Origin: Sphingomonas sp. URHD0057 | Lineage (GTDB): Bacteria > Pseudomonadota > Alphaproteobacteria > Sphingomonadales > Sphingomonadaceae | Reading direction: 5' to 3' | Assembly: GCF_000620665.1 (NCBI RefSeq) | Contig: NZ_JIAU01000007.1 | Span: forward strand, 124,001 to 188,000 | Length of the DNA stretch: 64,000 nt | In this document: positions 1 through 64,000 of the stretch, piece after piece | Layout of the letters: the number at the start of each line of letters is the position of its first letter | How positions within the stretch are numbered: position 1 is the stretch's first letter | Notes under the pieces: generated by a model | The model's database searches: none | What the model was told of the DNA's origin: nothing | What the model saw: only the letters and a program-made list of their open reading frames with translations | Position numbers and translations under genes: made by a program

Positions 1-202
1 CACGCGTCTGGAACGCAGCCGCAACACCGCGGGTTACGGCCTCGGCCTCAATTTCGTCACCGCCGTCGCCAAGCTTCACGGAGGACGATTGCTGCTCGAA
101 GATCGCGGCGGATTGGCGGCTACTCTGGAATTGCCGCGCAATTCGGCAAGCGCGGCCGAAGTCAACGACGGCGGGGGAAGCCACAAGGGAACGAACGCAT
201 GA
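1..202 (+). CDS. C-terminal end of sensor histidine kinase (partial)
   Basis: The window opens inside this gene. The readable frame starts at base 2 and ends at the TGA at 200-202. It encodes the last part of an HATPase_c domain: the G2-box GYGLGLNFV, then VAKLHGGRLLLEDRGGLAATLELP, the usual final strands of a two-component histidine kinase, and a short hydrophilic tail. The ATP-lid glycines are seen directly; the input domain and phospho-acceptor His lie outside the window, so the signal is unknown. The stop overlaps the next start (ATGA), so it is probably cotranscribed with the membrane protein that follows. Confidence 0.8.
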   Translation, partial: TRLERSRNTAGYGLGLNFVTAVAKLHGGRLLLEDRGGLAATLELPRNSASAAEVNDGGGSHKGTNA

Positions 203-1005
203 ACGATTCTCAAGCCCGTTACGAAGCGCTGACCAAAGTCCCCGCGGTCACGCTGGGCTTCTGGCTCATCAAGATACTCGCGACCACGCTCGGCGAAACC
301 GGCGGCGACAGCGTGACCATGACCTGGCTCGGCGAGACCACGGCGCACCCGATGCCCAACGGCTATCTGATCGGCACCGCGATCTTCGGCGTGCTGCTCG
401 TGCTGCTGGTGTGGGCGCAGATCAAGGCCCGCAGGTTCAACCCATGGCTCTACTGGGCAACCATCGCCGCCTCGACCACCGCCGGCACGACGCTGGCCGA
501 CTTCGCCGACCGCTCGCTCGGAATCGGCTATCCGGGCGGTTCGCTGCTATTGCTGTCGTGCGTGCTGCTGTCGCTGTTGACCTGGTACAAGTCGCTCGGA
601 AGCATCAACATCAACACCGTGACGACGCCGAAAGCGGAGACCTTCTATTGGGTGACGATCACCTTCTCGCAGACGCTCGGCACGGCGCTCGGCGACTGGA
701 TCGCGGACGCGGGGCTGGGCTATTCCGGCGGCGCGCTGGTGTTCGGCGCGGCGCTGGCGATCCTCGCCATGCTCTATTTCATGACGAAGGTGAGCCACGT
801 CCTGCTGTTCTGGGCGGCATTCATCCTCACTCGGCCGCTCGGAGCAACTGTCGGCGACTTCCTCGACAAGCCGCTCGACAAGGGCGGGCTGGCGCTGAGC
901 CGCCCGCTCGCCTCGGCGGTGCTGGCAGTGGCGATTATCGTGCTGATCATGGTCATCCCGCAGCGGCCCGGCCGGCATCCGGGGGCCGCCCAAGCCGCCG
1001 CTTGA
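199..1005 (+). CDS. COG4705-like polytopic membrane protein with internal repeats
   Basis: A 268-aa hydrophobic protein with about eight predicted membrane segments. A motif recurs four times: KILATTLGETGGD near residue 30, AASTTAGTTLADFADRSLG near 90, SQTLGTALGDWIADAGLG near 155 and TRPLGATVGDFLDKPL near 210. Each carries a T-x-G-x-x-x-x-D core, as in COG4705-type membrane-anchored proteins of unknown function. The repeated Asp residues within membrane segments suggest an ion-binding or transport role, but this is inference. The ATG overlaps the upstream kinase stop and the TGA overlaps the TTG of the next gene, so the three form a tight operon. Confidence 0.75.
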   Translation: MNDSQARYEALTKVPAVTLGFWLIKILATTLGETGGDSVTMTWLGETTAHPMPNGYLIGTAIFGVLLVLLVWAQIKARRFNPWLYWATIAASTTAGTTLADFADRSLGIGYPGGSLLLLSCVLLSLLTWYKSLGSININTVTTPKAETFYWVTITFSQTLGTALGDWIADAGLGYSGGALVFGAALAILAMLYFMTKVSHVLLFWAAFILTRPLGATVGDFLDKPLDKGGLALSRPLASAVLAVAIIVLIMVIPQRPGRHPGAAQAAA

Positions 1006-1742
1006 GGATCGCGGTTCAGTTTCGCTGCGCGGCGTTCGCGCTGCTGGCCGCACTTGGCGCGACGGCGGCATGGGCCGGACCGCCCTACCAGACCGACGAT
1101 CCCGAGCCGACCGACCTCCATCATTGGGAGATTTACGGGTTCGGCACCGCCGACGGCCGCGGCAGCACGCTCGACGGCGCGGCGGGATTCGACCTCAATT
1201 ACGGCGCGGTCAAAGACGTGCAGCTCACCGCGACCTTGCCGCTCGCCTTCTCGCACGCGCCCGATAGCGGCGGGCGGAGCGGGCTTGGCGACCTCGAAAT
1301 CGGGGTCAAATACCGCTTCGTCAACGACGAGAAGAGCGCGGTCCAGGCGGCGATCTTCCCGCGTGTGATCCTGCCGACGTCGACCCACGGCCTTGGCGGC
1401 ACCCGAACCCGGCTGTTGCTGCCGCTGTGGCTGCAGAAGGATTTTGGCGCGACGTCGGTGTTCGGCGGTGGCGGCTATCTGATCAACCCCGGCGCCGGAA
1501 ACCGCGACGTGTGGCAGGCGGGGCTGGCGGTCACGCACCAGTTCGATGACAAGCTCTCTGTAGGGACCGAGGTCACCTATCAGACTCGCGACATGGTCGG
1601 CGGCGCGAGCGCGACCGGCGCCAACATCGGCCTGATCCGCAAGCTCGGCGGGCCGTTTTCGCTGCTCGCCGCCGGCGGTCCGTCCTTCTCGGCTGGGCGG
1701 ACGAGCTATCATTCCTATCTCGCGCTGGCGCTCAATTATTAA
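1002..1742 (+). CDS. Secreted/outer-membrane beta-barrel-like protein
   Basis: A 246-aa protein read from TTG at 1002, which overlaps the preceding TGA (TTGA). This start gives a convincing signal peptide (MRIAVQFRCAAFALLAAL, cleaved near AWA-G). An upstream extension of the frame would run inside the preceding gene and lacks protein-like sequence. The mature part has alternating strands, Gly- and aromatic-rich, such as LGDLEIGVKYRFVNDEKSA, and ends in LALALNY, as expected for an outer-membrane barrel. It resembles the loosely defined transporter / MetA-pathway-of-phenol-degradation barrels. Substrate unknown. It is the last gene of the kinase/membrane-protein operon. Confidence 0.65.
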   Translation: MRIAVQFRCAAFALLAALGATAAWAGPPYQTDDPEPTDLHHWEIYGFGTADGRGSTLDGAAGFDLNYGAVKDVQLTATLPLAFSHAPDSGGRSGLGDLEIGVKYRFVNDEKSAVQAAIFPRVILPTSTHGLGGTRTRLLLPLWLQKDFGATSVFGGGGYLINPGAGNRDVWQAGLAVTHQFDDKLSVGTEVTYQTRDMVGGASATGANIGLIRKLGGPFSLLAAGGPSFSAGRTSYHSYLALALNY

Positions 1743-1838
1743 AGAGCGGAGGCTGCCCCAGGGCTCCTCATCCTCGCGCTTCCGAAACGGCCGGGAGAAC
1801 ATCCAAAAAGGGAAACAGCATAACCTGAATCAGCATTG

Positions 1839-1863
1839 TGAACCCGGCACGCTGATTGGCGTT
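1839..1863 (+). promoter_or_regulatory. Candidate EcfG (general stress sigma) promoter
   Basis: TGAAC at 1839-1843, a 16-nt spacer, and CGTT at 1860-1863 match the alphaproteobacterial EcfG consensus GGAAC-N16/17-CGTT with one mismatch. It sits 33 bp upstream of the KGG stress-protein start, a plausible target of the general stress response. Prediction only. Confidence 0.5.
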
Positions 1864-1896
1864 CGATTGGCGGCCACTTGAGGCCGGGAGAACGTC

Positions 1897-2028
1897 ATGC
1901 CTACAACCAGGACCGGCACCGCGAAGCGCGGCTTCGCGGCCATGGATCCGGCGAAGCAGCGGGAAATCGCAAGCAAGGGCGGGAAGGCGAGCCACGGCGG
2001 GGGCCGGCCGAGTACCGCCAGCCGCTAG
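1897..2028 (+). CDS. KGG-motif general stress protein
   Basis: A 43-aa hydrophilic protein starting at ATG 1897 after GGCCGGGAGAACGTC. It carries RGFAAMDPAKQREIASKGG and KASHGGGRPS, the hallmark of the KGG (stress-induced bacterial acidophilic repeat) family, of which E. coli YciG is an example. Members are short, disordered, cytoplasmic and stress-induced; the biochemical role is not established. This copy has essentially one repeat. The predicted EcfG-type promoter just upstream fits general stress control. Confidence 0.8.
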   Translation: MPTTRTGTAKRGFAAMDPAKQREIASKGGKASHGGGRPSTASR

Positions 2029-2114
2029 CAGTCGAGCGCGCCTCGCGGCGCTGGCGCCTCTCGCGCCGTTCCGCCACGGCAACGCCTGTGCGCCGTCCGC
2101 GTTAGTTCGGGCGA

Positions 2115-2858
2115 ATGTATCGTTCGGACCTCAACACCCGCGACAAGAGCGGTGCGATCGCTCTCGTGATCGGCATTCATGCCGCGCTGCTGTTCGTGCT
2201 CTTGCACATGTCCGGGAGACTCACCCTCGCCGACCCGCAGAGCGCGCTCAAGCTATTTGATGTGACGGAGGCGCCGCCTCCTCCACCTCCACCGCCTCCG
2301 GCCCAGCAACAAAAGCAAAAGCCGAAGGAGAAGGAAGGCGGTTCGGCGCCCAAGAACATCAAGAGCGAAGCGACGCCGGTCGTCGCGCCCAAACCGAAAA
2401 TTGAAACGCCTCCCGTTAAAACAATCGCGGCTACCGAAACGCCGCGCCAAGGTACTGCGCCGACCCAAGGCGCGTCCAACGTCCGCGGGCCAGGCACCGG
2501 CGCCGGCGGCACCGGGACCGGCACCGGCAGCGGAGCCGGCGGCAACGGACCGGGCGGAGGCGGCGACGGCGGCGTCGCCGACCCGCCTCACCTCATCAGC
2601 CCGGTGCTGACCGGCCGCGACCTGCCGCGCGACCTGCTCCAGCAATGGCCGTCGGGCGTGCCGGTGTTCCTGAGGTTGCGGGTTAATCCGCAGGGCTATG
2701 TCAGCGAGTGCAACGTCCTGCGCGGCACCGGCAACCCGACGATCGACAATACCATGTGCAACATCGCCCACGACCGGCTTCGCTTCCGCCCGGCCGTCAA
2801 TCGCAGCGGACAAGCGGTTGCGGGATGGTTCGGATACGCGCAACGACCGCCGCGATAA
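2115..2858 (+). CDS. TonB family energy-transducing protein
   Basis: A 247-aa protein with TonB architecture: a short cytoplasmic N-terminus, one membrane anchor (GAIALVIGIHAALLFVLLHM, about residues 14-33), a Pro-rich spacer starting with nine consecutive prolines near residue 54, a Lys/Pro stretch, a long Gly/Thr-rich linker (GTGAGGTGTGTGSGAGG), then a TonB C-terminal domain (VFLRLRVNPQGYVSECNVLRG...RLRFRPAVNRSGQAVAGW). Such proteins couple the proton motive force to outer-membrane receptors via ExbBD; none of its partners is adjacent. The receptor at 36.7-38.9 kb could be one client, which is speculation. Confidence 0.85.
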   Translation: MYRSDLNTRDKSGAIALVIGIHAALLFVLLHMSGRLTLADPQSALKLFDVTEAPPPPPPPPPAQQQKQKPKEKEGGSAPKNIKSEATPVVAPKPKIETPPVKTIAATETPRQGTAPTQGASNVRGPGTGAGGTGTGTGSGAGGNGPGGGGDGGVADPPHLISPVLTGRDLPRDLLQQWPSGVPVFLRLRVNPQGYVSECNVLRGTGNPTIDNTMCNIAHDRLRFRPAVNRSGQAVAGWFGYAQRPPR

Positions 2859-2874
2859 TTCAAAAGGGAATCAC

Positions 2875-3576
2875 ATGATCGAAGCGGAATGGTGGGACTA
2901 TGATTCCCTCGACGAGCTGGCCGAGGCCGTCGCGGGAGACGTCGGGTTCATCGTCGAAAGTGCGGTCGACGCACGTGGCGCGTCGCTGGTGGCGGTGCCG
3001 GGCGACGAGACGGGGTCGGCGATCTTTCCCAAGCTCGTGAAGCAGCAGTTGCCGTGGAAGCGGGTGACCGTCATTCCGACCGACGAGAAGCTGGTCGCGA
3101 TGGACGACGAGCGGAGCAACGTGCGGGCGATCGCCAAGAGCTTCCTGCCGGCCGGGGCACGGGTGATTCCGATCGTCGCCGACATCCCCGACTATAAGCT
3201 CGCCGGGAACTCGGCCGACGCCCGGCTGCAGGACCTGCCGTGGCCGCCCGACCTGGTCTGGCTGGGCGTCGGCGATGACGGGCACACGGCGTCGATCTTT
3301 GCCGGGCCCGACATGCAGGACGCGCTCGATGCGCCCCGCGCGCGCCGCGCGGTCGGGGTCATGCCCGACCCGCTGCCGGCCGGCGCACCGGTGGCGCGGG
3401 TGACCCTGACGCGGGCGGCGATCCTGTCGGCGCGGACGGTGCTGATCACGCTGACGGGCGAGGCGAAACGCGAAATGCTCGAGCGAGCGATCGCCGACGG
3501 GCAGAGCTCGAAGCTGCCGATCGGGCGGGTGCTCGCCGAAGCCGAGCAGCCGATCGACATTCACTGGTGCGCTTGA
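2875..3576 (+). CDS. pgl: 6-phosphogluconolactonase
   Basis: A 233-aa protein of the short DevB/NagB-type 6-phosphogluconolactonase family, which hydrolyses 6-phosphogluconolactone to 6-phosphogluconate in the Entner-Doudoroff and oxidative pentose phosphate pathways. The catalytic signature LGVGDDGHTASIF is near residue 130, and the N-terminal substrate-loop region PWKRVTVIPTDEK is present. The start at ATG 2875 is preceded by AAAGGGAATC. Unlike many genomes, zwf and edd are not next to it here; the neighbours are tonB-like and an unrelated convergent gene. Confidence 0.88.
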   Translation: MIEAEWWDYDSLDELAEAVAGDVGFIVESAVDARGASLVAVPGDETGSAIFPKLVKQQLPWKRVTVIPTDEKLVAMDDERSNVRAIAKSFLPAGARVIPIVADIPDYKLAGNSADARLQDLPWPPDLVWLGVGDDGHTASIFAGPDMQDALDAPRARRAVGVMPDPLPAGAPVARVTLTRAAILSARTVLITLTGEAKREMLERAIADGQSSKLPIGRVLAEAEQPIDIHWCA

Positions 3577-3579
3577 GCG

Positions 3580-4092
3580 CTACTGAACCGAGACGTTGTC
3601 GAACTGGAAGTGGCCGGTCGAGCAGCTGACCCCCATGCTGGGCGGGCCGCGGAACGACTGCCGCACGGAAAGCGTGTGGCCGGCAGCGACGACGATCACG
3701 TCCTTGCCGCTCTGCGCGACCCGGAACGGCATGGGCTCATTGAGCGTGACTTCGCCAAGCAATGTGCGCTCTTCCTCCTTGGCGTCGCCATTACGGACGA
3801 ACACCACGAACTTGCCGCTGTTCGGCTTGGTCGGTGCCAGCTGCAGGGCAACGAAGTCCTTGCGGCTGGCGAGCTTCACCGTCGCCGCCGGCTGAAGATT
3901 GTTGTCCTGACGGACCTCAACGGCGCGCAGGTTTCCCGAGATCGTCGTTGCCGCCGCCAGATGGTTCGCGTCCATCGCCGAGACCTCGCCCGGCACCGCA
4001 TCGCAATTGAACGACAGGGTTTGCGGAGCCGCGGCCTCGGTTGCGCTGAAGCCCGCCGTGGCGGCGAGAATGACGATATGCCGAAGGACCAT
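3580..4092 (-). CDS. Hypothetical exported protein
   Basis: 170 aa from ATG 4092, chosen because it begins a clean signal peptide (MVLRHIVILAATAGFSATEAAA); the frame is open 15 codons further upstream without signal-like sequence. The mature part is beta-rich with one N-terminal Cys (SFNCDAVPG) and one late Cys (GVSCSTGHFQFDNVSV). It resembles a lectin-like or carbohydrate-binding jelly roll (FQFDNVSV near the end), but no family is confidently recognised. It is convergent with pgl, three bases apart. Confidence 0.6.
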   Translation of the reverse strand: MVLRHIVILAATAGFSATEAAAPQTLSFNCDAVPGEVSAMDANHLAAATTISGNLRAVEVRQDNNLQPAATVKLASRKDFVALQLAPTKPNSGKFVVFVRNGDAKEEERTLLGEVTLNEPMPFRVAQSGKDVIVVAAGHTLSVRQSFRGPPSMGVSCSTGHFQFDNVSVQ

Positions 4093-4162
4093 GGTACCCT
4101 CTCCGTGTCGCCAGCAACTCACACCGGTTCCGGTCATTAAGCAAGCGATTTGAAAGCGATCG

Positions 4163-5818
4163 CTAGACCTCTTCGAGCGGCTTTCCGGCGGTTTCCTTGA
4201 GGAACAGGATCGAGACGACGACCGAAATTCCGGTGAACACCACCGAGTACCACAGGCCGCTGTAGATGTTGCCGCTCATGGCGACGAGCGCGAAGCTGGT
4301 GACCGGCAGAAAGCCGCCGACCCAGCCGGTCCCGACGTGATAGGGAAAGGACATGGCGGTGTAGCGGACGCGGGTCGGGAACATCTCGACCAGCGCCGAC
4401 GCCTGCGGCCCGTAGAGCGCGGTCGCGGCAACGACGAACAGGAGCAGAATCAGGATGAGCAAGGTCATGCCGGCTTGCGTCGGGGTTGCCGTCTTCGGAT
4501 AGCCGGCGGCGGAAAGAGCCTTGGCAATGTCCCCGCCAACCTTCGTCTTGAGGGCCTTGAGACTCGCTGCATCGAGCCCATCGCCGCCGGGAATGGCGAC
4601 CGCGTTCGGCCCCACCAGCACCCGCGTCTGACCGTCCGCCGAGCGGGTGCTGCGGTGGGATATGCCCTTGGCGACCAGCATCGACTTGGCGATGTCGCAG
4701 GCGCTGGAAAACTTGGCCGTCCCGACCGGGTCGAATTGCGCCGAGCAGGTCGCCGGATCGGTTTCGACGACGACCGGGGTTCGCTGTTGCGCGGCGACCA
4801 GCGCCGGGTTGGCGGCGGCCGCGATCCAGTGCGACGCCGGGAAATACAGGATCAGGGCAAGCGCCATTCCGCCGACCATCACCGGCTTCCTGCCCACGCG
4901 GTCGCTGAGCCAGCCGAAATAGACGTAGAGCGGTGCGCTGACGACGGTCATGACGATCAGCAGCAGGTCCTTGGTCGCCGCCGGCAGGCCGAGCGACTTT
5001 TCGAGGAACACCTGCAGGTAGAAGAAGGTGAAGTACCAGACGGCGCCCTGCGCGCACATGATGCCGAAGAAGGCGATCAGCACCTGCTTCAGGCATTGTC
5101 CGTTGGCGAAGGCTTCGCGCAGCGGGGCCTTGGCGACCCGGCCCTCTTCGCGCAGCTTGGCGAAGTGCGGGCTTTCGGCGAGCTTGGCGCGCATCCACAC
5201 CGAAATGACAAGCAGTACCGCCGATACCAGGAATGGAATTCGCCAGCCCCACTCGGCGAATGCATCCTCGCCAATCGAGGTGCGCGTGGCGACAATCACC
5301 AGCAGCGCGGCGAGCAGCCCGAACGACGCGGAAGACTGGATCCACCCGGTCGCCGCGCCGCGCTTGCTGTTGGCGGCGTGCTCGGCGACGTAGATCGCGG
5401 CGCCGCCATATTCGCCGCCGAGCGCGATGCCCTGGAGAATGCGCAACAGGATGAGGAGGACCGGCGCCAGCGCGCCGGCCTGGGCATGGGTCGGAAGCAG
5501 ACCGATCAGGAAAGTCGCGCCGCCCATCATGCTGACCGTGATCAGGAATGCGCCCTTGCGCCCCAAACGGTCACCGACGACCCCGAAAATCAAGGCGCCG
5601 AGCGGGCGGAACGCGAAGCCGACCGCGAACAAGGCAAGCGCCGCGATCAGCGCGGGCGTCGGATCGAGCCCGGCGAAGAAAACCCTGGAGATGACCGGCG
5701 CCAGGCTGCCGAAGATGAAGAAGTCGTACCATTCGAACGCGGTGCCGGCGGACGAGGCGATGATCACCCGCGCCATGGACCAGGGCTGGTGGTGGTGCCG
5801 CTCGGCTAGGCTCGCCAT
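4163..5818 (-). CDS. MHS-type MFS transporter (metabolite:H+ symporter) with periplasmic insert
   Basis: 551 aa from ATG 5818, preceded by GAGGGGAGACGAC. It has the metabolite:H+ symporter signatures: ASSAGTAFEWYDFFIFG in TM1, FRPLGALIFGVVGDRLGRKG in the 2-3 loop, LGGEYGGAAIYVAEHA, and GWLSDRVGRKP in the second half. Relatives include KgtP, ProP and ShiA, which import dicarboxylates, betaine or shikimate with protons. The odd feature is a roughly 115-residue hydrophilic insert (about 333-449) between two C-terminal-half helices, containing two Cys residues and facing the periplasm if topology is standard. The substrate cannot be inferred. Confidence 0.85.
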   Translation of the reverse strand: MASLAERHHHQPWSMARVIIASSAGTAFEWYDFFIFGSLAPVISRVFFAGLDPTPALIAALALFAVGFAFRPLGALIFGVVGDRLGRKGAFLITVSMMGGATFLIGLLPTHAQAGALAPVLLILLRILQGIALGGEYGGAAIYVAEHAANSKRGAATGWIQSSASFGLLAALLVIVATRTSIGEDAFAEWGWRIPFLVSAVLLVISVWMRAKLAESPHFAKLREEGRVAKAPLREAFANGQCLKQVLIAFFGIMCAQGAVWYFTFFYLQVFLEKSLGLPAATKDLLLIVMTVVSAPLYVYFGWLSDRVGRKPVMVGGMALALILYFPASHWIAAAANPALVAAQQRTPVVVETDPATCSAQFDPVGTAKFSSACDIAKSMLVAKGISHRSTRSADGQTRVLVGPNAVAIPGGDGLDAASLKALKTKVGGDIAKALSAAGYPKTATPTQAGMTLLILILLLFVVAATALYGPQASALVEMFPTRVRYTAMSFPYHVGTGWVGGFLPVTSFALVAMSGNIYSGLWYSVVFTGISVVVSILFLKETAGKPLEEV

Positions 5819-5891
5819 GTCGTCTCCCCTCTCGTGAAGGGATAGCGTGAGACCCGCGCGGCGCAAGCATCCGAAAATACTTCGAGGGTTC

Positions 5892-5918
5892 GGGAATAAA
5901 ATCCGTCCACCGCCGGTC
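5892..5918 (+). promoter_or_regulatory. Possible ECF-type promoter of the phosphoesterase operon
   Basis: GGGAAT at 5892-5897 followed after 16 nt by CGGTC at 5914-5918, in the 130-bp divergent gap before the metallophosphoesterase. ECF sigma factors commonly autoregulate their operon through GGAA-type -35 boxes, and this operon encodes one. Weak, position-based prediction. Confidence 0.3.
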
Positions 5919-5948
5919 AAAGCATCCGTGCCTCAACACAGGGACGAA

Positions 5949-6893
5949 ATGATGCTCGACGAAATGGACAACGACCGGCGCGGCTTTTTGAAATGCATGG
6001 CCTGGGCGGGGACCGGCGCACTGCTCGCCTTCGACGGGGGGATCGGGAGCTCGATCGGGCTCGACAGCGCGCTGGCGGCGCCGGTCAAGCGTAGCGCAAT
6101 CAAGCCCTTTACCTTCGTCCAGCTGAGCGACAGCCACATTGGCTTCAACAAGCCGCCCAATCCGGATGCCCGGGCGACTTTCGCCGAGGCGATTGCCAAG
6201 GTGAAGGCGCTGCCTCAGCAGCCGGATTTCCTGATCCACACCGGCGATGTGTCGCAATTGTCGCGCGAGAGCGAGTTCGATGACGCCGAGCAGATGCTCA
6301 AGGGCACCGGCCTGCCAGTGTTCTTCGTTCCCGGCGAGCACGACATGCTCGATGCCGACGGCGGCAAGCTCTTCCTCGACCGCTTCGGCAAGGGAACCAA
6401 GGGCGCCGGCTGGTACAGCTTCGACCACCGCGGCGTCCACTTCATCGCGCTGGTCAATGTCGCGGACCTGAAACCCGGCGGCATGGGCAATCTCGGCCCG
6501 GAACAGCTCGCCTGGCTCAAGGGCGATCTCGCCAGCCGATCCTCATCCACGCCGATCATCGTGTTCGCTCACATCCCGCTTTGGACGGTCTATGCCGAAT
6601 GGGGCTGGGGCACCGATGATGCCGCCGAGGCGCTAAAGCTTCTCGCCCGGTTCGGCTCGGTGACCGTTCTCAACGGACACATCCACCAGATCACCCAGAA
6701 GATCGAAGGGCGAGTCGCGTTTCACACTGCCCGGTCCACCGCTTTTCCGCAGCCAGCGCCGGGCACAGCGCCGTCGCCCGGGCCGCTCAAAGTGCCGTCC
6801 GAGCAGCTGCGCCAGATGCTCGGCATTACCGATGCGATGTTCGTGCGCGGCCACGACCGCATCGCGCTGATCGACTCCACCCTTTCGGCCTGA
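5949..6893 (+). CDS. Calcineurin-like metallophosphoesterase with Tat-like signal
   Basis: 314 aa from ATG 5949 (AGGGACGAA upstream). The N-terminus has a twin-arginine motif (NDRRGFLK) and a hydrophobic stretch, suggesting Tat export as a folded metalloprotein. Metallophosphoesterase motifs are in order: QLSDSHIGF, IHTGDVSQ, VPGEHD (GEHD replaces the usual GNHD), FAHIPLW and LNGHIHQ. The Asn-to-Glu change at an active-site position is unusual. It is first in an operon with a cupredoxin and an ECF sigma/anti-sigma pair, 12 bp upstream of the cupredoxin gene. Substrate unknown; the context suggests a periplasmic stress or metal function. Confidence 0.82.
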   Translation: MMLDEMDNDRRGFLKCMAWAGTGALLAFDGGIGSSIGLDSALAAPVKRSAIKPFTFVQLSDSHIGFNKPPNPDARATFAEAIAKVKALPQQPDFLIHTGDVSQLSRESEFDDAEQMLKGTGLPVFFVPGEHDMLDADGGKLFLDRFGKGTKGAGWYSFDHRGVHFIALVNVADLKPGGMGNLGPEQLAWLKGDLASRSSSTPIIVFAHIPLWTVYAEWGWGTDDAAEALKLLARFGSVTVLNGHIHQITQKIEGRVAFHTARSTAFPQPAPGTAPSPGPLKVPSEQLRQMLGITDAMFVRGHDRIALIDSTLSA

Positions 6894-6905
6894 AGGAATC
6901 CAACC

Positions 6906-7259
6906 ATGACTCGAGGAGTGAAGACCCTCTCGTTCCAGGCTGCTGTGCTCGTCGCCTGCGCACTGATCATCTCTACGGTTTCGGCCATCAGCCGCGCGGC
7001 GCCGGCGCCGGCGGCCGCGGTCAGCATCGACAATTTCACGTTCAAGGCACCCCTCTTGACCGTGAAGCCGGGGACCACGGTTACCTGGACCAACGGCGAC
7101 GACATTCCGCATACGGTCGTGGCGAAGGACGGCAGCTTCAAGTCGAACGTGCTCGACAGCGGCGACCGCTTTTCGTTCACTTTCGCCAAGCCCGGCCAAT
7201 TCGGCTATTTCTGCTCGCTTCACCCCCACATGACGGGAACGATCGTCGTCAAGGCGTGA
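6906..7259 (+). CDS. Cupredoxin (plastocyanin/amicyanin-like) periplasmic protein
   Basis: 117 aa with an N-terminal hydrophobic export signal (about residues 8-32), then one cupredoxin domain: VSIDNFTFKAPLLTVKPGTT, TWTNGDDIPHTVVA and FGYFCSLHPHMTGTIVV. The type-1 copper ligands are visible: His in IPHT, then Cys, His and Met in FCSLHPHM. It is therefore expected to bind copper and shuttle electrons in the periplasm. It lies 12 bp after the phosphoesterase and 22 bp before the sigma factor gene, so probably one transcript. Confidence 0.9.
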   Translation: MTRGVKTLSFQAAVLVACALIISTVSAISRAAPAPAAAVSIDNFTFKAPLLTVKPGTTVTWTNGDDIPHTVVAKDGSFKSNVLDSGDRFSFTFAKPGQFGYFCSLHPHMTGTIVVKA

Positions 7260-7281
7260 GGATGGGACTGGCCGCAGCTTC

Positions 7282-7926
7282 GTGAAGACATTCTCTCCCT
7301 CCTTCTTCACGCGACGGCGAACGGCCGGCGCGGGTTCGGCGCCGGGCGATTCGTCGCTCGGCGTCGCCCAAGCCGACGATTTCCGGCGGCTGGTCCTCTC
7401 CCACCTCGACGGCGCCTACAATCTCGCCCGTTACCTGACGCGCGATGCCGAGCTCAGCGAGGATATCGTCCAGGACGCGGTGCTCCGCGCCTTCCGCAGC
7501 TTCGGCCAGTTCCGCGGCGGCTCGGCTCGCGCCTGGCTGTTCGCGATCGTGCGCAACTGCGCCCGCACGGCCCAGGCCAGCGCCAGCGGCCGAATGGCGC
7601 TGGTCGTTCCCGAAAGTCACCTCGGCGAGGAGGCGGTCGCGAAGCTGGGCCACGTGGCCGATGCCGGTCCGACGCCCGAAGAGACCGCGTCGCGGCAATC
7701 GGACGTGGATCGGGTGCGCAGCGCCATCGAGGCCATACCCGAGCCTTTCCGCGAGGCCGTGGTACTGCGCGACCTCGAAGATCTGTCCTATGCCGAAATC
7801 GCCCAGGTCAGCGGGGTGCCGGTGGGCACCGTCATGTCGCGCCTGTCGCGCGGGCGGACCATGCTGGCCAAGCAATTGCTACCATCCGGGGAGGTCCAGC
7901 CGGAACAATCGAGGAGCGTGAAATGA
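7282..7926 (+). CDS. ECF RNA polymerase sigma factor
   Basis: 214 aa from GTG 7282; no better in-frame start is seen. Region 2 is evident (NLARYLTRDAELSEDIVQDAVLRAFRSFGQFRGGSARAW), and region 4 has the helix-turn-helix LEDLSYAEIAQVSGVPVGTVMSRLSRGR. Length and lack of regions 1 and 3 mark an ECF (group IV) sigma factor. The TGA overlaps the ATG of the anti-sigma gene (ATGA at 7923), the classic sigma/anti-sigma coupling. It likely drives its own operon, including the cupredoxin and phosphoesterase, which is inference. Confidence 0.92.
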   Translation: MKTFSPSFFTRRRTAGAGSAPGDSSLGVAQADDFRRLVLSHLDGAYNLARYLTRDAELSEDIVQDAVLRAFRSFGQFRGGSARAWLFAIVRNCARTAQASASGRMALVVPESHLGEEAVAKLGHVADAGPTPEETASRQSDVDRVRSAIEAIPEPFREAVVLRDLEDLSYAEIAQVSGVPVGTVMSRLSRGRTMLAKQLLPSGEVQPEQSRSVK

Positions 7927-8666
7927 CGGCCGCGTGCGTTGACCAGGAGCTGCTCCTCGGCGGGCTCGTCGATGGCGAGCTCGATGCCGCGAACACCGCG
8001 CTGGCCGAAGCGCATGTGGCGCGCTGCGAAGGCTGTCGCGAAGAAGTCGAACGCCTGCAGGCGGTACGCAACCTCCTTCAGATCGATGGCGTCCGGCACT
8101 CTGCTCCGGCGGCGCTCTCGAAGCGGATCGAGGCATCGCCGCAAGTCGCCCTGAAAGCCGCTAACGAGAACAGAGTGGCGCGGTGGCTCGCGCCCGCGCT
8201 TGGCGGCGCCGTGGCGGCCTCGCTGGCGTTCGTGACATTTGCCCCGCTTGCGGCGCCTTCGCCGATCGATCGTGAGCTGGTGTCCAGCCACGTGCGGTCA
8301 CTTCAGCCGGGCCATCTCACCGACGTCCAGACGACCAATCAACACATCGTGAAGCCGTGGTTCAACGGCCGCATCGACTTCGCGCCGCCGGTCCCTGAAC
8401 TGGCCGACCGCGGGTTCCCGCTGGCGGGCGGACGGCTCGATTCGATCGACGGGAAAACGGTCGCGGCGATCGTCTATCATCGGCGGCTGCACACGGTGAA
8501 CCTCTACGTGTGGCCGAGCGGCGCCGGCGGGGATCGCGCTTTCGTGGAGGACGGCTTCGCGGTCAGGGAATGGACGCGCAACGGGCTCCGCTTTGCCGCC
8601 GTCTCGGACATTCCAGCTGCCGAGCTCCAGCAGTTCGAGGCGGTGTTCATTCAGCGCTCCGGCTAG
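7923..8666 (+). CDS. Membrane-anchored zinc-finger anti-sigma factor
   Basis: 247 aa. The N-terminal zinc-binding anti-sigma domain has ELLLGGLVDGELD...EAHVARCEGCREEVERL, with the H-x3-C-x2-C ligands visible (residues about 35-42). One membrane segment follows (WLAPALGGAVAASLAFVTFAPLA), then a C-terminal periplasmic sensor domain ending [11 protein letters not shown]. It should hold the upstream ECF factor at the membrane until a periplasmic signal is sensed. Its stop codon shares CTAG with the stop of the convergent gene at 8663. Confidence 0.88.
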   Translation: MTAACVDQELLLGGLVDGELDAANTALAEAHVARCEGCREEVERLQAVRNLLQIDGVRHSAPAALSKRIEASPQVALKAANENRVARWLAPALGGAVAASLAFVTFAPLAAPSPIDRELVSSHVRSLQPGHLTDVQTTNQHIVKPWFNGRIDFAPPVPELADRGFPLAGGRLDSIDGKTVAAIVYHRRLHTVNLYVWPSGAGGDRAFVEDGFAVREWTRNGLRFAAVSDIPAAELQQFEAVFIQRSG

Positions 8667-9144
8667 TCCAGCTTGCGGACCGTGCCGTCAACGCGGGCGA
8701 ACTTGAGACCGAACTTCTTCGCGACGACGTGGTTGGACATCGTTCTGCCGTCGGCTTGCACCTGCAGGCGCTGCTCGATGTTGAGGCCGCCCTTCATCTT
8801 GTAGCGGATGACGGCAGAGTCGCCGCTGAGGACCATGTCGACCGGGCTCATGGCGTCGGTGAGCGTGCCGGTCATGTGGTTGGGCCCCGCGGAGCGCATG
8901 ATCCACTTGCGCGTCTGCACCGGCTTGTCGCCCTCGTGCACCGTATCCATCATCACAAAGTCGCCTTTGTCACCCTTGCCGCCGACGCTTTCGACGATCA
9001 GCGGAACGGGCTTGTGCAGGACGACGCGCAGCACGTTCTCGGTGCGCGTGTGCCCGGTGAAGAAGGCGACCATGTCGAGCCGCGGCTTGTCCGCCGCAAC
9101 GGCGGGAGACGCGACGGCGACCAGGCCGACAAGCGTTGCGAATT

Positions 9145-9148
<4 letters not shown>
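8663..9148 (-). CDS. DUF3833-like exported protein
   Basis: 161 aa with a signal peptide ([19 protein letters not shown]). The mature part ([73 protein letters not shown]) matches the layout of DUF3833 proteins, lipocalin-like envelope proteins of unknown function. The ATG overlaps the acs stop by four bases, so it is translationally coupled at the end of the acs operon. The match is by recognised motif layout and was not tested by alignment. Confidence 0.7.
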
Positions 9149-11063
<1,915 letters not shown>

Positions 11064-11067
<4 letters not shown>

Positions 11068-12158
11068 AGGCCCCGACTCATGTCGACCACGAAGCGGTAG
11101 CGGACGTCGTTTTTCAGCAGCCGCTCATAGGCATGGTTGACCTCGCTCATCTGGATGAACTCGACGTCGGGATAGATGTCCTTGGCGGCGCAGAAATCGA
11201 GCATCTCCTGAGTCTCGGGAATACCGCCGATGGCCGATCCGCCGACCGCCCTGTTCCACCAGATGAGATTGGAGCCGACGAAGCCCGGCATCTGCATCAG
11301 CGCACCGACGATCACCATTCTTCCGGAGCGCCCAAGCAGCTGAAGATAGCCGTCGATCTCGTGGCTGACCGGGATCGTGTTGAGGATGAAGTCGAAACGG
11401 GTCGCCGCCGCTTCCATCTGTGCCGGATCGGTAGAGCTGATCACATCATGGGCGCCGAGCGCGCGCGCATCCTCGCCCTTGCTCGGAGTAGTCGTAATCA
11501 TGGTGACATGCGCGCCCATCGCGGCGGCGAGCTTGACGCCCATGTGGCCGAGGCCGCCGAGGCCGACGACGGCAACCTTGCTGGTCGGGCCGACATCGTA
11601 CTGGCGGAGCGGCGAGTAAGTGGTGATGCCGGCGCACAGCAAGGGCGCGACCCGGCTCACGTCCATGCCGTCAGGGACCTTGAGGACGAAATGGTCGCGG
11701 ACGACGATATGGTCGGTGTAGCCGCCCTTCGTGATCGTGCCGTCGTGATAGTCGGCGCTGTTGTAGGTCTGGACGCAGCCCTTGCGGCAGAACACCTCCC
11801 AGCCGGCGAGGCACTGGTCGCATTCCATGCAGCTGTCGACCATGCAGCCGACGGCGACGGTGTCGCCGACCTGGTGCCGCGTTACCTCGTCGCCGACCGC
11901 AGTGACGGTGCCGACGATCTCATGGCCGGGGATGACCGGGTAGAGCGTTCCTTCCCAGTCGTTGCGGCAGGTATGGAGGTCGCTGTGGCAGATGCCGGCG
12001 TAGGTGATCTTGATCGCCACGTCGTCGGGGCGGAGCGCGCGGCGCTCGAACTCCATCGGCCGCAGCGGCTGGTCCGGAGCCTCGGTGCCCCAGCCTTTGG
12101 CGGTGGTCGGCGCGTTCGTGGCCTCGATGACGTTCCGGGGTTCTGCAGTCGTGGCCAT
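11064..12158 (-). CDS. Zinc-dependent NAD(P) alcohol dehydrogenase (YahK/CAD type)
   Basis: 364 aa medium-chain dehydrogenase. Catalytic zinc ligands are in [15 protein letters not shown] and IPGHEIVG; the structural zinc site is [18 protein letters not shown]; the coenzyme fold has [17 protein letters not shown] followed by [12 protein letters not shown], whose Ser/Lys pattern fits NADP preference. The family (YahK, YjgB, cinnamyl alcohol dehydrogenases) reduces aldehydes broadly. The stop overlaps the acs start (ATGA). It lies 9 bp downstream of the lyase gene. Confidence 0.9.
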
Positions 12159-12167
12159 GAGTGCCTC

Positions 12168-13001
12168 CTATCGTGAGCGATCCAAAATGCGCTGGGCCTG
12201 GGTGAGGTGCGGGCGGTCGACCATCTTGCCGTGGACGCTCAAGACGCCCGCGCCGGGCTGTGCCTCGAATGCGGCGACGATCGCTTCGGCGTGCTCGACG
12301 TCCGCTTTCGACGGTGTGAAGGCGGCGTTGATGACCGGCACCTGCGCGGGATGGATGGCGAGCTTGCCGGTAAAGCCTTCGCGCCGCGCGGCTTCCGCCT
12401 CGGCCCGCAAGCCCGCCTCGTCCTTGAAGTCAGCGAATACGCCGTCGACCGGCTGAACGGCCGCGGCGACGGCGCCCGCGAGGCACAGGCTACGCGCCAG
12501 CTGGTAGGGGAAGGCGAGTTCGCCATCCGTGTCATATTTGGAGGAGGCGCCGAGCGCGGCCGACAGATCCTCCGCGCCCCAGCTCATCGCCGCCAGCGGC
12601 GACGATGCGTCGCGGTAGCTGAGCAGGCCGAACAGGCTGGCGGCGGTTTCGGTGACGATCGCGTGGATGGGGATGTTGCCGGTGCGGTGCGCGAGCTGGC
12701 GCACGTCGTCGCCGCTTTCGGTCTTGGGCAGGACAATGCCGTGCACGTCGGCGATGCCGAGGATGTCGAGGTCGTCCTTGTGATACTCCGAGGCCAGCGG
12801 GTTGATCCGCACCCACCATTGCGGGCCGCCCGAGCGCTTGAGGAGGTTGCGGAGGACATCGCGCGCGACCGGCTTCATCGCCGGGGCGACGCTGTCCTCG
12901 AGGTCGAAGATGATCGCGTCGGCGTCGCTGTCGAGCGCCTTGGCGATCTTGCGCTCGCTGTCGGCGGGGACGAACAGCCAGCTGCGGGGCTCGGCGGTCA
13001 C
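12168..13001 (-). CDS. HpcH/HpaI-family CoA ester lyase (CitE-like)
   Basis: 277 aa from GTG 13001, which overlaps the maoC stop (GTGA); a longer start at 13040 would lie inside maoC. Family motifs: [29 protein letters not shown] with the metal-binding acid, and [13 protein letters not shown]. This class includes malyl-CoA, citramalyl-CoA and beta-methylmalyl-CoA lyases, which split or join acetyl-CoA and an oxoacid. The adjacent MaoC hydratase suggests a paired hydratase/lyase step such as mesaconyl-CoA or itaconyl-CoA breakdown; the exact substrate is inference. Confidence 0.85.
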
Positions 13002-13447
13002 GGCGTCTTGAGCAGAAGCGCGGTGCGCTTCATCGTGCACACGACCTCGTCGCGCTGGTTGAGCGCGCGATGCTCCCAGGTGACGATCCCGGCGTTGGGC
13101 CGCGAGCCGCTCTCACGCAGCGCCACAACCTCGCTCTCGATCCGCAAGGTGTCGCCGTAGAAGACAGGCTTGGGAAATTTGACCTCGTCGAAGCCGAGAT
13201 TGGCGATGAGCGTGCCGAGCGTGGTGTCGGCGACCGAAATCCCGACGGTCAGGCTGAAGGTGAAGCAGCTGTTGACGAGGATCCGGCCGAACTCGCTGGC
13301 TTCGGCCGCCTCGGCGTCGAGGTGCATCGGCTGCGGATTGTGGGTCAGCGTCGAGATCAGGATATTGTCGGTCTCGGTGACCGTGCGCGTGATCGCGTGC
13401 GCGACCTGGTCGCCGATTTGCCATTCATCGAAATAGCGCCCGGGCAT
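12998..13447 (-). CDS. MaoC-family dehydratase (enoyl-CoA hydratase, hot-dog fold)
   Basis: 149 aa with MaoC features: an N-terminal [22 protein letters not shown], the catalytic loop [27 protein letters not shown], and the late beta strand [27 protein letters not shown]. The sequence pattern is close to mesaconyl-CoA hydratase-like members. It is the first gene of an overlapping operon with the CoA ester lyase, alcohol dehydrogenase and acs, suggesting hydration of a C5 enoyl-CoA before cleavage. Confidence 0.85.
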
Positions 13448-13483
13448 CCGTGCGCTCTAGGCGAGCGCACTCGCCTTGCAAAG

Positions 13484-13894
13484 TCAGCCGATGCTGCGGC
13501 GCTGGAGGCGAGACTTGAGCTCAGCCATGCCGATCAGCTCGACCGCGCCTTCGGGATCGCTCGACCGGATGACGTTGGCGATGTGGCCGATCATCTGGCC
13601 GACGATGTCGACCGACTGAAGCGAGGTCCCGTGGCGGACGACGACCGCGCCGTCGGACGCCAGCGCGTCGCCCATGATGTCGAGCATTCGCCGCGCATAT
13701 TCGAGCTCTTCGGCGAGCCGCCGGTGAAGCGCGTCCTCGGTCGGGATCATGGCCGGCGAAAGCGGCGGCGGATCGCGGCGCAGCGGCTTGCGCTTGGGCG
13801 GTTCCACGGCATCCACGGCCTCCACGGCAAGCGGCCGCCCCGGCTGCGTTCGGCGCGCGGCTTCATCCCAGAATGAATTGGGCTGCTTGGTCAA
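13484..13894 (-). CDS. Hypothetical protein, sphingomonad-type
   Basis: 136 aa read from TTG 13894, chosen because GGGGGACGAAG directly precedes it. The open frame further upstream runs into the neighbouring E1 gene. An acidic/basic N-terminus (PPKRKPLRRDPPPL) leads into a helical region (RRLAEELEYARRMLDIMGDALASDGAVVVRHGTSLQSVDIVGQMIGHIANVI) and ends LKSRLQRRSIG. No domain recognised; cytoplasmic by appearance. It lies between maoC and the AceE-like gene on the same strand. Confidence 0.7.
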   Translation of the reverse strand: MTKQPNSFWDEAARRTQPGRPLAVEAVDAVEPPKRKPLRRDPPPLSPAMIPTEDALHRRLAEELEYARRMLDIMGDALASDGAVVVRHGTSLQSVDIVGQMIGHIANVIRSSDPEGAVELIGMAELKSRLQRRSIG

Positions 13895-13946
13895 CTTCGT
13901 CCCCCGGTCCGGGTGTGGGCTTAACTTACGCGCGTAAACAGGGCCT

Positions 13947-16265
13947 TTAAGAACCGTTTTGGAGCAAAATTTCCGCGGCGGCCTCGGCGATTGCCGTGCC
14001 GTCAAGCCGATAGGCGGCGTAGAGATCGGCGAGGCTGCCGGTCTGGCCGAACTTGTCGACGCCGAGCGGCGCGACGCGCTGACCGAGGACTCCGCCGAGC
14101 CAGGACAAGGACGCGGGCGCGGCGTCGGCGAGGGTGACGAGTCCGGCGTTGGGTGAGAGGCGCGACAGCAGCTGCCCGATGTGACTGGCCTCGCGCGCCC
14201 CGCTCCAGCGCCTGGCCTGCGCCTCAATCCAGCCGCGGTGAAGCAGGTCCGGCGAGGTAACGGCGAGCAGCCCGAGGCCGGGGATGTCCTCGCTCAATTC
14301 TTCCCACGCCGTGAGCGCTTCGGGCATCACCGCGCCCATGGCGACGATCGCGGCTTCGGCGTTTGCGCCGGGCTCGCGCAGCCAATAGCCGCCGGCGAGC
14401 GCACCCTCGCGCCAGTCCTCGTCGGAGCGCTCGACCTGGACGATGCTGCGGGTGGAGAGGCGGAGGTAGGTGCTCTCGCCGCCGGGGTCGTCGATCAGTC
14501 GGAAGGCGTGCTCCATCATCGCCGCGACCTCATCGGCGTAGGCGGGTTCGTAATGGCGCAGGCCGGGCTGCCCGAGCGCGATCAGCGGCGGGTTGATCGA
14601 CTGGTGCGCGCCGCCTTCGGGGCCGAGGGTGATGCCGCTCGGGGTGGCGACGAGCAGGAAGCGGGCGTCCTGGTAGCAGGCGTAGTTGAGCGCATCGAGG
14701 CCGCGGGCGATGAATGGATCATAGAGCGTTCCGATCGGGAACAGGCGCTGGCCGAACAGGTCGCCACTGAGGCCGGCGGCGGCCAACATCAGGAAAAGAT
14801 TGGATTCCGCGATCCCCAACTCGATATGTTGGCCATTGTTGCTGGCATTCCATTTTTGTGCTGATGCAATTTTTTCTTTCGCGAAAACATCGCCGATTTC
14901 GGTCCTGCGGAAGAGTCCGCGCTGGTTGACCCAGGCGCCGAGATTGGTCGAGACGGTGACGTCGGGCGAGGTGGTGACGATGCGGTCGGCGAGCTCGCCG
15001 CCGGCTTTCGACAGGTCGAGCAGGATCCGGCCGAACGCGGCTTGCGTACTTTGCTCGTCGCCGGCCGGCGCCGGGATCGCGGGGACGCCGACGCTGCCGA
15101 AGCTGCGCGAGCGCTTGTCGCGGGCAATCCGGCTGCGCTCGATCAGCGCCTGGACTCCGGGCCGCGCATTGTCGCCGATGCCTTCGAGCTTTTCCCACTC
15201 CTCGCCTTCGCGAACGTTCATCGCTTGACGCAGCGCGGCCATCTGCGTCGGGTTCATGAGGCCTGCGTGATTGTCCTTGTGGCCGGCGAAAGGCAGGCCG
15301 AAGCCCTTGATCGTCCAGGCGATGAACAAAGTCGGGACATCGTCGTCCGCAACGTCGAACGCCTCGATCAAAGTCTCCATGCAATGGCCGCCGAGGTCGG
15401 TGAACAGCGACGCCAGGGCGTCATCGTCATATTGGCTGAGGAACTCGGCCGCGTCCTTGCCGAACTCTGTATCGAGCCGCTTCCGCCACGCCGCCCCGCC
15501 CTGGTAATGGAGCGCCGACAGCTCGGCGTTGCTCAGGGCCTCGAACCAGCCGTTGAGCGTCGGATGCTCGGCGAGCACGGCCTGCAGCCGCTTGCCGTAG
15601 CGCAGCTCGGCCACCCGCCAGCCGCAGCTTTTGAAAATCTCGTCGAAGCGCTCGAACATGCGGTCGGCGCTGGTCGCGTCGAGGCTCTGGCGGTTGTAGT
15701 CGACGATCCACCACAGGTTGCGGACGTCGTGCTTGGCGCCCTCGATGATCGCCTCGTAGATGTTGCCCTCGTCGAGCTCGGCATCGCCGATCAGCGCCAC
15801 GAAGCGGCCGCGGTCCGTCTCGTTCAGCCGGCCGTGGGCGGTGAGGTAATCCTGAATGAGGCTGGCGAAGAGGGTGATCGCGACGCCGAGGCCGACGCTG
15901 CCCGTCGAGAAATCGACCGGGATCTTGTCCTTGGTCCGGCTTGGATAGCTTTGCGCGCCGCCGAAGCCGCGGAAGTTCTCGAGTTGCTCGCGGCTCTGTG
16001 AGCCGAGCAGGTAATGGATCGCGTGGAGCAGCGGCCCGCCGTGCGGCTTGACCGCGACGCGGTCGTTGGGGCCGAGCGCGTGGAAATAGAGCGCGGCCAT
16101 GATCGCGCTCATCGAGGCGCAGCTCGCCTGGTGCCCGCCGACCTTCAGCCCGTCGGCGTGCTCGCGAATGTGGTTGGCGTGGTGGATCGTCCACGCCGAA
16201 AGCCAGCGCAGCCGCTCGTCGAGGATCCTGAGGGATTCAATGTCGGTGGCGACAGGCTTCAGCAT
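13947..16265 (-). CDS. AceE-like homodimeric 2-oxoacid dehydrogenase E1 / transketolase-like enzyme
   Basis: 772 aa, clearly thiamine-diphosphate dependent, resembling AceE (pyruvate dehydrogenase E1) rather than true transketolase, but about 110 residues shorter than AceE. The N-terminus has HANHIREHADGLKVGGHQASCASM. The ThDP motif is GDAELDEGNIYEAIIEGAKHDVRNLWWIVDYNRQSLD, with GDAELDE in place of the AceE-type GDGEMDE. The pyrimidine domain has HIELGIAESNLFLMLAAAGL. No E2 or E3 gene is adjacent, so its acceptor is unknown. It may act as a standalone 2-oxoacid decarboxylase or ketolase. Confidence 0.85.
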   Translation of the reverse strand: MLKPVATDIESLRILDERLRWLSAWTIHHANHIREHADGLKVGGHQASCASMSAIMAALYFHALGPNDRVAVKPHGGPLLHAIHYLLGSQSREQLENFRGFGGAQSYPSRTKDKIPVDFSTGSVGLGVAITLFASLIQDYLTAHGRLNETDRGRFVALIGDAELDEGNIYEAIIEGAKHDVRNLWWIVDYNRQSLDATSADRMFERFDEIFKSCGWRVAELRYGKRLQAVLAEHPTLNGWFEALSNAELSALHYQGGAAWRKRLDTEFGKDAAEFLSQYDDDALASLFTDLGGHCMETLIEAFDVADDDVPTLFIAWTIKGFGLPFAGHKDNHAGLMNPTQMAALRQAMNVREGEEWEKLEGIGDNARPGVQALIERSRIARDKRSRSFGSVGVPAIPAPAGDEQSTQAAFGRILLDLSKAGGELADRIVTTSPDVTVSTNLGAWVNQRGLFRRTEIGDVFAKEKIASAQKWNASNNGQHIELGIAESNLFLMLAAAGLSGDLFGQRLFPIGTLYDPFIARGLDALNYACYQDARFLLVATPSGITLGPEGGAHQSINPPLIALGQPGLRHYEPAYADEVAAMMEHAFRLIDDPGGESTYLRLSTRSIVQVERSDEDWREGALAGGYWLREPGANAEAAIVAMGAVMPEALTAWEELSEDIPGLGLLAVTSPDLLHRGWIEAQARRWSGAREASHIGQLLSRLSPNAGLVTLADAAPASLSWLGGVLGQRVAPLGVDKFGQTGSLADLYAAYRLDGTAIAEAAAEILLQNGS

Positions 16266-16471
16266 GGACGCCGATTAGCCGAGCGAAGGTGGCGCGAAAA
16301 GCGGGATGGGGCGGCGCGAATGTTCACCAATGTTCGCAGTGACGAGCATGGTTGTGGGCAGCGCGCGGATGGATTTGCGGTGGAGTCAACGGGACGGCGG
16401 AAGTTCATCAGCTCCATCGCGCAGCGTGGAGCACAAATGCATGGATGTAGGACAGTGTTTTTTCAAACCCC

Positions 16472-16504
16472 TAGTGTCTGCAATTGGGTGGAAAGCGGAC
16501 ATTA
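16472..16504 (+). repeat. Dispersed palindromic repeat, copy A
   Basis: Inverted repeat TGTCTGC (16475-16481) and GCGGACA (16495-16501) around AATTGGGTGGAAA. It is one of seven related copies in this window and the first of three in the same orientation here. Shared core: TGTCTGC-AATGGGTSGAAA-GCAGACA. Confidence 0.8.
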
Positions 16505-16508
16505 CAAC

Positions 16509-16757
16509 TTAGTTTGCGAGGAGCCTCTCGATGGCTCTAACTCCTCCCTTGGAAAGGCTCGGCGGAACAGGGCCGCTCCCCTCGATGAGCTGGTCGCTCG
16601 ACCGCCATTCGCCTCCCGGTTTCCGCAGGAAGTGCTCATCGCCTCGGTAGGTGTGAGAAATCTCAGCGACGCATTCGCCGTCGCGAAGAACGCGATAGAG
16701 GTATGGCGAGAAGTCGCTTCCCCCGCGGCCCGCGTGAACCAAGCTTAGTTTGCTCAT
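16509..16757 (-). CDS. Small orphan hypothetical protein between repeats
   Basis: 82 aa, starting MSKLSLVHAGRGGSDFSPYLYRVLRDGECVAEISHTYRGDEHFLRKPGGEWRSSDQL. Composition is protein-like, mixed alpha/beta and soluble, and the codon use is less GC-biased than in the flanking operons, consistent with recent acquisition. No family recognised. It lies exactly between repeat copies A and B. The ribosome-binding site is weak, so the start is uncertain. Confidence 0.55.
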   Translation of the reverse strand: MSKLSLVHAGRGGSDFSPYLYRVLRDGECVAEISHTYRGDEHFLRKPGGEWRSSDQLIEGSGPVPPSLSKGGVRAIERLLAN

Positions 16758-16779
16758 GTGCCGAAACTAACGTGAAGCC

Positions 16780-16810
16780 TAATGTCTGCAATGGGTGGAA
16801 AGCAGGCATA
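16780..16810 (+). repeat. Dispersed palindromic repeat, copy B
   Basis: TGTCTGC at 16783-16789 and GCAGGCA at 16802-16808 flank AATGGGTGGAAA. Same orientation as copies A and C. It separates two small orphan genes. Confidence 0.8.
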
Positions 16811-16816
16811 AGCGAG

Positions 16817-17155
16817 CTAATGGCAGCGGTGCACTTCGTGGATGTTTTGGAGGCGCATAGTTAGGATGCGGCCCAGAATTTTGGCTGCTGTGCGATACCT
16901 GCCCGCCCGCGCGTCATCCTCCGCGACGACCTCAGCGAAATGACTGTCATCCTTGAGACCAAGAATCTCGCCCGCGCTCTCCACCGCAAGAGGATGAATG
17001 ACCTTCAAGCCTGACGCGTAATGGCGGTAAGCCGAGGAATACCGCTTCCCGCTGTATTCTCTAGCGCCCAGGGTCAATTCGCGCTCGCCATGCACATAGG
17101 GGACGCAGGTCATCGATTGCGAGGCAGCTGCGAGCAGAGCGATTACGACGATCAT
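16817..17155 (-). CDS. Small exported or membrane-anchored orphan protein
   Basis: 112 aa with a short hydrophobic N-terminus (MIVVIALLAAASQSM) that could be a signal peptide, then a soluble part with two Cys residues (one at MTCVPY, one near the end at VHRCH). The middle (YRHYASGLKVIHPLAVESAGEILGLKDDSHFAEVVAEDDARAGRYRTAAKILGRIL) looks helical, like a single TPR-type hairpin. Family not recognised. It is bounded by repeat copies B and C and has lower GC than its surroundings. The start has a weak ribosome-binding site. Confidence 0.5.
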   Translation of the reverse strand: MIVVIALLAAASQSMTCVPYVHGERELTLGAREYSGKRYSSAYRHYASGLKVIHPLAVESAGEILGLKDDSHFAEVVAEDDARAGRYRTAAKILGRILTMRLQNIHEVHRCH

Positions 17156-17177
17156 TCATCAACCGTAGTCGATGCGC

Positions 17178-17210
17178 CAATGTCTGCAATGGGTCGAAAG
17201 CAGACTCTAG
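17178..17210 (+). repeat. Dispersed palindromic repeat, copy C
   Basis: TGTCTGC at 17181-17187 and GCAGACT at 17200-17206 flank AATGGGTCGAAA. It ends directly at the 3' end of the oxygenase gene. Third of three tandemly oriented copies. Confidence 0.8.
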
Positions 17211-17217
17211 CTGATCG

Positions 17218-18207
17218 TTACATCGCCGCGACCCGCCAGTCGCTGATCTGCACTTCGGTGCCGTAGTCGGCGAAGTCGCCGTCGGCGCGGCGGCGGCGGA
17301 ACTCGCCCCAGTTGAGCGGCGCGTAATGCGGCGTGCCGATCAGCGGGCGGATGTCGGCGGAGTAAGCCGGGTTATAGAAGAACGGGATCGAGATACGCTC
17401 GGCGCGGTCCATTGCGAGGACGCGGTGGGGTGGGGCGCGGTAACGGTCGTTGGACCAGACCTGGACCATGTCGCCGATGTTGATGGTGAAGGCGCCCGGG
17501 AGCGGCTCGACGTCGTGCCACTGGCCCAGATGATGGACCTGAAGCCCGCCGACGCCATCCTGGAGCAGGACGGTGAGCGCGCCGGCGTCGGTGTGGTGGT
17601 GGATGCCGAGCCTGGCCTCGCTGCCCGTTTCCTCCGCGAGAGCGTCGCCGAGCGGATAGAAGTTGAGACGCAAATAACTGGTGTGCGCGGGGGTGAAGGC
17701 GCGGCTCATCTCGCCGCCGTCGCTCAGGCCTTCGCCGATCAGGGCGACGAGGCGTTGCGCGACACCCGCCATCGCCGCGAACCAATCGCGCATCGCGGGT
17801 TGAAACGATTGCGGCATCTCGGGCCATGGCGTCAGCCCTTCGAACGGGTCGCCGGGCACCGCCGCGAACCCGCCCGCGTCCGGGCCGATGTCGAACACCT
17901 CCTTGCGGTCGCGCTGCTCCTTGGTGAGCTCGCGGTCGTAAAAGCCCCAGGGGTTGTCGCGCGAGCGCAATTGCCGGCGCTTGGCCTCGCGCGGGCGGGC
18001 GAAAAAGGCGCGGGCGGTGGCGATGACGCGCTCGACCTCACCGCCCGAAACGCCGTGGCCGGTGACCTGGAAGAAGCCCCAGTCGCGACACGCTTGCGCG
18101 ATCGCGGCGGCGACCGCCTCGTGCGGCGCGGACAGGTCGACGACGGGGACTCCGCCGAGGCTTCCGCGCGGCGCGACCGGCGCCTGGTCGAGATCGATGT
18201 GGGTCAT
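17218..18207 (-). CDS. 2-oxoglutarate/Fe(II)-dependent oxygenase, isopenicillin N synthase family
   Basis: 329 aa from ATG 18207 (MTHIDLDQAPVAPRGSLGGVPVVDLS). An upstream start at 18243 would be encoded by a repeat element and is rejected. The DIOX_N part has ACRDWGFFQVTGHGVSG. The catalytic double-stranded beta helix has the iron ligands HHHTDAGALTVLLQDGVGGLQV (H-x-D) and the distal His in PPHRVLA, and the 2OG-anchoring R-x-S in RISIPFFYNP. Such enzymes hydroxylate or cyclise small molecules; the substrate is unknown. No biosynthetic partners are adjacent. Confidence 0.88.
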   Translation of the reverse strand: MTHIDLDQAPVAPRGSLGGVPVVDLSAPHEAVAAAIAQACRDWGFFQVTGHGVSGGEVERVIATARAFFARPREAKRRQLRSRDNPWGFYDRELTKEQRDRKEVFDIGPDAGGFAAVPGDPFEGLTPWPEMPQSFQPAMRDWFAAMAGVAQRLVALIGEGLSDGGEMSRAFTPAHTSYLRLNFYPLGDALAEETGSEARLGIHHHTDAGALTVLLQDGVGGLQVHHLGQWHDVEPLPGAFTINIGDMVQVWSNDRYRAPPHRVLAMDRAERISIPFFYNPAYSADIRPLIGTPHYAPLNWGEFRRRRADGDFADYGTEVQISDWRVAAM

Positions 18208-18215
18208 TCCGGCCA

Positions 18216-18270
18216 GGTAGCATTGAGCGCTTCGCGCACCCACCCCTGGCCCCTCCCTTCCAGGGAGGGG
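18216..18270 (+). repeat. Intergenic GC-rich repeat with hairpin, copy 1
   Basis: Begins GGTAGCATTGAGCGCTTCGC, continues through CACCCACCCCTGG, and ends in a hairpin CCCCTCCCTTCCAGGGAGGGG. Nearly identical to the copy at 18690. It encodes spurious N-termini (MGARSAQCY) for the genes on either side. The hairpin could also terminate transcription. Confidence 0.75.
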
Positions 18271-18273
18271 AAT

Positions 18274-18681
18274 TTAGTCGAAGCGGTGGCGCCTCGGTCT
18301 CCCCTCCCTGGAAGGGAGGGGTTGGGGGTGGGTGCCGCCGAGGCATTCGGCGGCTCGGTCCGTGATCGCCTCAAGAACCCCGTCAGGATTCTGGTCTAGC
18401 TCGTTGTTCCAGATGCGAAGGACGGTCCAACCTTCGCGACGCAGATAGTCGTCTCTGGCGCGGTCGGTTTCTGAGTCTGCGTGCTGACTGCCGTCCAACT
18501 CGACGATCAGCTTCGCTTGGCGAGATGCGAAGTCGACGGTGTACGGACCGACTGGAAGCTGGCGCGTGAATTTCGGCCGCAGGCGCGAAATAATGCCCCA
18601 CAGCTTGCGCTCATGCTTGGTCGCACTGTTGCGAAGAGTCCGTGCGCGATGGGTTTTGTCATGTTCAACGCGCCAGCCCAT
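18274..18681 (-). CDS. DUF559 endonuclease-like protein (Vsr/PD-(D/E)xK fold)
   Basis: 135 aa from ATG 18681 (MGWRVEHDKTHRARTLRN). It shows the DUF559 core: LRNSATKHERKLWGIISRLRPKFTRQLPVGPYTVDFASRQAKLIVELDGSQH, with the D-x-n-E-x-D catalytic-type acids (VDFA, IVELDG), then YLRREGWTVLRIWN. The family is related to very-short-patch-repair nucleases; its role is generally unproven. The last 20 or so residues (THPQPLPSREG) are encoded by the intergenic repeat, so the original stop was probably lost. It stands alone between repeat copies. Confidence 0.8.
   Translation of the reverse strand: MGWRVEHDKTHRARTLRNSATKHERKLWGIISRLRPKFTRQLPVGPYTVDFASRQAKLIVELDGSQHADSETDRARDDYLRREGWTVLRIWNNELDQNPDGVLEAITDRAAECLGGTHPQPLPSREGRPRRHRFD
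18299..18335 (-). repeat. Intergenic GC-rich repeat with hairpin, inverted copy 2
   Basis: CTCCCCTCCCTGGAAGGGAG followed by GGGTTGGGGGTGGGTGC is the inverse of the hairpin and C-rich part of copies 1 and 3. It overlaps the 3' end of the DUF559 gene. Confidence 0.7.
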
Positions 18682-18689
18682 GTGACAAG

Positions 18690-18745
18690 GGTAGCATTGC
18701 GCGCTTCGCGCACCCACCCCTAGCCCCTCCCTTCTAGGGAGGGGG
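18690..18745 (+). repeat. Intergenic GC-rich repeat with hairpin, copy 3
   Basis: Begins GGTAGCATTGCGCGCTTCGC and ends in the hairpin CCCCTCCCTTCTAGGGAGGGG. It differs from copy 1 at only a few positions. It lies between the DUF559 start and the hxlR-type gene end. Confidence 0.75.
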
Positions 18746-18750
18746 ATGGG

Positions 18751-19125
18751 TCAGGCCGCCTGGGCTTCGTCGTGCGCCGCGTCGAAATGCGCCTGGGCGG
18801 CGTGAATCGCCTCGATGTTGCCGAGCGCCCATTGCGACAGCGCCGTGATCGGCTCCAGCAGCGAATGGCCAAGCTCGGTCAGCTCATAGTCCACGCGCGG
18901 CGGGATCGTCGGGGTCACTGTGCGGCTGACGAGGCCGTCGCGCTCGAGGTTCCTGAGGGTCAGCGTCAGCATGCGCTGCGACACGCTCGGGATCTCGCGC
19001 CTTAGCTCATTGAAACGCTTCGAGCCTTCGCCGAGCGTGCCGACGACTAGCACCGTCCATTTGTCGCCGATCCGCGACAGTAGCGTGCTGATGGTCCGGC
19101 ACACGGGGTTGGTTGGGTCTTTCAT
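18751..19125 (-). CDS. HxlR-family transcriptional regulator
   Basis: 124 aa from ATG 19125, preceded by GGAGGACCAGA; the open frame extends 12 codons upstream without a better site. HxlR (DUF24) signature: NPVCRTISTLLSRIGDKWTVLVVGTLGEGSKRFNELRREIPSVSQRMLTLTLRNLERDGLVSRT, with the conserved N-terminal Cys that senses thiol or quinone stress in relatives such as YodB. It is divergently transcribed from an azoreductase, so a YodB/AzoR1-like repressor-target pair is likely. Confidence 0.9.
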   Translation of the reverse strand: MKDPTNPVCRTISTLLSRIGDKWTVLVVGTLGEGSKRFNELRREIPSVSQRMLTLTLRNLERDGLVSRTVTPTIPPRVDYELTELGHSLLEPITALSQWALGNIEAIHAAQAHFDAAHDEAQAA

Positions 19126-19194
19126 TCTGGTCCTCCGGTCACACGGCTGTTCCCGCGCCACAAATTTGTTCGTCCGTCACAAAAAAGTGCGTTC

Positions 19195-19222
19195 TTGCGG
19201 GCGATTCGCTCATGGTTATTTA
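19195..19222 (+). promoter_or_regulatory. Candidate promoter of the azoreductase gene
   Basis: TTGCGG at 19195-19200, a 16-bp spacer and TATTTA at 19217-19222, about 38 bp before the GTG start. A palindrome CAAATTTG (19161-19168) nearby could bind the divergent HxlR regulator. Prediction only. Confidence 0.35.
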
Positions 19223-19260
19223 GGGTGCCTCGGTAACAAATCCATACTTAGGAGGCAATA

Positions 19261-19812
19261 GTGACCATCTTGCACATCGACAGCAGCATCAACGGCAATA
19301 CCAGCGCCAGCCGCGAGGTCAGCGGCTCGATCGTCAATCAGCTGAAGGGCGCGCTGTGGGGCGAGGAAGTGGTTTATCGCGACCTCGCCGCGAACCCGCT
19401 GCCGCACCTGACGCTCGAGGCGTTCGCCGACACCCGCACGCTCGATGAGTTCATGGCGGCCGACACCATCGTGATCGGCGCGCCGATGTACAATTTCACC
19501 GTGCCGAGTCAGCTCAAGGCGTGGATCGACCGCATCGTCATCGCCGGCGCGACCTTCCGCTACACCGAGAATGGGCCCGAGGGACTGGCCAAGGGCAAGC
19601 GCGTGATCATCGCCATCGCCCGCGGGGGCATCTACAGCGAAGGCTCGCCGACGGCCGCGTTCGAGCATGTCGAGACCTATTTGCGCGGCGTGTTCAACAT
19701 GATCGGCATCGAGCCCGAGTTCGTCGTCGCCGAGGGCGTCAACCTCAGCCCCGAGCATCGCGTCGCGGCGATCGAGAATGCGCTCGGAGAAACCATCCGT
19801 CTCGCGGCCTAG
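19261..19812 (+). CDS. azoR: FMN-dependent NADH:quinone oxidoreductase / azoreductase
   Basis: 183 aa from GTG 19261, with an ideal AGGAGG seven bases upstream. Flavodoxin-fold AzoR: ILHIDSSINGNTSASREVSGSIV at the N-terminus (FMN phosphate loop), DTIVIGAPMYNFTVPSQLKAWIDRIVIAG with the PMYNF FMN-binding motif, and IAIARGGIYSEGSP. It reduces quinones and azo compounds with NAD(P)H by two electrons. It is slightly shorter than E. coli AzoR (about 200 aa). It is divergent from an HxlR-type regulator and 64 bp upstream of pirin. Confidence 0.93.
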   Translation: MTILHIDSSINGNTSASREVSGSIVNQLKGALWGEEVVYRDLAANPLPHLTLEAFADTRTLDEFMAADTIVIGAPMYNFTVPSQLKAWIDRIVIAGATFRYTENGPEGLAKGKRVIIAIARGGIYSEGSPTAAFEHVETYLRGVFNMIGIEPEFVVAEGVNLSPEHRVAAIENALGETIRLAA

Positions 19813-19876
19813 CCATTGGCGGCGCCTGAATAGGAATTGCCTTCCAGTCCTCCGCTGCTCGCCCGGGAGTTTTTCA

Positions 19877-20752
19877 ATGATCGACACTCTGATCCGAACG
19901 CAACGCGCCATCGTCCACCGCACACGCGGCAGCGGGCACGGCCCGATCACGCGCCTGATGAGTCCGTCCGATCTCGGGCAGGTGCTGAAGCCATTCGTGT
20001 TCCTCGACCTGTTCGAGGTCGAGGGCGGGCAGATGGACATGCCGGTGCACCCGCATTCCGGGATCGGCACAATCACGGTCTTCACCAAGGGCGACGTACG
20101 CTTCGACGATCCGGACTCGGGCCAGGGGACGATTACCTATGGCGGCGTCGAGTGGTCGCGCGCCGGCGGCGGCATGTGGCACGGGAAGGAGCTCGCGCCG
20201 GGGACCTCGCCGAGGTTCCAGGGCTTCCAATTGTGGATCGCTCTGCCGCCGGAGCTTGAGAACGGACCGTCGGAAAGCCAGTATCTCGAAGCGCCGCAGA
20301 TACAGCGAGCCGGGCCGGCGCACGTGATCGTCGGTGCGTACGATGGCGTCGAAAGTCCTGTGCGCGCGCCCGAGGGGATCAATTACCTGCTGGTCACGCT
20401 CAAGCCCGGCGAGAGCTGGACGTACCAGCCGCCGACGGGCCACAGCGTCGCGTGGCTTGCGATCGCCCGCGGCCAAGTCGAGGCCGGCGAGCAATTGTCG
20501 GCGGGCGACATGGCCGTGTTCGATCGAAGCGAAGCGCCGCTCCGGCTTGCGGCCGAGGGCGACGAGGATGCGATGTTCGTGCTCGGCTCCGCGGTGCCGC
20601 ACCCGAACGACCTGCACCTTGGCTATTATTCGGTACACACGTCGGCTGAAGCCCTCGAACGCGGCGAGCAGCGCATCGCCGAATTGGGCGAGAAGCTCGC
20701 CGCGGCGGGCGACCGCCGGACCGGGTCGGGAGCGACTCCCGTATTTCGGTAA
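19877..20752 (+). CDS. Pirin family protein (quercetinase-like cupin)
   Basis: 291 aa from ATG 19877. Pirin signature: PFVFLDLFEVEGGQMDMPVHPHSGIGTITVFTKGDVRFDDPDSGQGTITYGGVEWSRAGGGMWHGKE, with metal ligands HPHSG, then E and H further on, and the C-terminal cupin YSVHTSAEALERGEQRIAELG. Bacterial pirins such as YhhW have quercetin 2,3-dioxygenase activity. Placement after azoR suggests joint handling of quinones or flavonoids. Confidence 0.92.
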   Translation: MIDTLIRTQRAIVHRTRGSGHGPITRLMSPSDLGQVLKPFVFLDLFEVEGGQMDMPVHPHSGIGTITVFTKGDVRFDDPDSGQGTITYGGVEWSRAGGGMWHGKELAPGTSPRFQGFQLWIALPPELENGPSESQYLEAPQIQRAGPAHVIVGAYDGVESPVRAPEGINYLLVTLKPGESWTYQPPTGHSVAWLAIARGQVEAGEQLSAGDMAVFDRSEAPLRLAAEGDEDAMFVLGSAVPHPNDLHLGYYSVHTSAEALERGEQRIAELGEKLAAAGDRRTGSGATPVFR

Positions 20753-20806
20753 CGCTTCGTCCTTCAGCTGTGGCGTGCGGCGTCGTCGCCCCTTGACGCC
20801 GCCCGC

Positions 20807-20852
20807 GAGCCCCGGCGCTCCTACTCATCCTCTCCACGGAGCGTCGGGGCTC
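20807..20852 (+). terminator. Hairpin terminator after pirin
   Basis: A 15-bp stem, GAGCCCCGGCGCTCC (20807-20821) with GGAGCGTCGGGGCTC (20838-20852), has one G-U pair and a 16-nt loop, followed by ATTTC. The weak T run makes Rho-independent activity likely but not certain. Confidence 0.5.
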
Positions 20853-20914
20853 ATTTCATGAAGCGAATGGCAGTGGGGCGCGTTCTTGAATCTCCCTTGA
20901 GCAGGAGATCAATC

Positions 20915-21157
20915 GTGGCCGAACTCAACGAAGCCCAGCGCGACCGCCTCGACGAGGATCAGTTCGCCTTTCCCAAGGAGCGCAAGGAACCGCTCAACAA
21001 TGCGAGCCATGTGCGCAACGCCATTGCCCGGTTCAATCAGGTCGAAGGCGTCAGCGACGACGAGCGCGACGCAGCGTGGCGGCGGATCAAGAAGGCCGCC
21101 GACAAGCACGGCGTGGAGGTCAGCGAGAAGAGCTGGCGCGAGATCGGAAAGAAGTAG
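20915..21157 (+). CDS. Small hypothetical protein, DUF6582-like
   Basis: 80 aa from GTG 20915, chosen over 20858 because AGGAG lies 7 bases ahead. It reads MAELNEAQRDRLDEDQFAFP, then RKEPLNNASHVRNAIARFNQVEGVSDDERDAAWRRIKKAADKHGVEVSEKSW. This charged helical unit (x-FAFP-x-x-R-x-x-P-L-x-x-x-x-HVRNAIARFNQ) also occurs in DUF6582 and phage-encoded proteins. Soluble, function unknown. Confidence 0.75.
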   Translation: MAELNEAQRDRLDEDQFAFPKERKEPLNNASHVRNAIARFNQVEGVSDDERDAAWRRIKKAADKHGVEVSEKSWREIGKK

Positions 21158-21222
21158 GCGCGTTCCGCGCGACTGTTGCGGCGGCGACATGATCTGTTAG
21201 CGTCCCGTTCACGGGGGCGATC

Positions 21223-21939
21223 ATGCATTTCCATCTGCCGAAGCCGCTGCACGGCTGGCGCGTGTTCGTCGGAGAGGTCGGGATCATCGTCGCCGGCGTG
21301 CTGGTCGCGCTCGCGGCTCAACAACTCGTCGAGGACGTGCATCACCGCAGCGACGCGCGCGACGCACGAGAATCCATCCAGGCCGAACTCGAGATCAACA
21401 TGGCGAGGCTCGCCTCGCGGACTGCTCAGCGACAATGCGTCGAGCACCGGCTGGCGGAGATCCAGAGTCTGCTCGATCGCGGCGACGCAGGAGCGACGGT
21501 GGTCCCGCCCAATTGGATCGGCCGTCCGCAATTCTGGACCATGCAGACAGTCCGCTGGGACGCCATCTCCCAAGCGGGACGAGCGGCGCTCCTGCCGCCC
21601 AAGGATCTCGCCGACTATGGGCTAATGTACTCCATCATGCGCAACATCACCGGCGTGATGATCACCGAACAGGCGGATTGGGCGCGGCTAAGGTCGCTAG
21701 AACATCTCCATCGGCTGACCCCGGACATGGTGTTCGAACTCAACAGCACGCTGCAGGACGCGCGCTATTTGAACTGGCGGGTCCAGGTCTGGACGACCCA
21801 GTTGAAACCGGGCGAGACGGAACTGCAGCTCAAGAAGGTCGCGAACGACCTGGTTCCGTCGCGCGCCGCGTGCATTCCGATGAGCACTCCGCACGATCAG
21901 GCCGCGCGTGAGTCCAATCCCGTGATCGGAGAGCCGTAG
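21223..21939 (+). CDS. Membrane-anchored hypothetical protein
   Basis: 238 aa. A short N-terminal cytoplasmic tail, PKPLHGWRVFVGEVG, leads into one membrane segment (GIIVAGVLVALAAQQLVE), then a helical soluble domain (ARESIQAELEINMARLASRTAQRQCVEHRLAEIQSLLD) likely periplasmic. The HGWR-x-F-x-GEVGIIVxGVLxALxAxQ lead recurs in a family of unknown function common in sphingomonads and Caulobacter. Standalone gene. Confidence 0.75.
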   Translation: MHFHLPKPLHGWRVFVGEVGIIVAGVLVALAAQQLVEDVHHRSDARDARESIQAELEINMARLASRTAQRQCVEHRLAEIQSLLDRGDAGATVVPPNWIGRPQFWTMQTVRWDAISQAGRAALLPPKDLADYGLMYSIMRNITGVMITEQADWARLRSLEHLHRLTPDMVFELNSTLQDARYLNWRVQVWTTQLKPGETELQLKKVANDLVPSRAACIPMSTPHDQAARESNPVIGEP

Positions 21940-22013
21940 CCGTGCCTTTAACTTGACCGGATGGGCAGCCGGGGCGCACTTCTCACGCGTCCCATTGCAC
22001 GGAGGAGGCCGAC

Positions 22014-22208
22014 ATGGACCGCAAGACTATCGACTGCCGCGACTACCCGAGCGAGTCGGGCTGCACGGTCTCTATTTCCGCCGACAGCGAAGATGAGCTG
22101 GTCGAAGCCGCCGCGCAGCATGCGGTGCAGGTGCATGGCCATGAGGACAGCCCGGAGCTCCGCGCCATGCTTCGCGACGGCATGAAGACCGGCGCGCCGG
22201 CGGCCTAG
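22014..22208 (+). CDS. DUF1059 family small protein
   Basis: 64 aa: MDRKTIDCRDYPSESGCTVS then ISADSEDELVEAAAQHAVQVHGHEDSPELRAMLRDGM. This matches DUF1059 (C-R-D-x-P-x-x-x-x-C at the N-terminus and AAxHAVxVHGHxDxxELR), small cytoplasmic proteins of unknown function. GGAGG lies upstream. The stop shares CTAG with the convergent bkdB stop. Confidence 0.88.
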   Translation: MDRKTIDCRDYPSESGCTVSISADSEDELVEAAAQHAVQVHGHEDSPELRAMLRDGMKTGAPAA

Positions 22209-23509
22209 GCCGAGAGCAGCCGTAGCGGGTTCTCGATGTAGCCCTTGAGCGCCTGCATGAAGTTGGCGGCATCCCAGCCGTCGACCACGCGATGGTCGCA
22301 GCTCAATGACAGGTTCATCCGCTTGCGGACCTCGATCTCGCCGTCGATCACGACGACCTTCTCCTCGACCTTGTTGACCGCGATAATTGCGACCTCGGGG
22401 CGGTTGATGACGGGCGTCGAGGTGACCCCGCCCATCGGGCCGAGGCTGGAGAGGGTGATGGAGGAGCCGGAGAGATCCTCGCGCGCCGCCTTGCCGGTCC
22501 GCGCCGCCTCGGCGAGGCGGCCGATGTCGCGCGCCAGATCCCACACGCTCTTGCCCTGCGCGTCGCGGATGACGGGCACCATCAATCCATTGGGAGTCTG
22601 CGTCGCCATGCCGAGGTGAAGCGCGCCGTGGCGGGTGATGACGTTGGCGTCGTCATCGTAGGTTGCGTTCAGCATTGGCCAGTCTGGCAGGGCGCGCGCC
22701 ATTGCGGTGATGAGGAAGGGCAGGAGGGTCAGCTTCGGGTTCGACCCCCGGTCGCGGTTCATCATCGCCCGCGTGTCCTCGAGATCGGTGACGTCGAACT
22801 CCTCGACCAAAGTGAAGTGCGGGATGCGGCGCTTCGCCTCCTGCATGTTTTCCGCGATCTTCCGGCGCAGGCCGACGACCTTGATCGTCTCGTCCTTGCG
22901 CGGCGCGGCCGTGCCACGGCTGGAAACGCTGCCGCCATTGTAGAGCAAATACGCGTCGAGGTCGGAATGGCGAATGCGGTCCGACATGGTCTTCACCTCG
23001 CCGAGGTCGATGCCGAGGTCGCGGGCGCGGGCACGGACCGCTGGCGAGGCGAGCACGTGGACTCCGCCACCGCTCTCCTTCTTCGCGACTTCGGGCTCGA
23101 CGCGCGGCTCGGGGGCTGGGGCGGGAGATGCCGCCGGCTTGTCCTCCACCGCCGTGACCGGAAGCTCCTTTGCCTGTTCAGGGGTGGGAACGGAGGCCCC
23201 ATCGCCAAGCGGCCGCTCGTCGACGCTTTCCGGAGCCGGAGTCGGCTCTCCCGGTGACGCTTCCGCACTCTCGGTTTCGATCACTGCCAGGACCGAGCCG
23301 ATCGGGATCTGGTCGCCAACTTCGCCCGCGAGCTCGAGCACCTTGCCGGCCACTGGCGATTCCATTTCCACCGTCGCTTTGTCGGTCATCATGTCGGCGA
23401 TCTGCTGGTCCTCGCCGATGGTGTCGCCGACCTTGACGTGCCAGGCGACGATCTCGGCCTCGGCGATGCCTTCGCCGATGTCGGGCAGCTTGAATTCGTA
23501 GCGAGCCAT
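22205..23509 (-). CDS. bkdB: Branched-chain 2-oxoacid dehydrogenase E2 (lipoamide acyltransferase)
   Basis: 434 aa. It has an N-terminal lipoyl domain with the lipoylated Lys in MMTDKATVEMESPVAGKV (near residue 44), a Pro/Ala/Glu-rich linker, a peripheral subunit-binding domain (HVLASPAVRARARDLGIDLGEVK), and a C-terminal catalytic domain ending LSCDHRVVDGWDAANFMQALKGYIENP with the HR-x-x-DG active site. It transfers branched acyl groups to CoA at the core of the complex. It is last of the E1alpha-E1beta-E2 operon; the E3 (lpd) gene is not in the window. Confidence 0.93.
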   Translation of the reverse strand: MARYEFKLPDIGEGIAEAEIVAWHVKVGDTIGEDQQIADMMTDKATVEMESPVAGKVLELAGEVGDQIPIGSVLAVIETESAEASPGEPTPAPESVDERPLGDGASVPTPEQAKELPVTAVEDKPAASPAPAPEPRVEPEVAKKESGGGVHVLASPAVRARARDLGIDLGEVKTMSDRIRHSDLDAYLLYNGGSVSSRGTAAPRKDETIKVVGLRRKIAENMQEAKRRIPHFTLVEEFDVTDLEDTRAMMNRDRGSNPKLTLLPFLITAMARALPDWPMLNATYDDDANVITRHGALHLGMATQTPNGLMVPVIRDAQGKSVWDLARDIGRLAEAARTGKAAREDLSGSSITLSSLGPMGGVTSTPVINRPEVAIIAVNKVEEKVVVIDGEIEVRKRMNLSLSCDHRVVDGWDAANFMQALKGYIENPLRLLSA

Positions 23510-24523
23510 CTAATCCGCCATCACTTTCTCGAGGGCCTTCTTCATCCGCTTCGGGCCGGGAAAATAGGCCCATTCGTAGGCGTGCGGGTAGGGCGTGTCC
23601 CAGCCCGTCACGCGCTCGACCGGCGCTTCGAGATGATAGAAGCAGCGCTCCTGCACCTGGGCGGCCAACTCAGACGCGAAGCCGGAGGTGCGCGGCGCTT
23701 CCATCGCGATGAGGCAGCGGCCGGTCTTCTCGACCGAGCGCTCGATCGTTTCGATGTCGAGGGGGACGAGAGTACGCAGGTCAATGACCTCGGCGTCGAG
23801 GCCCTGCTCCTCGACCGCGGCAAGCGCGACGTGGACCATAGTGCCGTAGGCGAGGACGGTGAGCGCCTCGCCTTCGCGGACCACCGCGGCCTTGCCGAGC
23901 GGAACGATGTAATGACCTTCGGGCACTTCGCTCGCGGGATGTTTGGACCAGGGCTTGACCGGGCGATCGTGGTGGCCGTCGAAGGGGCCATTGTAGATGC
24001 GCTTGGGCTCGAAGAAGATGACTGGGTCGGGGTCTTCGATCGCGCTGATCAGCAGGCCTTTGGCGTCATAGGGCGTCGAGGGGATCACGACCTTCAAGCC
24101 CGCAATGTGCGTGAACAGGCTCTCGGGCGACTGGCTGTGCGTCTGGCCGCCGAAAATGCCGCCGCCATAGGGGGTGCGAATGACCATCGGCATGGTCCAT
24201 TCGCCGCCGGTGCGGTAGCGCATCTTGGCGACTTCGCTGACGATCTGGTCGTAGCCCGGGTAGATGTAGTCGGCGAACTGGATCTCGACGAGGGGCTTCA
24301 CGCCGTAAGCGGCCATGCCGACCGCAACGGCGACGATTCCGCCTTCGCTGATCGGCGCGTCGAACACCCGGGTGTGGCCGAATTCCTTCTGAAGTCCTTC
24401 GGTCACACGGAAGACGCCGCCGAAGAAGCCGATGTCCTCGCCGAATACGACGATGTCGTCGTCGGCGCGCATTGTCACCTTGTGGGCGTCGTTGAGCGCC
24501 TGGATCATGTTCATGGTCGGCAT
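23510..24523 (-). CDS. bkdA2: Branched-chain 2-oxoacid dehydrogenase E1 beta subunit
   Basis: 337 aa from ATG 24523, overlapping the E1alpha stop (ATGA). Transketolase pyrimidine domain: TMNMIQALNDAHKVTMRADDDIVVFGEDIGFFGGVFRVTEGLQKEFG, VFDAPISEGGIVAVAVGMAAYG, then the transketolase C-terminal domain with DLRTLVPLDIETI. It forms the alpha2beta2 E1 that decarboxylates branched-chain 2-oxoacids from Val, Leu and Ile. The stop abuts the E2 ATG with no gap. Confidence 0.94.
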   Translation of the reverse strand: MPTMNMIQALNDAHKVTMRADDDIVVFGEDIGFFGGVFRVTEGLQKEFGHTRVFDAPISEGGIVAVAVGMAAYGVKPLVEIQFADYIYPGYDQIVSEVAKMRYRTGGEWTMPMVIRTPYGGGIFGGQTHSQSPESLFTHIAGLKVVIPSTPYDAKGLLISAIEDPDPVIFFEPKRIYNGPFDGHHDRPVKPWSKHPASEVPEGHYIVPLGKAAVVREGEALTVLAYGTMVHVALAAVEEQGLDAEVIDLRTLVPLDIETIERSVEKTGRCLIAMEAPRTSGFASELAAQVQERCFYHLEAPVERVTGWDTPYPHAYEWAYFPGPKRMKKALEKVMAD

Positions 24524-25791
24524 CAGGAGTTCGCCTCGCCGAGCGCCTGTTCGCGCTGCTCGGCCAGGTGCCACGGCACGTCGGCGTAGACGTCGTCGAA
24601 CATCGTCTCGATGCCGTCCTTGCCCTGTTCGGGGAGGATGCCGAGCTTCTCGGACTCCTTCTGCGCGGCACGCACCGCGGTGTCGCATTCTGCGGTCATC
24701 GCAGCGTGGCGCTCGTCGTCCCATTCGCCGAGCGCAATGAGGTGGACCTTGAGGCGCTCGATCGGGTCGCCGAGGGGCCACAGCTTGGCTTCGTTGGTGG
24801 GCCGGTAACCGCTCGGATCGTCAGAGGTCGAATGACCTTCGGCGCGATAGGTGAAGAACTCGATCAGGGTGGGGCCATTGTTCGCGCGCGCCCGCTCGCT
24901 CGCCCATTTTGTCGCGGCGTAAACCGCCAGCGCGTCATTGCCGTCGACGCGGAGCGAAGCAATGCCGTAGCCGACCGCGCGCTGGGCGAAGGTCGCTCGC
25001 TCGCCGCCGGCGATTCCGGAGAAGCTGGAGATTGCCCACTGGTTGTTCACCACGGCGAGGACGACGGGCACGTTGTAGACGGCGGCGAAGGTGAGGGCGG
25101 AATGGAAGTCGCCTTCCGCGGTGGCGCCGTCGCCGACCCAGCCCATGGCGATCCGGCTGTCGCCCTTGATCGCGGCGCCCATCGCCCAGCCGACCGCTTG
25201 CGGGAACTGGGTGCCGAGGTTGCCCGAGATCGAGAAGAAGCCGTGCGCCTTGTCCGAATACATGATCGGGAGCTGGCGGCCTTTCAATTTGTCGCCCTTG
25301 TTCGAGTAGATCTGGTTCATCATCTCGACCAGCGGATAGCCGCGCGCGATGAGCAGGCCCTGCTGGCGATAGGTCGGGAAATGCATGTCGTCGCGGTCGA
25401 GCGCCGCCTGCGCCGGGATCGCGATTGCCTCCTCCCCAGTGCACTTCATGTAGAAGCTGGTCTTTCCCTGGCGCTGGGAGCGGTACATGCGATCGTCGAA
25501 AATGCGCACGGTAACCATGTCGCGCAGCATCTTGCGCAGCGTGTCCGCGTCGAGCTTGGGGTCCCACGGACTGACCGCTTTGTGGTCGTCGCCGAGGACG
25601 CGGACGAGTTGCGTCGCGAGCGGATGAGTCTCCGCCGCCGGCGCGGTCGTGTCGGGGCGCGAGGTGCTTCCAGCTGCGGGGATCTTAAGGCCGGAAAAGT
25701 CCGGCGTATCGCCTGGCCGGAACGGCGGTTCGGGCACGTGGAGCGCCAGGCGAGGCGCGTTGCGGCGCAGCGAGGGGTCCTTGTCGCTCAT
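24523..25791 (-). CDS. bkdA1: Branched-chain 2-oxoacid dehydrogenase E1 alpha subunit
   Basis: 422 aa. The ThDP-binding motif GDGATAEGDFHSALTFAAVYNVPVVLAVVNNQWAIS is near residue 220, followed by the regulatory-loop region TYRAEGHSTSDDPSGYRP characteristic of branched-chain rather than pyruvate E1alpha. An N-terminal extension (LALHVPEPPFRPGDTPDFS) also fits the branched-chain type. It is first gene of the bkd operon. Function: Val/Leu/Ile catabolism supplying acyl-CoA, including branched fatty-acid primers. Confidence 0.94.
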   Translation of the reverse strand: MSDKDPSLRRNAPRLALHVPEPPFRPGDTPDFSGLKIPAAGSTSRPDTTAPAAETHPLATQLVRVLGDDHKAVSPWDPKLDADTLRKMLRDMVTVRIFDDRMYRSQRQGKTSFYMKCTGEEAIAIPAQAALDRDDMHFPTYRQQGLLIARGYPLVEMMNQIYSNKGDKLKGRQLPIMYSDKAHGFFSISGNLGTQFPQAVGWAMGAAIKGDSRIAMGWVGDGATAEGDFHSALTFAAVYNVPVVLAVVNNQWAISSFSGIAGGERATFAQRAVGYGIASLRVDGNDALAVYAATKWASERARANNGPTLIEFFTYRAEGHSTSDDPSGYRPTNEAKLWPLGDPIERLKVHLIALGEWDDERHAAMTAECDTAVRAAQKESEKLGILPEQGKDGIETMFDDVYADVPWHLAEQREQALGEANS

Positions 25792-25931
25792 GGTCGGAGC
25801 GAGCGCTTAAACCCGACTTGAGGATGCGGCAACTCTCGGCGTAAAGGAGGCTTTACATTGTGTCGTCAAGACACCAGGCCCTACCGAACGGTAGCTGGCA
25901 AGCGATTGAAACATTGGCAGGATGCCGGGAT

Positions 25932-26033
25932 ATGCGTGACCATCCGCGGCTGCGAGCCCTGTTAGAAAGACTGCCCTTCTGGCTATTTCTCGTGGGGGTC
26001 GGCCTGGGCCTCTATACGATGCTTTCCCGCTAG
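25932..26033 (+). CDS. Possible 33-aa single-span membrane protein
   Basis: ATG 25932 opens MRDHPRLRALLERLPFWLFL then VGVGLGLYTMLSR, ending TAG at 26031. A basic N-terminus followed by one 17-20 residue hydrophobic helix is typical of small bacterial membrane proteins. A weak GGGAT lies upstream. It fills the otherwise empty gap between bkdA1 and the orphan array. Support is only composition, so it may be spurious. Confidence 0.4.
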   Translation: MRDHPRLRALLERLPFWLFLVGVGLGLYTMLSR

Positions 26034-26116
26034 GCAGGGCCAGGCAGCTTCACACTGCTCTTCGCGCGGCCGCATTTTGAAACAATGCACCAGACCCTAA
26101 GGCAGGCGGCACTCTC

Positions 26117-26150
26117 CTAATGTCTGCTTTCGACGCATTGCGGACATTAG
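26117..26150 (-). repeat. Dispersed palindromic repeat, copy D
   Basis: CTAATGTCTGC...GCGGACATTAG (arms 26117-26127 and 26140-26150) is a near-perfect palindrome with loop TTTCGACGCATT, in the opposite orientation to copies A-C. Confidence 0.85.
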
Positions 26151-26168
26151 ACTAGATTCCAGCTGCTC

Positions 26169-26480
26169 TCAGTTCATGCCGTGCGCCGCCGGAATCGGCG
26201 AAGGGGGACCCGCGGGCATTGCGAGTAGCGTTTCCTCCGGCTCGCCAGCTTCGAACCGCGCGAGCAGCGCATCGGGATCATAGCTCACCCCGACCGGGTT
26301 CTCGGCGTATGCAGGCGTTCGCATGAGGGCGGTTGCTTGCTCAACCGTTCCGCAGTCGACCTGAAACTCCATTCGATTGCCATCGGTTGAAAACCCAACA
26401 CAACGGCGAACCGCGACCCACCCCGGCAAGGCCTGCTCGCAAGCGCGCAAGTAGCAGTTCGCTCCCGCGACGTCGCGCAA
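26169..26480 (-). CDS. Small orphan hypothetical protein between repeats
   Basis: 103 aa from TTG 26480; no ATG or GTG is in frame upstream before a stop, so either the start is non-standard or the gene is 5' truncated. The sequence RDVAGANCYLRACEQALPGW then VAVRRCVGFSTDGNRMEFQVDCGTVEQA has four Cys residues, suggesting an exported fold that has lost its signal. A Pro-rich tail ends it. Family unknown. It is bounded by repeat copies D and E. Confidence 0.4.
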   Translation of the reverse strand: MRDVAGANCYLRACEQALPGWVAVRRCVGFSTDGNRMEFQVDCGTVEQATALMRTPAYAENPVGVSYDPDALLARFEAGEPEETLLAMPAGPPSPIPAAHGMN

Positions 26481-26520
26481 ACTCTCGTCTGCCGATATCC
26501 GGCTTTCCGCACATCTCGGT

Positions 26521-26552
26521 TATGTCCACTTTCGACCCACTGCGGACATTAG
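26521..26552 (-). repeat. Dispersed palindromic repeat, copy E
   Basis: TGTCCAC (26523-26529) and GCGGACA (26542-26548) flank TTTCGACCCACT. Same orientation as D, F and G. Confidence 0.75.
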
Positions 26553-26602
26553 CAATCCCAAGGCATGTTCCTCGCGGAGGGTCGATGTTCGGCCTCGAAC
26601 GA

Positions 26603-27334
26603 TTAGACTTCCTTCATCTGGAAGTGCCTGGGGATACGCAGACCTGCGTCGGCGATTTCCGCCTGTAATCTCTCTGAGATGCACAGCAGGAAACTAGCTA
26701 TTCTCCGCTCATACCACAGGTGCGAGCCGGTAAAGTCCGCCTTGCGGAAGGCAAGGCCGCACATGTCTTTGGGTTTTTCCGAGTGCTGTATTTTGTCGCA
26801 ATCCTTTCTGAACGATCCTTTGTTGCTGTGCTCCTCCGAGAAGCTGTCCAGCTCTTGCTGGACAATGAGAATGTAACGGGGAGTCGGGGGCGGCGAGCCT
26901 CGGATTGGCCGAACCTCGATCGGGAAAAAGCGATGCACGCCGGGCTCTAGCCATTCGATGAATGCTTTCAGCGGTTCGTCCACGGAGAAAACCGGACCAG
27001 CAAACAAAGCCAGAGAAGGATGCTTGCTGCAATTACCCTTGGCATGAAAATACGTGGGGACTTCATGACTCAGTATGGCAGCGGTCGATCGGTCATCGAT
27101 TCTTTGACGACGCTGCGGGCGCACCGAAAACTTCCCGATGGCATGACATGCGTACCAATGGGCTCCATTATTATGTTCGTCTTGGAAGATTGCCTGGTCT
27201 TGGGCGGACATATCGTTATCGAAATGCCGCTTTAGGCGTTCGCGCCACCCGCTTGAGACACCTTTCCGGCCCTCGAACTCACCAGCCAGATAAAAATCAT
27301 TGCTCACCGGAGGGTGGTTCATTCCCCAAACCAT
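26603..27334 (-). CDS. Imm11-like (DUF1629) immunity-type protein
   Basis: 243 aa from ATG 27334, with a perfect TAGGAGG 6 bases upstream; the upstream extension to 27370 runs into a repeat. The C-terminal half carries the pattern of the Imm11/DUF1629 family: GVHRFFPIEVRPIRGSPPPTPRYILIVQQELDSFSEEHSN, later GSHLWYERR, then ISERLQAEIADAGL near the end. Members are often immunity proteins of polymorphic toxin systems, but no toxin gene is adjacent, so it is an orphan. It lies between repeat copies E and F and has lower GC than the flanks, suggesting acquisition. Confidence 0.7.
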   Translation of the reverse strand: MVWGMNHPPVSNDFYLAGEFEGRKGVSSGWRERLKRHFDNDMSAQDQAIFQDEHNNGAHWYACHAIGKFSVRPQRRQRIDDRSTAAILSHEVPTYFHAKGNCSKHPSLALFAGPVFSVDEPLKAFIEWLEPGVHRFFPIEVRPIRGSPPPTPRYILIVQQELDSFSEEHSNKGSFRKDCDKIQHSEKPKDMCGLAFRKADFTGSHLWYERRIASFLLCISERLQAEIADAGLRIPRHFQMKEV

Positions 27335-27354
27335 CGATTGCCTCCTAGACCGGA

Positions 27355-27410
27355 ACTGTCCGCTTTCCACTCACTCTTGCCGTCTGAGTCCGACCCATTG
27401 CAGACATTAG
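27355..27410 (-). repeat. Dispersed palindromic repeat, composite copy F
   Basis: Starts TGTCCGCTTTCCACTCAC (27357 on) and ends GACCCATTGCAGACATTAG (to 27410). It looks like parts of two copies joined through CTTGCCGTCTGAGTCC, giving 56 rather than about 33 bp. Confidence 0.7.
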
Positions 27411-27449
27411 ATCCGTCAGTCACTCTGCTCGTTGAGGGAGCACACATGA

Positions 27450-27758
27450 ATGCGCTTCAAACGACTAGCCCTCATGGCTGGGGCCTTCCCCGTCGTAGCA
27501 GCTGCGACCCTCGCCTTTACCGGGAGTGTCGTGCTTCTCGACCCCAGCCGAAAGGTCAATTCAGCGCAGTTGATCGATGGGTGGGGCCATAAGCAGCCGC
27601 TTCTCAACCTAGCTTATGTGCGCGTCGGCGTCCCGAGGATCGAGGGCGCAGTTCAGATAAGCTGCAAGAACGGCAAGGTGGTCGAACGCGGTTATGTCAC
27701 GCCCGGCGCGCCGACATGGCAGAAGCTAGGTGACACCTGCTCGACTAGTCGTTCCTAA
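27450..27758 (+). CDS. Small exported orphan protein
   Basis: 102 aa, start ATG 27450 with GAGGGAG about 10 bases upstream. It has an N-terminal signal sequence (KRLALMAGAFPVVAAATLAF), then a short beta-rich mature domain with two Cys residues (VQISCKNGKVVERGYV and LGDTCSTSRS) that could pair in the periplasm. No family recognised. It is bounded by repeat copies F and G; its stop codon overlaps the edge of G. Confidence 0.6.
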   Translation: MRFKRLALMAGAFPVVAAATLAFTGSVVLLDPSRKVNSAQLIDGWGHKQPLLNLAYVRVGVPRIEGAVQISCKNGKVVERGYVTPGAPTWQKLGDTCSTSRS

Positions 27759-27788
27759 CGTCTGCTTTCCACCCAAAGCAGACACTTG
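27756..27788 (-). repeat. Dispersed palindromic repeat, copy G
   Basis: TAACGTCTGC (to 27765) and GCAGACACTT (from 27778) flank TTTCCACCCAAA. Fourth same-orientation copy in this array. It abuts the end of the amidohydrolase gene. Confidence 0.8.
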
Positions 27789-27809
27789 CTCGCGAGCGAA
27801 CTCTGAGCG

Positions 27810-30800
27810 TCAATCCTCGTGCGGGACGCCGACCGTCGTGCCTTCGGAGTAATTGCCGCCCGCGGACTGATGGAACCAGAACGGCTTCGTCTTGTGGGTG
27901 CCGCCGGCGACGGCGTTCAAGTCGCCGTCGAGAAGCATGCCGTTGATCATCGTGTAACGGACGCTCGTGGAGTTGTGGATGTCGTCGAGCGGATTCTTGT
28001 CGAGCACTACGAGGTCGGCGAGCTTGCCGGCTTCGATCGAGCCGAGGTCGTGGTCGAGTCCGTGCGCGCGAGCCGGGTTGATCGTCGCCGTGCGCAGCGC
28101 TTCCATGTTGCTCATCCCGCCGAGCGCGAAGCCCCATATCTCCCAGTGGGCGCCAAGTCCTTCGCGCTGCCCGTGCGCACCGATTGAAACGGGGATGCCC
28201 AAGTCGCTGATCTGCTTGGTCTGGCGGGCGACGTTGAGAAGATTGTCCTCATCATCGGGGACGATCGTCGGGCGGCGCGCACGCGCGTCGAGCAGTCCCT
28301 GCGGCGCCCATTTCGCCTCGATCGGCTCGGCCCAGGCTTGGGTGTGCTGGTACCAATGATATTCGCCGAATGGGCCGCCGTAGGCGACGACCAGAGTCGG
28401 GGTCCAGGCCGTCTTCGAGCCGCGCCAGAACTGCAGCACGTCGTCGTAGATGTGGGGCACCGGGAGCGAGTGCTCGATCGTGGTGTGGCCGTCGGCGATC
28501 TCCGTCATGTTGTGCATGAACAGCGACCCGCCCTCGGGCACGACCTCGAGGCCGAGCTGGCGCGCGGCCTCGATGACCATCTGGCGTTGCTCGCGGCGGG
28601 GCTGGTTGTAGCTTTTCACCGACCACGCGCCGGACGCCTTGAGGCGGCGGAGGTTGGTCAAAGCGTCCTCCTCCGAGCCGACCTCGACCATGAAGGGAGT
28701 CTCGGCTCCGTAGAGGATGGTGCCGGTCGAGAAGACGCGAGGGCCGAGGATCTTGCCGGCCTTCTGCAGCTCGGACGAGGCGAACACTTCGTGCGTGTCG
28801 GCGGAAGGGTCGTGGACCGTCGTCACGCCGTAAGCGAGTGAATTGTAATAGACCCAGTCCTGATCGGGCACGACCTGGTCGGACGCGTGGGGCCCGTGCC
28901 AATGGGCGTCGATGAAGCCGGGCAGGATCGTTTTCCCAGCCGTATCGATGACCCGCGCTCCGGCCGGAACCGCGACGGTTGCCGCCGGCCCGACCGCGGA
29001 AATGCGGTTGCCGTCGATGAGGATGGTGCCGCCCTCGATCACCTGATCGCCGTTCATGGTGACGATGCGGGCGTTGGTCAGCGCCAGCATTCCGGTCGGG
29101 TGCGGCGCGGCCGAGACGAAGCCGAGGTGCGCGATCGGCGGCGGGGCGCCGGTCTTGGCGCCGTCGAACCCGGCGAGGTCGACGCGGCGCGCATAGAGGT
29201 CCGGCCCTTGCGTCCAATAGAGCGTGCTGCCGTCGCCCGACCAGTGGAGATAGTCGCCGGCGTCGCCGCTGACTTTGGTTTGCGGCAGCGCCTTGGCGTC
29301 GGCGGCGATGTCGATCGTGCGGCCGCTGCGCACGAACGGCATGACGAACGCCTGGTAGCGCTCGGTCCATCCGATGAACTGCTCGTTGGGCGACAGCGCG
29401 AACTCCGCGGCGTTGGTGCCCTTGAGGTGGGTGATCGGGTCGGCGCCGGTCACGTCGACGGACTTGAAAAGTTGGTTATTGTCGCTGTCGGCATCAACGA
29501 AGAAGACGCGCTCGCTGTCCTTGCCGAATTGCGGGAAGGTGCCGGACTTGGACAGGCGCTTGGGCTTGGCGCCCTTGTCGAGCGAGAGGACGTAGATGCC
29601 CGGATCGATTCCCCATAGCGGTGTCGCGAGGAAGCCGTCCGAGCCCTTGCGGTAGGCGATCATCCGCCCGTCGGGAGAGAAGGACGGCTCGCGGTAATAA
29701 CCCGGCTCCGGAGTGACGGTCCGGCCGGTTCCGCCGCCGGCGGTGACGACCTTGATCGCGCCGCCCTTGTCGTCGTCCCAGGTGACGTAGGCGATCTGGC
29801 GGCCGTCGCGCGACCAGACCGGATAGGCTTCGCGCTCGTCCGACTTGGTCAGCCGGCGCGGAGCCGCGTTGCCCGCAATGTCCTTGATCCACAGGTTGCC
29901 GAGCGCTTCGTAAACGACGCGCCGGCCGTCGGGGCTGGCGTGGGCGAAGCGGGTCATCTTCACATCGAAGCTGTCCTCGCCGATGCGCTTGTCGACGTGG
30001 AGCGCATCCTCGACGAAGCGCGATCCGGTGACATGGAAGGGAATGTCGGTGACGGCTTTGGTGGCGACGTCGATGCGGTGGATGTGGCCGCCGGCCCAGT
30101 AAACGATCGAGCGGCCGTCCGGAGTCCAGCTGATCCCCGGATAGACGTTATGGATCGCCCAGGTTTCCTGCATGTCGCGCTCGAGCCCGTCGGTCAGCGA
30201 GTCGATTCGTCCCGAGGCGATATCGAGCAGCATGAGGTTCGACTTACCGCGGATGCGGCGGACGAAGGCGAGCGTTTTGCCGTCGGGCGACGGTGTGGGG
30301 CGAACCGCGCCGCCGGGACCTGTAACGTAGGGGTCGATATCCCCCGTCTGCCGGTCGAGGCGCTGGATGACGTAGATCTGGCCGTTGGGGTCCTTGCTGT
30401 ACTGGAAGATCTCGCCCGGCGTCGCGTCGTCGGAGAAGTAGAGATAACGGCCGTCGGGCGAGAAGACCGGCTCGTTCGTGTCCTTCTGCTTGGTCCGCGC
30501 CTTGGTCATCTGGATGCCCGAGCCGACGCCGGTTCGGTGGTAGAGCCACATCTCGCCCGAGCCGAGGGAGCGCGCCGAGCTAAAGTGCTTGCGGGCGACG
30601 ATGTAATTGCCGTCCGGCGTCCAGTCGGGGCCGTTGAGCAGGCGGAAGCTTTCCTTGGTGATGGCGCGCGGAGCGGTGCCGTCGCGGTTCATCACCCAGA
30701 TGTTGTCGCCGCCGCCGCGGTCGGAGGTGAAGGCGATCTCGCGGCCGTTCGGCGAGTAGCGCGGCTGCATCTCCCACGCATTGCCGGTCGCCAGCGGGCG

Positions 30801-31139
30801 CGCTTCGCCGCCGGTGATCGGCATGACGTAAATGTCGCCCAACAGGTCGAACGCGATCTCCTGACCGTCGGGGGACACATCGAGGTTCATCCACGTCCCC
30901 GACGTCGTATCGATCGGCACGTCGTGGCCCGGGCCGTGGCGCGCGTTGACGTCCCACTTCTGCTCGTCCTTGCCGCCGGTCGGAGCGGACGCAATGTTGG
31001 CCGGCTTGGCCTGGGTCATCGGCTCGGCGGCGCCCGGCTGCGGGATCGGTGGCGCAACCGGCGGGGTCGGTGCCGGCTGGGCGGATGCGCCGACCGCAAG
31101 CAAAGCGGTGGCGGCGAGCAGAAGCGAACGATGAAGCAT
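27810..31139 (-). CDS. Exported TolB-like beta-propeller/amidohydrolase fusion protein
   Basis: 1109 aa from ATG 31139, preceded by GGGAGGGG; this start gives a signal peptide (MLHRSLLLAATALLAVGASA) after a rejected 48-codon upstream extension. Residues about 80-700 are Tricorn/TolB-like WD40 propeller repeats (VSPDGQEIAFDLLGDIYVMP, YSPNGREIAFTSDRGG, PVFSPDGRYLYFSDDA). Residues about 730-1090 are a metal-dependent amidohydrolase (GKTILPGFIDAHWHGPHAS, THEV, TTIEHSL, DLVVLDKNPLDDI). Such fusions are periplasmic or secreted hydrolases of unknown substrate, possibly peptides or imidazolones. Monocistronic. Confidence 0.88.
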   Translation of the reverse strand: MLHRSLLLAATALLAVGASAQPAPTPPVAPPIPQPGAAEPMTQAKPANIASAPTGGKDEQKWDVNARHGPGHDVPIDTTSGTWMNLDVSPDGQEIAFDLLGDIYVMPITGGEARPLATGNAWEMQPRYSPNGREIAFTSDRGGGDNIWVMNRDGTAPRAITKESFRLLNGPDWTPDGNYIVARKHFSSARSLGSGEMWLYHRTGVGSGIQMTKARTKQKDTNEPVFSPDGRYLYFSDDATPGEIFQYSKDPNGQIYVIQRLDRQTGDIDPYVTGPGGAVRPTPSPDGKTLAFVRRIRGKSNLMLLDIASGRIDSLTDGLERDMQETWAIHNVYPGISWTPDGRSIVYWAGGHIHRIDVATKAVTDIPFHVTGSRFVEDALHVDKRIGEDSFDVKMTRFAHASPDGRRVVYEALGNLWIKDIAGNAAPRRLTKSDEREAYPVWSRDGRQIAYVTWDDDKGGAIKVVTAGGGTGRTVTPEPGYYREPSFSPDGRMIAYRKGSDGFLATPLWGIDPGIYVLSLDKGAKPKRLSKSGTFPQFGKDSERVFFVDADSDNNQLFKSVDVTGADPITHLKGTNAAEFALSPNEQFIGWTERYQAFVMPFVRSGRTIDIAADAKALPQTKVSGDAGDYLHWSGDGSTLYWTQGPDLYARRVDLAGFDGAKTGAPPPIAHLGFVSAAPHPTGMLALTNARIVTMNGDQVIEGGTILIDGNRISAVGPAATVAVPAGARVIDTAGKTILPGFIDAHWHGPHASDQVVPDQDWVYYNSLAYGVTTVHDPSADTHEVFASSELQKAGKILGPRVFSTGTILYGAETPFMVEVGSEEDALTNLRRLKASGAWSVKSYNQPRREQRQMVIEAARQLGLEVVPEGGSLFMHNMTEIADGHTTIEHSLPVPHIYDDVLQFWRGSKTAWTPTLVVAYGGPFGEYHWYQHTQAWAEPIEAKWAPQGLLDARARRPTIVPDDEDNLLNVARQTKQISDLGIPVSIGAHGQREGLGAHWEIWGFALGGMSNMEALRTATINPARAHGLDHDLGSIEAGKLADLVVLDKNPLDDIHNSTSVRYTMINGMLLDGDLNAVAGGTHKTKPFWFHQSAGGNYSEGTTVGVPHED

Positions 31140-31267
31140 GGCGAAAACCCCTCCCGAGAGAAATCCTTGGACAGGCTCACGCGCGAAGGCAATCGGACGC
31201 GCCCGCGTTCGTCGAAGGGGGACTCCCGTTTGTTGACGCGCAAGGTTCGGCTGACTAGCCGCGCGGC

Positions 31268-31558
31268 ATGGCCGACACTTCACCAGACACGCCGCCCGAC
31301 CGCCTCTCGCTCGATCCGCGCAGCCCCTATTTCGATGAGGCGCTGCTGAGCCGCGGCGTCGGCATCAAGTTCAACGGCCAGGAAAAGACTAGCGTCATCG
31401 AGTACAGCATCTCGGAAGGCTGGATCCGCGTCGTCGCCGGCAAGAGCCGCGACCGCTTCGGCCAGCCGATGACGCTCAAGCTTCAGGGCAAGGTCGAGCC
31501 CTATTTCGAAAGCCCGCCGGAAGCCGCGGACGACGCCGGCGCGGCGGACGCCGGCTGA
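31268..31558 (+). CDS. DUF3297 family small protein
   Basis: 96 aa: PPDRLSLDPRSPYFDEALLS, RGVGIKFNGQEKTSVIEYSISEGWIRVVAGKSRDRFGQPMTLKLQGKVEPYFE. These are the conserved DUF3297 features; the family is soluble and of unknown function, widespread in Gram-negative bacteria. An acidic Ala-rich tail ends it. Divergent from the amidohydrolase. Its TGA directly abuts the stop of the convergent chemoreceptor. Confidence 0.9.
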   Translation: MADTSPDTPPDRLSLDPRSPYFDEALLSRGVGIKFNGQEKTSVIEYSISEGWIRVVAGKSRDRFGQPMTLKLQGKVEPYFESPPEAADDAGAADAG

Positions 31559-33064
31559 TCAGGCGGCGCGGAGCTTCGAGAGGAAGCTTCCGGTCGCCGA
31601 CTGAAGTCCGGTGGCGATCCGGCTGAGGGTTGCGGCAGACGCCTTCACTTCCTCGGAAAGCTGGACCGCCTCGCCGGTCGAGCGTGCAACGTCGCCGACC
31701 CGACGGGCCATGGCATCGGCGCCGGCGGCGCTTTCGGCGGCATTGTTTTCTATCACCACCGCCACCGAACGCTGGTCGGCAATCTCGCGCCGCATCAGCG
31801 CCGCCGCGTCGGCGAGCTCGCCCATGCCTTGCGAAATCTGCTCGACCGCGGCGCGCGCTTCGTCGGCGCTGCTGCCGACGCCCGACACGAGGGCATTGAT
31901 CTGGCCCGTCGCCTCGGCTGCTTTCCCGGCGAGTCCCTTGACCTCCACGGCGACGACCGCGAAGCCGCGGCCGGCATCGCCGGCCCGGGCGGCTTCGATG
32001 GTCGCGTTGAGCGCGAGCATGTTGGTTTGCGCGGCAACGCTCTCGATCAGCGTGACGAAGCCCTCGATGTCCGCCGTGCGGTGGGAGAGGTTGGCGATCG
32101 CTGTGCGCCCGGTCTCGGACGTCTGGTGGGCGAGCTGGCCGAGCTGCGCCTGCTGGTCGGCCGTGGCGGCGATGCTGGCGATGGATTTGGACAATTCGCT
32201 GACCCGAGCCGAGACCTCGAGCGCGCTCCGCGATGCCGAAGTCGCTTCGTCCGCCGCGGCCGACGACTGTTCGCCGGCCTCATTGGCGAAGCGGTGCATG
32301 TCGTCTGCTGCGTTCGCCAATTGCTCCGCGGCGGTACCGACCGATTCGACGATTTTGGTCACCGACGATTCGAACGTTTCGGCAAGAGAGAGAAGCTCGT
32401 TGCGCCGGGCGTCCGCATTGGCGATTTGCTCGGCTTCCTTGCGCTTGTCGCGCTCGGTCTCGGCGACCGCTTCCGCCGCCTTCACCGCGGCTAGCGCCTC
32501 GCGCGCCGATTTGGCCGATTCCTCGCTCGATTCGCGCGCCGCCGCCTGAGTGACGATCAGCCGGCTCATATGGACCATGACCGGGCCGAGCACGCCGAGG
32601 ACCAAAAGGACCGCGACGGCATGGACCAACACGCGGGCGAGGTCGCCGCTACCGATGAACACCCATTCGGGGGCGAGGTAGCTCAGCAACAGATGATGCG
32701 CGGCGATCACCCCGGTTGCCACGGCGATCGGGCGCCAGTCGCATAACAGCGTCAGCGCCGCGAGCCCGGCAAAGAAGTACATATGGCCTTCCATCTGCCA
32801 CGGATGGCCGTTGAGCAGGTAGACCAACAGCGCGGGCTGGACTGCCGCCATGACGCCGAGGATCGCCCCGACCTGGAAATCGTAGCGCCGCTGCCTCGCG
32901 AACCACGTCGGCATCAGGTTGATGACGATCGAAGCGGCGACGGTCTGGGTCTCGTTGCGAAGGTCGAACAGCAGGGTCAACGCCAGCAGCGCGGCGGTCG
33001 ACACCCAGCCGAGAGCGGTGAGAAGGACAACGCCGCGCAGGCGCAGCTTAAGAAGCTCGTTCAC
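31559..33064 (-). CDS. Methyl-accepting chemotaxis protein with polytopic membrane sensor
   Basis: 501 aa from GTG 33064, which follows GGGAGG at ideal spacing and the TGA of the upstream gene; an ATG at 33094 would add ten residues. Unusually, there is no periplasmic ligand domain. Residues 1-165 form about six membrane helices ([36 protein letters not shown] region), followed by a coiled coil and a C-terminal MCP signalling domain with the hairpin tip [50 protein letters not shown]. It should signal to CheA/CheW; no che genes are nearby. It may sense a membrane-derived signal. Confidence 0.88.
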
Positions 33065-33066
33065 GA

Positions 33067-33387
33067 TCACCCTCCCGAGTGCGAGGCGCCGCACAGCGGC
33101 TGGGGCGCCGACAGGATCAACACGCCCTGTCTTAGGAGTTGGAGGAACAACCCCTCGCTCGAGCCGAACACGAGCAATGACCCGGGCAGCGGCCCGGGTC
33201 GTTCGGCAACGAGTGGCAGCGGCTTGAGCAGTGCACTGCTCACCGGACTGCCGTCGAGTGGGATGAGAAGCATCTCGCCGCGGTCCGGCGGAGCGAACGC
33301 AAGCACGCCCAGCACGGCCGCCGCGAGCGCCAGCTGGGCAGCAAGCGCCACCTGTTTCCGCCGAATTGTCCAGACAGCAATCCGCAT
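33067..33387 (-). CDS. Small membrane-anchored hypothetical protein upstream of chemoreceptor
   Basis: 106 aa with one N-terminal membrane helix ([20 protein letters not shown]) followed by a short extracytoplasmic part ([20 protein letters not shown]...[33 protein letters not shown]). Its stop overlaps the ribosome-binding region of the chemoreceptor, so the two are translationally coupled and may work together, perhaps as accessory sensor. No family recognised. Confidence 0.65.
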
Positions 33388-33442
33388 GGTCGGATTGCTA
33401 ATCTAAGTTGGTAAACAGGCGCTTAAGGCGGCTTCGCACGCA

Positions 33443-33661
33443 TTACGCTGAAGGTGTCGCGTCCGGCGGATAAGTGGCGTTTGCGCGGCGCTTGTCGCGC
33501 CATTTCCTGAATGCCCATCCGCCGAGCGCGACCGCGGCCAGCGCAGGGACGCCGCGCCGCGCGATGGCAGTCGCGCCATAGCCGAGGATCGCGCCTTTGG
33601 CGCCCTTGTTTGGACCGGCGATCTTATTGCCCAGCCACGCGCCTGCAAGCTTACCCAACAT
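33443..33661 (-). CDS. Small Gly/Ala-rich membrane-associated protein
   Basis: 72 aa: MLGKLAGAWLGNKIAGPNKG, then AKGAILGYGATAIARRGVPALAAVALGGWAFRKWRDKRR. A glycine-zipper-like N-terminus and one hydrophobic segment with a basic tail suggest association with the inner membrane. Such proteins are common, unnamed, in sphingomonads. A candidate EcfG promoter lies 35 bp upstream. It is divergent from the psp operon. Confidence 0.7.
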   Translation of the reverse strand: MLGKLAGAWLGNKIAGPNKGAKGAILGYGATAIARRGVPALAAVALGGWAFRKWRDKRRANATYPPDATPSA

Positions 33662-33694
33662 ACTCGGAACTCCTCATGCGATGTGCGCGGACTC

Positions 33695-33720
33695 GACGCG
33701 CCGGACGCGGTGAATGTTCC
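33695..33720 (-). promoter_or_regulatory. Candidate EcfG promoter for the 72-aa protein
   Basis: On the minus strand GGAAC (33720-33716), a 17-nt spacer and CGTC (33698-33695) match GGAAC-N17-CGTT with one mismatch, 35 bp upstream of the start codon. Confidence 0.45.
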
Positions 33721-33742
33721 CAACCGACCGTTGGCGAATCCT

Positions 33743-33755
33743 ACCAAGTCTTGGT
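33743..33755 (+). promoter_or_regulatory. Palindrome upstream of the psp promoter, possible activator site
   Basis: ACCAAGTCTTGGT is a perfect palindrome with a central T, about 57 bp upstream of the sigma54-like -24 box. A second related inverted pair (TTGGT...ACCAA) overlaps it. Position and symmetry fit an enhancer site for a PspF-type activator, but identity is inferred. Confidence 0.4.
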
Positions 33756-33811
33756 TGGCAAAATGCACCAACCCGCCTCTGTTAGAAGGTTTTTTGGCGG
33801 TTTTCCGGGAT

Positions 33812-33827
33812 TGGCACGACCCTTGAA
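33812..33827 (+). promoter_or_regulatory. Candidate sigma54 promoter of the psp operon
   Basis: TGGCACG (33812-33818), four bases, then TTGAA (33823-33827). The sigma54 consensus is TGGCACG-N4-TTGCW; spacing and the -24 box are exact, the -12 GC is GA. psp operons in Proteobacteria are normally sigma54/PspF dependent. Confidence 0.55.
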
Positions 33828-33884
33828 TAGAAGACAGCATCGGTCCCGAGGCCAAGCCGACGGATCAAAAAGGGAGAATTTGAA

Positions 33885-34016
33885 ATGTCGCCTTCTTCGT
33901 CTCGCACCCTCATCGCTCTCGCCGCTGCGCTGCTGATGAGCACCGTCACCGTCGGCGCCGCAATTGCCCCGGCGCAGGCCAATGCCAACCCTGTCGAGGT
34001 TTCCCTCAATGCCTGA
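33885..34016 (+). CDS. 43-aa exported peptide leading the psp operon
   Basis: ATG 33885 follows AGGGAGAATTTGAA. The product is MSPSSSRTLIALAAALLMST, then VTVGAAIAPAQANANPVEVSLNA: almost entirely a signal peptide with predicted cleavage after AQA, leaving about ten residues. The last eight bases overlap the pspA start, so translation is probably coupled. It may be a real secreted peptide or a regulatory leader sensing export capacity; neither is established. Confidence 0.55.
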   Translation: MSPSSSRTLIALAAALLMSTVTVGAAIAPAQANANPVEVSLNA

Positions 34017-34779
34017 ACTCGAAGTCCTTGAAGCTCGGGTGCCGGTGCGCACGCCGGTGCTGATCCGGGAGCCCGAAACCAACGCGTCGCGGCTCAGCCC
34101 CGTCGCCAGCTGGTTCAGCGGTCCCGTATTCAGCCGCGCTCGCGACATTTTCGCCGCGAACATGACCGAGCTTCTCGACCGGTCGGAAGATCCGTCGAGG
34201 ATGATCCGCATGATCATCCTCGAGATGGAAGAGACCCTGGTCGAAGTCCGCTCCACCGCGGCCCGCTCGATCGCCGACATCAAGGAGATGCGGCGCGCGG
34301 TCGTCCGGCTCGACGAGCTTACGGACAATTGGACGGCCAAGGCCGAGCTGGCGCTGAGCAAGGACCGCGAGGACCTCGCCAAGCAGGCACTAGTCGAGCG
34401 GCAGAACGCGGCCGAGATGGCCGAGGGCCTCCACGCCGAGATCAGCCAGATCGAGCAGGTGCTCAAGGGCTATGAGGCGGACATCGCCAAGCTCCAGGGC
34501 AAGCTGCGCGAGGCCCGGACCCGCCAGAACGCGATCCAGGCGCGGTTCGAAAGCGCCGTCACCCGGGCCAAAGCGCGCGAGATCATGCACGGCAACCGCA
34601 CCGAGGATGCATTCTCGAAGTTCGAGCTGCTCGAGCGCCGGGCGGATTTCGCCGAAGGCCGCTGCGAGGCGCTGGGCATCACCAGCCTCGAGGACGAGAT
34701 CGACCAGCTCAACGCGTCGGCCGCGATCGACGCCGAGCTCGAAGCGATGAAGGCCGCGCTCAAAGCGCGCACGAATTGA
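34009..34779 (+). CDS. pspA: Phage shock protein A (membrane-stress effector)
   Basis: 256 aa from ATG 34009, inside the end of the leader ORF. The PspA/IM30 coiled-coil protein binds stressed inner membrane. Signature: FSRARDIFAANMTELLDRSEDPSRMIRMIILEMEETLVEVRSTAARSIADIKEMRR, followed by long heptad helices to residue 235. Compared with E. coli PspA it has an N-terminal extension of about 35 residues (PELEVLEARVPVRTPVLIRE) that precedes the usual membrane-binding helix. Operon order is pspA-pspC-pspB-like. Confidence 0.93.
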   Translation: MPELEVLEARVPVRTPVLIREPETNASRLSPVASWFSGPVFSRARDIFAANMTELLDRSEDPSRMIRMIILEMEETLVEVRSTAARSIADIKEMRRAVVRLDELTDNWTAKAELALSKDREDLAKQALVERQNAAEMAEGLHAEISQIEQVLKGYEADIAKLQGKLREARTRQNAIQARFESAVTRAKAREIMHGNRTEDAFSKFELLERRADFAEGRCEALGITSLEDEIDQLNASAAIDAELEAMKAALKARTN

Positions 34780-34795
34780 GGAAGGGACCGAGAGC

Positions 34796-35200
34796 ATGAC
34801 GCGCAAGATTTATCCGTACTCGCTCGATCGCCACGACGCGAAGATCGCCGGTGTATGCTCAACGCTGGGCGCGAAGTTCGGGATCGACCCGACTTTCATC
34901 CGCATCGCGTGGATTGCCGTGCCGCTGCTGACGCCGGTCGACTTCACCACCGCACTCATCGCCTATGCCGTGGTTGGCATCATCCTGGCCGTCCAGAAGC
35001 GGCGCGCGATGACCGGCGAACGGCACCTGAGCGACTTCGACCGCATGGACCAGGTCGTGAAGCGCAAGCCGACGGTGCACGCGATGCGCACCGAACTGGA
35101 CCCGACCGACCGCCGGCTGATGGCGATCGATCATCACATCAACAGCCAGAACGACGAGCTGGCGCGCGAGATCGAAGCGCTCCGGCAGGAGGAGAAGTGA
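34796..35200 (+). CDS. pspC: Phage shock protein C-like membrane protein
   Basis: 134 aa with a PspC domain: KIYPYSLDRHDAKIAGVCSTLGAKFGIDPTFIRIAWIAVPLL, then a hydrophobic span (TTALIAYAVVGIILAVQ) and a C-terminal cytoplasmic tail with a short coiled coil (INSQNDELAREIEALRQEEK). PspC cooperates with PspB to relay envelope stress to PspA. It starts 16 bp after pspA; its TGA overlaps the next ATG (TGATG). Confidence 0.9.
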   Translation: MTRKIYPYSLDRHDAKIAGVCSTLGAKFGIDPTFIRIAWIAVPLLTPVDFTTALIAYAVVGIILAVQKRRAMTGERHLSDFDRMDQVVKRKPTVHAMRTELDPTDRRLMAIDHHINSQNDELAREIEALRQEEK

Positions 35201-35430
35201 TGGACGCGATCATGATTGCCGCGCTTTCGGTGAGCATTATCCTGGGCTTGGGCGCCGCGAGCCTGATCGGCCTGAAGGCGTGGAGCGGATGGCTTGACCT
35301 CAAGCGACTCGAGCTGACCCAGGCCGCCGGCGACCGCACGCTGCCCCCGGCCAGTGGGCGGATCGAGATCGCCGACCTGCGCGAGCGCGTCCGCAAGCTC
35401 GAGGCGATCGCCGCCGGCATCGACATCTAA
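35200..35430 (+). CDS. PspB-like small membrane protein
   Basis: 76 aa starting MDAIMIAALSVSIILGLGAA, one membrane helix, then a charged region ending IEIADLRERVRKLEAIAAGIDI, a short coiled coil resembling the MRERI-x-x-LESIL end of E. coli PspB. Sequence similarity is low but size, topology and operon position (directly after pspC, one-base overlap) support a PspB role. It is followed by a strong terminator. Confidence 0.65.
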   Translation: MDAIMIAALSVSIILGLGAASLIGLKAWSGWLDLKRLELTQAAGDRTLPPASGRIEIADLRERVRKLEAIAAGIDI

Positions 35431-35467
35431 ACTTTCGCGCACCCAGATTCCCCGGTTGCGCCTGCCT

Positions 35468-35510
35468 AGAGGCGGTTCGGTATACCCTTCCCGAGCCGCC
35501 TCTTCCTTTT
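35468..35510 (+). terminator. Rho-independent terminator of the psp operon
   Basis: Stem AGAGGCGGTTCGG (35468-35480) pairs with CCGAGCCGCCTCT (35491-35503) over 13 bp with one G-U, loop 10 nt, then TCCTTTT. Classical shape, 38 bp after the last psp gene. Confidence 0.85.
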
Positions 35511-35529
35511 GCGGCGTGCGTGATATTGG

Positions 35530-36051
35530 GTGCGGGTGACGACCATTCGCGCCGCACGGACCGATGACGCCGAGGCGATCGCGGCCATCTATGCGCATCA
35601 TGTGCTGCACGGCACCGCGAGCTTCGAGGAGGAGCCGCCGACGATGCTATTCTGGCGGGACAAACTCACCGCCGTGCTGTCGAAGGGCTGGCCGTTCCTG
35701 GTCACCGAGCTCGACGGGGAGGTCATCGGCTATGCCTACGCCACCCAATTCCGCGACCGGCCGGCCTATGCCCACACATGCGAGAACAGCATTTATGTGC
35801 ACCATCAGCACCTCGGGAAAGGGATCGGGCGCGAGCTCCTGGAGCGACTGATCGGCGCCGCCCGCGACGCCGGCTTCCGCCAGATGATCGGCGTGATCGG
35901 AGGCGGCGAGCCGGCATCGGTCGCGCTGCACCGTACATGCGGCTTTGGCGAAGCGGGGCGGATGCGCTCGGTCGGGTTCAAGTTCGGCCAGTGGCTGGAC
36001 ACGGTCTACATGCAGCTATCGCTGATCGAGAAGGATTTGCCCAATGGATGA
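35530..36051 (+). CDS. GNAT N-acetyltransferase (phosphinothricin/methionine-derivative type)
   Basis: 173 aa from GTG 35530 (a second GTG two codons on is also possible). GNAT fold: IRAARTDDAEAIAAIYAHHVLHGTASFEEEPP at the N-terminus, the acetyl-CoA loop HHQHLGKGIGRELLERLIGAARDAGFRQMIGVIGGGE, then SVALHRTCGFGEAGRMRSVGFKFGQWLDTVYMQ. This pattern is typical of MddA/PAT-like enzymes that acetylate L-phosphinothricin or methionine sulfoximine; the natural substrate is uncertain. It overlaps the next gene by eight bases. Confidence 0.9.
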   Translation: MRVTTIRAARTDDAEAIAAIYAHHVLHGTASFEEEPPTMLFWRDKLTAVLSKGWPFLVTELDGEVIGYAYATQFRDRPAYAHTCENSIYVHHQHLGKGIGRELLERLIGAARDAGFRQMIGVIGGGEPASVALHRTCGFGEAGRMRSVGFKFGQWLDTVYMQLSLIEKDLPNG

Positions 36052-36712
36052 TGCACCGCCTCTCGGCCGGCGCCTCGCGGCGGAGGGTATCGGTTCATTC
36101 TTCCTGTTCGCCACCGTGATCGGCTCCGGGATCATGGCCGCGAACCTCAGTCGAGGGAATGACGCTGTCGCCCTGCTAGGCAACACCTTGGCAACGGGCG
36201 CGATGCTGTTCGTTCTGATCGCCGTCCTCGGCCCCATCTCGGGCGCGCACATGAATCCGGCGGTGAGTCTCGTCGCGGCGTCGCGGCGCGAGCTTAGCTG
36301 GCGCGACGCGGCGGCTTACATCGCCGTTCAACTTGCGTTTGGAATCCTAGGCGCGTGGGCCGCGCATTTGATGTTCGGTCTGCCGACGCTGCAGCTGTCC
36401 GTGAAGGCGCGGAGCGGTCTCGGCCAATGGACCGGCGAATTTATAGCGACATTTGGGCTTATTCTGACCATTCTAGGCACCGTCCGCTTTCGGCGCGAAT
36501 GGGTTCCGGCGACCGTGGGCCTCTACATCACCGCCGCCTATTGGTTCACCTCGTCGACCAGCTTCGCTAATCCGGCGATCACAATTGCCCGCAGCTTGTC
36601 GAATACCTTTGCCGGGATTGCGCCGCAGGACGTGCCGCAGTTCATCGCGGCCCAGCTGATCGGCGCGGCAGCCGCTGCGCTGATCGCCCGGCAGCTATTC
36701 GATGGCGCCTAG
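36044..36712 (+). CDS. Aquaporin/glycerol-facilitator family channel
   Basis: 222 aa with six membrane helices and both MIP half-helix motifs: GAHMNPAVSLVA (first NPA) and SFANPAITIARSLS (second NPA), followed by the selectivity-filter Arg. Similar MIP proteins occur beside ars genes, where they may pass arsenite or other neutral solutes; here the upstream overlapping gene is an acetyltransferase. Its TAG shares CTAG with the stop of the convergent TonB-dependent receptor. Confidence 0.88.
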   Translation: MDDAPPLGRRLAAEGIGSFFLFATVIGSGIMAANLSRGNDAVALLGNTLATGAMLFVLIAVLGPISGAHMNPAVSLVAASRRELSWRDAAAYIAVQLAFGILGAWAAHLMFGLPTLQLSVKARSGLGQWTGEFIATFGLILTILGTVRFRREWVPATVGLYITAAYWFTSSTSFANPAITIARSLSNTFAGIAPQDVPQFIAAQLIGAAAAALIARQLFDGA

Positions 36713-38922
36713 AACTTCTTCGAGATGCCCGCAAAGGCGCCGCGGCGTTCACCCCATTGCGGGGCGCCGACGCCGACGCCCTCGCCGCTCCGGATCTGAT
36801 AGACCTTGTCGAACAGGTTGAGCACGTCGGCGCGGATCGTCACGCCCTTCAATATGCCGGGGCCGCTGAAGTTCTGCGAGAGGCCGGCATTGAGCACGAA
36901 GTAGGACGGCAGCTCGCCGCCATTGGGAACTATCCCGGCGGGGTCGTCGGTCCGGAGGCCGGACGCGAAGATGAAATCCGCGGTCGGCACCAGCGTCCCG
37001 AGCCGGTTGCGGATGGTGTAGCTTCCGCCGCCCGAAGCGGTCCATTTCTGCGAATGGTCGGTGTAGATGTAGTGGTTCTGGATGTAGGCGAGCTCGTCGG
37101 GCGCGAAGAAATATTGGGCCGAGTTGATGTCCTTGGCCTTTTCCTGGCCGCGCGCGACGTTTGCGTAGAGGTCGATCGGCCCGTGCGTATAATTGCTGCT
37201 TAGCTCGACACCCCAGGCGTAGCCCTTGGCATAATTGAACGGGGACAGGACGACCGCGGCGCCGAACTGCCCTTCGTCGAGCAGGTTGCGCTTGATCTTG
37301 TAATAAGCGTCGAGCCCAAGCTTGAACCCGCCGTTAAAGCGCTGCTCGACGCCGGCGTCGAAATAATGCTCGCGTTCCGACTTGACCGGATCGCCGGTCT
37401 TGATTTCGGACTCCTTGGTGGTGCCGTTGTAGAGCGCGACGGTGGCCGGTGCGATCAGCTCCTGCGGCGGCGGGGTGAAGGTGCGTGCATAGCCGACGTG
37501 CAGGGTCGTCAGCGGCGTTGCGCGCCATACCAGGTTCGCGCGCGGGCTGAGCTGCCGCTCGTGAGTGAACGCGTGAACGATGTCGTAGCGGGCGCCGTAG
37601 TTGAGCGTCAGCGTCGGGGTGAGCTTCCACTCGTCCTGCAGATAGGCGCCATAGAGCTGGCCGGTCTTCTTTCCGCGATCGACGATGTTGATCAGAACGT
37701 CGCTGGTTTGATCGCCGAACTCGTCGATCGGAAGGACGCTTGAGACGACGTTTGAAGTGGTGTGCTCGTTCTGGAAAAAGACACCGAAGCGCAGCGTGTG
37801 GTTGCTGCCGAGCTGCTGGCTGGCGTCGGCCTGGATTCCCGTTGCGAGGCTGGACAGCCGCGCCGCGTCGGCGAAGCCGGTGAAGATGATGTCGCCGAAG
37901 TTCGGATCGGGCGTGAACCGCGTCTGCGAATAGCGGACGAACGGCGCGATCTGGAAATTGAGCGTGTTGCCGGCATATTGATAGGCGGCGACGCCGTAAT
38001 GGGTGATCTCGCGCTGGTTCTGGTCGAGCTTCGCGGCATCGGCGCTACTGACGCCGTTGACGGTGAAGTCACCGCCCACGCCGGTGACGTTCGGGATCTG
38101 GAAATGGCCGATGAAGCTGCCGCCGAACACGGCGATGCGGCTGCTGTCCGAAAGGATGTCGGAAACGTAGGCGAACGGCCGGAATTGCGTCGTCCGGTCG
38201 TGGATCGCGCGGCGCGTCGGCAGCGGATTCTCGATGCCGAGATCGTTGCGAAGATAGCTTGCGGATGCGAAGTAGCTGAGATTGCCGCTCGAGCCCTCGA
38301 TCATCGCGCTGGGCTCGAGCCAGCCGAAGCTGCCGCCGTAGATGCCGACTTCGCCGCCGTTTTCGAGCAAGCCCGACTGCGTCTTGAAATTGACGACTCC
38401 GGCCGTGCGATAGCCGTATTGTGCGGGGAGCGTCCCGGTGATGAGCTGGATCGAGCTCGCGATCCTTGGATCGAAGGTCGTGCCAAACCCGCTGATGCTT
38501 TCGGGCACGATCACGCCGTTCAGCCGGTACTGAAGGTTCGCGTGCTCGTTGCGGACGTGGATGACGCCGTAGCTGTCCTGGACCACTCCGGGCGCCTGGA
38601 GCAGCGACTTGTTCAGGGTCAGGTTCGTGCCGCCCGGCTGCTTCTCCAGCGCTTCGCGGTCGAACGTATATTGGCTCGCACCGAGCGAAGGCGTGATCGA
38701 ATCGCGCGCGATGTCGAGCCGGCGACCAGTGACGACAATATTATTTGAGGCCGCGGGCGGCGCTGCATTGGGCGATGCCGGCGGAACGTCCGCCCTGGGC
38801 TCCGCCTGCGCCGTGGTGGCAGTATCCGACACCACCGGCACATTTGCAGGGTTCGACTGAGCGATCACCGGTGAGAACGGAACGATGACGGCGGCCGTGG
38901 CCAGGAAAGCGGTGCGGTCCAT
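36709..38922 (-). CDS. TonB-dependent outer-membrane receptor
   Basis: 737 aa. A signal peptide (AFLATAAVIVPFSPVIAQ) is followed by a Pro/Ala spacer, the plug domain (NNIVVTGRRLDIARDSITPSLGASQYTFDREALEKQPGGTNLTLNKSLLQAPGVVQDSYGVIHVRNEHANLQYRLNGV) and a 22-strand-type barrel ending RRGAFAGISKKF with terminal Phe. No obvious ligand-specific motif. Its promoter region shares an 18-bp motif with the neighbouring metal-efflux operon, so its ligand may be a metal complex; that is inference. Confidence 0.92.
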   Translation of the reverse strand: MDRTAFLATAAVIVPFSPVIAQSNPANVPVVSDTATTAQAEPRADVPPASPNAAPPAASNNIVVTGRRLDIARDSITPSLGASQYTFDREALEKQPGGTNLTLNKSLLQAPGVVQDSYGVIHVRNEHANLQYRLNGVIVPESISGFGTTFDPRIASSIQLITGTLPAQYGYRTAGVVNFKTQSGLLENGGEVGIYGGSFGWLEPSAMIEGSSGNLSYFASASYLRNDLGIENPLPTRRAIHDRTTQFRPFAYVSDILSDSSRIAVFGGSFIGHFQIPNVTGVGGDFTVNGVSSADAAKLDQNQREITHYGVAAYQYAGNTLNFQIAPFVRYSQTRFTPDPNFGDIIFTGFADAARLSSLATGIQADASQQLGSNHTLRFGVFFQNEHTTSNVVSSVLPIDEFGDQTSDVLINIVDRGKKTGQLYGAYLQDEWKLTPTLTLNYGARYDIVHAFTHERQLSPRANLVWRATPLTTLHVGYARTFTPPPQELIAPATVALYNGTTKESEIKTGDPVKSEREHYFDAGVEQRFNGGFKLGLDAYYKIKRNLLDEGQFGAAVVLSPFNYAKGYAWGVELSSNYTHGPIDLYANVARGQEKAKDINSAQYFFAPDELAYIQNHYIYTDHSQKWTASGGGSYTIRNRLGTLVPTADFIFASGLRTDDPAGIVPNGGELPSYFVLNAGLSQNFSGPGILKGVTIRADVLNLFDKVYQIRSGEGVGVGAPQWGERRGAFAGISKKF

Positions 38923-38964
38923 GGATGCCCCTATTCGATCGGATCGAAGGCGACCTAGATTGAA

Positions 38965-38982
38965 CGATATATTGTCGCAAGA
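38965..38982 (-). promoter_or_regulatory. Operator-like motif shared with the metal-efflux operon (receptor side)
   Basis: On the minus strand TCTTGCGACAATATATCG, 43 bp upstream of the receptor start. It matches the motif at 44818-44835 at 16 of 18 positions. The core CGATA-N3-TRTCG is an inverted repeat. Probably the binding site of one regulator encoded elsewhere. Confidence 0.55.
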
Positions 38983-39070
38983 GGATGTTATACTATTTCT
39001 GCGATTTCACGGCAGACCGGCTGAGGCATTCGACGAGCGGTTGGAGGCGCCGTTGCCGTCGCCTCGCAGG

Positions 39071-42000
39071 TCAAACCTCGAGACGATCGCCCTCCCGAGC
39101 GACCATGGCGTACAGTGCCGGCATCAAGAAGACGACGATCAGCAGGCAGGCAATCAGTCCGCCGACGATCACCACCGCGAAGGGGCGCTGCGTGTCGGTG
39201 CCGACGCCTGTGGCGAGCGCGGCCGGCAAAAGCCCGAGAGCGGCGACCAGTGCAGTCATCATGATCGGCCGCAGGCGCAGGATCGCGCCTTCGCGGATGG
39301 CTTCGCCGAGCGGCGTTCCGGCAAGGCGAAGTTCGTTGACGTAAGAGATATAGACGAGTGCCGTTTGTACCGAGACGCCGAACAGCGCGAGGAAACCGAT
39401 GCCGGACGAAACCGAAAAGGCAGTGCCGGTGATCCACAGCGCGAGGATTCCGCCGACTGGCGCGGACATCAGGACGCCGATCAGCGCGATCGCCGGGAAT
39501 TTGAAGTTTCGATAGAGCAAGAACAACAGCAGGAAGATCAGCAGCAGCGTCAACGGCACGATGGCCATGAGCTGCGCGCGGGATGCCGTATATTCGGTAT
39601 ATTCGCCGCCCCAGTCGACGCGGTAGCCTTGGGGGAGTTGAACCGTGCGCGAGACTTGCGCCATCGCGTCCTCGACGGCGCCCGCAAGGTCGCGGCCCTC
39701 GACCGAGAATTGGACACCGATGAAGCGGCTGTTGTCTTCGCGATAGATGAACGACGCACCGTTGCTGACCGAGATATCGGCAAGCTCCTTCAGCGGAACG
39801 TGCTGGCCGGCCGGGGTCGTCACGAGAATGTTGCCGATCGCGACGGGATCGTCGCGATATTTGCCGGAGAGCCGAACGACCAGGTCGAACTCCTTTTCCT
39901 GCTGCACGACCTGGGTGGCGACGTCGCCGCCGATCGCGGTCTGGATCAGGCCATTCACGTCGTCGACGTTGATTCCGTAGCGGGCGATCCTGGCCCGACC
40001 GATTGAGATCGAAAGGCTGGGCTGACCGAGTTCCCGAACCAGCGTCACGTCGCGGATGCCGCGGACATGCTCGAGCACCGCCTTGATCGCGTTGCCCTTT
40101 TGCTCGAGCGTGACGAGGTCGGGGCCGAAGATTTTGACGGCGAGCGCGCTTTTAAGACCCGTCTCGGCCTCGTCGACCGCGTCCTCCGCCGGCTGGGTAT
40201 AGTTGAAGGTGATGCCGGGGAAAGACTTGAGCTTGTCGTTGATCGCGGCGATCAGCTGCGGCTTGGTATGGATCGAGCCGCTCCATTGGGAATAAGGCTT
40301 CAGGCCGACGAAGAACTCGGCGTTGAAGAAGCCCGTGGCATCGGTGCCATCATCGGGCCGGCCGTGCTCGGAGCCGACGACCGTCACCTCCGGGAACGAC
40401 GCGATAATCGCCCGGATCTGCGGCACGACCTTCGCCGATTCATCGAAGGAGATCGTCGATGGCATGGTCGCCCGCACCCACAGCGCGCCTTCGTCCAAAT
40501 GCGGCATGAATTCGGCGCCGACGTCGGCGAAGATCAGCAGCGACGCCAGCAACAGCGCAGTGCAGGCGGCGATCGTTCCGCGTGGCCGAGCCAGGCAATA
40601 GTCGAGGCCGCGCGTGTAGGCTGAACGGATTCGCTCGAAGCCGGCGTTGCGGCGTTCGCGCACTCCGCTGCGCATCAGCAAGTAGCAGAGCACTGGAAGA
40701 ACAGTCAGAGTGACGATCAGCGAGCCGATCAGCGCGAAGATCATGGTATCGGCCATCGGCTTGAAGAGCACGCCCGACGGTCCGGCGAGCACATAGATGG
40801 GGAGGAAGCTGACGACGATCACGATAACGGAATAGAACAGCGGCCGGTCGACCTCGTCCGAGGCCTCGCGGATGATTTGCATGAGGCCCGCGGCAGAGTC
40901 CTCGCGCTCCGCGAGGCGACGATAGATATTCTCGACCATGATCACGGCGGCGTCGACCAGAATGCCGAAGTCGATCGCGCCGATCGACAGCAGGTTCGCG
41001 GACGCCCCCTGCAGGTCGAGGCAGGCGAAGGCGAACAGCAAGGATAGCGGAATGGTGACGGCGACGATCAGCCCCGCCCGCACATCGTAGAGGAAGAAAA
41101 TCAGGATCACGACGACGAGCAACATGCCGCGCAGCAGGTTGCGCTCGACGGTGAGCACCGTTTCGTGGACGAGATCTGAGCGATCGTAGAAAGGCACCAC
41201 CTTCACGTCCTTCGGGAGGACGCTGGTGTTGAGCTCGCGAGTCTTCGCCTCGACTCCCTTCAGCACACTCTGCGTCTGCTCGCCGGTGCGAAGCATGATG
41301 ACGCCTTCGACCGCGTCATTCTGACGATCGATCCCGAACTGGCCGAGCCGCGGTGCGATGCCGAGCGTGACCTGGCCGACGTCCTTGACCAAAGTCGGTA
41401 TGCCGTTGTGCACGGCGACGACGACGTTGCCGATGTCTTCGAGGCTTTGGAGTCGGCCGAGACCGCGGACATAATAGAATTGGCCGCCCTGGGAATAGAA
41501 TCCGCCGCCGCCATTGCCGTTGTTGGCGCCGAGCGCACTTTCGACCTGTTGCGGCGACACACCCGCTCCGGCGAGACGATATTGATCGAGCAGCACCTGG
41601 TACTGCATCGTTCCGCCGCCGAACCCGGAATCGTCGGCAACCCCGGCGACCGATCGATACTGCGGCTCCACCGTCCAGTCTTCAAACGTCTTGAGTTCGG
41701 TCGGCGAGCGGTCGGGGCTCTGCAGCGTGTAGCGATAGATGAGCCCGGACGGCGAGGTCAGCGCCTCGACATCCGGCGTCACCCCGCTCGGCAGATCGAG
41801 ATCGGCGACGCGGTTGAGGACTTGTTGCCGGGCGAAATTGCGATCGGTGTTCTGGTCGAACGTGATGTCGATCGAGGATAGCGCGTAGAGCGACACCGAG
41901 CGAAGGTTGTTCTCCTTCGGGATCCCGTTCATTTCGCGCTCGATCGGGACCGTGATCAGCCGTTCGATCTCTTCGGCGGAATGGCCGGGCCATTGCGTGT

Positions 42001-42187
42001 TAATCGAGACCATCGGCGGCGACAGGTCCGGGTAGGCGTCGACCGGCAAGCGGGTCCACGCGCGAATGCCCGCGCCGATCAGGAGCACGGTGAGCAGCAG
42101 CACGAGGATGCGTTGTTCGAGGCTGACGGCGACGATGCGGTTGATGAAGGAGCCGGCGGGTGGCTCAGCCGGATCGCCCTCGGTCAT
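39071..42187 (-). CDS. Heavy-metal RND efflux pump, inner-membrane permease (CzcA type)
   Basis: 1038 aa, 12 membrane helices and two large periplasmic loops, as in CzcA/CusA. TM4 carries IDFGILVDAAVIMVENIYRR, whose D-x5-D-x6-E acids are the proton-relay signature of the divalent-cation HME branch (Zn, Co, Cd, Ni) rather than the Cu/Ag branch. Also seen: PVDAYPDLSPPMVSINTQWPGHSAEEIERLITVPIE at the N-terminus. It overlaps the adaptor gene by four bases and forms a tripartite pump with it and the NodT-type protein. Confidence 0.93.
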   Translation of the reverse strand: MTEGDPAEPPAGSFINRIVAVSLEQRILVLLLTVLLIGAGIRAWTRLPVDAYPDLSPPMVSINTQWPGHSAEEIERLITVPIEREMNGIPKENNLRSVSLYALSSIDITFDQNTDRNFARQQVLNRVADLDLPSGVTPDVEALTSPSGLIYRYTLQSPDRSPTELKTFEDWTVEPQYRSVAGVADDSGFGGGTMQYQVLLDQYRLAGAGVSPQQVESALGANNGNGGGGFYSQGGQFYYVRGLGRLQSLEDIGNVVVAVHNGIPTLVKDVGQVTLGIAPRLGQFGIDRQNDAVEGVIMLRTGEQTQSVLKGVEAKTRELNTSVLPKDVKVVPFYDRSDLVHETVLTVERNLLRGMLLVVVILIFFLYDVRAGLIVAVTIPLSLLFAFACLDLQGASANLLSIGAIDFGILVDAAVIMVENIYRRLAEREDSAAGLMQIIREASDEVDRPLFYSVIVIVVSFLPIYVLAGPSGVLFKPMADTMIFALIGSLIVTLTVLPVLCYLLMRSGVRERRNAGFERIRSAYTRGLDYCLARPRGTIAACTALLLASLLIFADVGAEFMPHLDEGALWVRATMPSTISFDESAKVVPQIRAIIASFPEVTVVGSEHGRPDDGTDATGFFNAEFFVGLKPYSQWSGSIHTKPQLIAAINDKLKSFPGITFNYTQPAEDAVDEAETGLKSALAVKIFGPDLVTLEQKGNAIKAVLEHVRGIRDVTLVRELGQPSLSISIGRARIARYGINVDDVNGLIQTAIGGDVATQVVQQEKEFDLVVRLSGKYRDDPVAIGNILVTTPAGQHVPLKELADISVSNGASFIYREDNSRFIGVQFSVEGRDLAGAVEDAMAQVSRTVQLPQGYRVDWGGEYTEYTASRAQLMAIVPLTLLLIFLLLFLLYRNFKFPAIALIGVLMSAPVGGILALWITGTAFSVSSGIGFLALFGVSVQTALVYISYVNELRLAGTPLGEAIREGAILRLRPIMMTALVAALGLLPAALATGVGTDTQRPFAVVIVGGLIACLLIVVFLMPALYAMVAREGDRLEV

Positions 42188-43278
42188 TGGCTCTGCATGA
42201 ACTGAAGGAAGATCGCGCCGTCGGCGACAACGCGGTCGCCAGCCTGGAGGCCGCTCGTCACATCGTAATTCTGGCTGTCGCGATACCCCAAGCTGACATG
42301 GCGGCGGGTGAAGCTCCCGTCGGGCATGGCCAGATACACGAACGGCAGATTCTGATCGTCGCGAAGCACCGCCGATGCCGGCACCAGAAGGCCCGTGCTG
42401 ACGCGCCCCGATTCGATCGAGACGTCGACGTACATTTGCTTCTTCAGGAGGTCACCCGGATTGGGTGCCACCACCCGGGCAACGACCGCCCGGGTGTCGG
42501 GATCGACCGAAGCGGAGATGTTCTCGACCGTGCCGCGGAACGGGCCAGTGCCGTTGCCGGGATCGATCTGCGCTGCGTCATGCACCCCGACATTGGCGAG
42601 GTCGCCGGGCGCGATCTGCGCCAAGACCCACACTTGGGAAAGATTGGCGACGGTGAATGCGGGCGATGAACCGGCCTGCAGCAACTGGCCCGGCGTGATC
42701 TGCTTTTCGACGACGATCCCCGATACCGGCGCGCGGATCACTCCGCTGAGGCCGGATCCGGGACCTGCGCCCAGCGACGCCAGCGCCTGGGCCGCCGCGA
42801 CCCGGTCGGCTTCGGCGCTTGCTGCGTCGGTTTCGGCCTGGGCTGCCTCTCGCTCCGAGATGCCGTTGTGCGCGGCGAGGTCGCGATCCGCAGTTGCCAC
42901 TCGCCGCGCGTTCGCCGCGGCAACCGCGGCTTTGCGATACGCTGCGACGGCATTGGCGACGTCGGCGGACGCGACCGCAGCGAGCGGCTGCCCTTTCGCG
43001 ACCGGCTGGCCGACTGCAACGAAGATGCGCGTGACCGGCCCGGTGAACGGAGAGATGACCGCTGTCGCCTGATTGTTGTCGAAATCGACCGTGCCCGGCG
43101 CTTCGATGCGCTGACGGTAGCCGGCGGGTTCGACCGTGAAGAGCCGGATGTGACGTTGCTGGGCTTTGGTCAGCCTGACGTTGGAGACTGCGTTGGCGGG
43201 CGCGCCGCCGTCTTCGGGCGAGGAGGAACAGCCCGCCGCGAGGAACGCAAGGCCGATCGCCGTCAACCTACCGATCAT
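42184..43278 (-). CDS. Efflux RND periplasmic adaptor (membrane fusion lipoprotein)
   Basis: 364 aa from ATG 43278 (a GTG at 43287 is possible). The lipoprotein signal LTAIGLAFLAAGC has lipobox-like AAGC. The adaptor body has PGTVDFDNNQATAVISPFTGPVTRIFVAVGQPVAKGQPLAAVASAD (barrel-sandwich hybrid), a coiled-coil hairpin, then IRAPVSGIVVEKQITPGQLLQ and a beta barrel. It links the RND permease to the outer-membrane channel. It overlaps the genes on both sides. Confidence 0.9.
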   Translation of the reverse strand: MIGRLTAIGLAFLAAGCSSSPEDGGAPANAVSNVRLTKAQQRHIRLFTVEPAGYRQRIEAPGTVDFDNNQATAVISPFTGPVTRIFVAVGQPVAKGQPLAAVASADVANAVAAYRKAAVAAANARRVATADRDLAAHNGISEREAAQAETDAASAEADRVAAAQALASLGAGPGSGLSGVIRAPVSGIVVEKQITPGQLLQAGSSPAFTVANLSQVWVLAQIAPGDLANVGVHDAAQIDPGNGTGPFRGTVENISASVDPDTRAVVARVVAPNPGDLLKKQMYVDVSIESGRVSTGLLVPASAVLRDDQNLPFVYLAMPDGSFTRRHVSLGYRDSQNYDVTSGLQAGDRVVADGAIFLQFMQSQ

Positions 43279-44803
43279 TTGCGGCACTCGCGAGCTCGGG
43301 GCGGTGCCACCAGCCGCCGCCCAGCGCCTGGAATAGCGCCGCAGTGTCGGTGAAACGGTCAGCTTCGGCCTGGACGAGGCCGAGGCGTGCCTGTTGATAA
43401 GCCTGATCGGCGTTCAGGACGGAGAGATAGGCGGCATAGCCATCCTTGTATTGAAGTCGCGCAAGATCGAGGCTTCCCCTGGCGGCGTCAGCGGCTGCTG
43501 CCGTGGCCTTCAGCGTTTCCGCGTCGTGGTCGAGTGCAGCGAGCGTATCGGCGACATTCTGGAACGCGGTGAGCACCGTCCCACGATATTGCTCCGCCGT
43601 CTGCTGGTAGGCGGCGCGCGCGGCGCGCTGTTGATGGAGCAGCGTCCCGCCGTCGAAGATCGGTGCCAAGAGCGAAGCGCCGATGTTCCAGAAGCCGGTG
43701 CCGGGACCGAACAGCTGCCCGATGGCAAGTGCGGTGCTGCCGGCGTTCCCGGTCAGGGTGATGTTGGGCAGGCGGTTGGCGGTTGCGATGCCGACCCCTG
43801 CACTCGCGGCATGAAGATTGGCTTCCGCCTGAAGCACGTCGGGGCGCTGCTGGACGAGGACCGAGGGGAGGCTGAGTGGCAGATCCGCCGGAAGGGTCAG
43901 ACTTGCGAGGCTGAATTTCTCGGCCGCGGCCTGGCCGGGATATCGCCCGGTCAACACGGCGAGGAGATTGTTCTGCTGGTCGCGCTGCTTGAGCAGCGGC
44001 GGCAGCGAGGCCTCAAGCTGCGCCAGCTGCGCTTGCTGAGCGACGAGATCGGTGCCGCCCACATAGCCTTTGGACTTTTGATATTGGAGCAGGCTGAGAA
44101 TTTGGCGGTTGATTCCGATCAGCTCGTTCGTCGCATCGATCTGATCTTCGAGCGAGGCCTCCTGAATGGCCGCGAGCGCGACGTTCGCACTGAGAGTGAT
44201 ATCGACCGCGACCATCTCGAAGCGGCTGGCCTGCTCCTGCGCTGTCAGGCTTTCGACGGTCCGTTTGTTGAGGCCGAACACGTCGGGGACGTAGGAGACG
44301 CTGAGCTGCGGCGTCGCCAGCGTGTAGAGAAAGGCGTTGTTGCTCGGTACCGGCGCCAGCGCCGCCGAGGGGTCCTTTTCACGTGTCACCCCAACGCCTG
44401 CACTGACCTGGGGCAAAGCGGCTCCGCGCTGGGCGCGGGTGTTTTCATGAGCGACGAGCAGCGCTGCCTTCGCCGCTTTCAAGTCTGCATTGTTGGCCAG
44501 AGCCTGCTCGATGAGTGCATTCAATCGTTTCGAGCGAAACAAAGTCCACCAGTCCGCAGGAATGTCGGCTCCAGCGATGAGGTGCTGTGCCGCACCCCCG
44601 GGAACTCCGGGCGCTGTCTCGGTCGCCATCGTCGGAGTCGCAGTGTAACTGGAAACCGGAGGCGGCGCCGGCTTGCCGAAATTGGGCCCGACGACGCAGG
44701 CGCTCGTCGCCAGCGAAGCGGCAAATACGACGACGGACTGGCGGCGAGAAGCAGTCAATGACGATCCCGAGTTCTGTGGAGCAGGCGTGACGACGCTCAG
44801 CAC
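43268..44803 (-). CDS. NodT-family outer-membrane efflux lipoprotein
   Basis: 511 aa. An N-terminal lipoprotein signal (VVFAASLATSACVVGPNF, lipobox near TSAC, then the typical VGPNFGKP) leads two TolC-like repeats (ADIPADWWTLFRSKRLNALIEQALANNADLKAAKAAL and the second half RLPNITLTGNAGSTALAIGQLFGPGTGFWNIGASLLAPIFDGGTL). It is the outer-membrane exit duct of the Czc-type pump and the first gene of the operon, with an operator-like motif immediately upstream. Confidence 0.92.
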   Translation of the reverse strand: MLSVVTPAPQNSGSSLTASRRQSVVVFAASLATSACVVGPNFGKPAPPPVSSYTATPTMATETAPGVPGGAAQHLIAGADIPADWWTLFRSKRLNALIEQALANNADLKAAKAALLVAHENTRAQRGAALPQVSAGVGVTREKDPSAALAPVPSNNAFLYTLATPQLSVSYVPDVFGLNKRTVESLTAQEQASRFEMVAVDITLSANVALAAIQEASLEDQIDATNELIGINRQILSLLQYQKSKGYVGGTDLVAQQAQLAQLEASLPPLLKQRDQQNNLLAVLTGRYPGQAAAEKFSLASLTLPADLPLSLPSVLVQQRPDVLQAEANLHAASAGVGIATANRLPNITLTGNAGSTALAIGQLFGPGTGFWNIGASLLAPIFDGGTLLHQQRAARAAYQQTAEQYRGTVLTAFQNVADTLAALDHDAETLKATAAAADAARGSLDLARLQYKDGYAAYLSVLNADQAYQQARLGLVQAEADRFTDTAALFQALGGGWWHRPELASAANDR

Positions 44804-44817
44804 CTTCCGTAGCCAAA

Positions 44818-44835
44818 CGATATACTATCGCAAGA
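44818..44835 (-). promoter_or_regulatory. Operator-like motif at the metal-efflux divergent promoter
   Basis: TCTTGCGATAGTATATCG on the minus strand, 15 bp from the NodT-type gene start and in the gap before the CDF exporter. The core CGATA-TAC-TATCG is a perfect inverted repeat. Its plus strand also contains TATACT, a good -10 box for the CDF side. Same motif as at 38965. Confidence 0.6.
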
Positions 44836-44914
44836 TGGCGGCTGGATGAAACGCTGTTCACTTTCGACGCGCGCGGGTTTGGTTTCGACCAAGCGCTCGG
44901 TTAGGTCAGCGACA

Positions 44915-45814
44915 ATGGACACGCACAGCCATGCTCACGTGCATAGTCACGCACCCGCGGACTTCGGCCGCGCGTTCGCGATCGGCATCGCGCTCAACCT
45001 TGGCTTTGTCGCGGTCGAGACGGTCTACGGCTTCGTCGCCAATTCGATGTCGCTGCTCGCGGATGCCGGTCACAATTTGGGCGACGTGCTGGGACTGGTG
45101 GTCGCGTGGGCCGGCGCGATCATGGCCAGGCGCGCAGCTTCGCCCCGGTTCACCTACGGCCTGAAGAAAGCGCCGATCCTCGCGGCGCTGGCGAACTCGC
45201 TGTTTTTGCTGATCGCCGTGGGCGCGATCGGCGCGGAAGCGATCCGCCGGCTGTTTCACCCGTCGACGACGCAAGGCGAGACCGTAATCGTCGTCGCCGT
45301 CATCGGCATCGTGATCAACGGCGCCACGGCATTGATGTTCGCGCGCGGGCGCGAGCACGACATCAACATCCGCGGCGCTTATTTGCACATGGCGTCGGAC
45401 GCCGCGGTCTCCGCAGCGGTCGCCTTCGCCGGGTTCGTGATCCTGTGGACCGGCCAGCGCTGGGTCGACCCGATCATGAGCCTCGCCGTGGCGGTCGTCA
45501 TACTGTGGGGCAGCGTCGGGCTGCTGAAGGAATCGGTGTGGATGTCGCTCGCGGGCGTTCCGGCGGGAATCGACGTCGACCAGGTTGAGCTGGCGCTGGC
45601 CGAGCTCGCCGGCGTCGACGCGGTGCACGACCTTCACGTGTGGCCGCTGAGCACCACCGAGACGGCGCTGACGGCGCACCTCGTCGCGCCCGGGGCGGAG
45701 TCGACCGACGCGCTGCTGCGGCTCGCGCGCCGCATGCTCCACGACCGCTTCCGGATTGAGCATTGCACGCTGCAGATCGAGCGCGAGCATCTCGAGGACA
45801 CGCGCTGCGCATGA
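44915..45814 (+). CDS. Cation diffusion facilitator metal exporter (CzcD/ZitB type)
   Basis: 299 aa from ATG 44915, chosen because it begins with the His-rich metal-binding tail MDTHSHAHVHSHAPADFGRA; an upstream ATG at 44846 adds unrelated residues. The CDF signature includes NSMSLLADAGHNLGDVLGLVVAWAGAIMARR with the HD-type transport site, and ASDAAVSAAVAFAGFVIL later, then a cytoplasmic C-terminal domain (VDAVHDLHVWPLSTTETALTAHLV). It exports Zn/Co/Cd from cytoplasm. Divergent from the Czc-type operon and coupled by ATGA to the next gene. Confidence 0.93.
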   Translation: MDTHSHAHVHSHAPADFGRAFAIGIALNLGFVAVETVYGFVANSMSLLADAGHNLGDVLGLVVAWAGAIMARRAASPRFTYGLKKAPILAALANSLFLLIAVGAIGAEAIRRLFHPSTTQGETVIVVAVIGIVINGATALMFARGREHDINIRGAYLHMASDAAVSAAVAFAGFVILWTGQRWVDPIMSLAVAVVILWGSVGLLKESVWMSLAGVPAGIDVDQVELALAELAGVDAVHDLHVWPLSTTETALTAHLVAPGAESTDALLRLARRMLHDRFRIEHCTLQIEREHLEDTRCA

Positions 45815-46995
45815 CCGTCACGCATCTCGAATGCTCGCTGACCGGGGAGCGCTACGAGGCCGGCGAGGTCCACAATCTGTCGCGCGCGGGAAAGCCGCTG
45901 CTGGTGCGCTACGACTTGCCGGCGGCGGCGCGGACGCTGACGCGCGAAAGCCTTGCCGCGCGCGAGCCGGGCATGTGGAAATGGCGCGAGCTGCTGCCGC
46001 ACGAGGGCGAGCCGGTCAGCCTCGGCGAGTCCGAGACGCCGATCATTGCGCTGACGCACACCGGCGGACCGAACCTGCTGGTCAAGGACGAGGGGCGGCT
46101 GCCGACCGGATCGTTCAAGGCGCGCGGCCTTGCCATGGCGGTGACCATGGCCAGGCATTTCGGGATCGAGCGGATCGCGATGCCGACCAACGGCAATGCC
46201 GGGGCGGCGCTCGCCGCTTATGGCGCGCGGGCGGGGATCGAGACGATCGTCATCTGCCCGGCGGAGACGCCGGCAATCAACGTCACCGAGACCGCCACTT
46301 ATGGCGCGCGCGTCTATGTCGCCGACGGCCAGATCGACGAATGCGGAGCGCTGGTGGGCAAGGGCGCGGCGCAGGGCCTGTGGTTCGATTGCTCGACCTT
46401 GAAGGAGCCCTATCGCCTCGAAGGCAAGAAGGTGATGGGGCTCGAGCTTGCCGAGCAGCTCGGCTGGGAGCTGCCCGACGCGATCTTCTACCCGACCGGC
46501 GGCGGGACCGGGTTGATCGGCATGTGGAAAGCGTTCGACGAACTGGAGGCGGTCGGGCTGATCGGTCCCAAGCGGCCGCGCATGTGCGCGGTCCAGGCCG
46601 AAGGCTGCGCGCCGATCGTTCGCGCGTTCGAGAACGGCGCGGAGTTCGCCGAGCGATGGGAAAATGCGGCGACCGTGGCGACCGGGATCCGCGTGCCCAA
46701 GGCGGTGGGCGATTTCCTGATCCTGCGCGCAGTGCGGGAAAGCGGCGGAGCTGCGCTGGCGGTGTCCGAAGAGGCGATCCTTCAGGCGGTCGACGATGCC
46801 GCGCGCGACGACGGGTTCCTGTTGTGCCCGGAGGGGGGAGCGGTGCTCGTCGCATGGCGGCTGGCGCTGGAGCGCGGGCTCATCAGCCGCGACGAGCGCG
46901 TGCTGCTGTTCAACTGCGCCAACGGAAACAAGTATCCGCTCACGGATCGATCGAAGAGATTGGTTCTGGCGGACGCCGATCCATCGACGCTCTAG
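45811..46995 (+). CDS. Threonine synthase-like PLP enzyme
   Basis: 394 aa from ATG 45811, overlapping the CDF stop. Fold type II PLP enzyme: LVKDEGRLPTGSFKARGLAMAVTMA with the PLP Lys in SFKARG, AMPTNGNAGAALAAYGARAG, and the phosphate-binding loop PTGGGTGLIGMWKAF. The N-terminal HLECSLTGERYEAGEVHNLSRAGKPLLVRYDL resembles the short zinc-ribbon-like lead of ThrC2-type threonine synthases. It may make Thr from O-phosphohomoserine, though related enzymes act on other amino acids. Placement after a metal exporter is unusual. Confidence 0.85.
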   Translation: MTVTHLECSLTGERYEAGEVHNLSRAGKPLLVRYDLPAAARTLTRESLAAREPGMWKWRELLPHEGEPVSLGESETPIIALTHTGGPNLLVKDEGRLPTGSFKARGLAMAVTMARHFGIERIAMPTNGNAGAALAAYGARAGIETIVICPAETPAINVTETATYGARVYVADGQIDECGALVGKGAAQGLWFDCSTLKEPYRLEGKKVMGLELAEQLGWELPDAIFYPTGGGTGLIGMWKAFDELEAVGLIGPKRPRMCAVQAEGCAPIVRAFENGAEFAERWENAATVATGIRVPKAVGDFLILRAVRESGGAALAVSEEAILQAVDDAARDDGFLLCPEGGAVLVAWRLALERGLISRDERVLLFNCANGNKYPLTDRSKRLVLADADPSTL

Positions 46996-47010
46996 GCCCA
47001 TAAACGAGTA

Positions 47011-47038
47011 AACCCCGGCAACCGAAGTTGCCGGGGTT
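47011..47038 (+). terminator. Perfect hairpin terminator after the threonine synthase-like gene
   Basis: AACCCCGGCAAC (47011-47022), loop CGAA, GTTGCCGGGGTT (47027-47038): a perfect 12-bp stem with a stable tetraloop, 15 bp after the stop, followed by CCATGTTTCTT. Confidence 0.85.
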
Positions 47039-47206
47039 CCATGTTTCTTCGACCGAAGTCTCCGAAACACAGTCTCTGTTTAGATGATTCGCCGCCGATG
47101 GCGAGTCGAAAATGCGCTGCTGGTTCGGAATCTGTGGGCGAATCGGTGGATAATCCTGTGGGACTCGAGTCCGGCAACGGAATTGCGCTGAGGGGGTTGC
47201 AAGATC

Positions 47207-47995
47207 ATGGCGAAACGGCGGCTGCGAATCGCGAGCTACAATATCAACGGCATCAATTCGCGGCTACATGTGCTGACGCGCTGGCTCGAGGAATTCGGGC
47301 CGGACATCGTTGGTTTGCAAGAACTGAAGTGCACTGACGACGCGTTCCCGCGCGAGGCGATCGAGGCGCTCGGCTACCAGGCGATCTGGCACGGGCAGAA
47401 GAGCTGGAACGGCGTCGCGATCCTGAGCCGCGTCGGCGAGCCGGTCGAAACCCGCCGCGGCCTGCCGCGCGATCCCGACCCGAGCCACAGCCGCTACATC
47501 GAGGCGGCGGTGTGCGGCCTGTTGATCGGCAACCTCTATCTGCCCAACGGCAATCCGTGGCCCGGCCCAAAGTTCGACTATAAACTGAAGTGGATGGATC
47601 GGCTGTTCGAGCACGCCCGAGACCTGCTCGAGACCAAGTTGCCGGCGCTCTTGATCGGCGATTTCAACGTCATCCCGACCGACGAGGACGTCTACAAACC
47701 CGAACGCTGGGACAAGGACGCGCTCTTCTCACCCCAGGCGCGGGAGAAATTCCGTGAACTGGTCGCGCAGGGCTGGACCGACGCGCTGCGCAAGCTCCAT
47801 CCCGACGAGCGGATCTACACTTTCTGGCATTACTGGCGGAACTCGTTCCAGCGCGATGCCGGCATCCGCATCGACCATGCTTTGCTGAGCCCGCCGCTGG
47901 TCAAGAAGCTGAAGGCGGTGGGCGTCGACCGAACTCCGCGCGGGTGGGAGAAGACCAGCGACCACGCGCCGCTGTGGATCGAGGTCGAAGTCTAG
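47207..47995 (+). CDS. xth: Exodeoxyribonuclease III (AP endonuclease)
   Basis: 262 aa. Motifs: RIASYNINGINSRLH, GLQELKCTDDAFP (metal-binding Glu), NLYLPNGNPWPGPKFDYKLKWMDRL, LIGDFNVIPTDEDVY, YTFWHYWRNSFQRDAGIRIDHALLSPPL and the catalytic TSDHAPLWIEV end. It cleaves at abasic sites and removes damaged 3' ends in base excision repair. The 165-bp upstream gap holds nothing recognisable except weak AT-rich promoter-like sequence. Confidence 0.95.
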   Translation: MAKRRLRIASYNINGINSRLHVLTRWLEEFGPDIVGLQELKCTDDAFPREAIEALGYQAIWHGQKSWNGVAILSRVGEPVETRRGLPRDPDPSHSRYIEAAVCGLLIGNLYLPNGNPWPGPKFDYKLKWMDRLFEHARDLLETKLPALLIGDFNVIPTDEDVYKPERWDKDALFSPQAREKFRELVAQGWTDALRKLHPDERIYTFWHYWRNSFQRDAGIRIDHALLSPPLVKKLKAVGVDRTPRGWEKTSDHAPLWIEVEV

Positions 47996-48000
47996 GCGCC

Positions 48001-49773
48001 TTATTTCGCTGGCGAGGAGACCGGCGCTGCGATGGGGTCGGCGATGCCGTGCCGCTTTTTTGCGGCCAGGATCATTTTCTGGAAACGGGGATCGTCGCGG
48101 ATCGAATCGAAGTCGGTATCGGTGTCGGCAACGCGGACCTGCAACGGCCCGGCCAGCGACAAGGTCGTCCCCAACATCTTGAGCGCGCCCTCCTTGTCCT
48201 CAAGGTGAGTGGCGAGAACGCAGGCGAAGTTATAGCGCATGTTAAGATTGTCGGGATCGATCAGAAGCGCGCGATCGATCCATTCACGCGAGCGTTCGCC
48301 GTCCCCGAGCAGGGCGTGACCACCGGCCAGAATGCCTAGCGCCGCGCCGTTGCTCGGGTCCTGTCGAACCGCCTTTTCGGCTTCCGAAACCATCATCCGC
48401 GCGGCTTCGCGGATCTTGCTCTTCTGCCCAAGCGCGAAATAGCAGGTCGAGAGCATCGCCCAGGCATGGAAGTCGCTTTCCATGACTTCGACCGCCTTTT
48501 CGTAGCAACGAGTAGCGGCGGCCACATCACGGCGCAGCAGGTAAAAGCGTCCCGCTTCCTTGTTCACTTCCCACGACTCCGGGCCGAGCCGCAGCGCAGC
48601 GTCCATTTTCTCCTTGGCGGCATCGAGGCGCTGCCGATCTTGAAGGCGCTTGACCATCGGGAGGTAGGCTTCGGCTATGTTCGAATCGATCGCGAGGGCG
48701 GCGTTGGCGGCGGCGAAGCCGTCATCCATTTCCCGCCCGTAGCCATAGCGCAGGCTCGACTGAGCGATCGCCAGGAGCGCCCAGGCCTGCGCATAATAAG
48801 GGTCGATCTCGACCGCGCGGCTGGAAATGCGCATCACTCGCTCTTCGCGGCGGACGTCGCCGTGGTTCCCGGTCACCCAATACTGACGGGCCAAGAGGTA
48901 CAGGTTGTATGCCTCGACATTGGTTGTCCCGCGCTGCTCGATCGCTTTCTCTTCCTCGGGAAGGAGCTTGATCTTGAGGGCGCGGACGATCGCCTTTGAA
49001 ATCTCATCCTGAATTTCGAAGATGTCCTCGAGCTCGCGGTCGTAGCGCTCTGCCCAGACATGATCGCCGCTCTCGCCATCGATCAGCTGCGCGTTGATGC
49101 GAACCCGCCCGCCGGCTTTGCGGACGCTGCCTTCGAGGACGTGGCTGACGCCGAGCTTGGCGGCGATCTCGCAGATGTCGACCGATCGGCCCTTGAATGT
49201 GAAGGCCGTGTTGCGTGCAACCACCCCCAGCGCCGAGATCTTGGATAGGTCGGTGGTGATGTCCTCGCTGATGCCGTCGCTGAAATATTCCTGCTCGGCA
49301 TCGCCGCTCATGTTGGCGAAGGGGAGCACGCAGACGCAAACCTGGCGGCGGCGCGCGCGAGCCTCCGGGGGCGCTTCCTTCACGGTCGGCGCCAGGGCTT
49401 CGACGCTGGCGACCAGCTTGCGCCAGCCCGGGGAGTCGGCTTGCCCATCCCAACCATTGAGGTCGGCGCACTGGATTTGGTTGAACGGCAGCGGTGGAAT
49501 GCCGCCGTCGAGAGTCGCCTGGATAAGCGTGCCAAGATGGCGCGCGGTGTCGGCTTCGGCGCGAACCCATTCGGACTTCGCCGCCTCGGCCGACCACAAC
49601 ACCACGACGGCGTCGGCAGCCCGCAGACGTTCCTCGATGACCTCGACATAGGCGCGATGCGCGGGAAGTTCGTCGTCGCGCCAAACGCGATGACCGGCGG
49701 CGCGCAGCGCCTCCGCCACGCGTACAGCTCGCGGCTCTTCCGAGCGCGCGTAGGAGATGAAGATCTCCGCCAT
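48001..49773 (-). CDS. TIR - TolB-like - TPR multidomain protein
   Basis: 590 aa. Residues 1-125 form a TIR domain: MAEIFISYARSEEPRAVRVA, RVWRDDELPAHRAYVEVIEERLRAADAVVVLWSAEAAKSEWVRAEADTA, with the conserved S-x-W-x-x-x-E Glu used by NAD-cleaving TIRs. Residues about 140-260 are the FlgO/TolB-like region CVLPFANMSGDAEQEYFSDGISEDITTDLSKIS...VSHVLEGSVRKAGGRVRINAQLIDG, as in adenylate-cyclase-associated proteins. TPR repeats follow to the end. It may be an NADase-based signalling or defence protein; no partner gene is adjacent. Confidence 0.85.
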   Translation of the reverse strand: MAEIFISYARSEEPRAVRVAEALRAAGHRVWRDDELPAHRAYVEVIEERLRAADAVVVLWSAEAAKSEWVRAEADTARHLGTLIQATLDGGIPPLPFNQIQCADLNGWDGQADSPGWRKLVASVEALAPTVKEAPPEARARRRQVCVCVLPFANMSGDAEQEYFSDGISEDITTDLSKISALGVVARNTAFTFKGRSVDICEIAAKLGVSHVLEGSVRKAGGRVRINAQLIDGESGDHVWAERYDRELEDIFEIQDEISKAIVRALKIKLLPEEEKAIEQRGTTNVEAYNLYLLARQYWVTGNHGDVRREERVMRISSRAVEIDPYYAQAWALLAIAQSSLRYGYGREMDDGFAAANAALAIDSNIAEAYLPMVKRLQDRQRLDAAKEKMDAALRLGPESWEVNKEAGRFYLLRRDVAAATRCYEKAVEVMESDFHAWAMLSTCYFALGQKSKIREAARMMVSEAEKAVRQDPSNGAALGILAGGHALLGDGERSREWIDRALLIDPDNLNMRYNFACVLATHLEDKEGALKMLGTTLSLAGPLQVRVADTDTDFDSIRDDPRFQKMILAAKKRHGIADPIAAPVSSPAK

Positions 49774-49842
49774 GCCCCAGCCCTGGATATCAGGAGTTAA
49801 ACCGCGAGTCGAAGGACTTGCTGGCAGCCCCGTGCACCCGGC

Positions 49843-50115
49843 CTATTCGGCGGTGGTCGGGTCGATCATCGTCCGGACCTGCGAGATCTTGTTCGCCGGG
49901 AATCCACCGCGCTGCGCATGCTCGCGGATCATTTCCTCGTTGGGCGCGCGGTAGATGCAGTAGATCTTGTTGTCGGTGACATAGCTGTGCACCCACTGGA
50001 TTTGCGGGCCGAGATCATTGAGCACCGAGCACGACGTCTGCGACGCCATCTTCAAGTCCTCGCTCTCGAGCTGTCCGGCGCCGGGCATTTCCCGTTCGAT
50101 TACATACTGGGGCAT
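49843..50115 (-). CDS. DUF4242 family small protein
   Basis: 90 aa from ATG 50115 (GGGAGACGTCGTA upstream): MPQYVIEREMPGAGQLESED, then WVHSYVTDNKIYCIYRAPNEEMIREHAQRGGFPANKISQVRTMIDPTTAE. This is the typical DUF4242 layout, a ferredoxin-like fold; one member (SCO4226) binds nickel. Cys in CSVLND and YCIY plus His residues could be metal ligands. Monocistronic. Confidence 0.85.
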   Translation of the reverse strand: MPQYVIEREMPGAGQLESEDLKMASQTSCSVLNDLGPQIQWVHSYVTDNKIYCIYRAPNEEMIREHAQRGGFPANKISQVRTMIDPTTAE

Positions 50116-50197
50116 TACGACGTCTCCCTTACAACCGTGCAAGAAGGCGGCATACCATCAGCGCGCCGGGATGTGCAGCCGCCGTTCGTTAAGGATC

Positions 50198-50273
50198 TGG
50201 TGCCGGATGCAGGAGTCGAACCCGCGACCTTCGGTTTACAAAACCGCTGCTCTACCAACTGAGCTAATCCGGC
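50198..50273 (-). tRNA. tRNA-Thr (anticodon TGT)
   Basis: Minus-strand cloverleaf starting GCCGGATTAGCTCAGTTGG and ending in an encoded CCA. The anticodon arm CGGTT-TTTGTAA-ACCG has anticodon TGT; the T arm has GGTTCGACTCC. The acceptor stem GCCGGAT/ATCCGGC pairs fully. 76 nt including CCA. Confidence 0.95.
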
Positions 50274-50290
50274 CCGCGGCGCCGTTTGCG

Positions 50291-51142
50291 TCATAGCACG
50301 CCGAAGGTCCAGCCTTCGCTCCGCGCGATCGCGGGCGTCAGGCCTTCGGGTTCGAAGGCGCGCGGCTCGTCAGCCGCGAGCTGGCGCATGCCGGCGGCGG
50401 TGACCAGCGCGTCGGTCTGATGGTCGTTGGGCTCGAAGCGCAGGCGCGCAGGAGGGCTGGCGAGACCTTCGAGCGCAAGGTTGAGGCTGGTGCGATTGCG
50501 CAGCTTGGTCCCCGACATTCCGGCGCGGCGGAGGTAGATTCGCGTGTAAATTTCGACGATTGCGCTGCCGTTGGCGGGCAATAGGTCCATGGGCCAGATC
50601 GGCACCTTGCCGTCGAGGCGGCGGAGCAGGCGCATGCCCGAAAAGCTCGCCTTCGCCACCTGCGCGGCGCCGATCGCATCATAGGCGCTCGCGGTCTTGC
50701 GGCCGCCCTGCGCGTTCAGCCGCGCGTCGCACTGGCGGAAGCGGACGAAGTCGGCCTTCACGCCGTCGGCGATGCCGAAATAGAAATGCCTGCGGTGAGC
50801 AATTTCGAGGAAGCTCGCGGCGCCGAGGTCGTCGTCGTCGCACTGGGCGTCGACATAGGCCCAGAATTCGCGGGCCGTGGTCGGCAAGCCGGGCTCGCCG
50901 AGCAGATACTCGCCCCGCTCGACGATCGGCGGCGCGAAGCTGAAGTCGAAGCCGAACAGGGTCGGCTCGCTGGCCGCACGTTTGAGCAGCCAGGCGGCGA
51001 CTTCTTCGCGCGACCAGACGTGGTCCGGACGAACCAGGCGCGGCGCGGCCTCCCCGCGCGCCTCGGCAATGGCGATGCCCTTGTGGCGCCTGCCCTTGGC
51101 GCCGGACCAATCGATCGCGACGAAGCTGCGAAAGCGGGTCAC
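50291..51142 (-). CDS. DUF429-like predicted RNase H-fold protein
   Basis: 283 aa. The N-terminus SFVAIDWSGAKGRRHKGIAIAEA has the D-x-SG core of an RNase H-like fold, with FGFDFSFAPP further on carrying a second acid and EPNDHQTDALVTAAGMRQLA near the C-terminus a third (D-x-x-DALVTA). This acid layout resembles DUF429 family predicted nucleases. Function not established. It overlaps the YjbR-type gene by four bases. Confidence 0.75.
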   Translation of the reverse strand: MTRFRSFVAIDWSGAKGRRHKGIAIAEARGEAAPRLVRPDHVWSREEVAAWLLKRAASEPTLFGFDFSFAPPIVERGEYLLGEPGLPTTAREFWAYVDAQCDDDDLGAASFLEIAHRRHFYFGIADGVKADFVRFRQCDARLNAQGGRKTASAYDAIGAAQVAKASFSGMRLLRRLDGKVPIWPMDLLPANGSAIVEIYTRIYLRRAGMSGTKLRNRTSLNLALEGLASPPARLRFEPNDHQTDALVTAAGMRQLAADEPRAFEPEGLTPAIARSEGWTFGVL

Positions 51143-51483
51143 TTCTTCTTGCGCGGGCGTGGCCTCGGCTTGGCGGCCGTCCAGTCGCGCGAGCGCTCGA
51201 TCAATTCGCGTAAGCGTTCCTCGTCGGCGCCGTCGTAACGGACGAGCACGCTCTCCCAGCCGACATAATGCGGCGTCTGCCAGAACGTGTCGGGATCGGT
51301 TTCCTTGAGGATCTCGATCGTGTCCAGGTCCATTGCAATGCCAAATGACGTGCCCGCCTCATGGCCCGGATAGAGAAAGGCGCGCCCGTTCGAGGTGACC
51401 TTGACCGCCGGCTTGCCGTAGCTCGTGCCGAGCTCGGTCTCCGGAAGCGACAGCGCGAAGGCGACCGCTTCGTCCCAGATCAC
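51139..51483 (-). CDS. MmcQ/YjbR-family DNA-binding-like protein
   Basis: 114 aa from GTG 51483, directly after the channel gene stop; the longer frame to 51642 lies inside that gene. Features: DEAVAFALSLPETELGTSYGKPAVKVTSNGRAFLYPG, then VRYDGADEERLRELIERSRDWTAAKPRPRPRKKK, with a basic tail. The YjbR fold resembles DNA-binding domains; role unknown. It is cotranscribed with the DUF429-like gene (4-bp overlap). Confidence 0.85.
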   Translation of the reverse strand: MIWDEAVAFALSLPETELGTSYGKPAVKVTSNGRAFLYPGHEAGTSFGIAMDLDTIEILKETDPDTFWQTPHYVGWESVLVRYDGADEERLRELIERSRDWTAAKPRPRPRKKK

Positions 51484-51487
51484 GGCG

Positions 51488-52786
51488 CTAGACCAGCGGC
51501 GGCTGGCTGTCGTCGGGGTCGCTCGTTCGCGGGATGCGGCGCGGCGGAGGGGGTGGAGCCGGTGGGCCGAGGTCGGCCCAGCGCTCGAGGATGTGCGCGG
51601 CCGCATCGCGTCCGCCGAGCCCGAAGGCAATCGCGGTGGCAACCGCGGCCGCGCCGAGGATCAACCCGAACGCCATCATCACGATCTGGTCGGCAAGGCC
51701 CATGAAGGTCAGGCCGATTGCGGTGAACAAGGCGATGATCGCATAACGGACGATGGTCTGCGCGAAGCCGCCCTCGCCCGTCCCGCTGCCGACTAGGTTG
51801 GCGATGATCCGCGCGAGGAAGATACCGACGACGATGATCAAAGTGCCGAAGATCACCTTGCCCCCAAGTTCGGTAACCTGCGCCAGGAAAATGGCGATGG
51901 TGCCGCCGCCCAGTTGCTGGGCGGCCTCGATCGACGCGGCGAGGATGACCGCGATCATGGCGACGTTGGCGACGATCCGCGACGGCGTGGCGGTCCCCGG
52001 GAGAACGCCGGTCGAGCGGAGCGCGTCGTCGAACCCGGTCGGCGGCAGGATCGCTTCGATGATCGTCTTCAGGAAGCGGGCGGCGATGAATGCGATCCCG
52101 ATCCAGGCGGCCGCGGCCAGCAAGCGCGGGATCGCGGCGAGGATCTGGTTCAGCATATCGGTGGCCGGACCGGAGATCGCTTCGATGCCGAGTACCTGAA
52201 TCGCGCCGATGGCGATCGGGATGATGATCAATGCGTAGAAGAGGACGCCGAGCGCGCGGGCAATGCTGGCGCGGGTGGCGCCTGGGACCGCGCCGGGCGG
52301 AACGGCGGACGGATCGGCGCGAACGGTGCCGGCGCTATCGCCGATGCCGATGCGCGCCAGCAGCCCGTCGACATTGACCGCAATCAGGGTCGTTTCGGTC
52401 AGCTGCCTGACGATTTTCGCCAGGATCAGCCCGACGAAGAAGATCAGCCCCGCGCCGATCAGCCGAGGCAGGAACGCGAAAATGTCGGTCACCAGCTCGT
52501 TGATCGGAGCCAGCACCTGCGGAAAGCCGAGGAACTGCAGCGCGGCCATGATGCCGACCAGCCAGATGATCAGCTTGGCGATGGTGCCGAGCTGGTGCCC
52601 GACGGTTTCCTTGGGGCCCCCGGTCACGTGCCGGCGCAGCGCCGGGGTGCGATCGATCGCTTTCTGGAGGATCCATTTGACGGCGCGCGCGACCGCCCAG
52701 GTCGCGATCAGGATGAGAATCGCGATGATGACCTTTGGTCCCCACAGCATCAGCTGGGCCTGCCAATAAGCGCTGGTGTCGTACAT
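51488..52786 (-). CDS. MscS-like mechanosensitive channel with repeated TM helices (CmpX type)
   Basis: 432 aa, very hydrophobic, with four or five repeated blocks: LWGPKVIIAILILIATWAVARAVKWIL, LPRLIGAGLIFFVGLILAKIVRQL, IPRLLAAAAWIGIAFIAARFLKTII, LGGKVIFGTLIIVVGIFLARIIANL. Each is the conserved TM-helix (PF05552-type) unit found in CmpX-like proteins of the MscS superfamily, and the last carries an MscS-like Gly/Ala-rich pore helix (AFGLILGAAAVATAIAFGLGGRDAAAHILE). A Pro-rich cytoplasmic tail follows. It likely takes part in osmotic or envelope stress response. Confidence 0.85.
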   Translation of the reverse strand: MYDTSAYWQAQLMLWGPKVIIAILILIATWAVARAVKWILQKAIDRTPALRRHVTGGPKETVGHQLGTIAKLIIWLVGIMAALQFLGFPQVLAPINELVTDIFAFLPRLIGAGLIFFVGLILAKIVRQLTETTLIAVNVDGLLARIGIGDSAGTVRADPSAVPPGAVPGATRASIARALGVLFYALIIIPIAIGAIQVLGIEAISGPATDMLNQILAAIPRLLAAAAWIGIAFIAARFLKTIIEAILPPTGFDDALRSTGVLPGTATPSRIVANVAMIAVILAASIEAAQQLGGGTIAIFLAQVTELGGKVIFGTLIIVVGIFLARIIANLVGSGTGEGGFAQTIVRYAIIALFTAIGLTFMGLADQIVMMAFGLILGAAAVATAIAFGLGGRDAAAHILERWADLGPPAPPPPPRRIPRTSDPDDSQPPLV

Positions 52787-52932
52787 TTCGGCTGCTCCCT
52801 GTTCCCGGACGCTCCCTGAACGGCTCGGTTTAGCTTTGTTTCCCGGAGTCGCCGAGCTGTAACCGAGCCGTCCACCAACATGAAATTCTGATCGTTACCT
52901 GAGGCCCTCCACCACCACAGGAGTCGCGAGTC

Positions 52933-54879
52933 ATGTCCACCGGACCCAGCACAACGACGGATCCCTTCCTGCTCCCGAGCGAGCCCAACGTCCATTTCAC
53001 CTCGATCGTGACGAGCGGCGATCCGCTGCCGGGCGATGGCGTATTCGGCGGCATCCCGGACGGCATCGGCGCGTTCGACAATGGCGACGGGACCATCACC
53101 GTGCTCGTCAATCATGAGCTTTCGTCAGGTGGGATCGTTCGCGACCATGGATCGAATGGCGCCTACATCGACATCCTGACGATCGACAAAGCGACGCTCC
53201 AGGTCGTCAGCGCCGACGACGCGATCCAGACGGTTCACTTGTGGAACGACGCGACCGACAGCTACGTCGTCGGAACCACCGCGTTCAGCCGCTTCTGCTC
53301 GGGCGACCTCCCGGCCACCAGCGCGCTCTACAACAGCGCCACGGGCGACGGGACGCAGGTCCACATCTACCTGACCGGCGAAGAGAACGGCACCGAAGGC
53401 CGCGCCACCGCGACCATCGCCAGCGGCGCCAATGCCGGCAACACCTACGAGCTTCCGGCGCTCGGCAATCTGGCGTTCGAGAATGTCGTCGCCAATCCCA
53501 GCGAGCAGGAAAAAACGATCGTCGCGCTGACCGACGACGGCCAGAACGGCCAAGTCTATATCTATGTCGGCGACAAGCAGGCGACCGGCACCGAGATCGA
53601 GCAGGCCGGCCTGACGCATGGCGCTTTTTACGGGATCAAGGTCAGCGGAGTTGTCGACGAGACCAACGGCGCGGGCGCGAACGGCAACTTCACGCTGCAG
53701 GAGATCGGGCCGGGCGGCGACGTCAGCAATATGACGGGCCTTCAGATCGACGCCGAGAGCGAAGCCGAGCAGGTCACCAGCTTCCTTCGGCCGGAGGATT
53801 TCGCCTGGGACCCCGATCATCCCAACGTCGCTTATTTCAACACGACCAACAGCTTCGACGGCGTATCGCGAATCTACCAGCTGACGTTCACCGACATCAA
53901 TCATCCGGAGCTTGGCGGAACGATCCAGGCGGTGGTCGAAAGCGACGATTACGGCGCGCACATGTTCGACAATCTGACCGTCGCCGACGGCAAGATCGTG
54001 GTCAATGAAGACCCCGGCAACAACGCTTACGTCGCTCGGGTATGGGAATATGACATTGCGAGCGGAAGCTTCTCACAGGTCGCAACCTTCGATCCTGACG
54101 AGTTCGCTGCGGGTGGAAGCCACTTCATCACGCAGGATGAGGAAAGCTCCGGCGTGCTCGACGTCACGGACCTGCTCGGCGATTCGGACACCCACGCTTA
54201 TCTGCTCGACGCGCAGGTTCATAAGGCGACCGGCGATCCCGCGACCGTTGAGCAAGGGCAGCTGATGGTGATGTATGTCGACGACCCGTTCCTGGTCGGC
54301 GGCAACCGCGGCGATCAGCTGTTCGGAAGCTCCGCCAACGAAACGCTGCGCGGGAACAACGGCGATGATTCCGCGCGCGCCGGATCGGGCAACGATGCGC
54401 TGTACGGCGGCAACGGCAATGACGCGCTCGGCGGCGATGCCGGCAACGACCAGCTGTTCGGCGAGCGCGGCGACGACCGGCTTTACGGCGGCACCGGGGA
54501 CGATGCGCTGAGCGGCGGGCAGGGGTCGGACCTGTTCATCTTCGACAACCGGTGGGCCAGCGGCAACGACACGATCACCGATTTCGGCAAGGGCGACATG
54601 CTGTTGACCACCGTCGCCCTTTCAGACCCCGATCATGACGGCGTTATCCCGGTCGGGGCGAGCCTCGCCCTGTTCGCGGGAAGCTCGGTCGACATCAATG
54701 ACGAAGCCAAAGACGTCACCTCGCTGAAGGCCGCCGGAACGGTCGTGATCGATGGCACCGCTTATTATGCCTATACGGCGGGCAGCTCGGGCGGCGGTAA
54801 TCCCCACGCACAGGATTTCGGTGATCTGCAGACGCTCTTCGCGCAGCACCTCCACGGCTTCGCCGACGCGCTCGTGTAA
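52933..54879 (+). CDS. PhoX-like phosphatase/phytase-type protein with RTX calcium repeats
   Basis: 648 aa. There is no N-terminal signal peptide. Residues 1-455 resemble PhoX/DUF839-like propeller proteins (HFTSIVTSGDPLPGDGVFGGIPDGIGAFDNGDGTITVLVNHELSSGG, LRPEDFAWDPDHPNVAYFNTTNS). Residues about 460-545 have RTX nonapeptide repeats (GGNRGDQLFGSS, GNNGDDSARAGSGNDALYGGNGNDALGGDAGNDQLFG), which bind Ca2+ and mark type I secretion. The tail DLFIFDNRWASGNDTITDFGKGD is the common RTX end. It is probably a secreted phosphatase; its transporter genes are not here. Confidence 0.85.
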   Translation: MSTGPSTTTDPFLLPSEPNVHFTSIVTSGDPLPGDGVFGGIPDGIGAFDNGDGTITVLVNHELSSGGIVRDHGSNGAYIDILTIDKATLQVVSADDAIQTVHLWNDATDSYVVGTTAFSRFCSGDLPATSALYNSATGDGTQVHIYLTGEENGTEGRATATIASGANAGNTYELPALGNLAFENVVANPSEQEKTIVALTDDGQNGQVYIYVGDKQATGTEIEQAGLTHGAFYGIKVSGVVDETNGAGANGNFTLQEIGPGGDVSNMTGLQIDAESEAEQVTSFLRPEDFAWDPDHPNVAYFNTTNSFDGVSRIYQLTFTDINHPELGGTIQAVVESDDYGAHMFDNLTVADGKIVVNEDPGNNAYVARVWEYDIASGSFSQVATFDPDEFAAGGSHFITQDEESSGVLDVTDLLGDSDTHAYLLDAQVHKATGDPATVEQGQLMVMYVDDPFLVGGNRGDQLFGSSANETLRGNNGDDSARAGSGNDALYGGNGNDALGGDAGNDQLFGERGDDRLYGGTGDDALSGGQGSDLFIFDNRWASGNDTITDFGKGDMLLTTVALSDPDHDGVIPVGASLALFAGSSVDINDEAKDVTSLKAAGTVVIDGTAYYAYTAGSSGGGNPHAQDFGDLQTLFAQHLHGFADALV

Positions 54880-54886
54880 ATCGGTG

Positions 54887-54910
54887 AGGGACGGCGAATT
54901 CGCCGTCCCT
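54887..54910. terminator. Bidirectional terminator between convergent genes
   Basis: A perfect 24-bp palindrome: arms AGGGACGGCGAA and TTCGCCGTCCCT, centred on GAATTC, followed on the plus strand by TACTCGTCTC. It sits exactly between the RTX protein stop and the rarA stop. Confidence 0.75.
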
Positions 54911-56238
54911 TACTCGTCTCGCTGCAGCTCCTTGCGCCGCTCGTTCCAATATTCGAGGCGCTCCTTGACCTTGGCCTCGAAGCCGCGGTCGGTTGGCTCG
55001 TAGAAGGCCTGGGCCTCCATTTCCTCGGGCCAGTAATCCTGTCCCGAAAAGGCCTCGTCGGCGGAATGGTCATAGGCGTAGCCCTTGCCGTAGCCGACGG
55101 TCTTCATGAGCTTGGTTGGCGCGTTGAGGATGTGCATCGGCGGCATCAGCGAACCGGTTTCCTTGGCGCTTCGCCACGCCGCCTTTTGCGCCATGTAGGT
55201 CGCGTTCGATTTGGGCGCGGTGGCGAGATAAAGACAGGCTTGGACGATGCCGATCTCGCCTTCGGGGGAACCCAAGAAGTCGTACATCTCCTTGGCGGCG
55301 AGGCACTGGAGCAGCGCATTGGGATCGGCCATGCCGATGTCCTCGACCGCGGCGCGGGTTAGCCGGCGGAGCAGGTACAGCGGCTCCTCGCCGGCGACGA
55401 GCATGCGCGCCAGATAATAAAGCGCGGCCTGCGGGTCCGACCCGCGGATCGTCTTATGAAGCGCCGAGATGAGGTTGTAGTGGCCCTCGCGGTCTTTGTC
55501 GTAGACCGGCACGCGGCGATGGAGCAAATCGCTGAGCTCGGCCAGCCCAAGTGGTTCGCCGATCTCGATCGAGAACAGCGTCTCGACCTGGTTCAGGAGG
55601 AAGCGGCCGTCACCGTCGGCGCTCGCGATCAGTGCCTCACGGGCCTCGGTTGTGACAGGGAGTGGGCGGCCCTCGATCGCCTCCGCGCGGCGCATCAGTT
55701 CTTCGAGCGCGCGATGATCGAGGCGCCTCAGGATCAGAACCTGACAGCGCGAGAGGAGCGCCGCATTGAGCTCGAAACTCGGATTCTCGGTGGTCGCGCC
55801 GACCAGGGTGACCGTGCCGTCCTCGACGTAGGGCAGGAAGCCGTCCTGCTGCGAGCGATTGAAGCGGTGCACCTCGTCGACGAACAGCAAGGTCTGCTGA
55901 CCGGCTTTGGCCATTTGCCTGGCCTCGGCGAAAATCTTCTTGAGGTCGGCAACGCCCGAGAACACCGCGGAGATGGCGACGAAGCGCAGTCCGACCGCAT
56001 CGGCGAGCAGCCGCGCGATGCTGGTCTTGCCGGTTCCGGGCGGCCCCCACAGGATCATCGAGGAGAGGCGCCCGGCCGCGACCATGCGCCCGATCGCGCC
56101 GTCGGGGCCGGTCAGATGCTCCTGGCCGACGATCTCGTCGAGCGAGGTCGGGCGCAGGCGATCGGCGAGCGGCGCATTCGCCGCAGGCAGCTCTGCCGGG
56201 CGGGCCGGGGCGTCCTGGTCTGCGAACAGGTCTGGCAT
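54910..56238 (-). CDS. rarA: Replication-associated recombination protein A (RarA/MgsA)
   Basis: 442 aa from ATG 56238 (MPDLFADQDAPARPAELP); an ORF extension to 56274 is rejected. AAA+ ATPase with Walker A WGPPGTGKTSIAR, Walker B LLFVDEVHRFNRSQQDGFLP, sensor 1 VGATTENPSFELNAALLSRC, then the RarA C-terminal region (GSDPQAALYYLARMLVAGEEPLYLLRRLTRAAVEDIGMADP). It acts at stalled replication forks. Divergent from padR across a promoter region with tandem palindromes. Confidence 0.95.
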   Translation of the reverse strand: MPDLFADQDAPARPAELPAANAPLADRLRPTSLDEIVGQEHLTGPDGAIGRMVAAGRLSSMILWGPPGTGKTSIARLLADAVGLRFVAISAVFSGVADLKKIFAEARQMAKAGQQTLLFVDEVHRFNRSQQDGFLPYVEDGTVTLVGATTENPSFELNAALLSRCQVLILRRLDHRALEELMRRAEAIEGRPLPVTTEAREALIASADGDGRFLLNQVETLFSIEIGEPLGLAELSDLLHRRVPVYDKDREGHYNLISALHKTIRGSDPQAALYYLARMLVAGEEPLYLLRRLTRAAVEDIGMADPNALLQCLAAKEMYDFLGSPEGEIGIVQACLYLATAPKSNATYMAQKAAWRSAKETGSLMPPMHILNAPTKLMKTVGYGKGYAYDHSADEAFSGQDYWPEEMEAQAFYEPTDRGFEAKVKERLEYWNERRKELQRDE

Positions 56239-56301
56239 GTCAGAGAAACATAGGGCGAACGAAAAAAATTGCACCTCTCCGGCTTGTCGATGATCTTACT
56301 G

Positions 56302-56322
56302 AGATATATCTTAGATGCATCT
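56302..56322 (+). promoter_or_regulatory. Tandem palindromes in the padR promoter
   Basis: AGATATATCT (56302-56311) and AGATGCATCT (56313-56322) are two perfect 10-bp palindromes separated by one base, 26 bp upstream of the PadR start and between it and rarA. PadR proteins commonly autorepress at such AT-rich palindromes. Confidence 0.65.
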
Positions 56323-56348
56323 TGGACGCACATCACAGGAGAAAATTC

Positions 56349-56975
56349 ATGCGTTATCGACATGGGTGCGGCCCGCGCGGGCATATCGAGATCGACCTTC
56401 CCGACGCGGTGATGGCAATGCGCGGCGGGCGCGGCTGGGGTGGGCAATGGGGTCCCTTCCACTTCGACTTCGGCGACGGTCCAGAGGGACGCGGGCGCCC
56501 CGGTCGGCGCAGTCGCCGAATGTTCGAGAGCGGCGAACTACGGCTCGTGCTGTTGAAGCTCATCGCCGATTCTCCACGCCATGGCTACGACTGCATCCGG
56601 CAAATCGACGAGCTGACCGGCGGCGAATATGCACCCAGTCCTGGCGTTATCTACCCAACGTTGAACCTGCTTACCGACGAAGGTCTGATCGAGCAGCTGG
56701 ACCGTCCCGGCGTGCGCCTCGCCTATGCGGCGACCGACGCCGGGCGAGCGCATCTCGAAGAGCGTTCCGACGAGGTTGAGGCCTTATTTCAGCGCCTTCA
56801 AGATTTGAAGCCGAGCGACGAGCACGCAACCGGTCCGGCGATCGGCCGCGCGGTCAAGAATCTGATGACCGCGCTGAGCCATCGCATCGGCCGCGACGGG
56901 CTCGACGAGGAGCTGCTGCACGAGATCGCCGCCATTCTCGACGAATCCGCGCAGCGGATCGAGCGGGTCAAATAA
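56349..56975 (+). CDS. PadR-family transcriptional regulator
   Basis: 208 aa from ATG 56349, with AGGAG upstream. A Gly/Arg-rich N-terminal tail (GGRGWGGQWGPFHFDFGDGPEGRGRPGRRSRR) precedes the winged-helix domain: FESGELRLVLLKLIADSPRHGYDCIRQIDELTGGEYAPSPGVIYPTLNLLTDEGLIEQ, the classic PadR core. A helical dimerisation region follows (EVEALFQRLQDLKP...LDEELLHEIAAILDESAQRIERVK). No target gene is adjacent; the divergent palindromes suggest autoregulation and perhaps control of rarA. Confidence 0.93.
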   Translation: MRYRHGCGPRGHIEIDLPDAVMAMRGGRGWGGQWGPFHFDFGDGPEGRGRPGRRSRRMFESGELRLVLLKLIADSPRHGYDCIRQIDELTGGEYAPSPGVIYPTLNLLTDEGLIEQLDRPGVRLAYAATDAGRAHLEERSDEVEALFQRLQDLKPSDEHATGPAIGRAVKNLMTALSHRIGRDGLDEELLHEIAAILDESAQRIERVK

Positions 56976-56978
56976 CGC

Positions 56979-58148
56979 CTAGCGGCCGGCGATCCGGTCG
57001 AGCCGTTTCCGCTTGTGGATCGCGTGCATGTAGACGCGGACCACGGCGGAGTTGATCGAATCCCAGTCCATGGTCTGCGCCACGGCGAGCCCGGCCTCGC
57101 CGTGGCGGTGTCGCAGGTCCGGATCGGCCGCATAGGCGGCGAGCGCGTCGGCGAACTCTTCCGGCGCCGCGCCCTCGACCAGGGTGCCGGTCGTCCGGTG
57201 GCGGACCAGATTGTTGTTGCCGGTCGCCTCTGCCGCGATCACCGGCAGCGCACAGGCCATGGCCTCGAGCGTGACATTGCCGAATGCCTCGGTCACCGAG
57301 GGGTTCATCAGCACGTCGGCGCTGGCCAGCCCGCGAGCGAGATCGCTGCCGGTCAGCTGGCCGGTGAAAATGGCGTCGGGCAGCTGTTGCTCGAACCAGG
57401 TGCGCGCCGGGCCGTCGCCAATCACCACGACGCGGTGCCGGATGCCGCGGTCGATCAACGCGAGGATCGCGTCGGCGAAGACGTCGAGGCCCTTTTCCAT
57501 CACCAGCCGGCCAAGAAAGGCGACGACCATCTCGCCATCGGGGATGCCGAGCGAGCGGCGCCAGGCCATGTCGCGGCGCTCGGGGTTGAACTGCTCGCGG
57601 TCGACCCCGCGCGCCCAGATCGCAATGTCGCGGTTCATGCGCTGGGCGCGGAGGATCGACGCAGTCGATTCGGCCGGCGCCATCACCACCTCGCAGCGAT
57701 GATAGAGCCGGCGCATGATGTTGCGGGCGAGCGGCTCGAGGAACTGCAGCCCGTAGTAAGCGCAATAGGTGTCGAAGCGCGTGTGGACCGAGGCGACCAC
57801 GGCGATCTTGTTGCGCCGCGCCCAGGTCACCGCCCGGTGACCGACGATGTCCGGGCTGGAGATGTGAACGACGTTGGGGTTGAACTCGGCGAGGTCGCGC
57901 TTGACTCGCGCCGTCAGCGCCACTGGAAAGCGATATTCGGAACGACCCGGGATCGGCACCGCGGGCACGCTGACCAGGTCGCCGGTGGCCGGGAATGCCG
58001 GCTCCGCCACCGTCGGCGAATAGACCCGCACGTTCACGCCCTGAAGGAGCAGGTAGCCGACGAGCCGGTTGAGGCCCTGGTTGGCCCCGTCGCGGACATA
58101 ATTGTAATTGCCCGAGAAGAGGGCGATCCGGAGGTCGCTCGGTTGCAC
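56979..58148 (-). CDS. GT4 family glycosyltransferase (GT-B fold)
   Basis: 389 aa. N-terminal Rossmann domain: RIALFSGNYNYVRDGANQGLNRLVGYLLLQGVNVRVYSPT, PNVVHISSPDIVGHRAVTWARR; C-terminal nucleotide-sugar domain with VAFLGRLVMEKGLDVFADAI, VVIGDGPARTWFEQQLPDAIFTGQLTGSDLARGLASADVLMNPSVTEAFGNVTLEAMACALPVIAA, whose E-x7-E (EAFGNVTLE) is the GT4 signature. Such enzymes (MgtA/PimB-like) make glycolipids such as mannosylated or glucuronosyl lipids. The gene is convergent with padR, three bases apart. Confidence 0.9.
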   Translation of the reverse strand: MQPSDLRIALFSGNYNYVRDGANQGLNRLVGYLLLQGVNVRVYSPTVAEPAFPATGDLVSVPAVPIPGRSEYRFPVALTARVKRDLAEFNPNVVHISSPDIVGHRAVTWARRNKIAVVASVHTRFDTYCAYYGLQFLEPLARNIMRRLYHRCEVVMAPAESTASILRAQRMNRDIAIWARGVDREQFNPERRDMAWRRSLGIPDGEMVVAFLGRLVMEKGLDVFADAILALIDRGIRHRVVVIGDGPARTWFEQQLPDAIFTGQLTGSDLARGLASADVLMNPSVTEAFGNVTLEAMACALPVIAAEATGNNNLVRHRTTGTLVEGAAPEEFADALAAYAADPDLRHRHGEAGLAVAQTMDWDSINSAVVRVYMHAIHKRKRLDRIAGR

Positions 58149-58171
58149 GGGGGCGATGTAGGAGTTTCTGG

Positions 58172-58675
58172 GTGAGCGTCAAAGCCGGATTGCCGCCGAT
58201 CGTCCGCTCCGACGCGCGGCTGTTCGTGCTCGGCAGCCTGCCCGGCGACGCCTCGCTCGCCGCGCGGCAATATTATGCGCATCCGACCAATCAGTTCTGG
58301 CGCCTGCTCGGTGGCGCGATCGGCGAAGCGCTGCACGATCTCCCTTATGACGCCAGGCTCGCGCGGCTGGCCGAGCGGCGCGTCGGGCTGTGGGACGTCA
58401 TCGCCTCGGCGACCAGGCGCGGCAGCCTCGACCAGGCGATCCGCCTCGCCGAGCATAACCAGGTCGAGCATCTGCTTCACGATTATCCCGAGCTGCGCGC
58501 GATTGCCTTCAACGGCACGACCGCGGCCGCAGTCGGCCGGCGACTGATCGGCGACCCCGGCCGCGCAATCGCATTGATCGACCTGCCGTCTTCGAGCGCG
58601 GCCAACACCACCCCGCTGGCCGACAAGGCGGCGAAATGGGCCCGGCTCGGCGCGTTCGCGGGACCCGCCGAGTGA
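58172..58675 (+). CDS. UDG-superfamily DNA-deoxyinosine glycosylase (family 6 HDG)
   Basis: 167 aa from GTG 58172. Motif 1 of family 6 is visible: LFVLGSLPGDASLAARQYYAHPTNQFWRLLGGAIGE, then the GLWDVIASATRRGSLDQAI block and IAFNGTTAAAVGRR. Family 6 enzymes excise hypoxanthine from DNA in base excision repair, and the N-x-FW stretch is typical. Divergent from the glycosyltransferase, 23 bp apart. Confidence 0.88.
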   Translation: MSVKAGLPPIVRSDARLFVLGSLPGDASLAARQYYAHPTNQFWRLLGGAIGEALHDLPYDARLARLAERRVGLWDVIASATRRGSLDQAIRLAEHNQVEHLLHDYPELRAIAFNGTTAAAVGRRLIGDPGRAIALIDLPSSSAANTTPLADKAAKWARLGAFAGPAE

Positions 58676-58702
58676 TGACTTGCGCGAGACGCAGAGTCCG
58701 CC

Positions 58703-59017
58703 ATGATCGAGGGCATGATGACGACCGACGAGATTGAAGAGGAGGAGGATCCCGACAAGCGCCTGTCGATGGTCGACGAGGCGCTGGTCGCGGGCACCAT
58801 CGCCAACACCAACGGGCTGCTGGTCATCCTCGCCAAGCTGGTGTCCAAGGGTGTGTTCGACCGTGCCGACCTGCAGGCCTTTTCCGACAGCTATTCGAAG
58901 CCGCTCGACCATGTCGGAATGCGCGAGAACGAGCTGGTCACCCAGATGCAGGACCAGATGGAATCGACCCTCGCCGAGCTGATGCGCTACCTCAGCGAGC
59001 GCGAACGCGAAGGATAA
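58703..59017 (+). CDS. Hypothetical protein with helical repeat
   Basis: 104 aa (a second Met at 58715 could be the true start). An acidic N-terminus (TTDEIEEEEDPDKRLSMVDEAL) leads into a hydrophobic stretch (VAGTIANTNGLLVILAKLVSKGV), then FDRADLQAFSDSYSKPLDHVGMRENELVTQMQDQMESTLAELMRYL, mostly helical. No family recognised. It sits just upstream of tRNA-Glu and is the last core-like gene before the accessory region. Confidence 0.65.
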   Translation: MIEGMMTTDEIEEEEDPDKRLSMVDEALVAGTIANTNGLLVILAKLVSKGVFDRADLQAFSDSYSKPLDHVGMRENELVTQMQDQMESTLAELMRYLSEREREG

Positions 59018-59076
59018 GCGGGTCTCGATTGACTAGGCCGCGATGAGCCCACATATGGCCGCCTCGCTGCAGCGCT

Positions 59077-59152
59077 GGCCCCTTCGTCTAGCGGTCTAGG
59101 ACGTCGCCCTCTCACGGCGAAAACACGGGTTCGAGTCCCGTAGGGGTCACCA
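59077..59152 (+). tRNA. tRNA-Glu (anticodon CTC)
   Basis: GGCCCCTTCGTCTAGCGGTC opens the cloverleaf; the anticodon stem TCGCC/GGCGA encloses loop CTCTCAC with anticodon CTC; the T arm has GGGTTCGAGTCCC; the acceptor pairs GGCCCCT with AGGGGTC, then A and encoded CCA at 59150-59152. 76 nt. It marks the edge of the accessory region. Confidence 0.95.
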
Positions 59153-59527
59153 GCAATTTCAATAGCTTAACGGCAGATAAAAGACCCGTGCGAGCCGTTT
59201 CCCAAAAATTTCCCAAATAAGCGGCATTGGATTTTGTCGGACAAGCGGGGATGAAATCGCGCTTCTTCGCGCTGTGCGGCAGATTGCATGCCGGCCCCCG
59301 GCCGGCTCCCCGGTCTGCTGCTGGCCGCTGATCCGCCTTGACTGACCGGTCTGTGCTTGCTGTTGCCGCATTCTGCAGTAAGCTTTGAGGGCGCCGGAAC
59401 GAAGGCGCCGAGGCGTGAGAACCTCGACTTGGAGAGCCGCCGAACGCAATTTCCCACCCGGGCCGGGTGGCCGCCGCGCATGTCCAGGCCGCTTGCGGCT
59501 AAAGGTGGCGGCGCATGTTTCCAAGCG
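59153..59527. other. Non-coding junction between tRNA-Glu and the lasso remnant
   Basis: 375 bp without a credible gene. It starts with AGCAATTTCAATAGCTTAAC and contains CCCAAAAATTTCCCAAATAA, an AT-rich stretch like those found where integrases insert into tRNA 3' ends. Open frames crossing it show no protein-like sequence. Probably debris left after integration or deletion. Confidence 0.5.
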
Positions 59528-60117
59528 ATGGGCCGCGAATGGATGCGCGACGACACCGAAGACGAGCTTCGGCCGGATCCCGTTCTTGTTGCAGATGGCA
59601 TGCACTGCCAGCGCACGCACCAGGCACCGGTCCTGGGCGCGCGCAAAATACAAAGCCCTGCGCGCAGCTCCGGCAATGGCGCGAAGCAGGCGGTCCCGAT
59701 CGCGCGCGTTCGGGGGGTTGCCATTCATTCGGGCGCGCCCTGCCGATTCGAGCACCTCGAGAAAAGTCCGTGTGCGGAGTCGCCGGGCTGCGCGCGTTTC
59801 GGACAGGAGCGCCCGGAACAGGGGGAGCAGGCCGGGGCGGGGCGAGGGCCCGCTCAGCCAGTCGCAGGTCGGCGGCTCGATGACCGGGGGCGGCCGGATC
59901 GCCCCGGATGCGCAATCCTCGATGAGGACCCGCCGCGCAGTGAGCGCCTGAAGGCGCTCGGCGTCACCTTGTTCGATATTGCCGAGGCCAAGCGCAGGAA
60001 GGCCGCGTTGCCGGCTGCTGGAAGGCAGAAATAACGGTCCGCTTCAATGTCGAGAAAGACGGCTCGGCCGGCGCAATCGCACCAGTGAACATACTGTCGC
60101 AGCTGGAGCGGCATCAC
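59528..60117 (-). pseudogene. Lasso peptide B protein (RRE + transglutaminase-like protease), frameshifted and truncated
   Basis: From GTG 60117 or ATG 60114 the frame reads MPLQLRQYVHWCDCAGRAVF, LDIEADRYFCLPAAGNAAFLRL, the N-terminal RRE-like part of fused lasso B proteins. The matching continuation lies in another frame: GNIEQGDAERLQALTARRVL, FLEVLESAGRARMNG, then RDRDRLLRAIAGAARRALYF and DRCLVRALAVHAICNKNGIR followed by PKLVFGVVAHPFAAH, the B2 cysteine-protease domain with the catalytic Cys (DRC) and His (AAH). Immediately after AAH the homology ends; the expected CW-x-x segment and final Asp are gone. So there is one frameshift (near 60000) plus loss of the C-terminus. Read by eye; sequencing error is possible for the frameshift but not for the truncation. 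Confidence 0.75.
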
Positions 60118-60131
60118 CCGAAATCAGCAGT

Positions 60132-60159
60132 CGCGCGCCCGCGGCTAAACGGGCGCGCG
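60132..60159 (-). terminator. Perfect GC hairpin after lasso precursor 1
   Basis: CGCGCGCCCG (60132-60141) pairs with CGGGCGCGCG (60150-60159), loop 8 nt, 10 bp downstream of the precursor stop. No T run. Such hairpins between lasso A and processing genes are thought to protect or limit the transcript. Confidence 0.6.
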
Positions 60160-60168
60160 CTGCATCAT

Positions 60169-60297
60169 TCACTCGTCGTTGAGGCCGGCGACGGGGATGA
60201 GGCCGCCCTTGCGGTCGTCCGAGCCGAACGGGGTGCCCTTGGTGTCGACGCTCGCGGCGCCGAGATCGATGAGCTCGTCATGATGTTCACGGTTCAT
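60169..60297 (-). CDS. Lasso peptide precursor 1 (A1)
   Basis: 42 aa from ATG 60297, with AAGGAG 8 bases upstream. Leader: MNREHHDELIDLGAASVDTK. The pattern LIDLG-x-AS-x-x-T-x-G matches leaders of Caulobacter/Sphingomonas lasso precursors (as in LIVLGKASAETRG of astexin), with Thr at the penultimate leader position. Core from residue 21: GTPFGSDDRK then GGLIPVAGLNDE (22 residues). Gly1 would close an isopeptide ring onto Asp7 or Asp8. It is 129 bp long, so easily missed. Followed by a hairpin and the broken B gene. Confidence 0.8.
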   Translation of the reverse strand: MNREHHDELIDLGAASVDTKGTPFGSDDRKGGLIPVAGLNDE

Positions 60298-60515
60298 GGT
60301 CGATTCTCCTTGTGTTGGCGTCATGGCCACGACCGGAGAAGGAATAGAGCGCTGCCTGAATTATTCGAAAACAATAGGGCGGGTGTTCGGCGATTGTTTG
60401 CCAAACAGTTTTGACCGTGGCGCAGGCGGCGCTGGCTGCAGCTATGCGGAGGAGGTGCCGCTCCAGGGCGCCCGCGCCGGCATCGGCGCTCGTGTCCTCA
60501 CGGCGACAGCCGAAT

Positions 60516-60545
60516 GCGAGCGCGTGCCTAGGAGCACGCGCTCGC
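60516..60545 (-). terminator. Perfect GC hairpin after lasso precursor 2
   Basis: GCGAGCGCGTGC (60516-60527) and GCACGCGCTCGC (60534-60545), a perfect 12-bp stem with 6-nt loop CTAGGA, 19 bp after the precursor stop. Same arrangement as behind precursor 1. Confidence 0.65.
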
Positions 60546-60564
60546 GGGTGGGCTTCAGTGCGGC

Positions 60565-60699
60565 TCAATCAAGCGTCAGGCCGCCCTCGTTCGTCATCAG
60601 TGAGGCCCGATGATCGTCGATCCCCCACGGGCCGCCCTTCGTCTCGGCGCTGGCGGTCCCAAGATCGATCAACTCATCATGTTCATGCTTACGGTTCAT
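60565..60699 (-). CDS. Lasso peptide precursor 2 (A2)
   Basis: 44 aa from ATG 60699, with GAGGAG upstream. Leader: MNRKHEHDELIDLGTASAET plus K, close to that of precursor 1. Core from residue 22: GGPWGIDDHR then ASLMTNEGGLTLD (23 residues). Both cores share G1-x-P3-aromatic4-G5-x-D7-D8, while the tails differ completely, the expected pattern of paralogous lasso precursors with a fixed ring and variable tail. Ring closure would be Gly1 to Asp7 or Asp8. It has its own upstream region and 3' hairpin. Confidence 0.8.
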   Translation of the reverse strand: MNRKHEHDELIDLGTASAETKGGPWGIDDHRASLMTNEGGLTLD

Positions 60700-60968
60700 G
60701 GCTTTTTCTCCTCTTCGTCACGTCGTGGCCATGACCGCGGCAGCTTAGGCCGGGCGCGCGGCGATACCGAGGATATAGTTCGAATATCTGGACATTATTG
60801 CTCGGCGCGATCCACTCGTCGGACCGCCGCGATGATTCGGCGATTGGCGCCGTAGCGCGGCGCAAACATGGTTTCCCCAAAACTAATCTTGACCCCGAGA
60901 CTCGCGCTGCATTAGCCGAGCGTCTGGGGACCTGGTCGAGCGCGTACAAAATCGGTCAAAAAAACGGA

Positions 60969-61409
60969 GTGTGCGCCATCACCGACAAAGATTCCGGGCC
61001 ATCGAAACCGTCCCCGCCGCATGGCGCCAAGAAGGACATTTCCGTTGAAGCTGACGAGTTCGGCCTCGAACGCGAATTGAATCAGCTCGCGCGCGACATT
61101 TTGCAGTCAAGGCGGCAGCGCAACGGCGAGTTCGGGAACCGCCTGTTTAGCGAACCCGCTTGGGACATGCTCCTGGCGCTTTATGTCCGCGAAAACGCGG
61201 GAGTGGCGGCCACCGGCGCCGATCTGATCTCGGCATCCGGCGCGGCGCGATCGACGGCGGGACGATGGATTTCGCATCTCGAAAAGGAGTCGCTCGTTCG
61301 GCGGCGGCGGCATCCCCGCGATTCCGCGACGGATTTCATCGAACTGACCGACCTCGGACGCGAATCGCTCGAGCGTTACCTCGCCACCATTCAGTCCGAG
61401 CTTCGATAA
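60969..61409 (+). CDS. MarR-like winged-helix protein, paralog 1
   Basis: 146 aa from GTG 60969 (CGGAGT just upstream); the frame is open back to 60798. An N-terminal charged region leads into ELNQLARDILQSRRQRNGEFGNRLFSEPAWDMLLALYVRENAGVAATGADLISASGAARSTAGRWISHLEKESLVRRRRHPRDSATDFIELTDLGRESLERYL. The helix-turn-helix and wing (HPRDSATDFIELTD) fit the MarR fold, but the FxxPAWDMLLALY lead is shared with three other genes within 3.5 kb. DNA target unknown. It is divergent from lasso precursor 2. Confidence 0.7.
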   Translation: MCAITDKDSGPSKPSPPHGAKKDISVEADEFGLERELNQLARDILQSRRQRNGEFGNRLFSEPAWDMLLALYVRENAGVAATGADLISASGAARSTAGRWISHLEKESLVRRRRHPRDSATDFIELTDLGRESLERYLATIQSELR

Positions 61410-61416
61410 GGAGCCG

Positions 61417-61653
61417 CTATTCCGAGATTTCCGTCGAGGGCTCGGTTCGGGGCGGCGAAACATCGAGACCGTCCTGGGGCAGCATGTCCCTCAAACGGCA
61501 GATAGCGAGGTCGAGGTGCGCCCCAACGTCCGCCGAGCAATCGGCCTCGTCGAGCAGCCGCAACGCATCTTCCATCGAGCTCAAAGCGTCGTGCAGCTTC
61601 TGTTGCCGCGATGCAAAGGATCCTGATTCCACGTCCTGCTCCGAGCCAATCAT
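61417..61653 (-). CDS. Small helical hypothetical protein
   Basis: 78 aa: SRQQKLHDALSSMEDALRLL, DEADCSADVGAHLDLAICRLRDML, then an acidic/Pro tail. Two amphipathic helices with one Cys pair. No known family; helical proteins of this kind (LLDEADCSADV-x-AHLDLAI-x-RL) often occur in sphingomonads. Convergent with winged-helix paralog 1, seven bases apart. Confidence 0.6.
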   Translation of the reverse strand: MIGSEQDVESGSFASRQQKLHDALSSMEDALRLLDEADCSADVGAHLDLAICRLRDMLPQDGLDVSPPRTEPSTEISE

Positions 61654-62310
61654 CGCTTCGGGGCGCCTGTGTAACGAAAAATCTTCGACCGTCCACCTCG
61701 TTTGCCCGGGCGTGCCGGCGAGGCACAGCCCGCCACGGAGGAATGTTTCCGGGCGCTGAACGCTCTATCTTCGCGGGTCCGTCGCGTCGTGACTGGACAT
61801 TCGTTCGGGCGAAGGATGCAGGAGAAGTGCCAACACTTCACACCGCCGCCCTCCTTTCGATTTGGAAGGCACCGCCCAATTCGCCGAGGCATGGCCTGCG
61901 CCACGGCATGGGGTCATGACGCGACGAGCGGTTGTTCAGCGCTTGTTCGCTGTTCAACCAAAATGATCCGGAACGGCTGAGATTGGCCCGCGCCGACCTT
62001 GCAATTGAAGGCGCAATTCTGCAGCAAAAGCAAGTCAGCTGCCGAATCGGTCGGGGACGGGTGCTGCTCGGTGCACCCGTCTCCCGCAGCGAAGCCAGGC
62101 ATTTGGGCGGTGACAACATCCCCGCGGGCGCGTACACCGCTCCACGCCGAATCTTGAACATCGCCAGGTGGCGGAACGATTCGTGCGTCTTCCAAAGATC
62201 AGTTCGAGCCCCGCCGAACCTGGGCGCGCGCCTTGACCTCCGGAGCAGCCAAGCGCGGCCGAGCCGAGGCGTGGATTTCAGCCTTGCTGACCGTTTCGGC
62301 GCGCGAAGCG
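61654..62310. other. Region without a supported gene
   Basis: About 650 bp with lower coding quality. Open frames such as 61838-62161 and 61932-62480 have no protein-like composition or ribosome-binding sites. Near 62190, GTTCGAGCCCCGCCGAACC resembles a tRNA T-arm but has no surrounding cloverleaf. Could hold regulatory sequence for the adjacent winged-helix genes. Confidence 0.5.
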
Positions 62311-62736
62311 ATGGCTCTCGTCGATTCGCCGTCGCTTCGGGCCGGAGGGCCGGCTCAGGCGAACCAGGCTTGCGGAGGGACGGACGCGGCAGAAACGCAC
62401 CCGTTCACGAATTGCGCCGCCAGGGAATTGTGGATTCGGGCGCAGCGGGCGCGATTCTTCGATCCCGCTCTCTTTGGTGACGCCGCCTGGAACATCCTAC
62501 TCGCTTTATACGTGCTCGGAACCCATCGATCGCGTGTTTCGAGCACACGTTTCACGAAGATCTTCGGCATTCCACGATCGACCGCGTTGAGATGGCTGAA
62601 CGATCTTCAGGATCGCGGCCTGGTCGCGCGGGCGGCATCGCCGGCCGGCTCAAGCATGCATTTTGTCAGGCTCACCGGCAAGGCGCGCCGCTCCCTCGAC
62701 AGCTATTTCGCACACGTCCGCGCCCCGGGGTCCTGA
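62311..62736 (+). CDS. MarR-like winged-helix protein, paralog 2
   Basis: 141 aa if started at ATG 62311; a TTG at 62233 would add 26 residues and neither has a strong ribosome-binding site. Core: FFDPALFGDAAWNILLALYVLGTHRSRVSSTRFTKIFGIPRSTALRWLNDLQDRGLVARAASPAGSSMHFVRLTGKARRSLDSYFAHV. The same architecture as paralogs 1, 3 and 4 (xLFxDxAWxxLLALY...STALRW...L). It is convergent with paralog 3, 18 bases apart. Confidence 0.7.
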   Translation: MALVDSPSLRAGGPAQANQACGGTDAAETHPFTNCAARELWIRAQRARFFDPALFGDAAWNILLALYVLGTHRSRVSSTRFTKIFGIPRSTALRWLNDLQDRGLVARAASPAGSSMHFVRLTGKARRSLDSYFAHVRAPGS

Positions 62737-62754
62737 TGCGCTCGGGCAGCGCAC

Positions 62755-63222
62755 TCAGATTGCGCCCCCGGATACCGAAATCGCGTTGAAATAGGATTCC
62801 ATCTTCGCGCTCGCGGTCGGCGACAGCGCGACCCAGAACCGTCTGCCGTCCAGCGGGTCGCCCTCACGCGTCAGAAAGCCCAAATGCTCGAGCTTGTCGA
62901 TCCAGCGCAACGCGGTCGTGGCCGGGACCGCCGATGCAATGCACAAGGCCGATGTGGAAACCGAATGCTGCCGGAGCTCGGCACGGTACAGCGCGAGAAG
63001 GATATCCCACGCGGGGTCGGCGAACAGCTCCCGGCTGATGATCTCTTCGCGCGCCCGGCGGGCCTCGATGATCCGCTGGACGTTTGGCCGGGCGTGCGCC
63101 GACCTGACCCACATTGCGCCGCGCTCGGCCTCCAGTTTGCTTTTCAGGGCCCGCAGCTCCTCTTGGAGCCGGGCGATCTCCTGTTCCGTCTTTTCAGGCC
63201 TTTGGACTGCCGCGTAATTCAT
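62755..63222 (-). CDS. MarR-like winged-helix protein with coiled coil, paralog 3
   Basis: 155 aa from ATG 63222 (AAGGAGCAACCTCG upstream). It has an N-terminal coiled coil (EKTEQEIARLQEELRALKSKLEAERGAMWVR), then IISRELFADPAWDILLALYRAELRQHSVSTSALCIASAVPATTALRWIDKLEHLGFLTREGDPLDGRRFWVALSPTASAKMESYFNAI. The wing GDPLDGRRFWVAL is the clearest MarR-like element. Closest by eye to paralog 4. It is convergent with paralog 2, and divergent from paralog 4. Confidence 0.8.
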   Translation of the reverse strand: MNYAAVQRPEKTEQEIARLQEELRALKSKLEAERGAMWVRSAHARPNVQRIIEARRAREEIISRELFADPAWDILLALYRAELRQHSVSTSALCIASAVPATTALRWIDKLEHLGFLTREGDPLDGRRFWVALSPTASAKMESYFNAISVSGGAI

Positions 63223-63526
63223 CGAGGTTGCTCCTTCGCGTTTGCCCCGACCTTGCATCTATTTATCGTCCAAACCATCAACGATCTATCCAGTCTGGAT
63301 GAAGTTGGCCGCGACAAGCGCGGGTCCGCAGCGGTTTGACGACCAGGAGCGCGGCCATGTCGAAGCGGGGCCTGGTCCCGACGAGCCCGCCTGCGCGAAG
63401 GCCCACCCGTGGAGGCCGCCGATCCCCATCCGGAATGGACGCAATTCGATCCGGGATGAAAGGAATCGTTAACCATTTCGGCCGACATTGCACCTGCTCG
63501 GCTAACGCTTTGCGGGACATTGCAAA
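63223..63526. other. Divergent promoter region of paralogs 3 and 4
   Basis: 304 bp between divergent winged-helix genes. Both small frames crossing it look like shadows. ATTCGATCCGGGATGAAAGG and CGTTAACCATTTCGGC stretches are AT-richer than average and may hold promoters; no clear operator or known motif is seen. Confidence 0.4.
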
Positions 63527-64000
63527 ATGTATCATTCCTCGACTTCAATCGCAGGCCAGCTCCTGCTCTGCGATCCGTCGCAGATTGGATTTGCGGCGGA
63601 TGCAGTAGCGGGCGCCCGAAACGAAACCGGAGGGTCTGCCCGGGTTGCCCGGCCCCGGCTGTGCGACGCGACGAGCAGCAAGGTCATCCGCTCGATCATC
63701 AAGGCGAGGGCCGTGCGAAGCGAGTTCTTCGGTGCCGAGCTCTTTGCCGATCCCGCCTGGGACATGCTTCTCGAACTCTATGCTTTGGCTTGCGAGACGA
63801 GGCGCGTGTCGGTCTCCAAGTTGAGCCTCGCGGCCGGGGTTCCGACGACGACGGCACTGCGCTGGATCGAGAAGCTCGAAGCCGAAGGCCTGGTGGTGCG
63901 CGCCAACGATCCGCTGGACGCGCGCCGCGTGTGGGTCGCGCTGTCTAACGCCGGCCATTCCGCCATGCAGGCCTTTGTCGAGGAGGTCACAGGCCGAGAC
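63527..64000 (+). CDS. MarR-like winged-helix protein, paralog 4 (runs off the window)
   Basis: 158 residues visible from ATG 63527; no stop before the window edge. The N-terminus (MYHSSTSIAGQLLLCDPSQI) lacks the coiled coil of paralog 3. Core: EFFGAELFADPAWDMLLELYALACETRRVSVSKLSLAAGVPTTTALRWIEKLEAEGLVVRANDPLDARRVWVALSNAGHSAMQAFVEEV. Residue-level similarity to paralog 3 (ELFADPAWD-x-LL-x-LY, TTALRWI-x-KLE, DPLD-x-RR-x-WVALS) is high, indicating recent duplication. The start is chosen by frame and ATG only. Confidence 0.7.
   Translation, partial: MYHSSTSIAGQLLLCDPSQIGFAADAVAGARNETGGSARVARPRLCDATSSKVIRSIIKARAVRSEFFGAELFADPAWDMLLELYALACETRRVSVSKLSLAAGVPTTTALRWIEKLEAEGLVVRANDPLDARRVWVALSNAGHSAMQAFVEEVTGRD

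Follow-up and report, generated by a model that had tools for sequence, protein, structure and literature searches.

Two short minus-strand genes in the window (the whole stretch of 64,000 nucleotides of Sphingomonas sp. URHD0057 that was analysed) encode lasso peptide precursors. In all likelihood they are what is left of an A-A-B-C cluster after one deletion, orphans whose products would not be expected to mature. The scar holds a truncated copy of a conserved RNA-like element. From sequence comparison we consider it likely that this element belongs to a so far undescribed group of pseudoknotted leader RNAs that many members of the bacterial family share and that occurs more widely in the Alphaproteobacteria. 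Such RNAs would lie upstream of the ECF sigma gene that heads lasso-peptide receptor/isopeptidase operons, as well as of other genes, and may switch them, either in the manner of a riboswitch or via a bound protein. The element is the more novel result, and the lasso genes are further members of a known family. The latter add two lasso core sequences, and a cluster loss in which precursors outlast their machinery calls for care in genome mining that starts from precursors. Should the element prove to be a regulatory RNA, bacterial switching of lasso-peptide uptake and breakdown would become directly testable, and a widespread structured RNA would be added that Rfam 15 lacks.

Two precursor genes of the benenodin/subterisin family

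A preliminary description of this DNA proposed two short lasso precursor genes with ribosome-binding sites, and these are present as A1 (60565..60699, minus strand; 44 aa) and A2 (60169..60297, minus strand; 42 aa). GAGGAG precedes A1 and AAGGAG precedes A2; both ribosome-binding sites and both starts are intact. The peptides are 57% identical to each other and match two curated families, NF033522 lasso_benenodin of NCBIfam (A1, E 2.3e-12, 46.6 bits; A2, E 2.4e-13, 49.7 bits; curated cut-off 33 bits) and PF24178 Subterisin of Pfam (A1, E 5.8e-12, 45.8 bits; A2, E 9.9e-15, 54.7 bits; curated cut-off 27 bits). For A1 the match is limited to residues 1–30 (NF033522) or 1–29 (PF24178), that is, to the leader and the start of the core, and for A2 it spans almost the full length. 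At the level of sequence these matches confirm A1 and A2 as genuine benenodin/subterisin-family precursor genes, as had been proposed, and contradict the idea that their leaders might resemble no lasso precursor.

When nine precursors of this genome and its relatives are aligned, Thr(-2), Gly1 and Asp8 (columns T19, G21 and D28) are invariant, in agreement with the earlier reading of Thr as the penultimate leader residue and Gly as core residue 1. Both A1 and A2 have Thr at -2, Gly at core position 1 and an acidic ring residue within core positions 7–9. From the invariant columns we predict a Gly1–Asp8 ring in each peptide, with the A1 leader ending in TK and cores of GGPWGIDDHRASLMTNEGGLTLD for A1 and GTPFGSDDRKGGLIPVAGLNDE for A2. 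The leader is conserved and the core is diverging between the two genes, which bears out the similar leaders and divergent C-termini first described. The 21 leader codons differ by 7 synonymous and 5 nonsynonymous changes (0.55 versus 0.10 per site) and the ten codons of core residues 2–11 by 4 synonymous and 10 nonsynonymous changes (0.56 versus 0.44 per site), small counts that reflect the time since duplication and not recent selection.

Within the family, PF24178 has members in 67 of 397 genomes (above the cut-off in 65), and within the genus in 3 of 71; A1 and A2 are the only two PF24178 places in their own genome. The genes are thus not new in kind, contrary to what the preliminary description had implied. 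The two family matches rule out chance ORFs, and the broader proposal of chance or unrelated small proteins has a probability close to nil: it could draw on the rarity of the family within the genus, but two paralogues exceed two curated cut-offs, B lies directly downstream, the Thr(-2), Gly1 and Asp8 positions are invariant and the leader is under constraint. A family common around the genus and rare within it fits an accessory island gene rather than a false call.

The window genes share with the benenodin (NF033522) and Subterisin (PF24178) families the leader pattern LIDLGxAS..T, Gly1, Asp8 and a B gene directly downstream, but differ in that C is absent, B is broken and the A1 and A2 cores are unlike each other. 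The sphingocin operon spgABC of Sphingomonas sp. BPH (PMC11006600) has a closely similar leader, DELIDLGSVTEETKG, and the order A-B-C. It differs in having a single precursor and in keeping B and C; in the window there are two precursors, and C is gone.

A palindrome, GTCRTGGCCAYGAC, lies just 5′ of the ribosome-binding site of both precursor genes (window 60320-60333 and 60722-60735), and the same palindrome or a near copy also precedes the precursors of two relatives, G054 and G362. Among 29 unique upstream regions (of 35), 5′-UTR hairpins have a mean energy z-score of -0.98, and 12 upstream regions carry an unusual inverted repeat where 5.8 would be expected; hairpins in the 5′-UTR of precursor genes are suggestive only.

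A broken B gene and no matching C gene

In intact lasso systems the leader is removed by B and the lactam is closed by C (PMC10368454), and some threaded products, benenodin-1 among them, are linearised by isopeptidases (PMC9266682). Beside A1 and A2, B is present in two frames and cut short, as the preliminary description of a broken B gene suggested. An N-terminal, leader-binding piece (59983..60114, minus strand, frame -2) matches the B protein of G054 by tblastn (61% over 44 residues, E 4.5e-13). The C-terminal peptidase piece lies in another frame (59528..59953, minus strand; tblastn with B of G054 and G362) and matches PF13471 (E 4.0e-12) over profile positions 5–92 of 117. The Cys region lies within this piece, whose homology breaks off at an Ala-His (59528; profile position 92). 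An intact leader peptidase is therefore not found beside the precursors.

Nor does a cyclase stand beside A or B. Three C proteins of relatives have no tblastn match in the window at E ≤ 0.01, which rules out a hidden C gene downstream of B. At the same threshold there is no window match to the receptor (two queries) or FecR (one query) of relatives; the isopeptidase and sigma queries each find a single weak, far-off place, 30552-30884 (E 1.4e-5) for the former and 7621-7851 (E 0.009) for the latter. Genome-wide, the C protein of G054 is unmatched at E ≤ 1e-5, the sole such case among 69 precursor-carrying genomes. The only strong Asn_synthase place in this genome that is not housekeeping-like belongs to a separate locus on contig C3, discussed below. 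With B broken, and with no matching C gene found beside it or elsewhere in the genome, the threaded product implied by the preliminary description is unlikely.

An IS110 insertion in B was also considered and is unsupported: there is one sub-threshold Pfam match (15.8 bits, cut-off 21.3), and the DNA at that point matches the sigma-upstream element described below.

Intact clusters in relatives and the probable deletion joint

Three related loci show the intact gene order. Two precursors are followed by B and C in the congeners G041 (L018) and G054 (L019), and one precursor by B and C in G362 (L050). In G041, Pfam matches after C, and facing it, indicate a prolyl-oligopeptidase-type protein (presumed to be the isopeptidase), a TonB receptor, FecR and an ECF-type sigma factor. 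In G054 isopeptidase-like and receptor-like ORFs were read by eye, and FecR and sigma were not identified within the stretch examined. More widely, a PF13471 protein lies within 2 kb of 91 of 94 precursor places and C within 4.5 kb downstream at 89 of them. The five places without C are the two in the window, one in G081:C11 that lies 63 bases from a contig end, one in G397 that is a partial match and one in G122 that is a match of 21 positions. G397 has a weak C match on another contig and no PF13471 match. Among the 94 places, the two in the window are the only ones that have B but lack C.

The joint lies at approximately 59519..59534 (no strand assigned), where homology to B ends (59528) and the element from upstream of the sigma gene begins (DNA match 59400-59530; RNA model match 59408-59534). 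Window positions 59400-59530 match G041:C136:58046-58174 (86%, E 1.6e-34), in the A-to-B orientation. The matched DNA of G041 lies immediately past the sigma start, ∼8 kb further along than the corresponding point in B; a phage-type integrase and a tRNA-Ser come after it. The end of B homology and the adjoining match to sigma-upstream DNA make a single deletion the simplest reading. We infer that one event, running from the end of B to the region upstream of the sigma gene (∼8 kb by the spacing in G041), probably removed C, the isopeptidase, the receptor, FecR and sigma. The joint is placed mainly by comparison with G041, a fragmented congener genome 88% complete with 7% contamination, and the same element is found at the sigma end of other lasso loci.

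Loss or misjoining of C and the remaining genes during assembly or binning would also leave them missing, and the joint does abut a GC-rich structured element. This explanation is very improbable, given that the genome is 99.85% complete in 11 contigs with 0.03% contamination, that the G054 C protein is unmatched across all of it, and that B has a second, separate lesion in its frame change.

The ancestral cluster would then have been A-A-B-C, facing a block of sigma, FecR, TonB receptor and isopeptidase. In that intact state, as is known for relatives, B would cleave behind Thr(-2)-Lys(-1) to free the core, C would link Gly1 with Asp8 in a ring threaded by the tail, and the product would be dealt with by the isopeptidase and receptor. 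Here, with a frame change in B besides the deletion, the precursors would be at most translated and are not expected to be matured. Since the first two maturation steps would lack their enzymes, an orphan precursor pair without product is the most likely state, and A1 and A2 are probably such orphans.

A second B1/B2/synthetase locus

Two observations run counter to the orphan reading. The conservation of the leader, together with the intact ribosome-binding sites and starts, could mean that A1 and A2 are still used, and a second B1/B2/synthetase locus is present on contig C3 of the same genome (L004:7757-10645). If this locus matured A1 and A2 in trans, a lasso peptide would still be made. 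We regard such rescue as improbable. The locus does encode a PqqD-like B1, a PF13471 B2 and an Asn_synthase protein, and both A genes look intact, but its B1 and B2 are separate, and a nucleotidyltransferase and a P-loop protein stand beside them. The tail of its candidate precursor, read by eye, contains WVKPQV, which resembles the YxxPxL leader motif of the bsf type (PMC10368454), and A1 and A2 contain no such motif. Moreover, the G054 C protein does not match the synthetase at E ≤ 1e-5 in the genome-wide search; a local tblastn gives a weak match (E 5e-5).

The contig-C3 region (L004:6624-11550; PqqD-like B1, PF13471 B2, Asn_synthase, nucleotidyltransferase, P-loop protein) is of interest in its own right. 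It is the only locus here that resembles the phosphorylated-type clusters with separate B1 and B2, such as bsf of Bradymonas (PMC10368454); the likeness extends to a separate PqqD-like B1, B2, synthetase and nucleotidyltransferase. Unlike the bsf type, A1 and A2 lack the YxxPxL leader and have Thr at -2. The contig-C3 P-loop protein, which has sub-threshold matches only, is taken as the kinase of such clusters by its position. The tail of the candidate precursor ends in GPNNTGGQGGKS, by eye, and its core has neither Asp nor Glu, so it may not form a lasso ring.

A structured RNA-like element upstream of the sigma gene

The truncated copy in the window (59408..59534, plus strand) scores 82.4 bits with our covariance model R1, and the G041 copy scores 127.4 bits. 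The window copy has lost its 3′ end: where two helices should have their 3′ strands, it has B sequence instead. Intact copies are ∼130 nt long (e.g. L069:1029-1166 and L070:8335-8466, both on the minus strand). With the window DNA of the element as query, 19 places were found in 16 of 20 chosen genomes. Sixteen of these form the alignment; the truncated window copy (L071) and two places with one end missing (L080 and L081) were left out.

Across the 16 sequences, 97.6% of cells are paired in four helices that together comprise 24 pairs and include two that cross, and sliding the partner by one to three columns reduces pairing to 29.8–50.6%. In these helices 53 cells are changed on both sides against a shuffled mean of 11.6, and none of 500 shuffles reaches 53. 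A further helix, misaligned by MAFFT, has 6.9 base pairs within sequences versus 3.5 between them (none of 2000 permutations reaches the observed mean) and at least 6 pairs in 13 of the 16 sequences; since the element sequences are related, neither the shuffles nor the permutations are to be read as probabilities. When the element is read along the sigma-gene strand, the ratio of G-U to A-C pairs is 15 to 1, an excess that indicates this strand.

R1 was built with three nested helices only, and its calibration was short. The crossing helix, withheld from the model, varies little but is 99.5% paired across 25 matches, one of which is weak, in 24 loci that had no part in the training. Among nine distant copies from the class, its variable pair reads A-U four times, G-C three times and U-A twice (by eye), which is independent covariation. 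The element thus shows a covarying structure on the strand of the downstream gene, as sought in a cis-regulatory leader RNA.

Within the family, R1 finds the element at E ≤ 1e-3 in 160 of 397 genomes (60 of 96 genera); class-wide, at E ≤ 1e-4, 20 of 385 genomes have a match, this one among them. Both searches scored few candidates per genome under strict filters. In 27 of the 30 best-match loci, tested in batches, we looked downstream for a same-strand sigma-70-family ORF; 20 have one (4/10, 10/10 and 6/7). By a mechanical choice of start, the ORF begins 14–105 nt after the element in 18 loci, 132 nt after it in L111 and ∼104 nt after it in L096. Seven tested loci have no downstream sigma ORF, so sigma and lasso genes are not its only context. 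At 28 of 82 precursor places an element is found 8.9–12.1 kb away, as far off as the sigma end; they account for 28 of 150 elements entered from among the matches listed. Rfam 15 gives no match to the element at E ≤ 1, either for the window copy or for ten loci with other copies, and apart from tRNA its rows at those loci fall below gathering scores. We found no published description in searches of one open-access library or in passages of PMC11109978, and one may exist elsewhere.

The accessory region and its flanks

A tRNA-Glu gene (anticodon ctc; 59077..59152, plus strand; ARAGORN, Rfam tRNA 61.2 bits) bounds the accessory region. We compared 13 congener loci (L053-L065), drawn from 68 genomes that have the flanking protein, and found no clean empty site among them. 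The tail of the tRNA adjoins the flanking protein gene in five (L053, L057, L061, L062 and L064), and the tail lies 2–3.5 kb further on in the other eight. The DNA beyond the tRNA varies among the 13, as at an integration hotspot. Besides generic receptor-, peptidase- and dehydrogenase-type matches (L053, L054, L056 and L058), the only accessory proteins shared at these loci are winged-helix proteins, in G037 (L064).

In G041 the genes 5′ of the precursors encode an autoinducer synthase, a PhyH dioxygenase and a GntR regulator (Pfam). All three survive on the contig of the window (L003:7504-9651, 68–82% identity to G041); ∼10 kb of other DNA, with genes for MarR-like proteins and a CS1-type pilus protein among its contents, lies between them and the precursors. 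An autoinducer synthase and a PhyH dioxygenase are near benenodin-type lasso genes in three of six related loci read (L018:6557-8710 in G041, L049:11028-12563 in G398 and L051:2752-4884 in G077), identified by Pfam in G041 and by eye in the other loci, this genome's included. A literature search on a link between lasso peptides and LuxI, and on orphan lasso precursors, returned nothing specific. MarR-like winged-helix paralogues stand in a row near the precursors (window 60798-61409, plus; 62233-62736, plus; 62755-63258, minus; and L003:27-512, plus), and a relative of one of them lies near the tRNA-Glu of congener G037 (L064).
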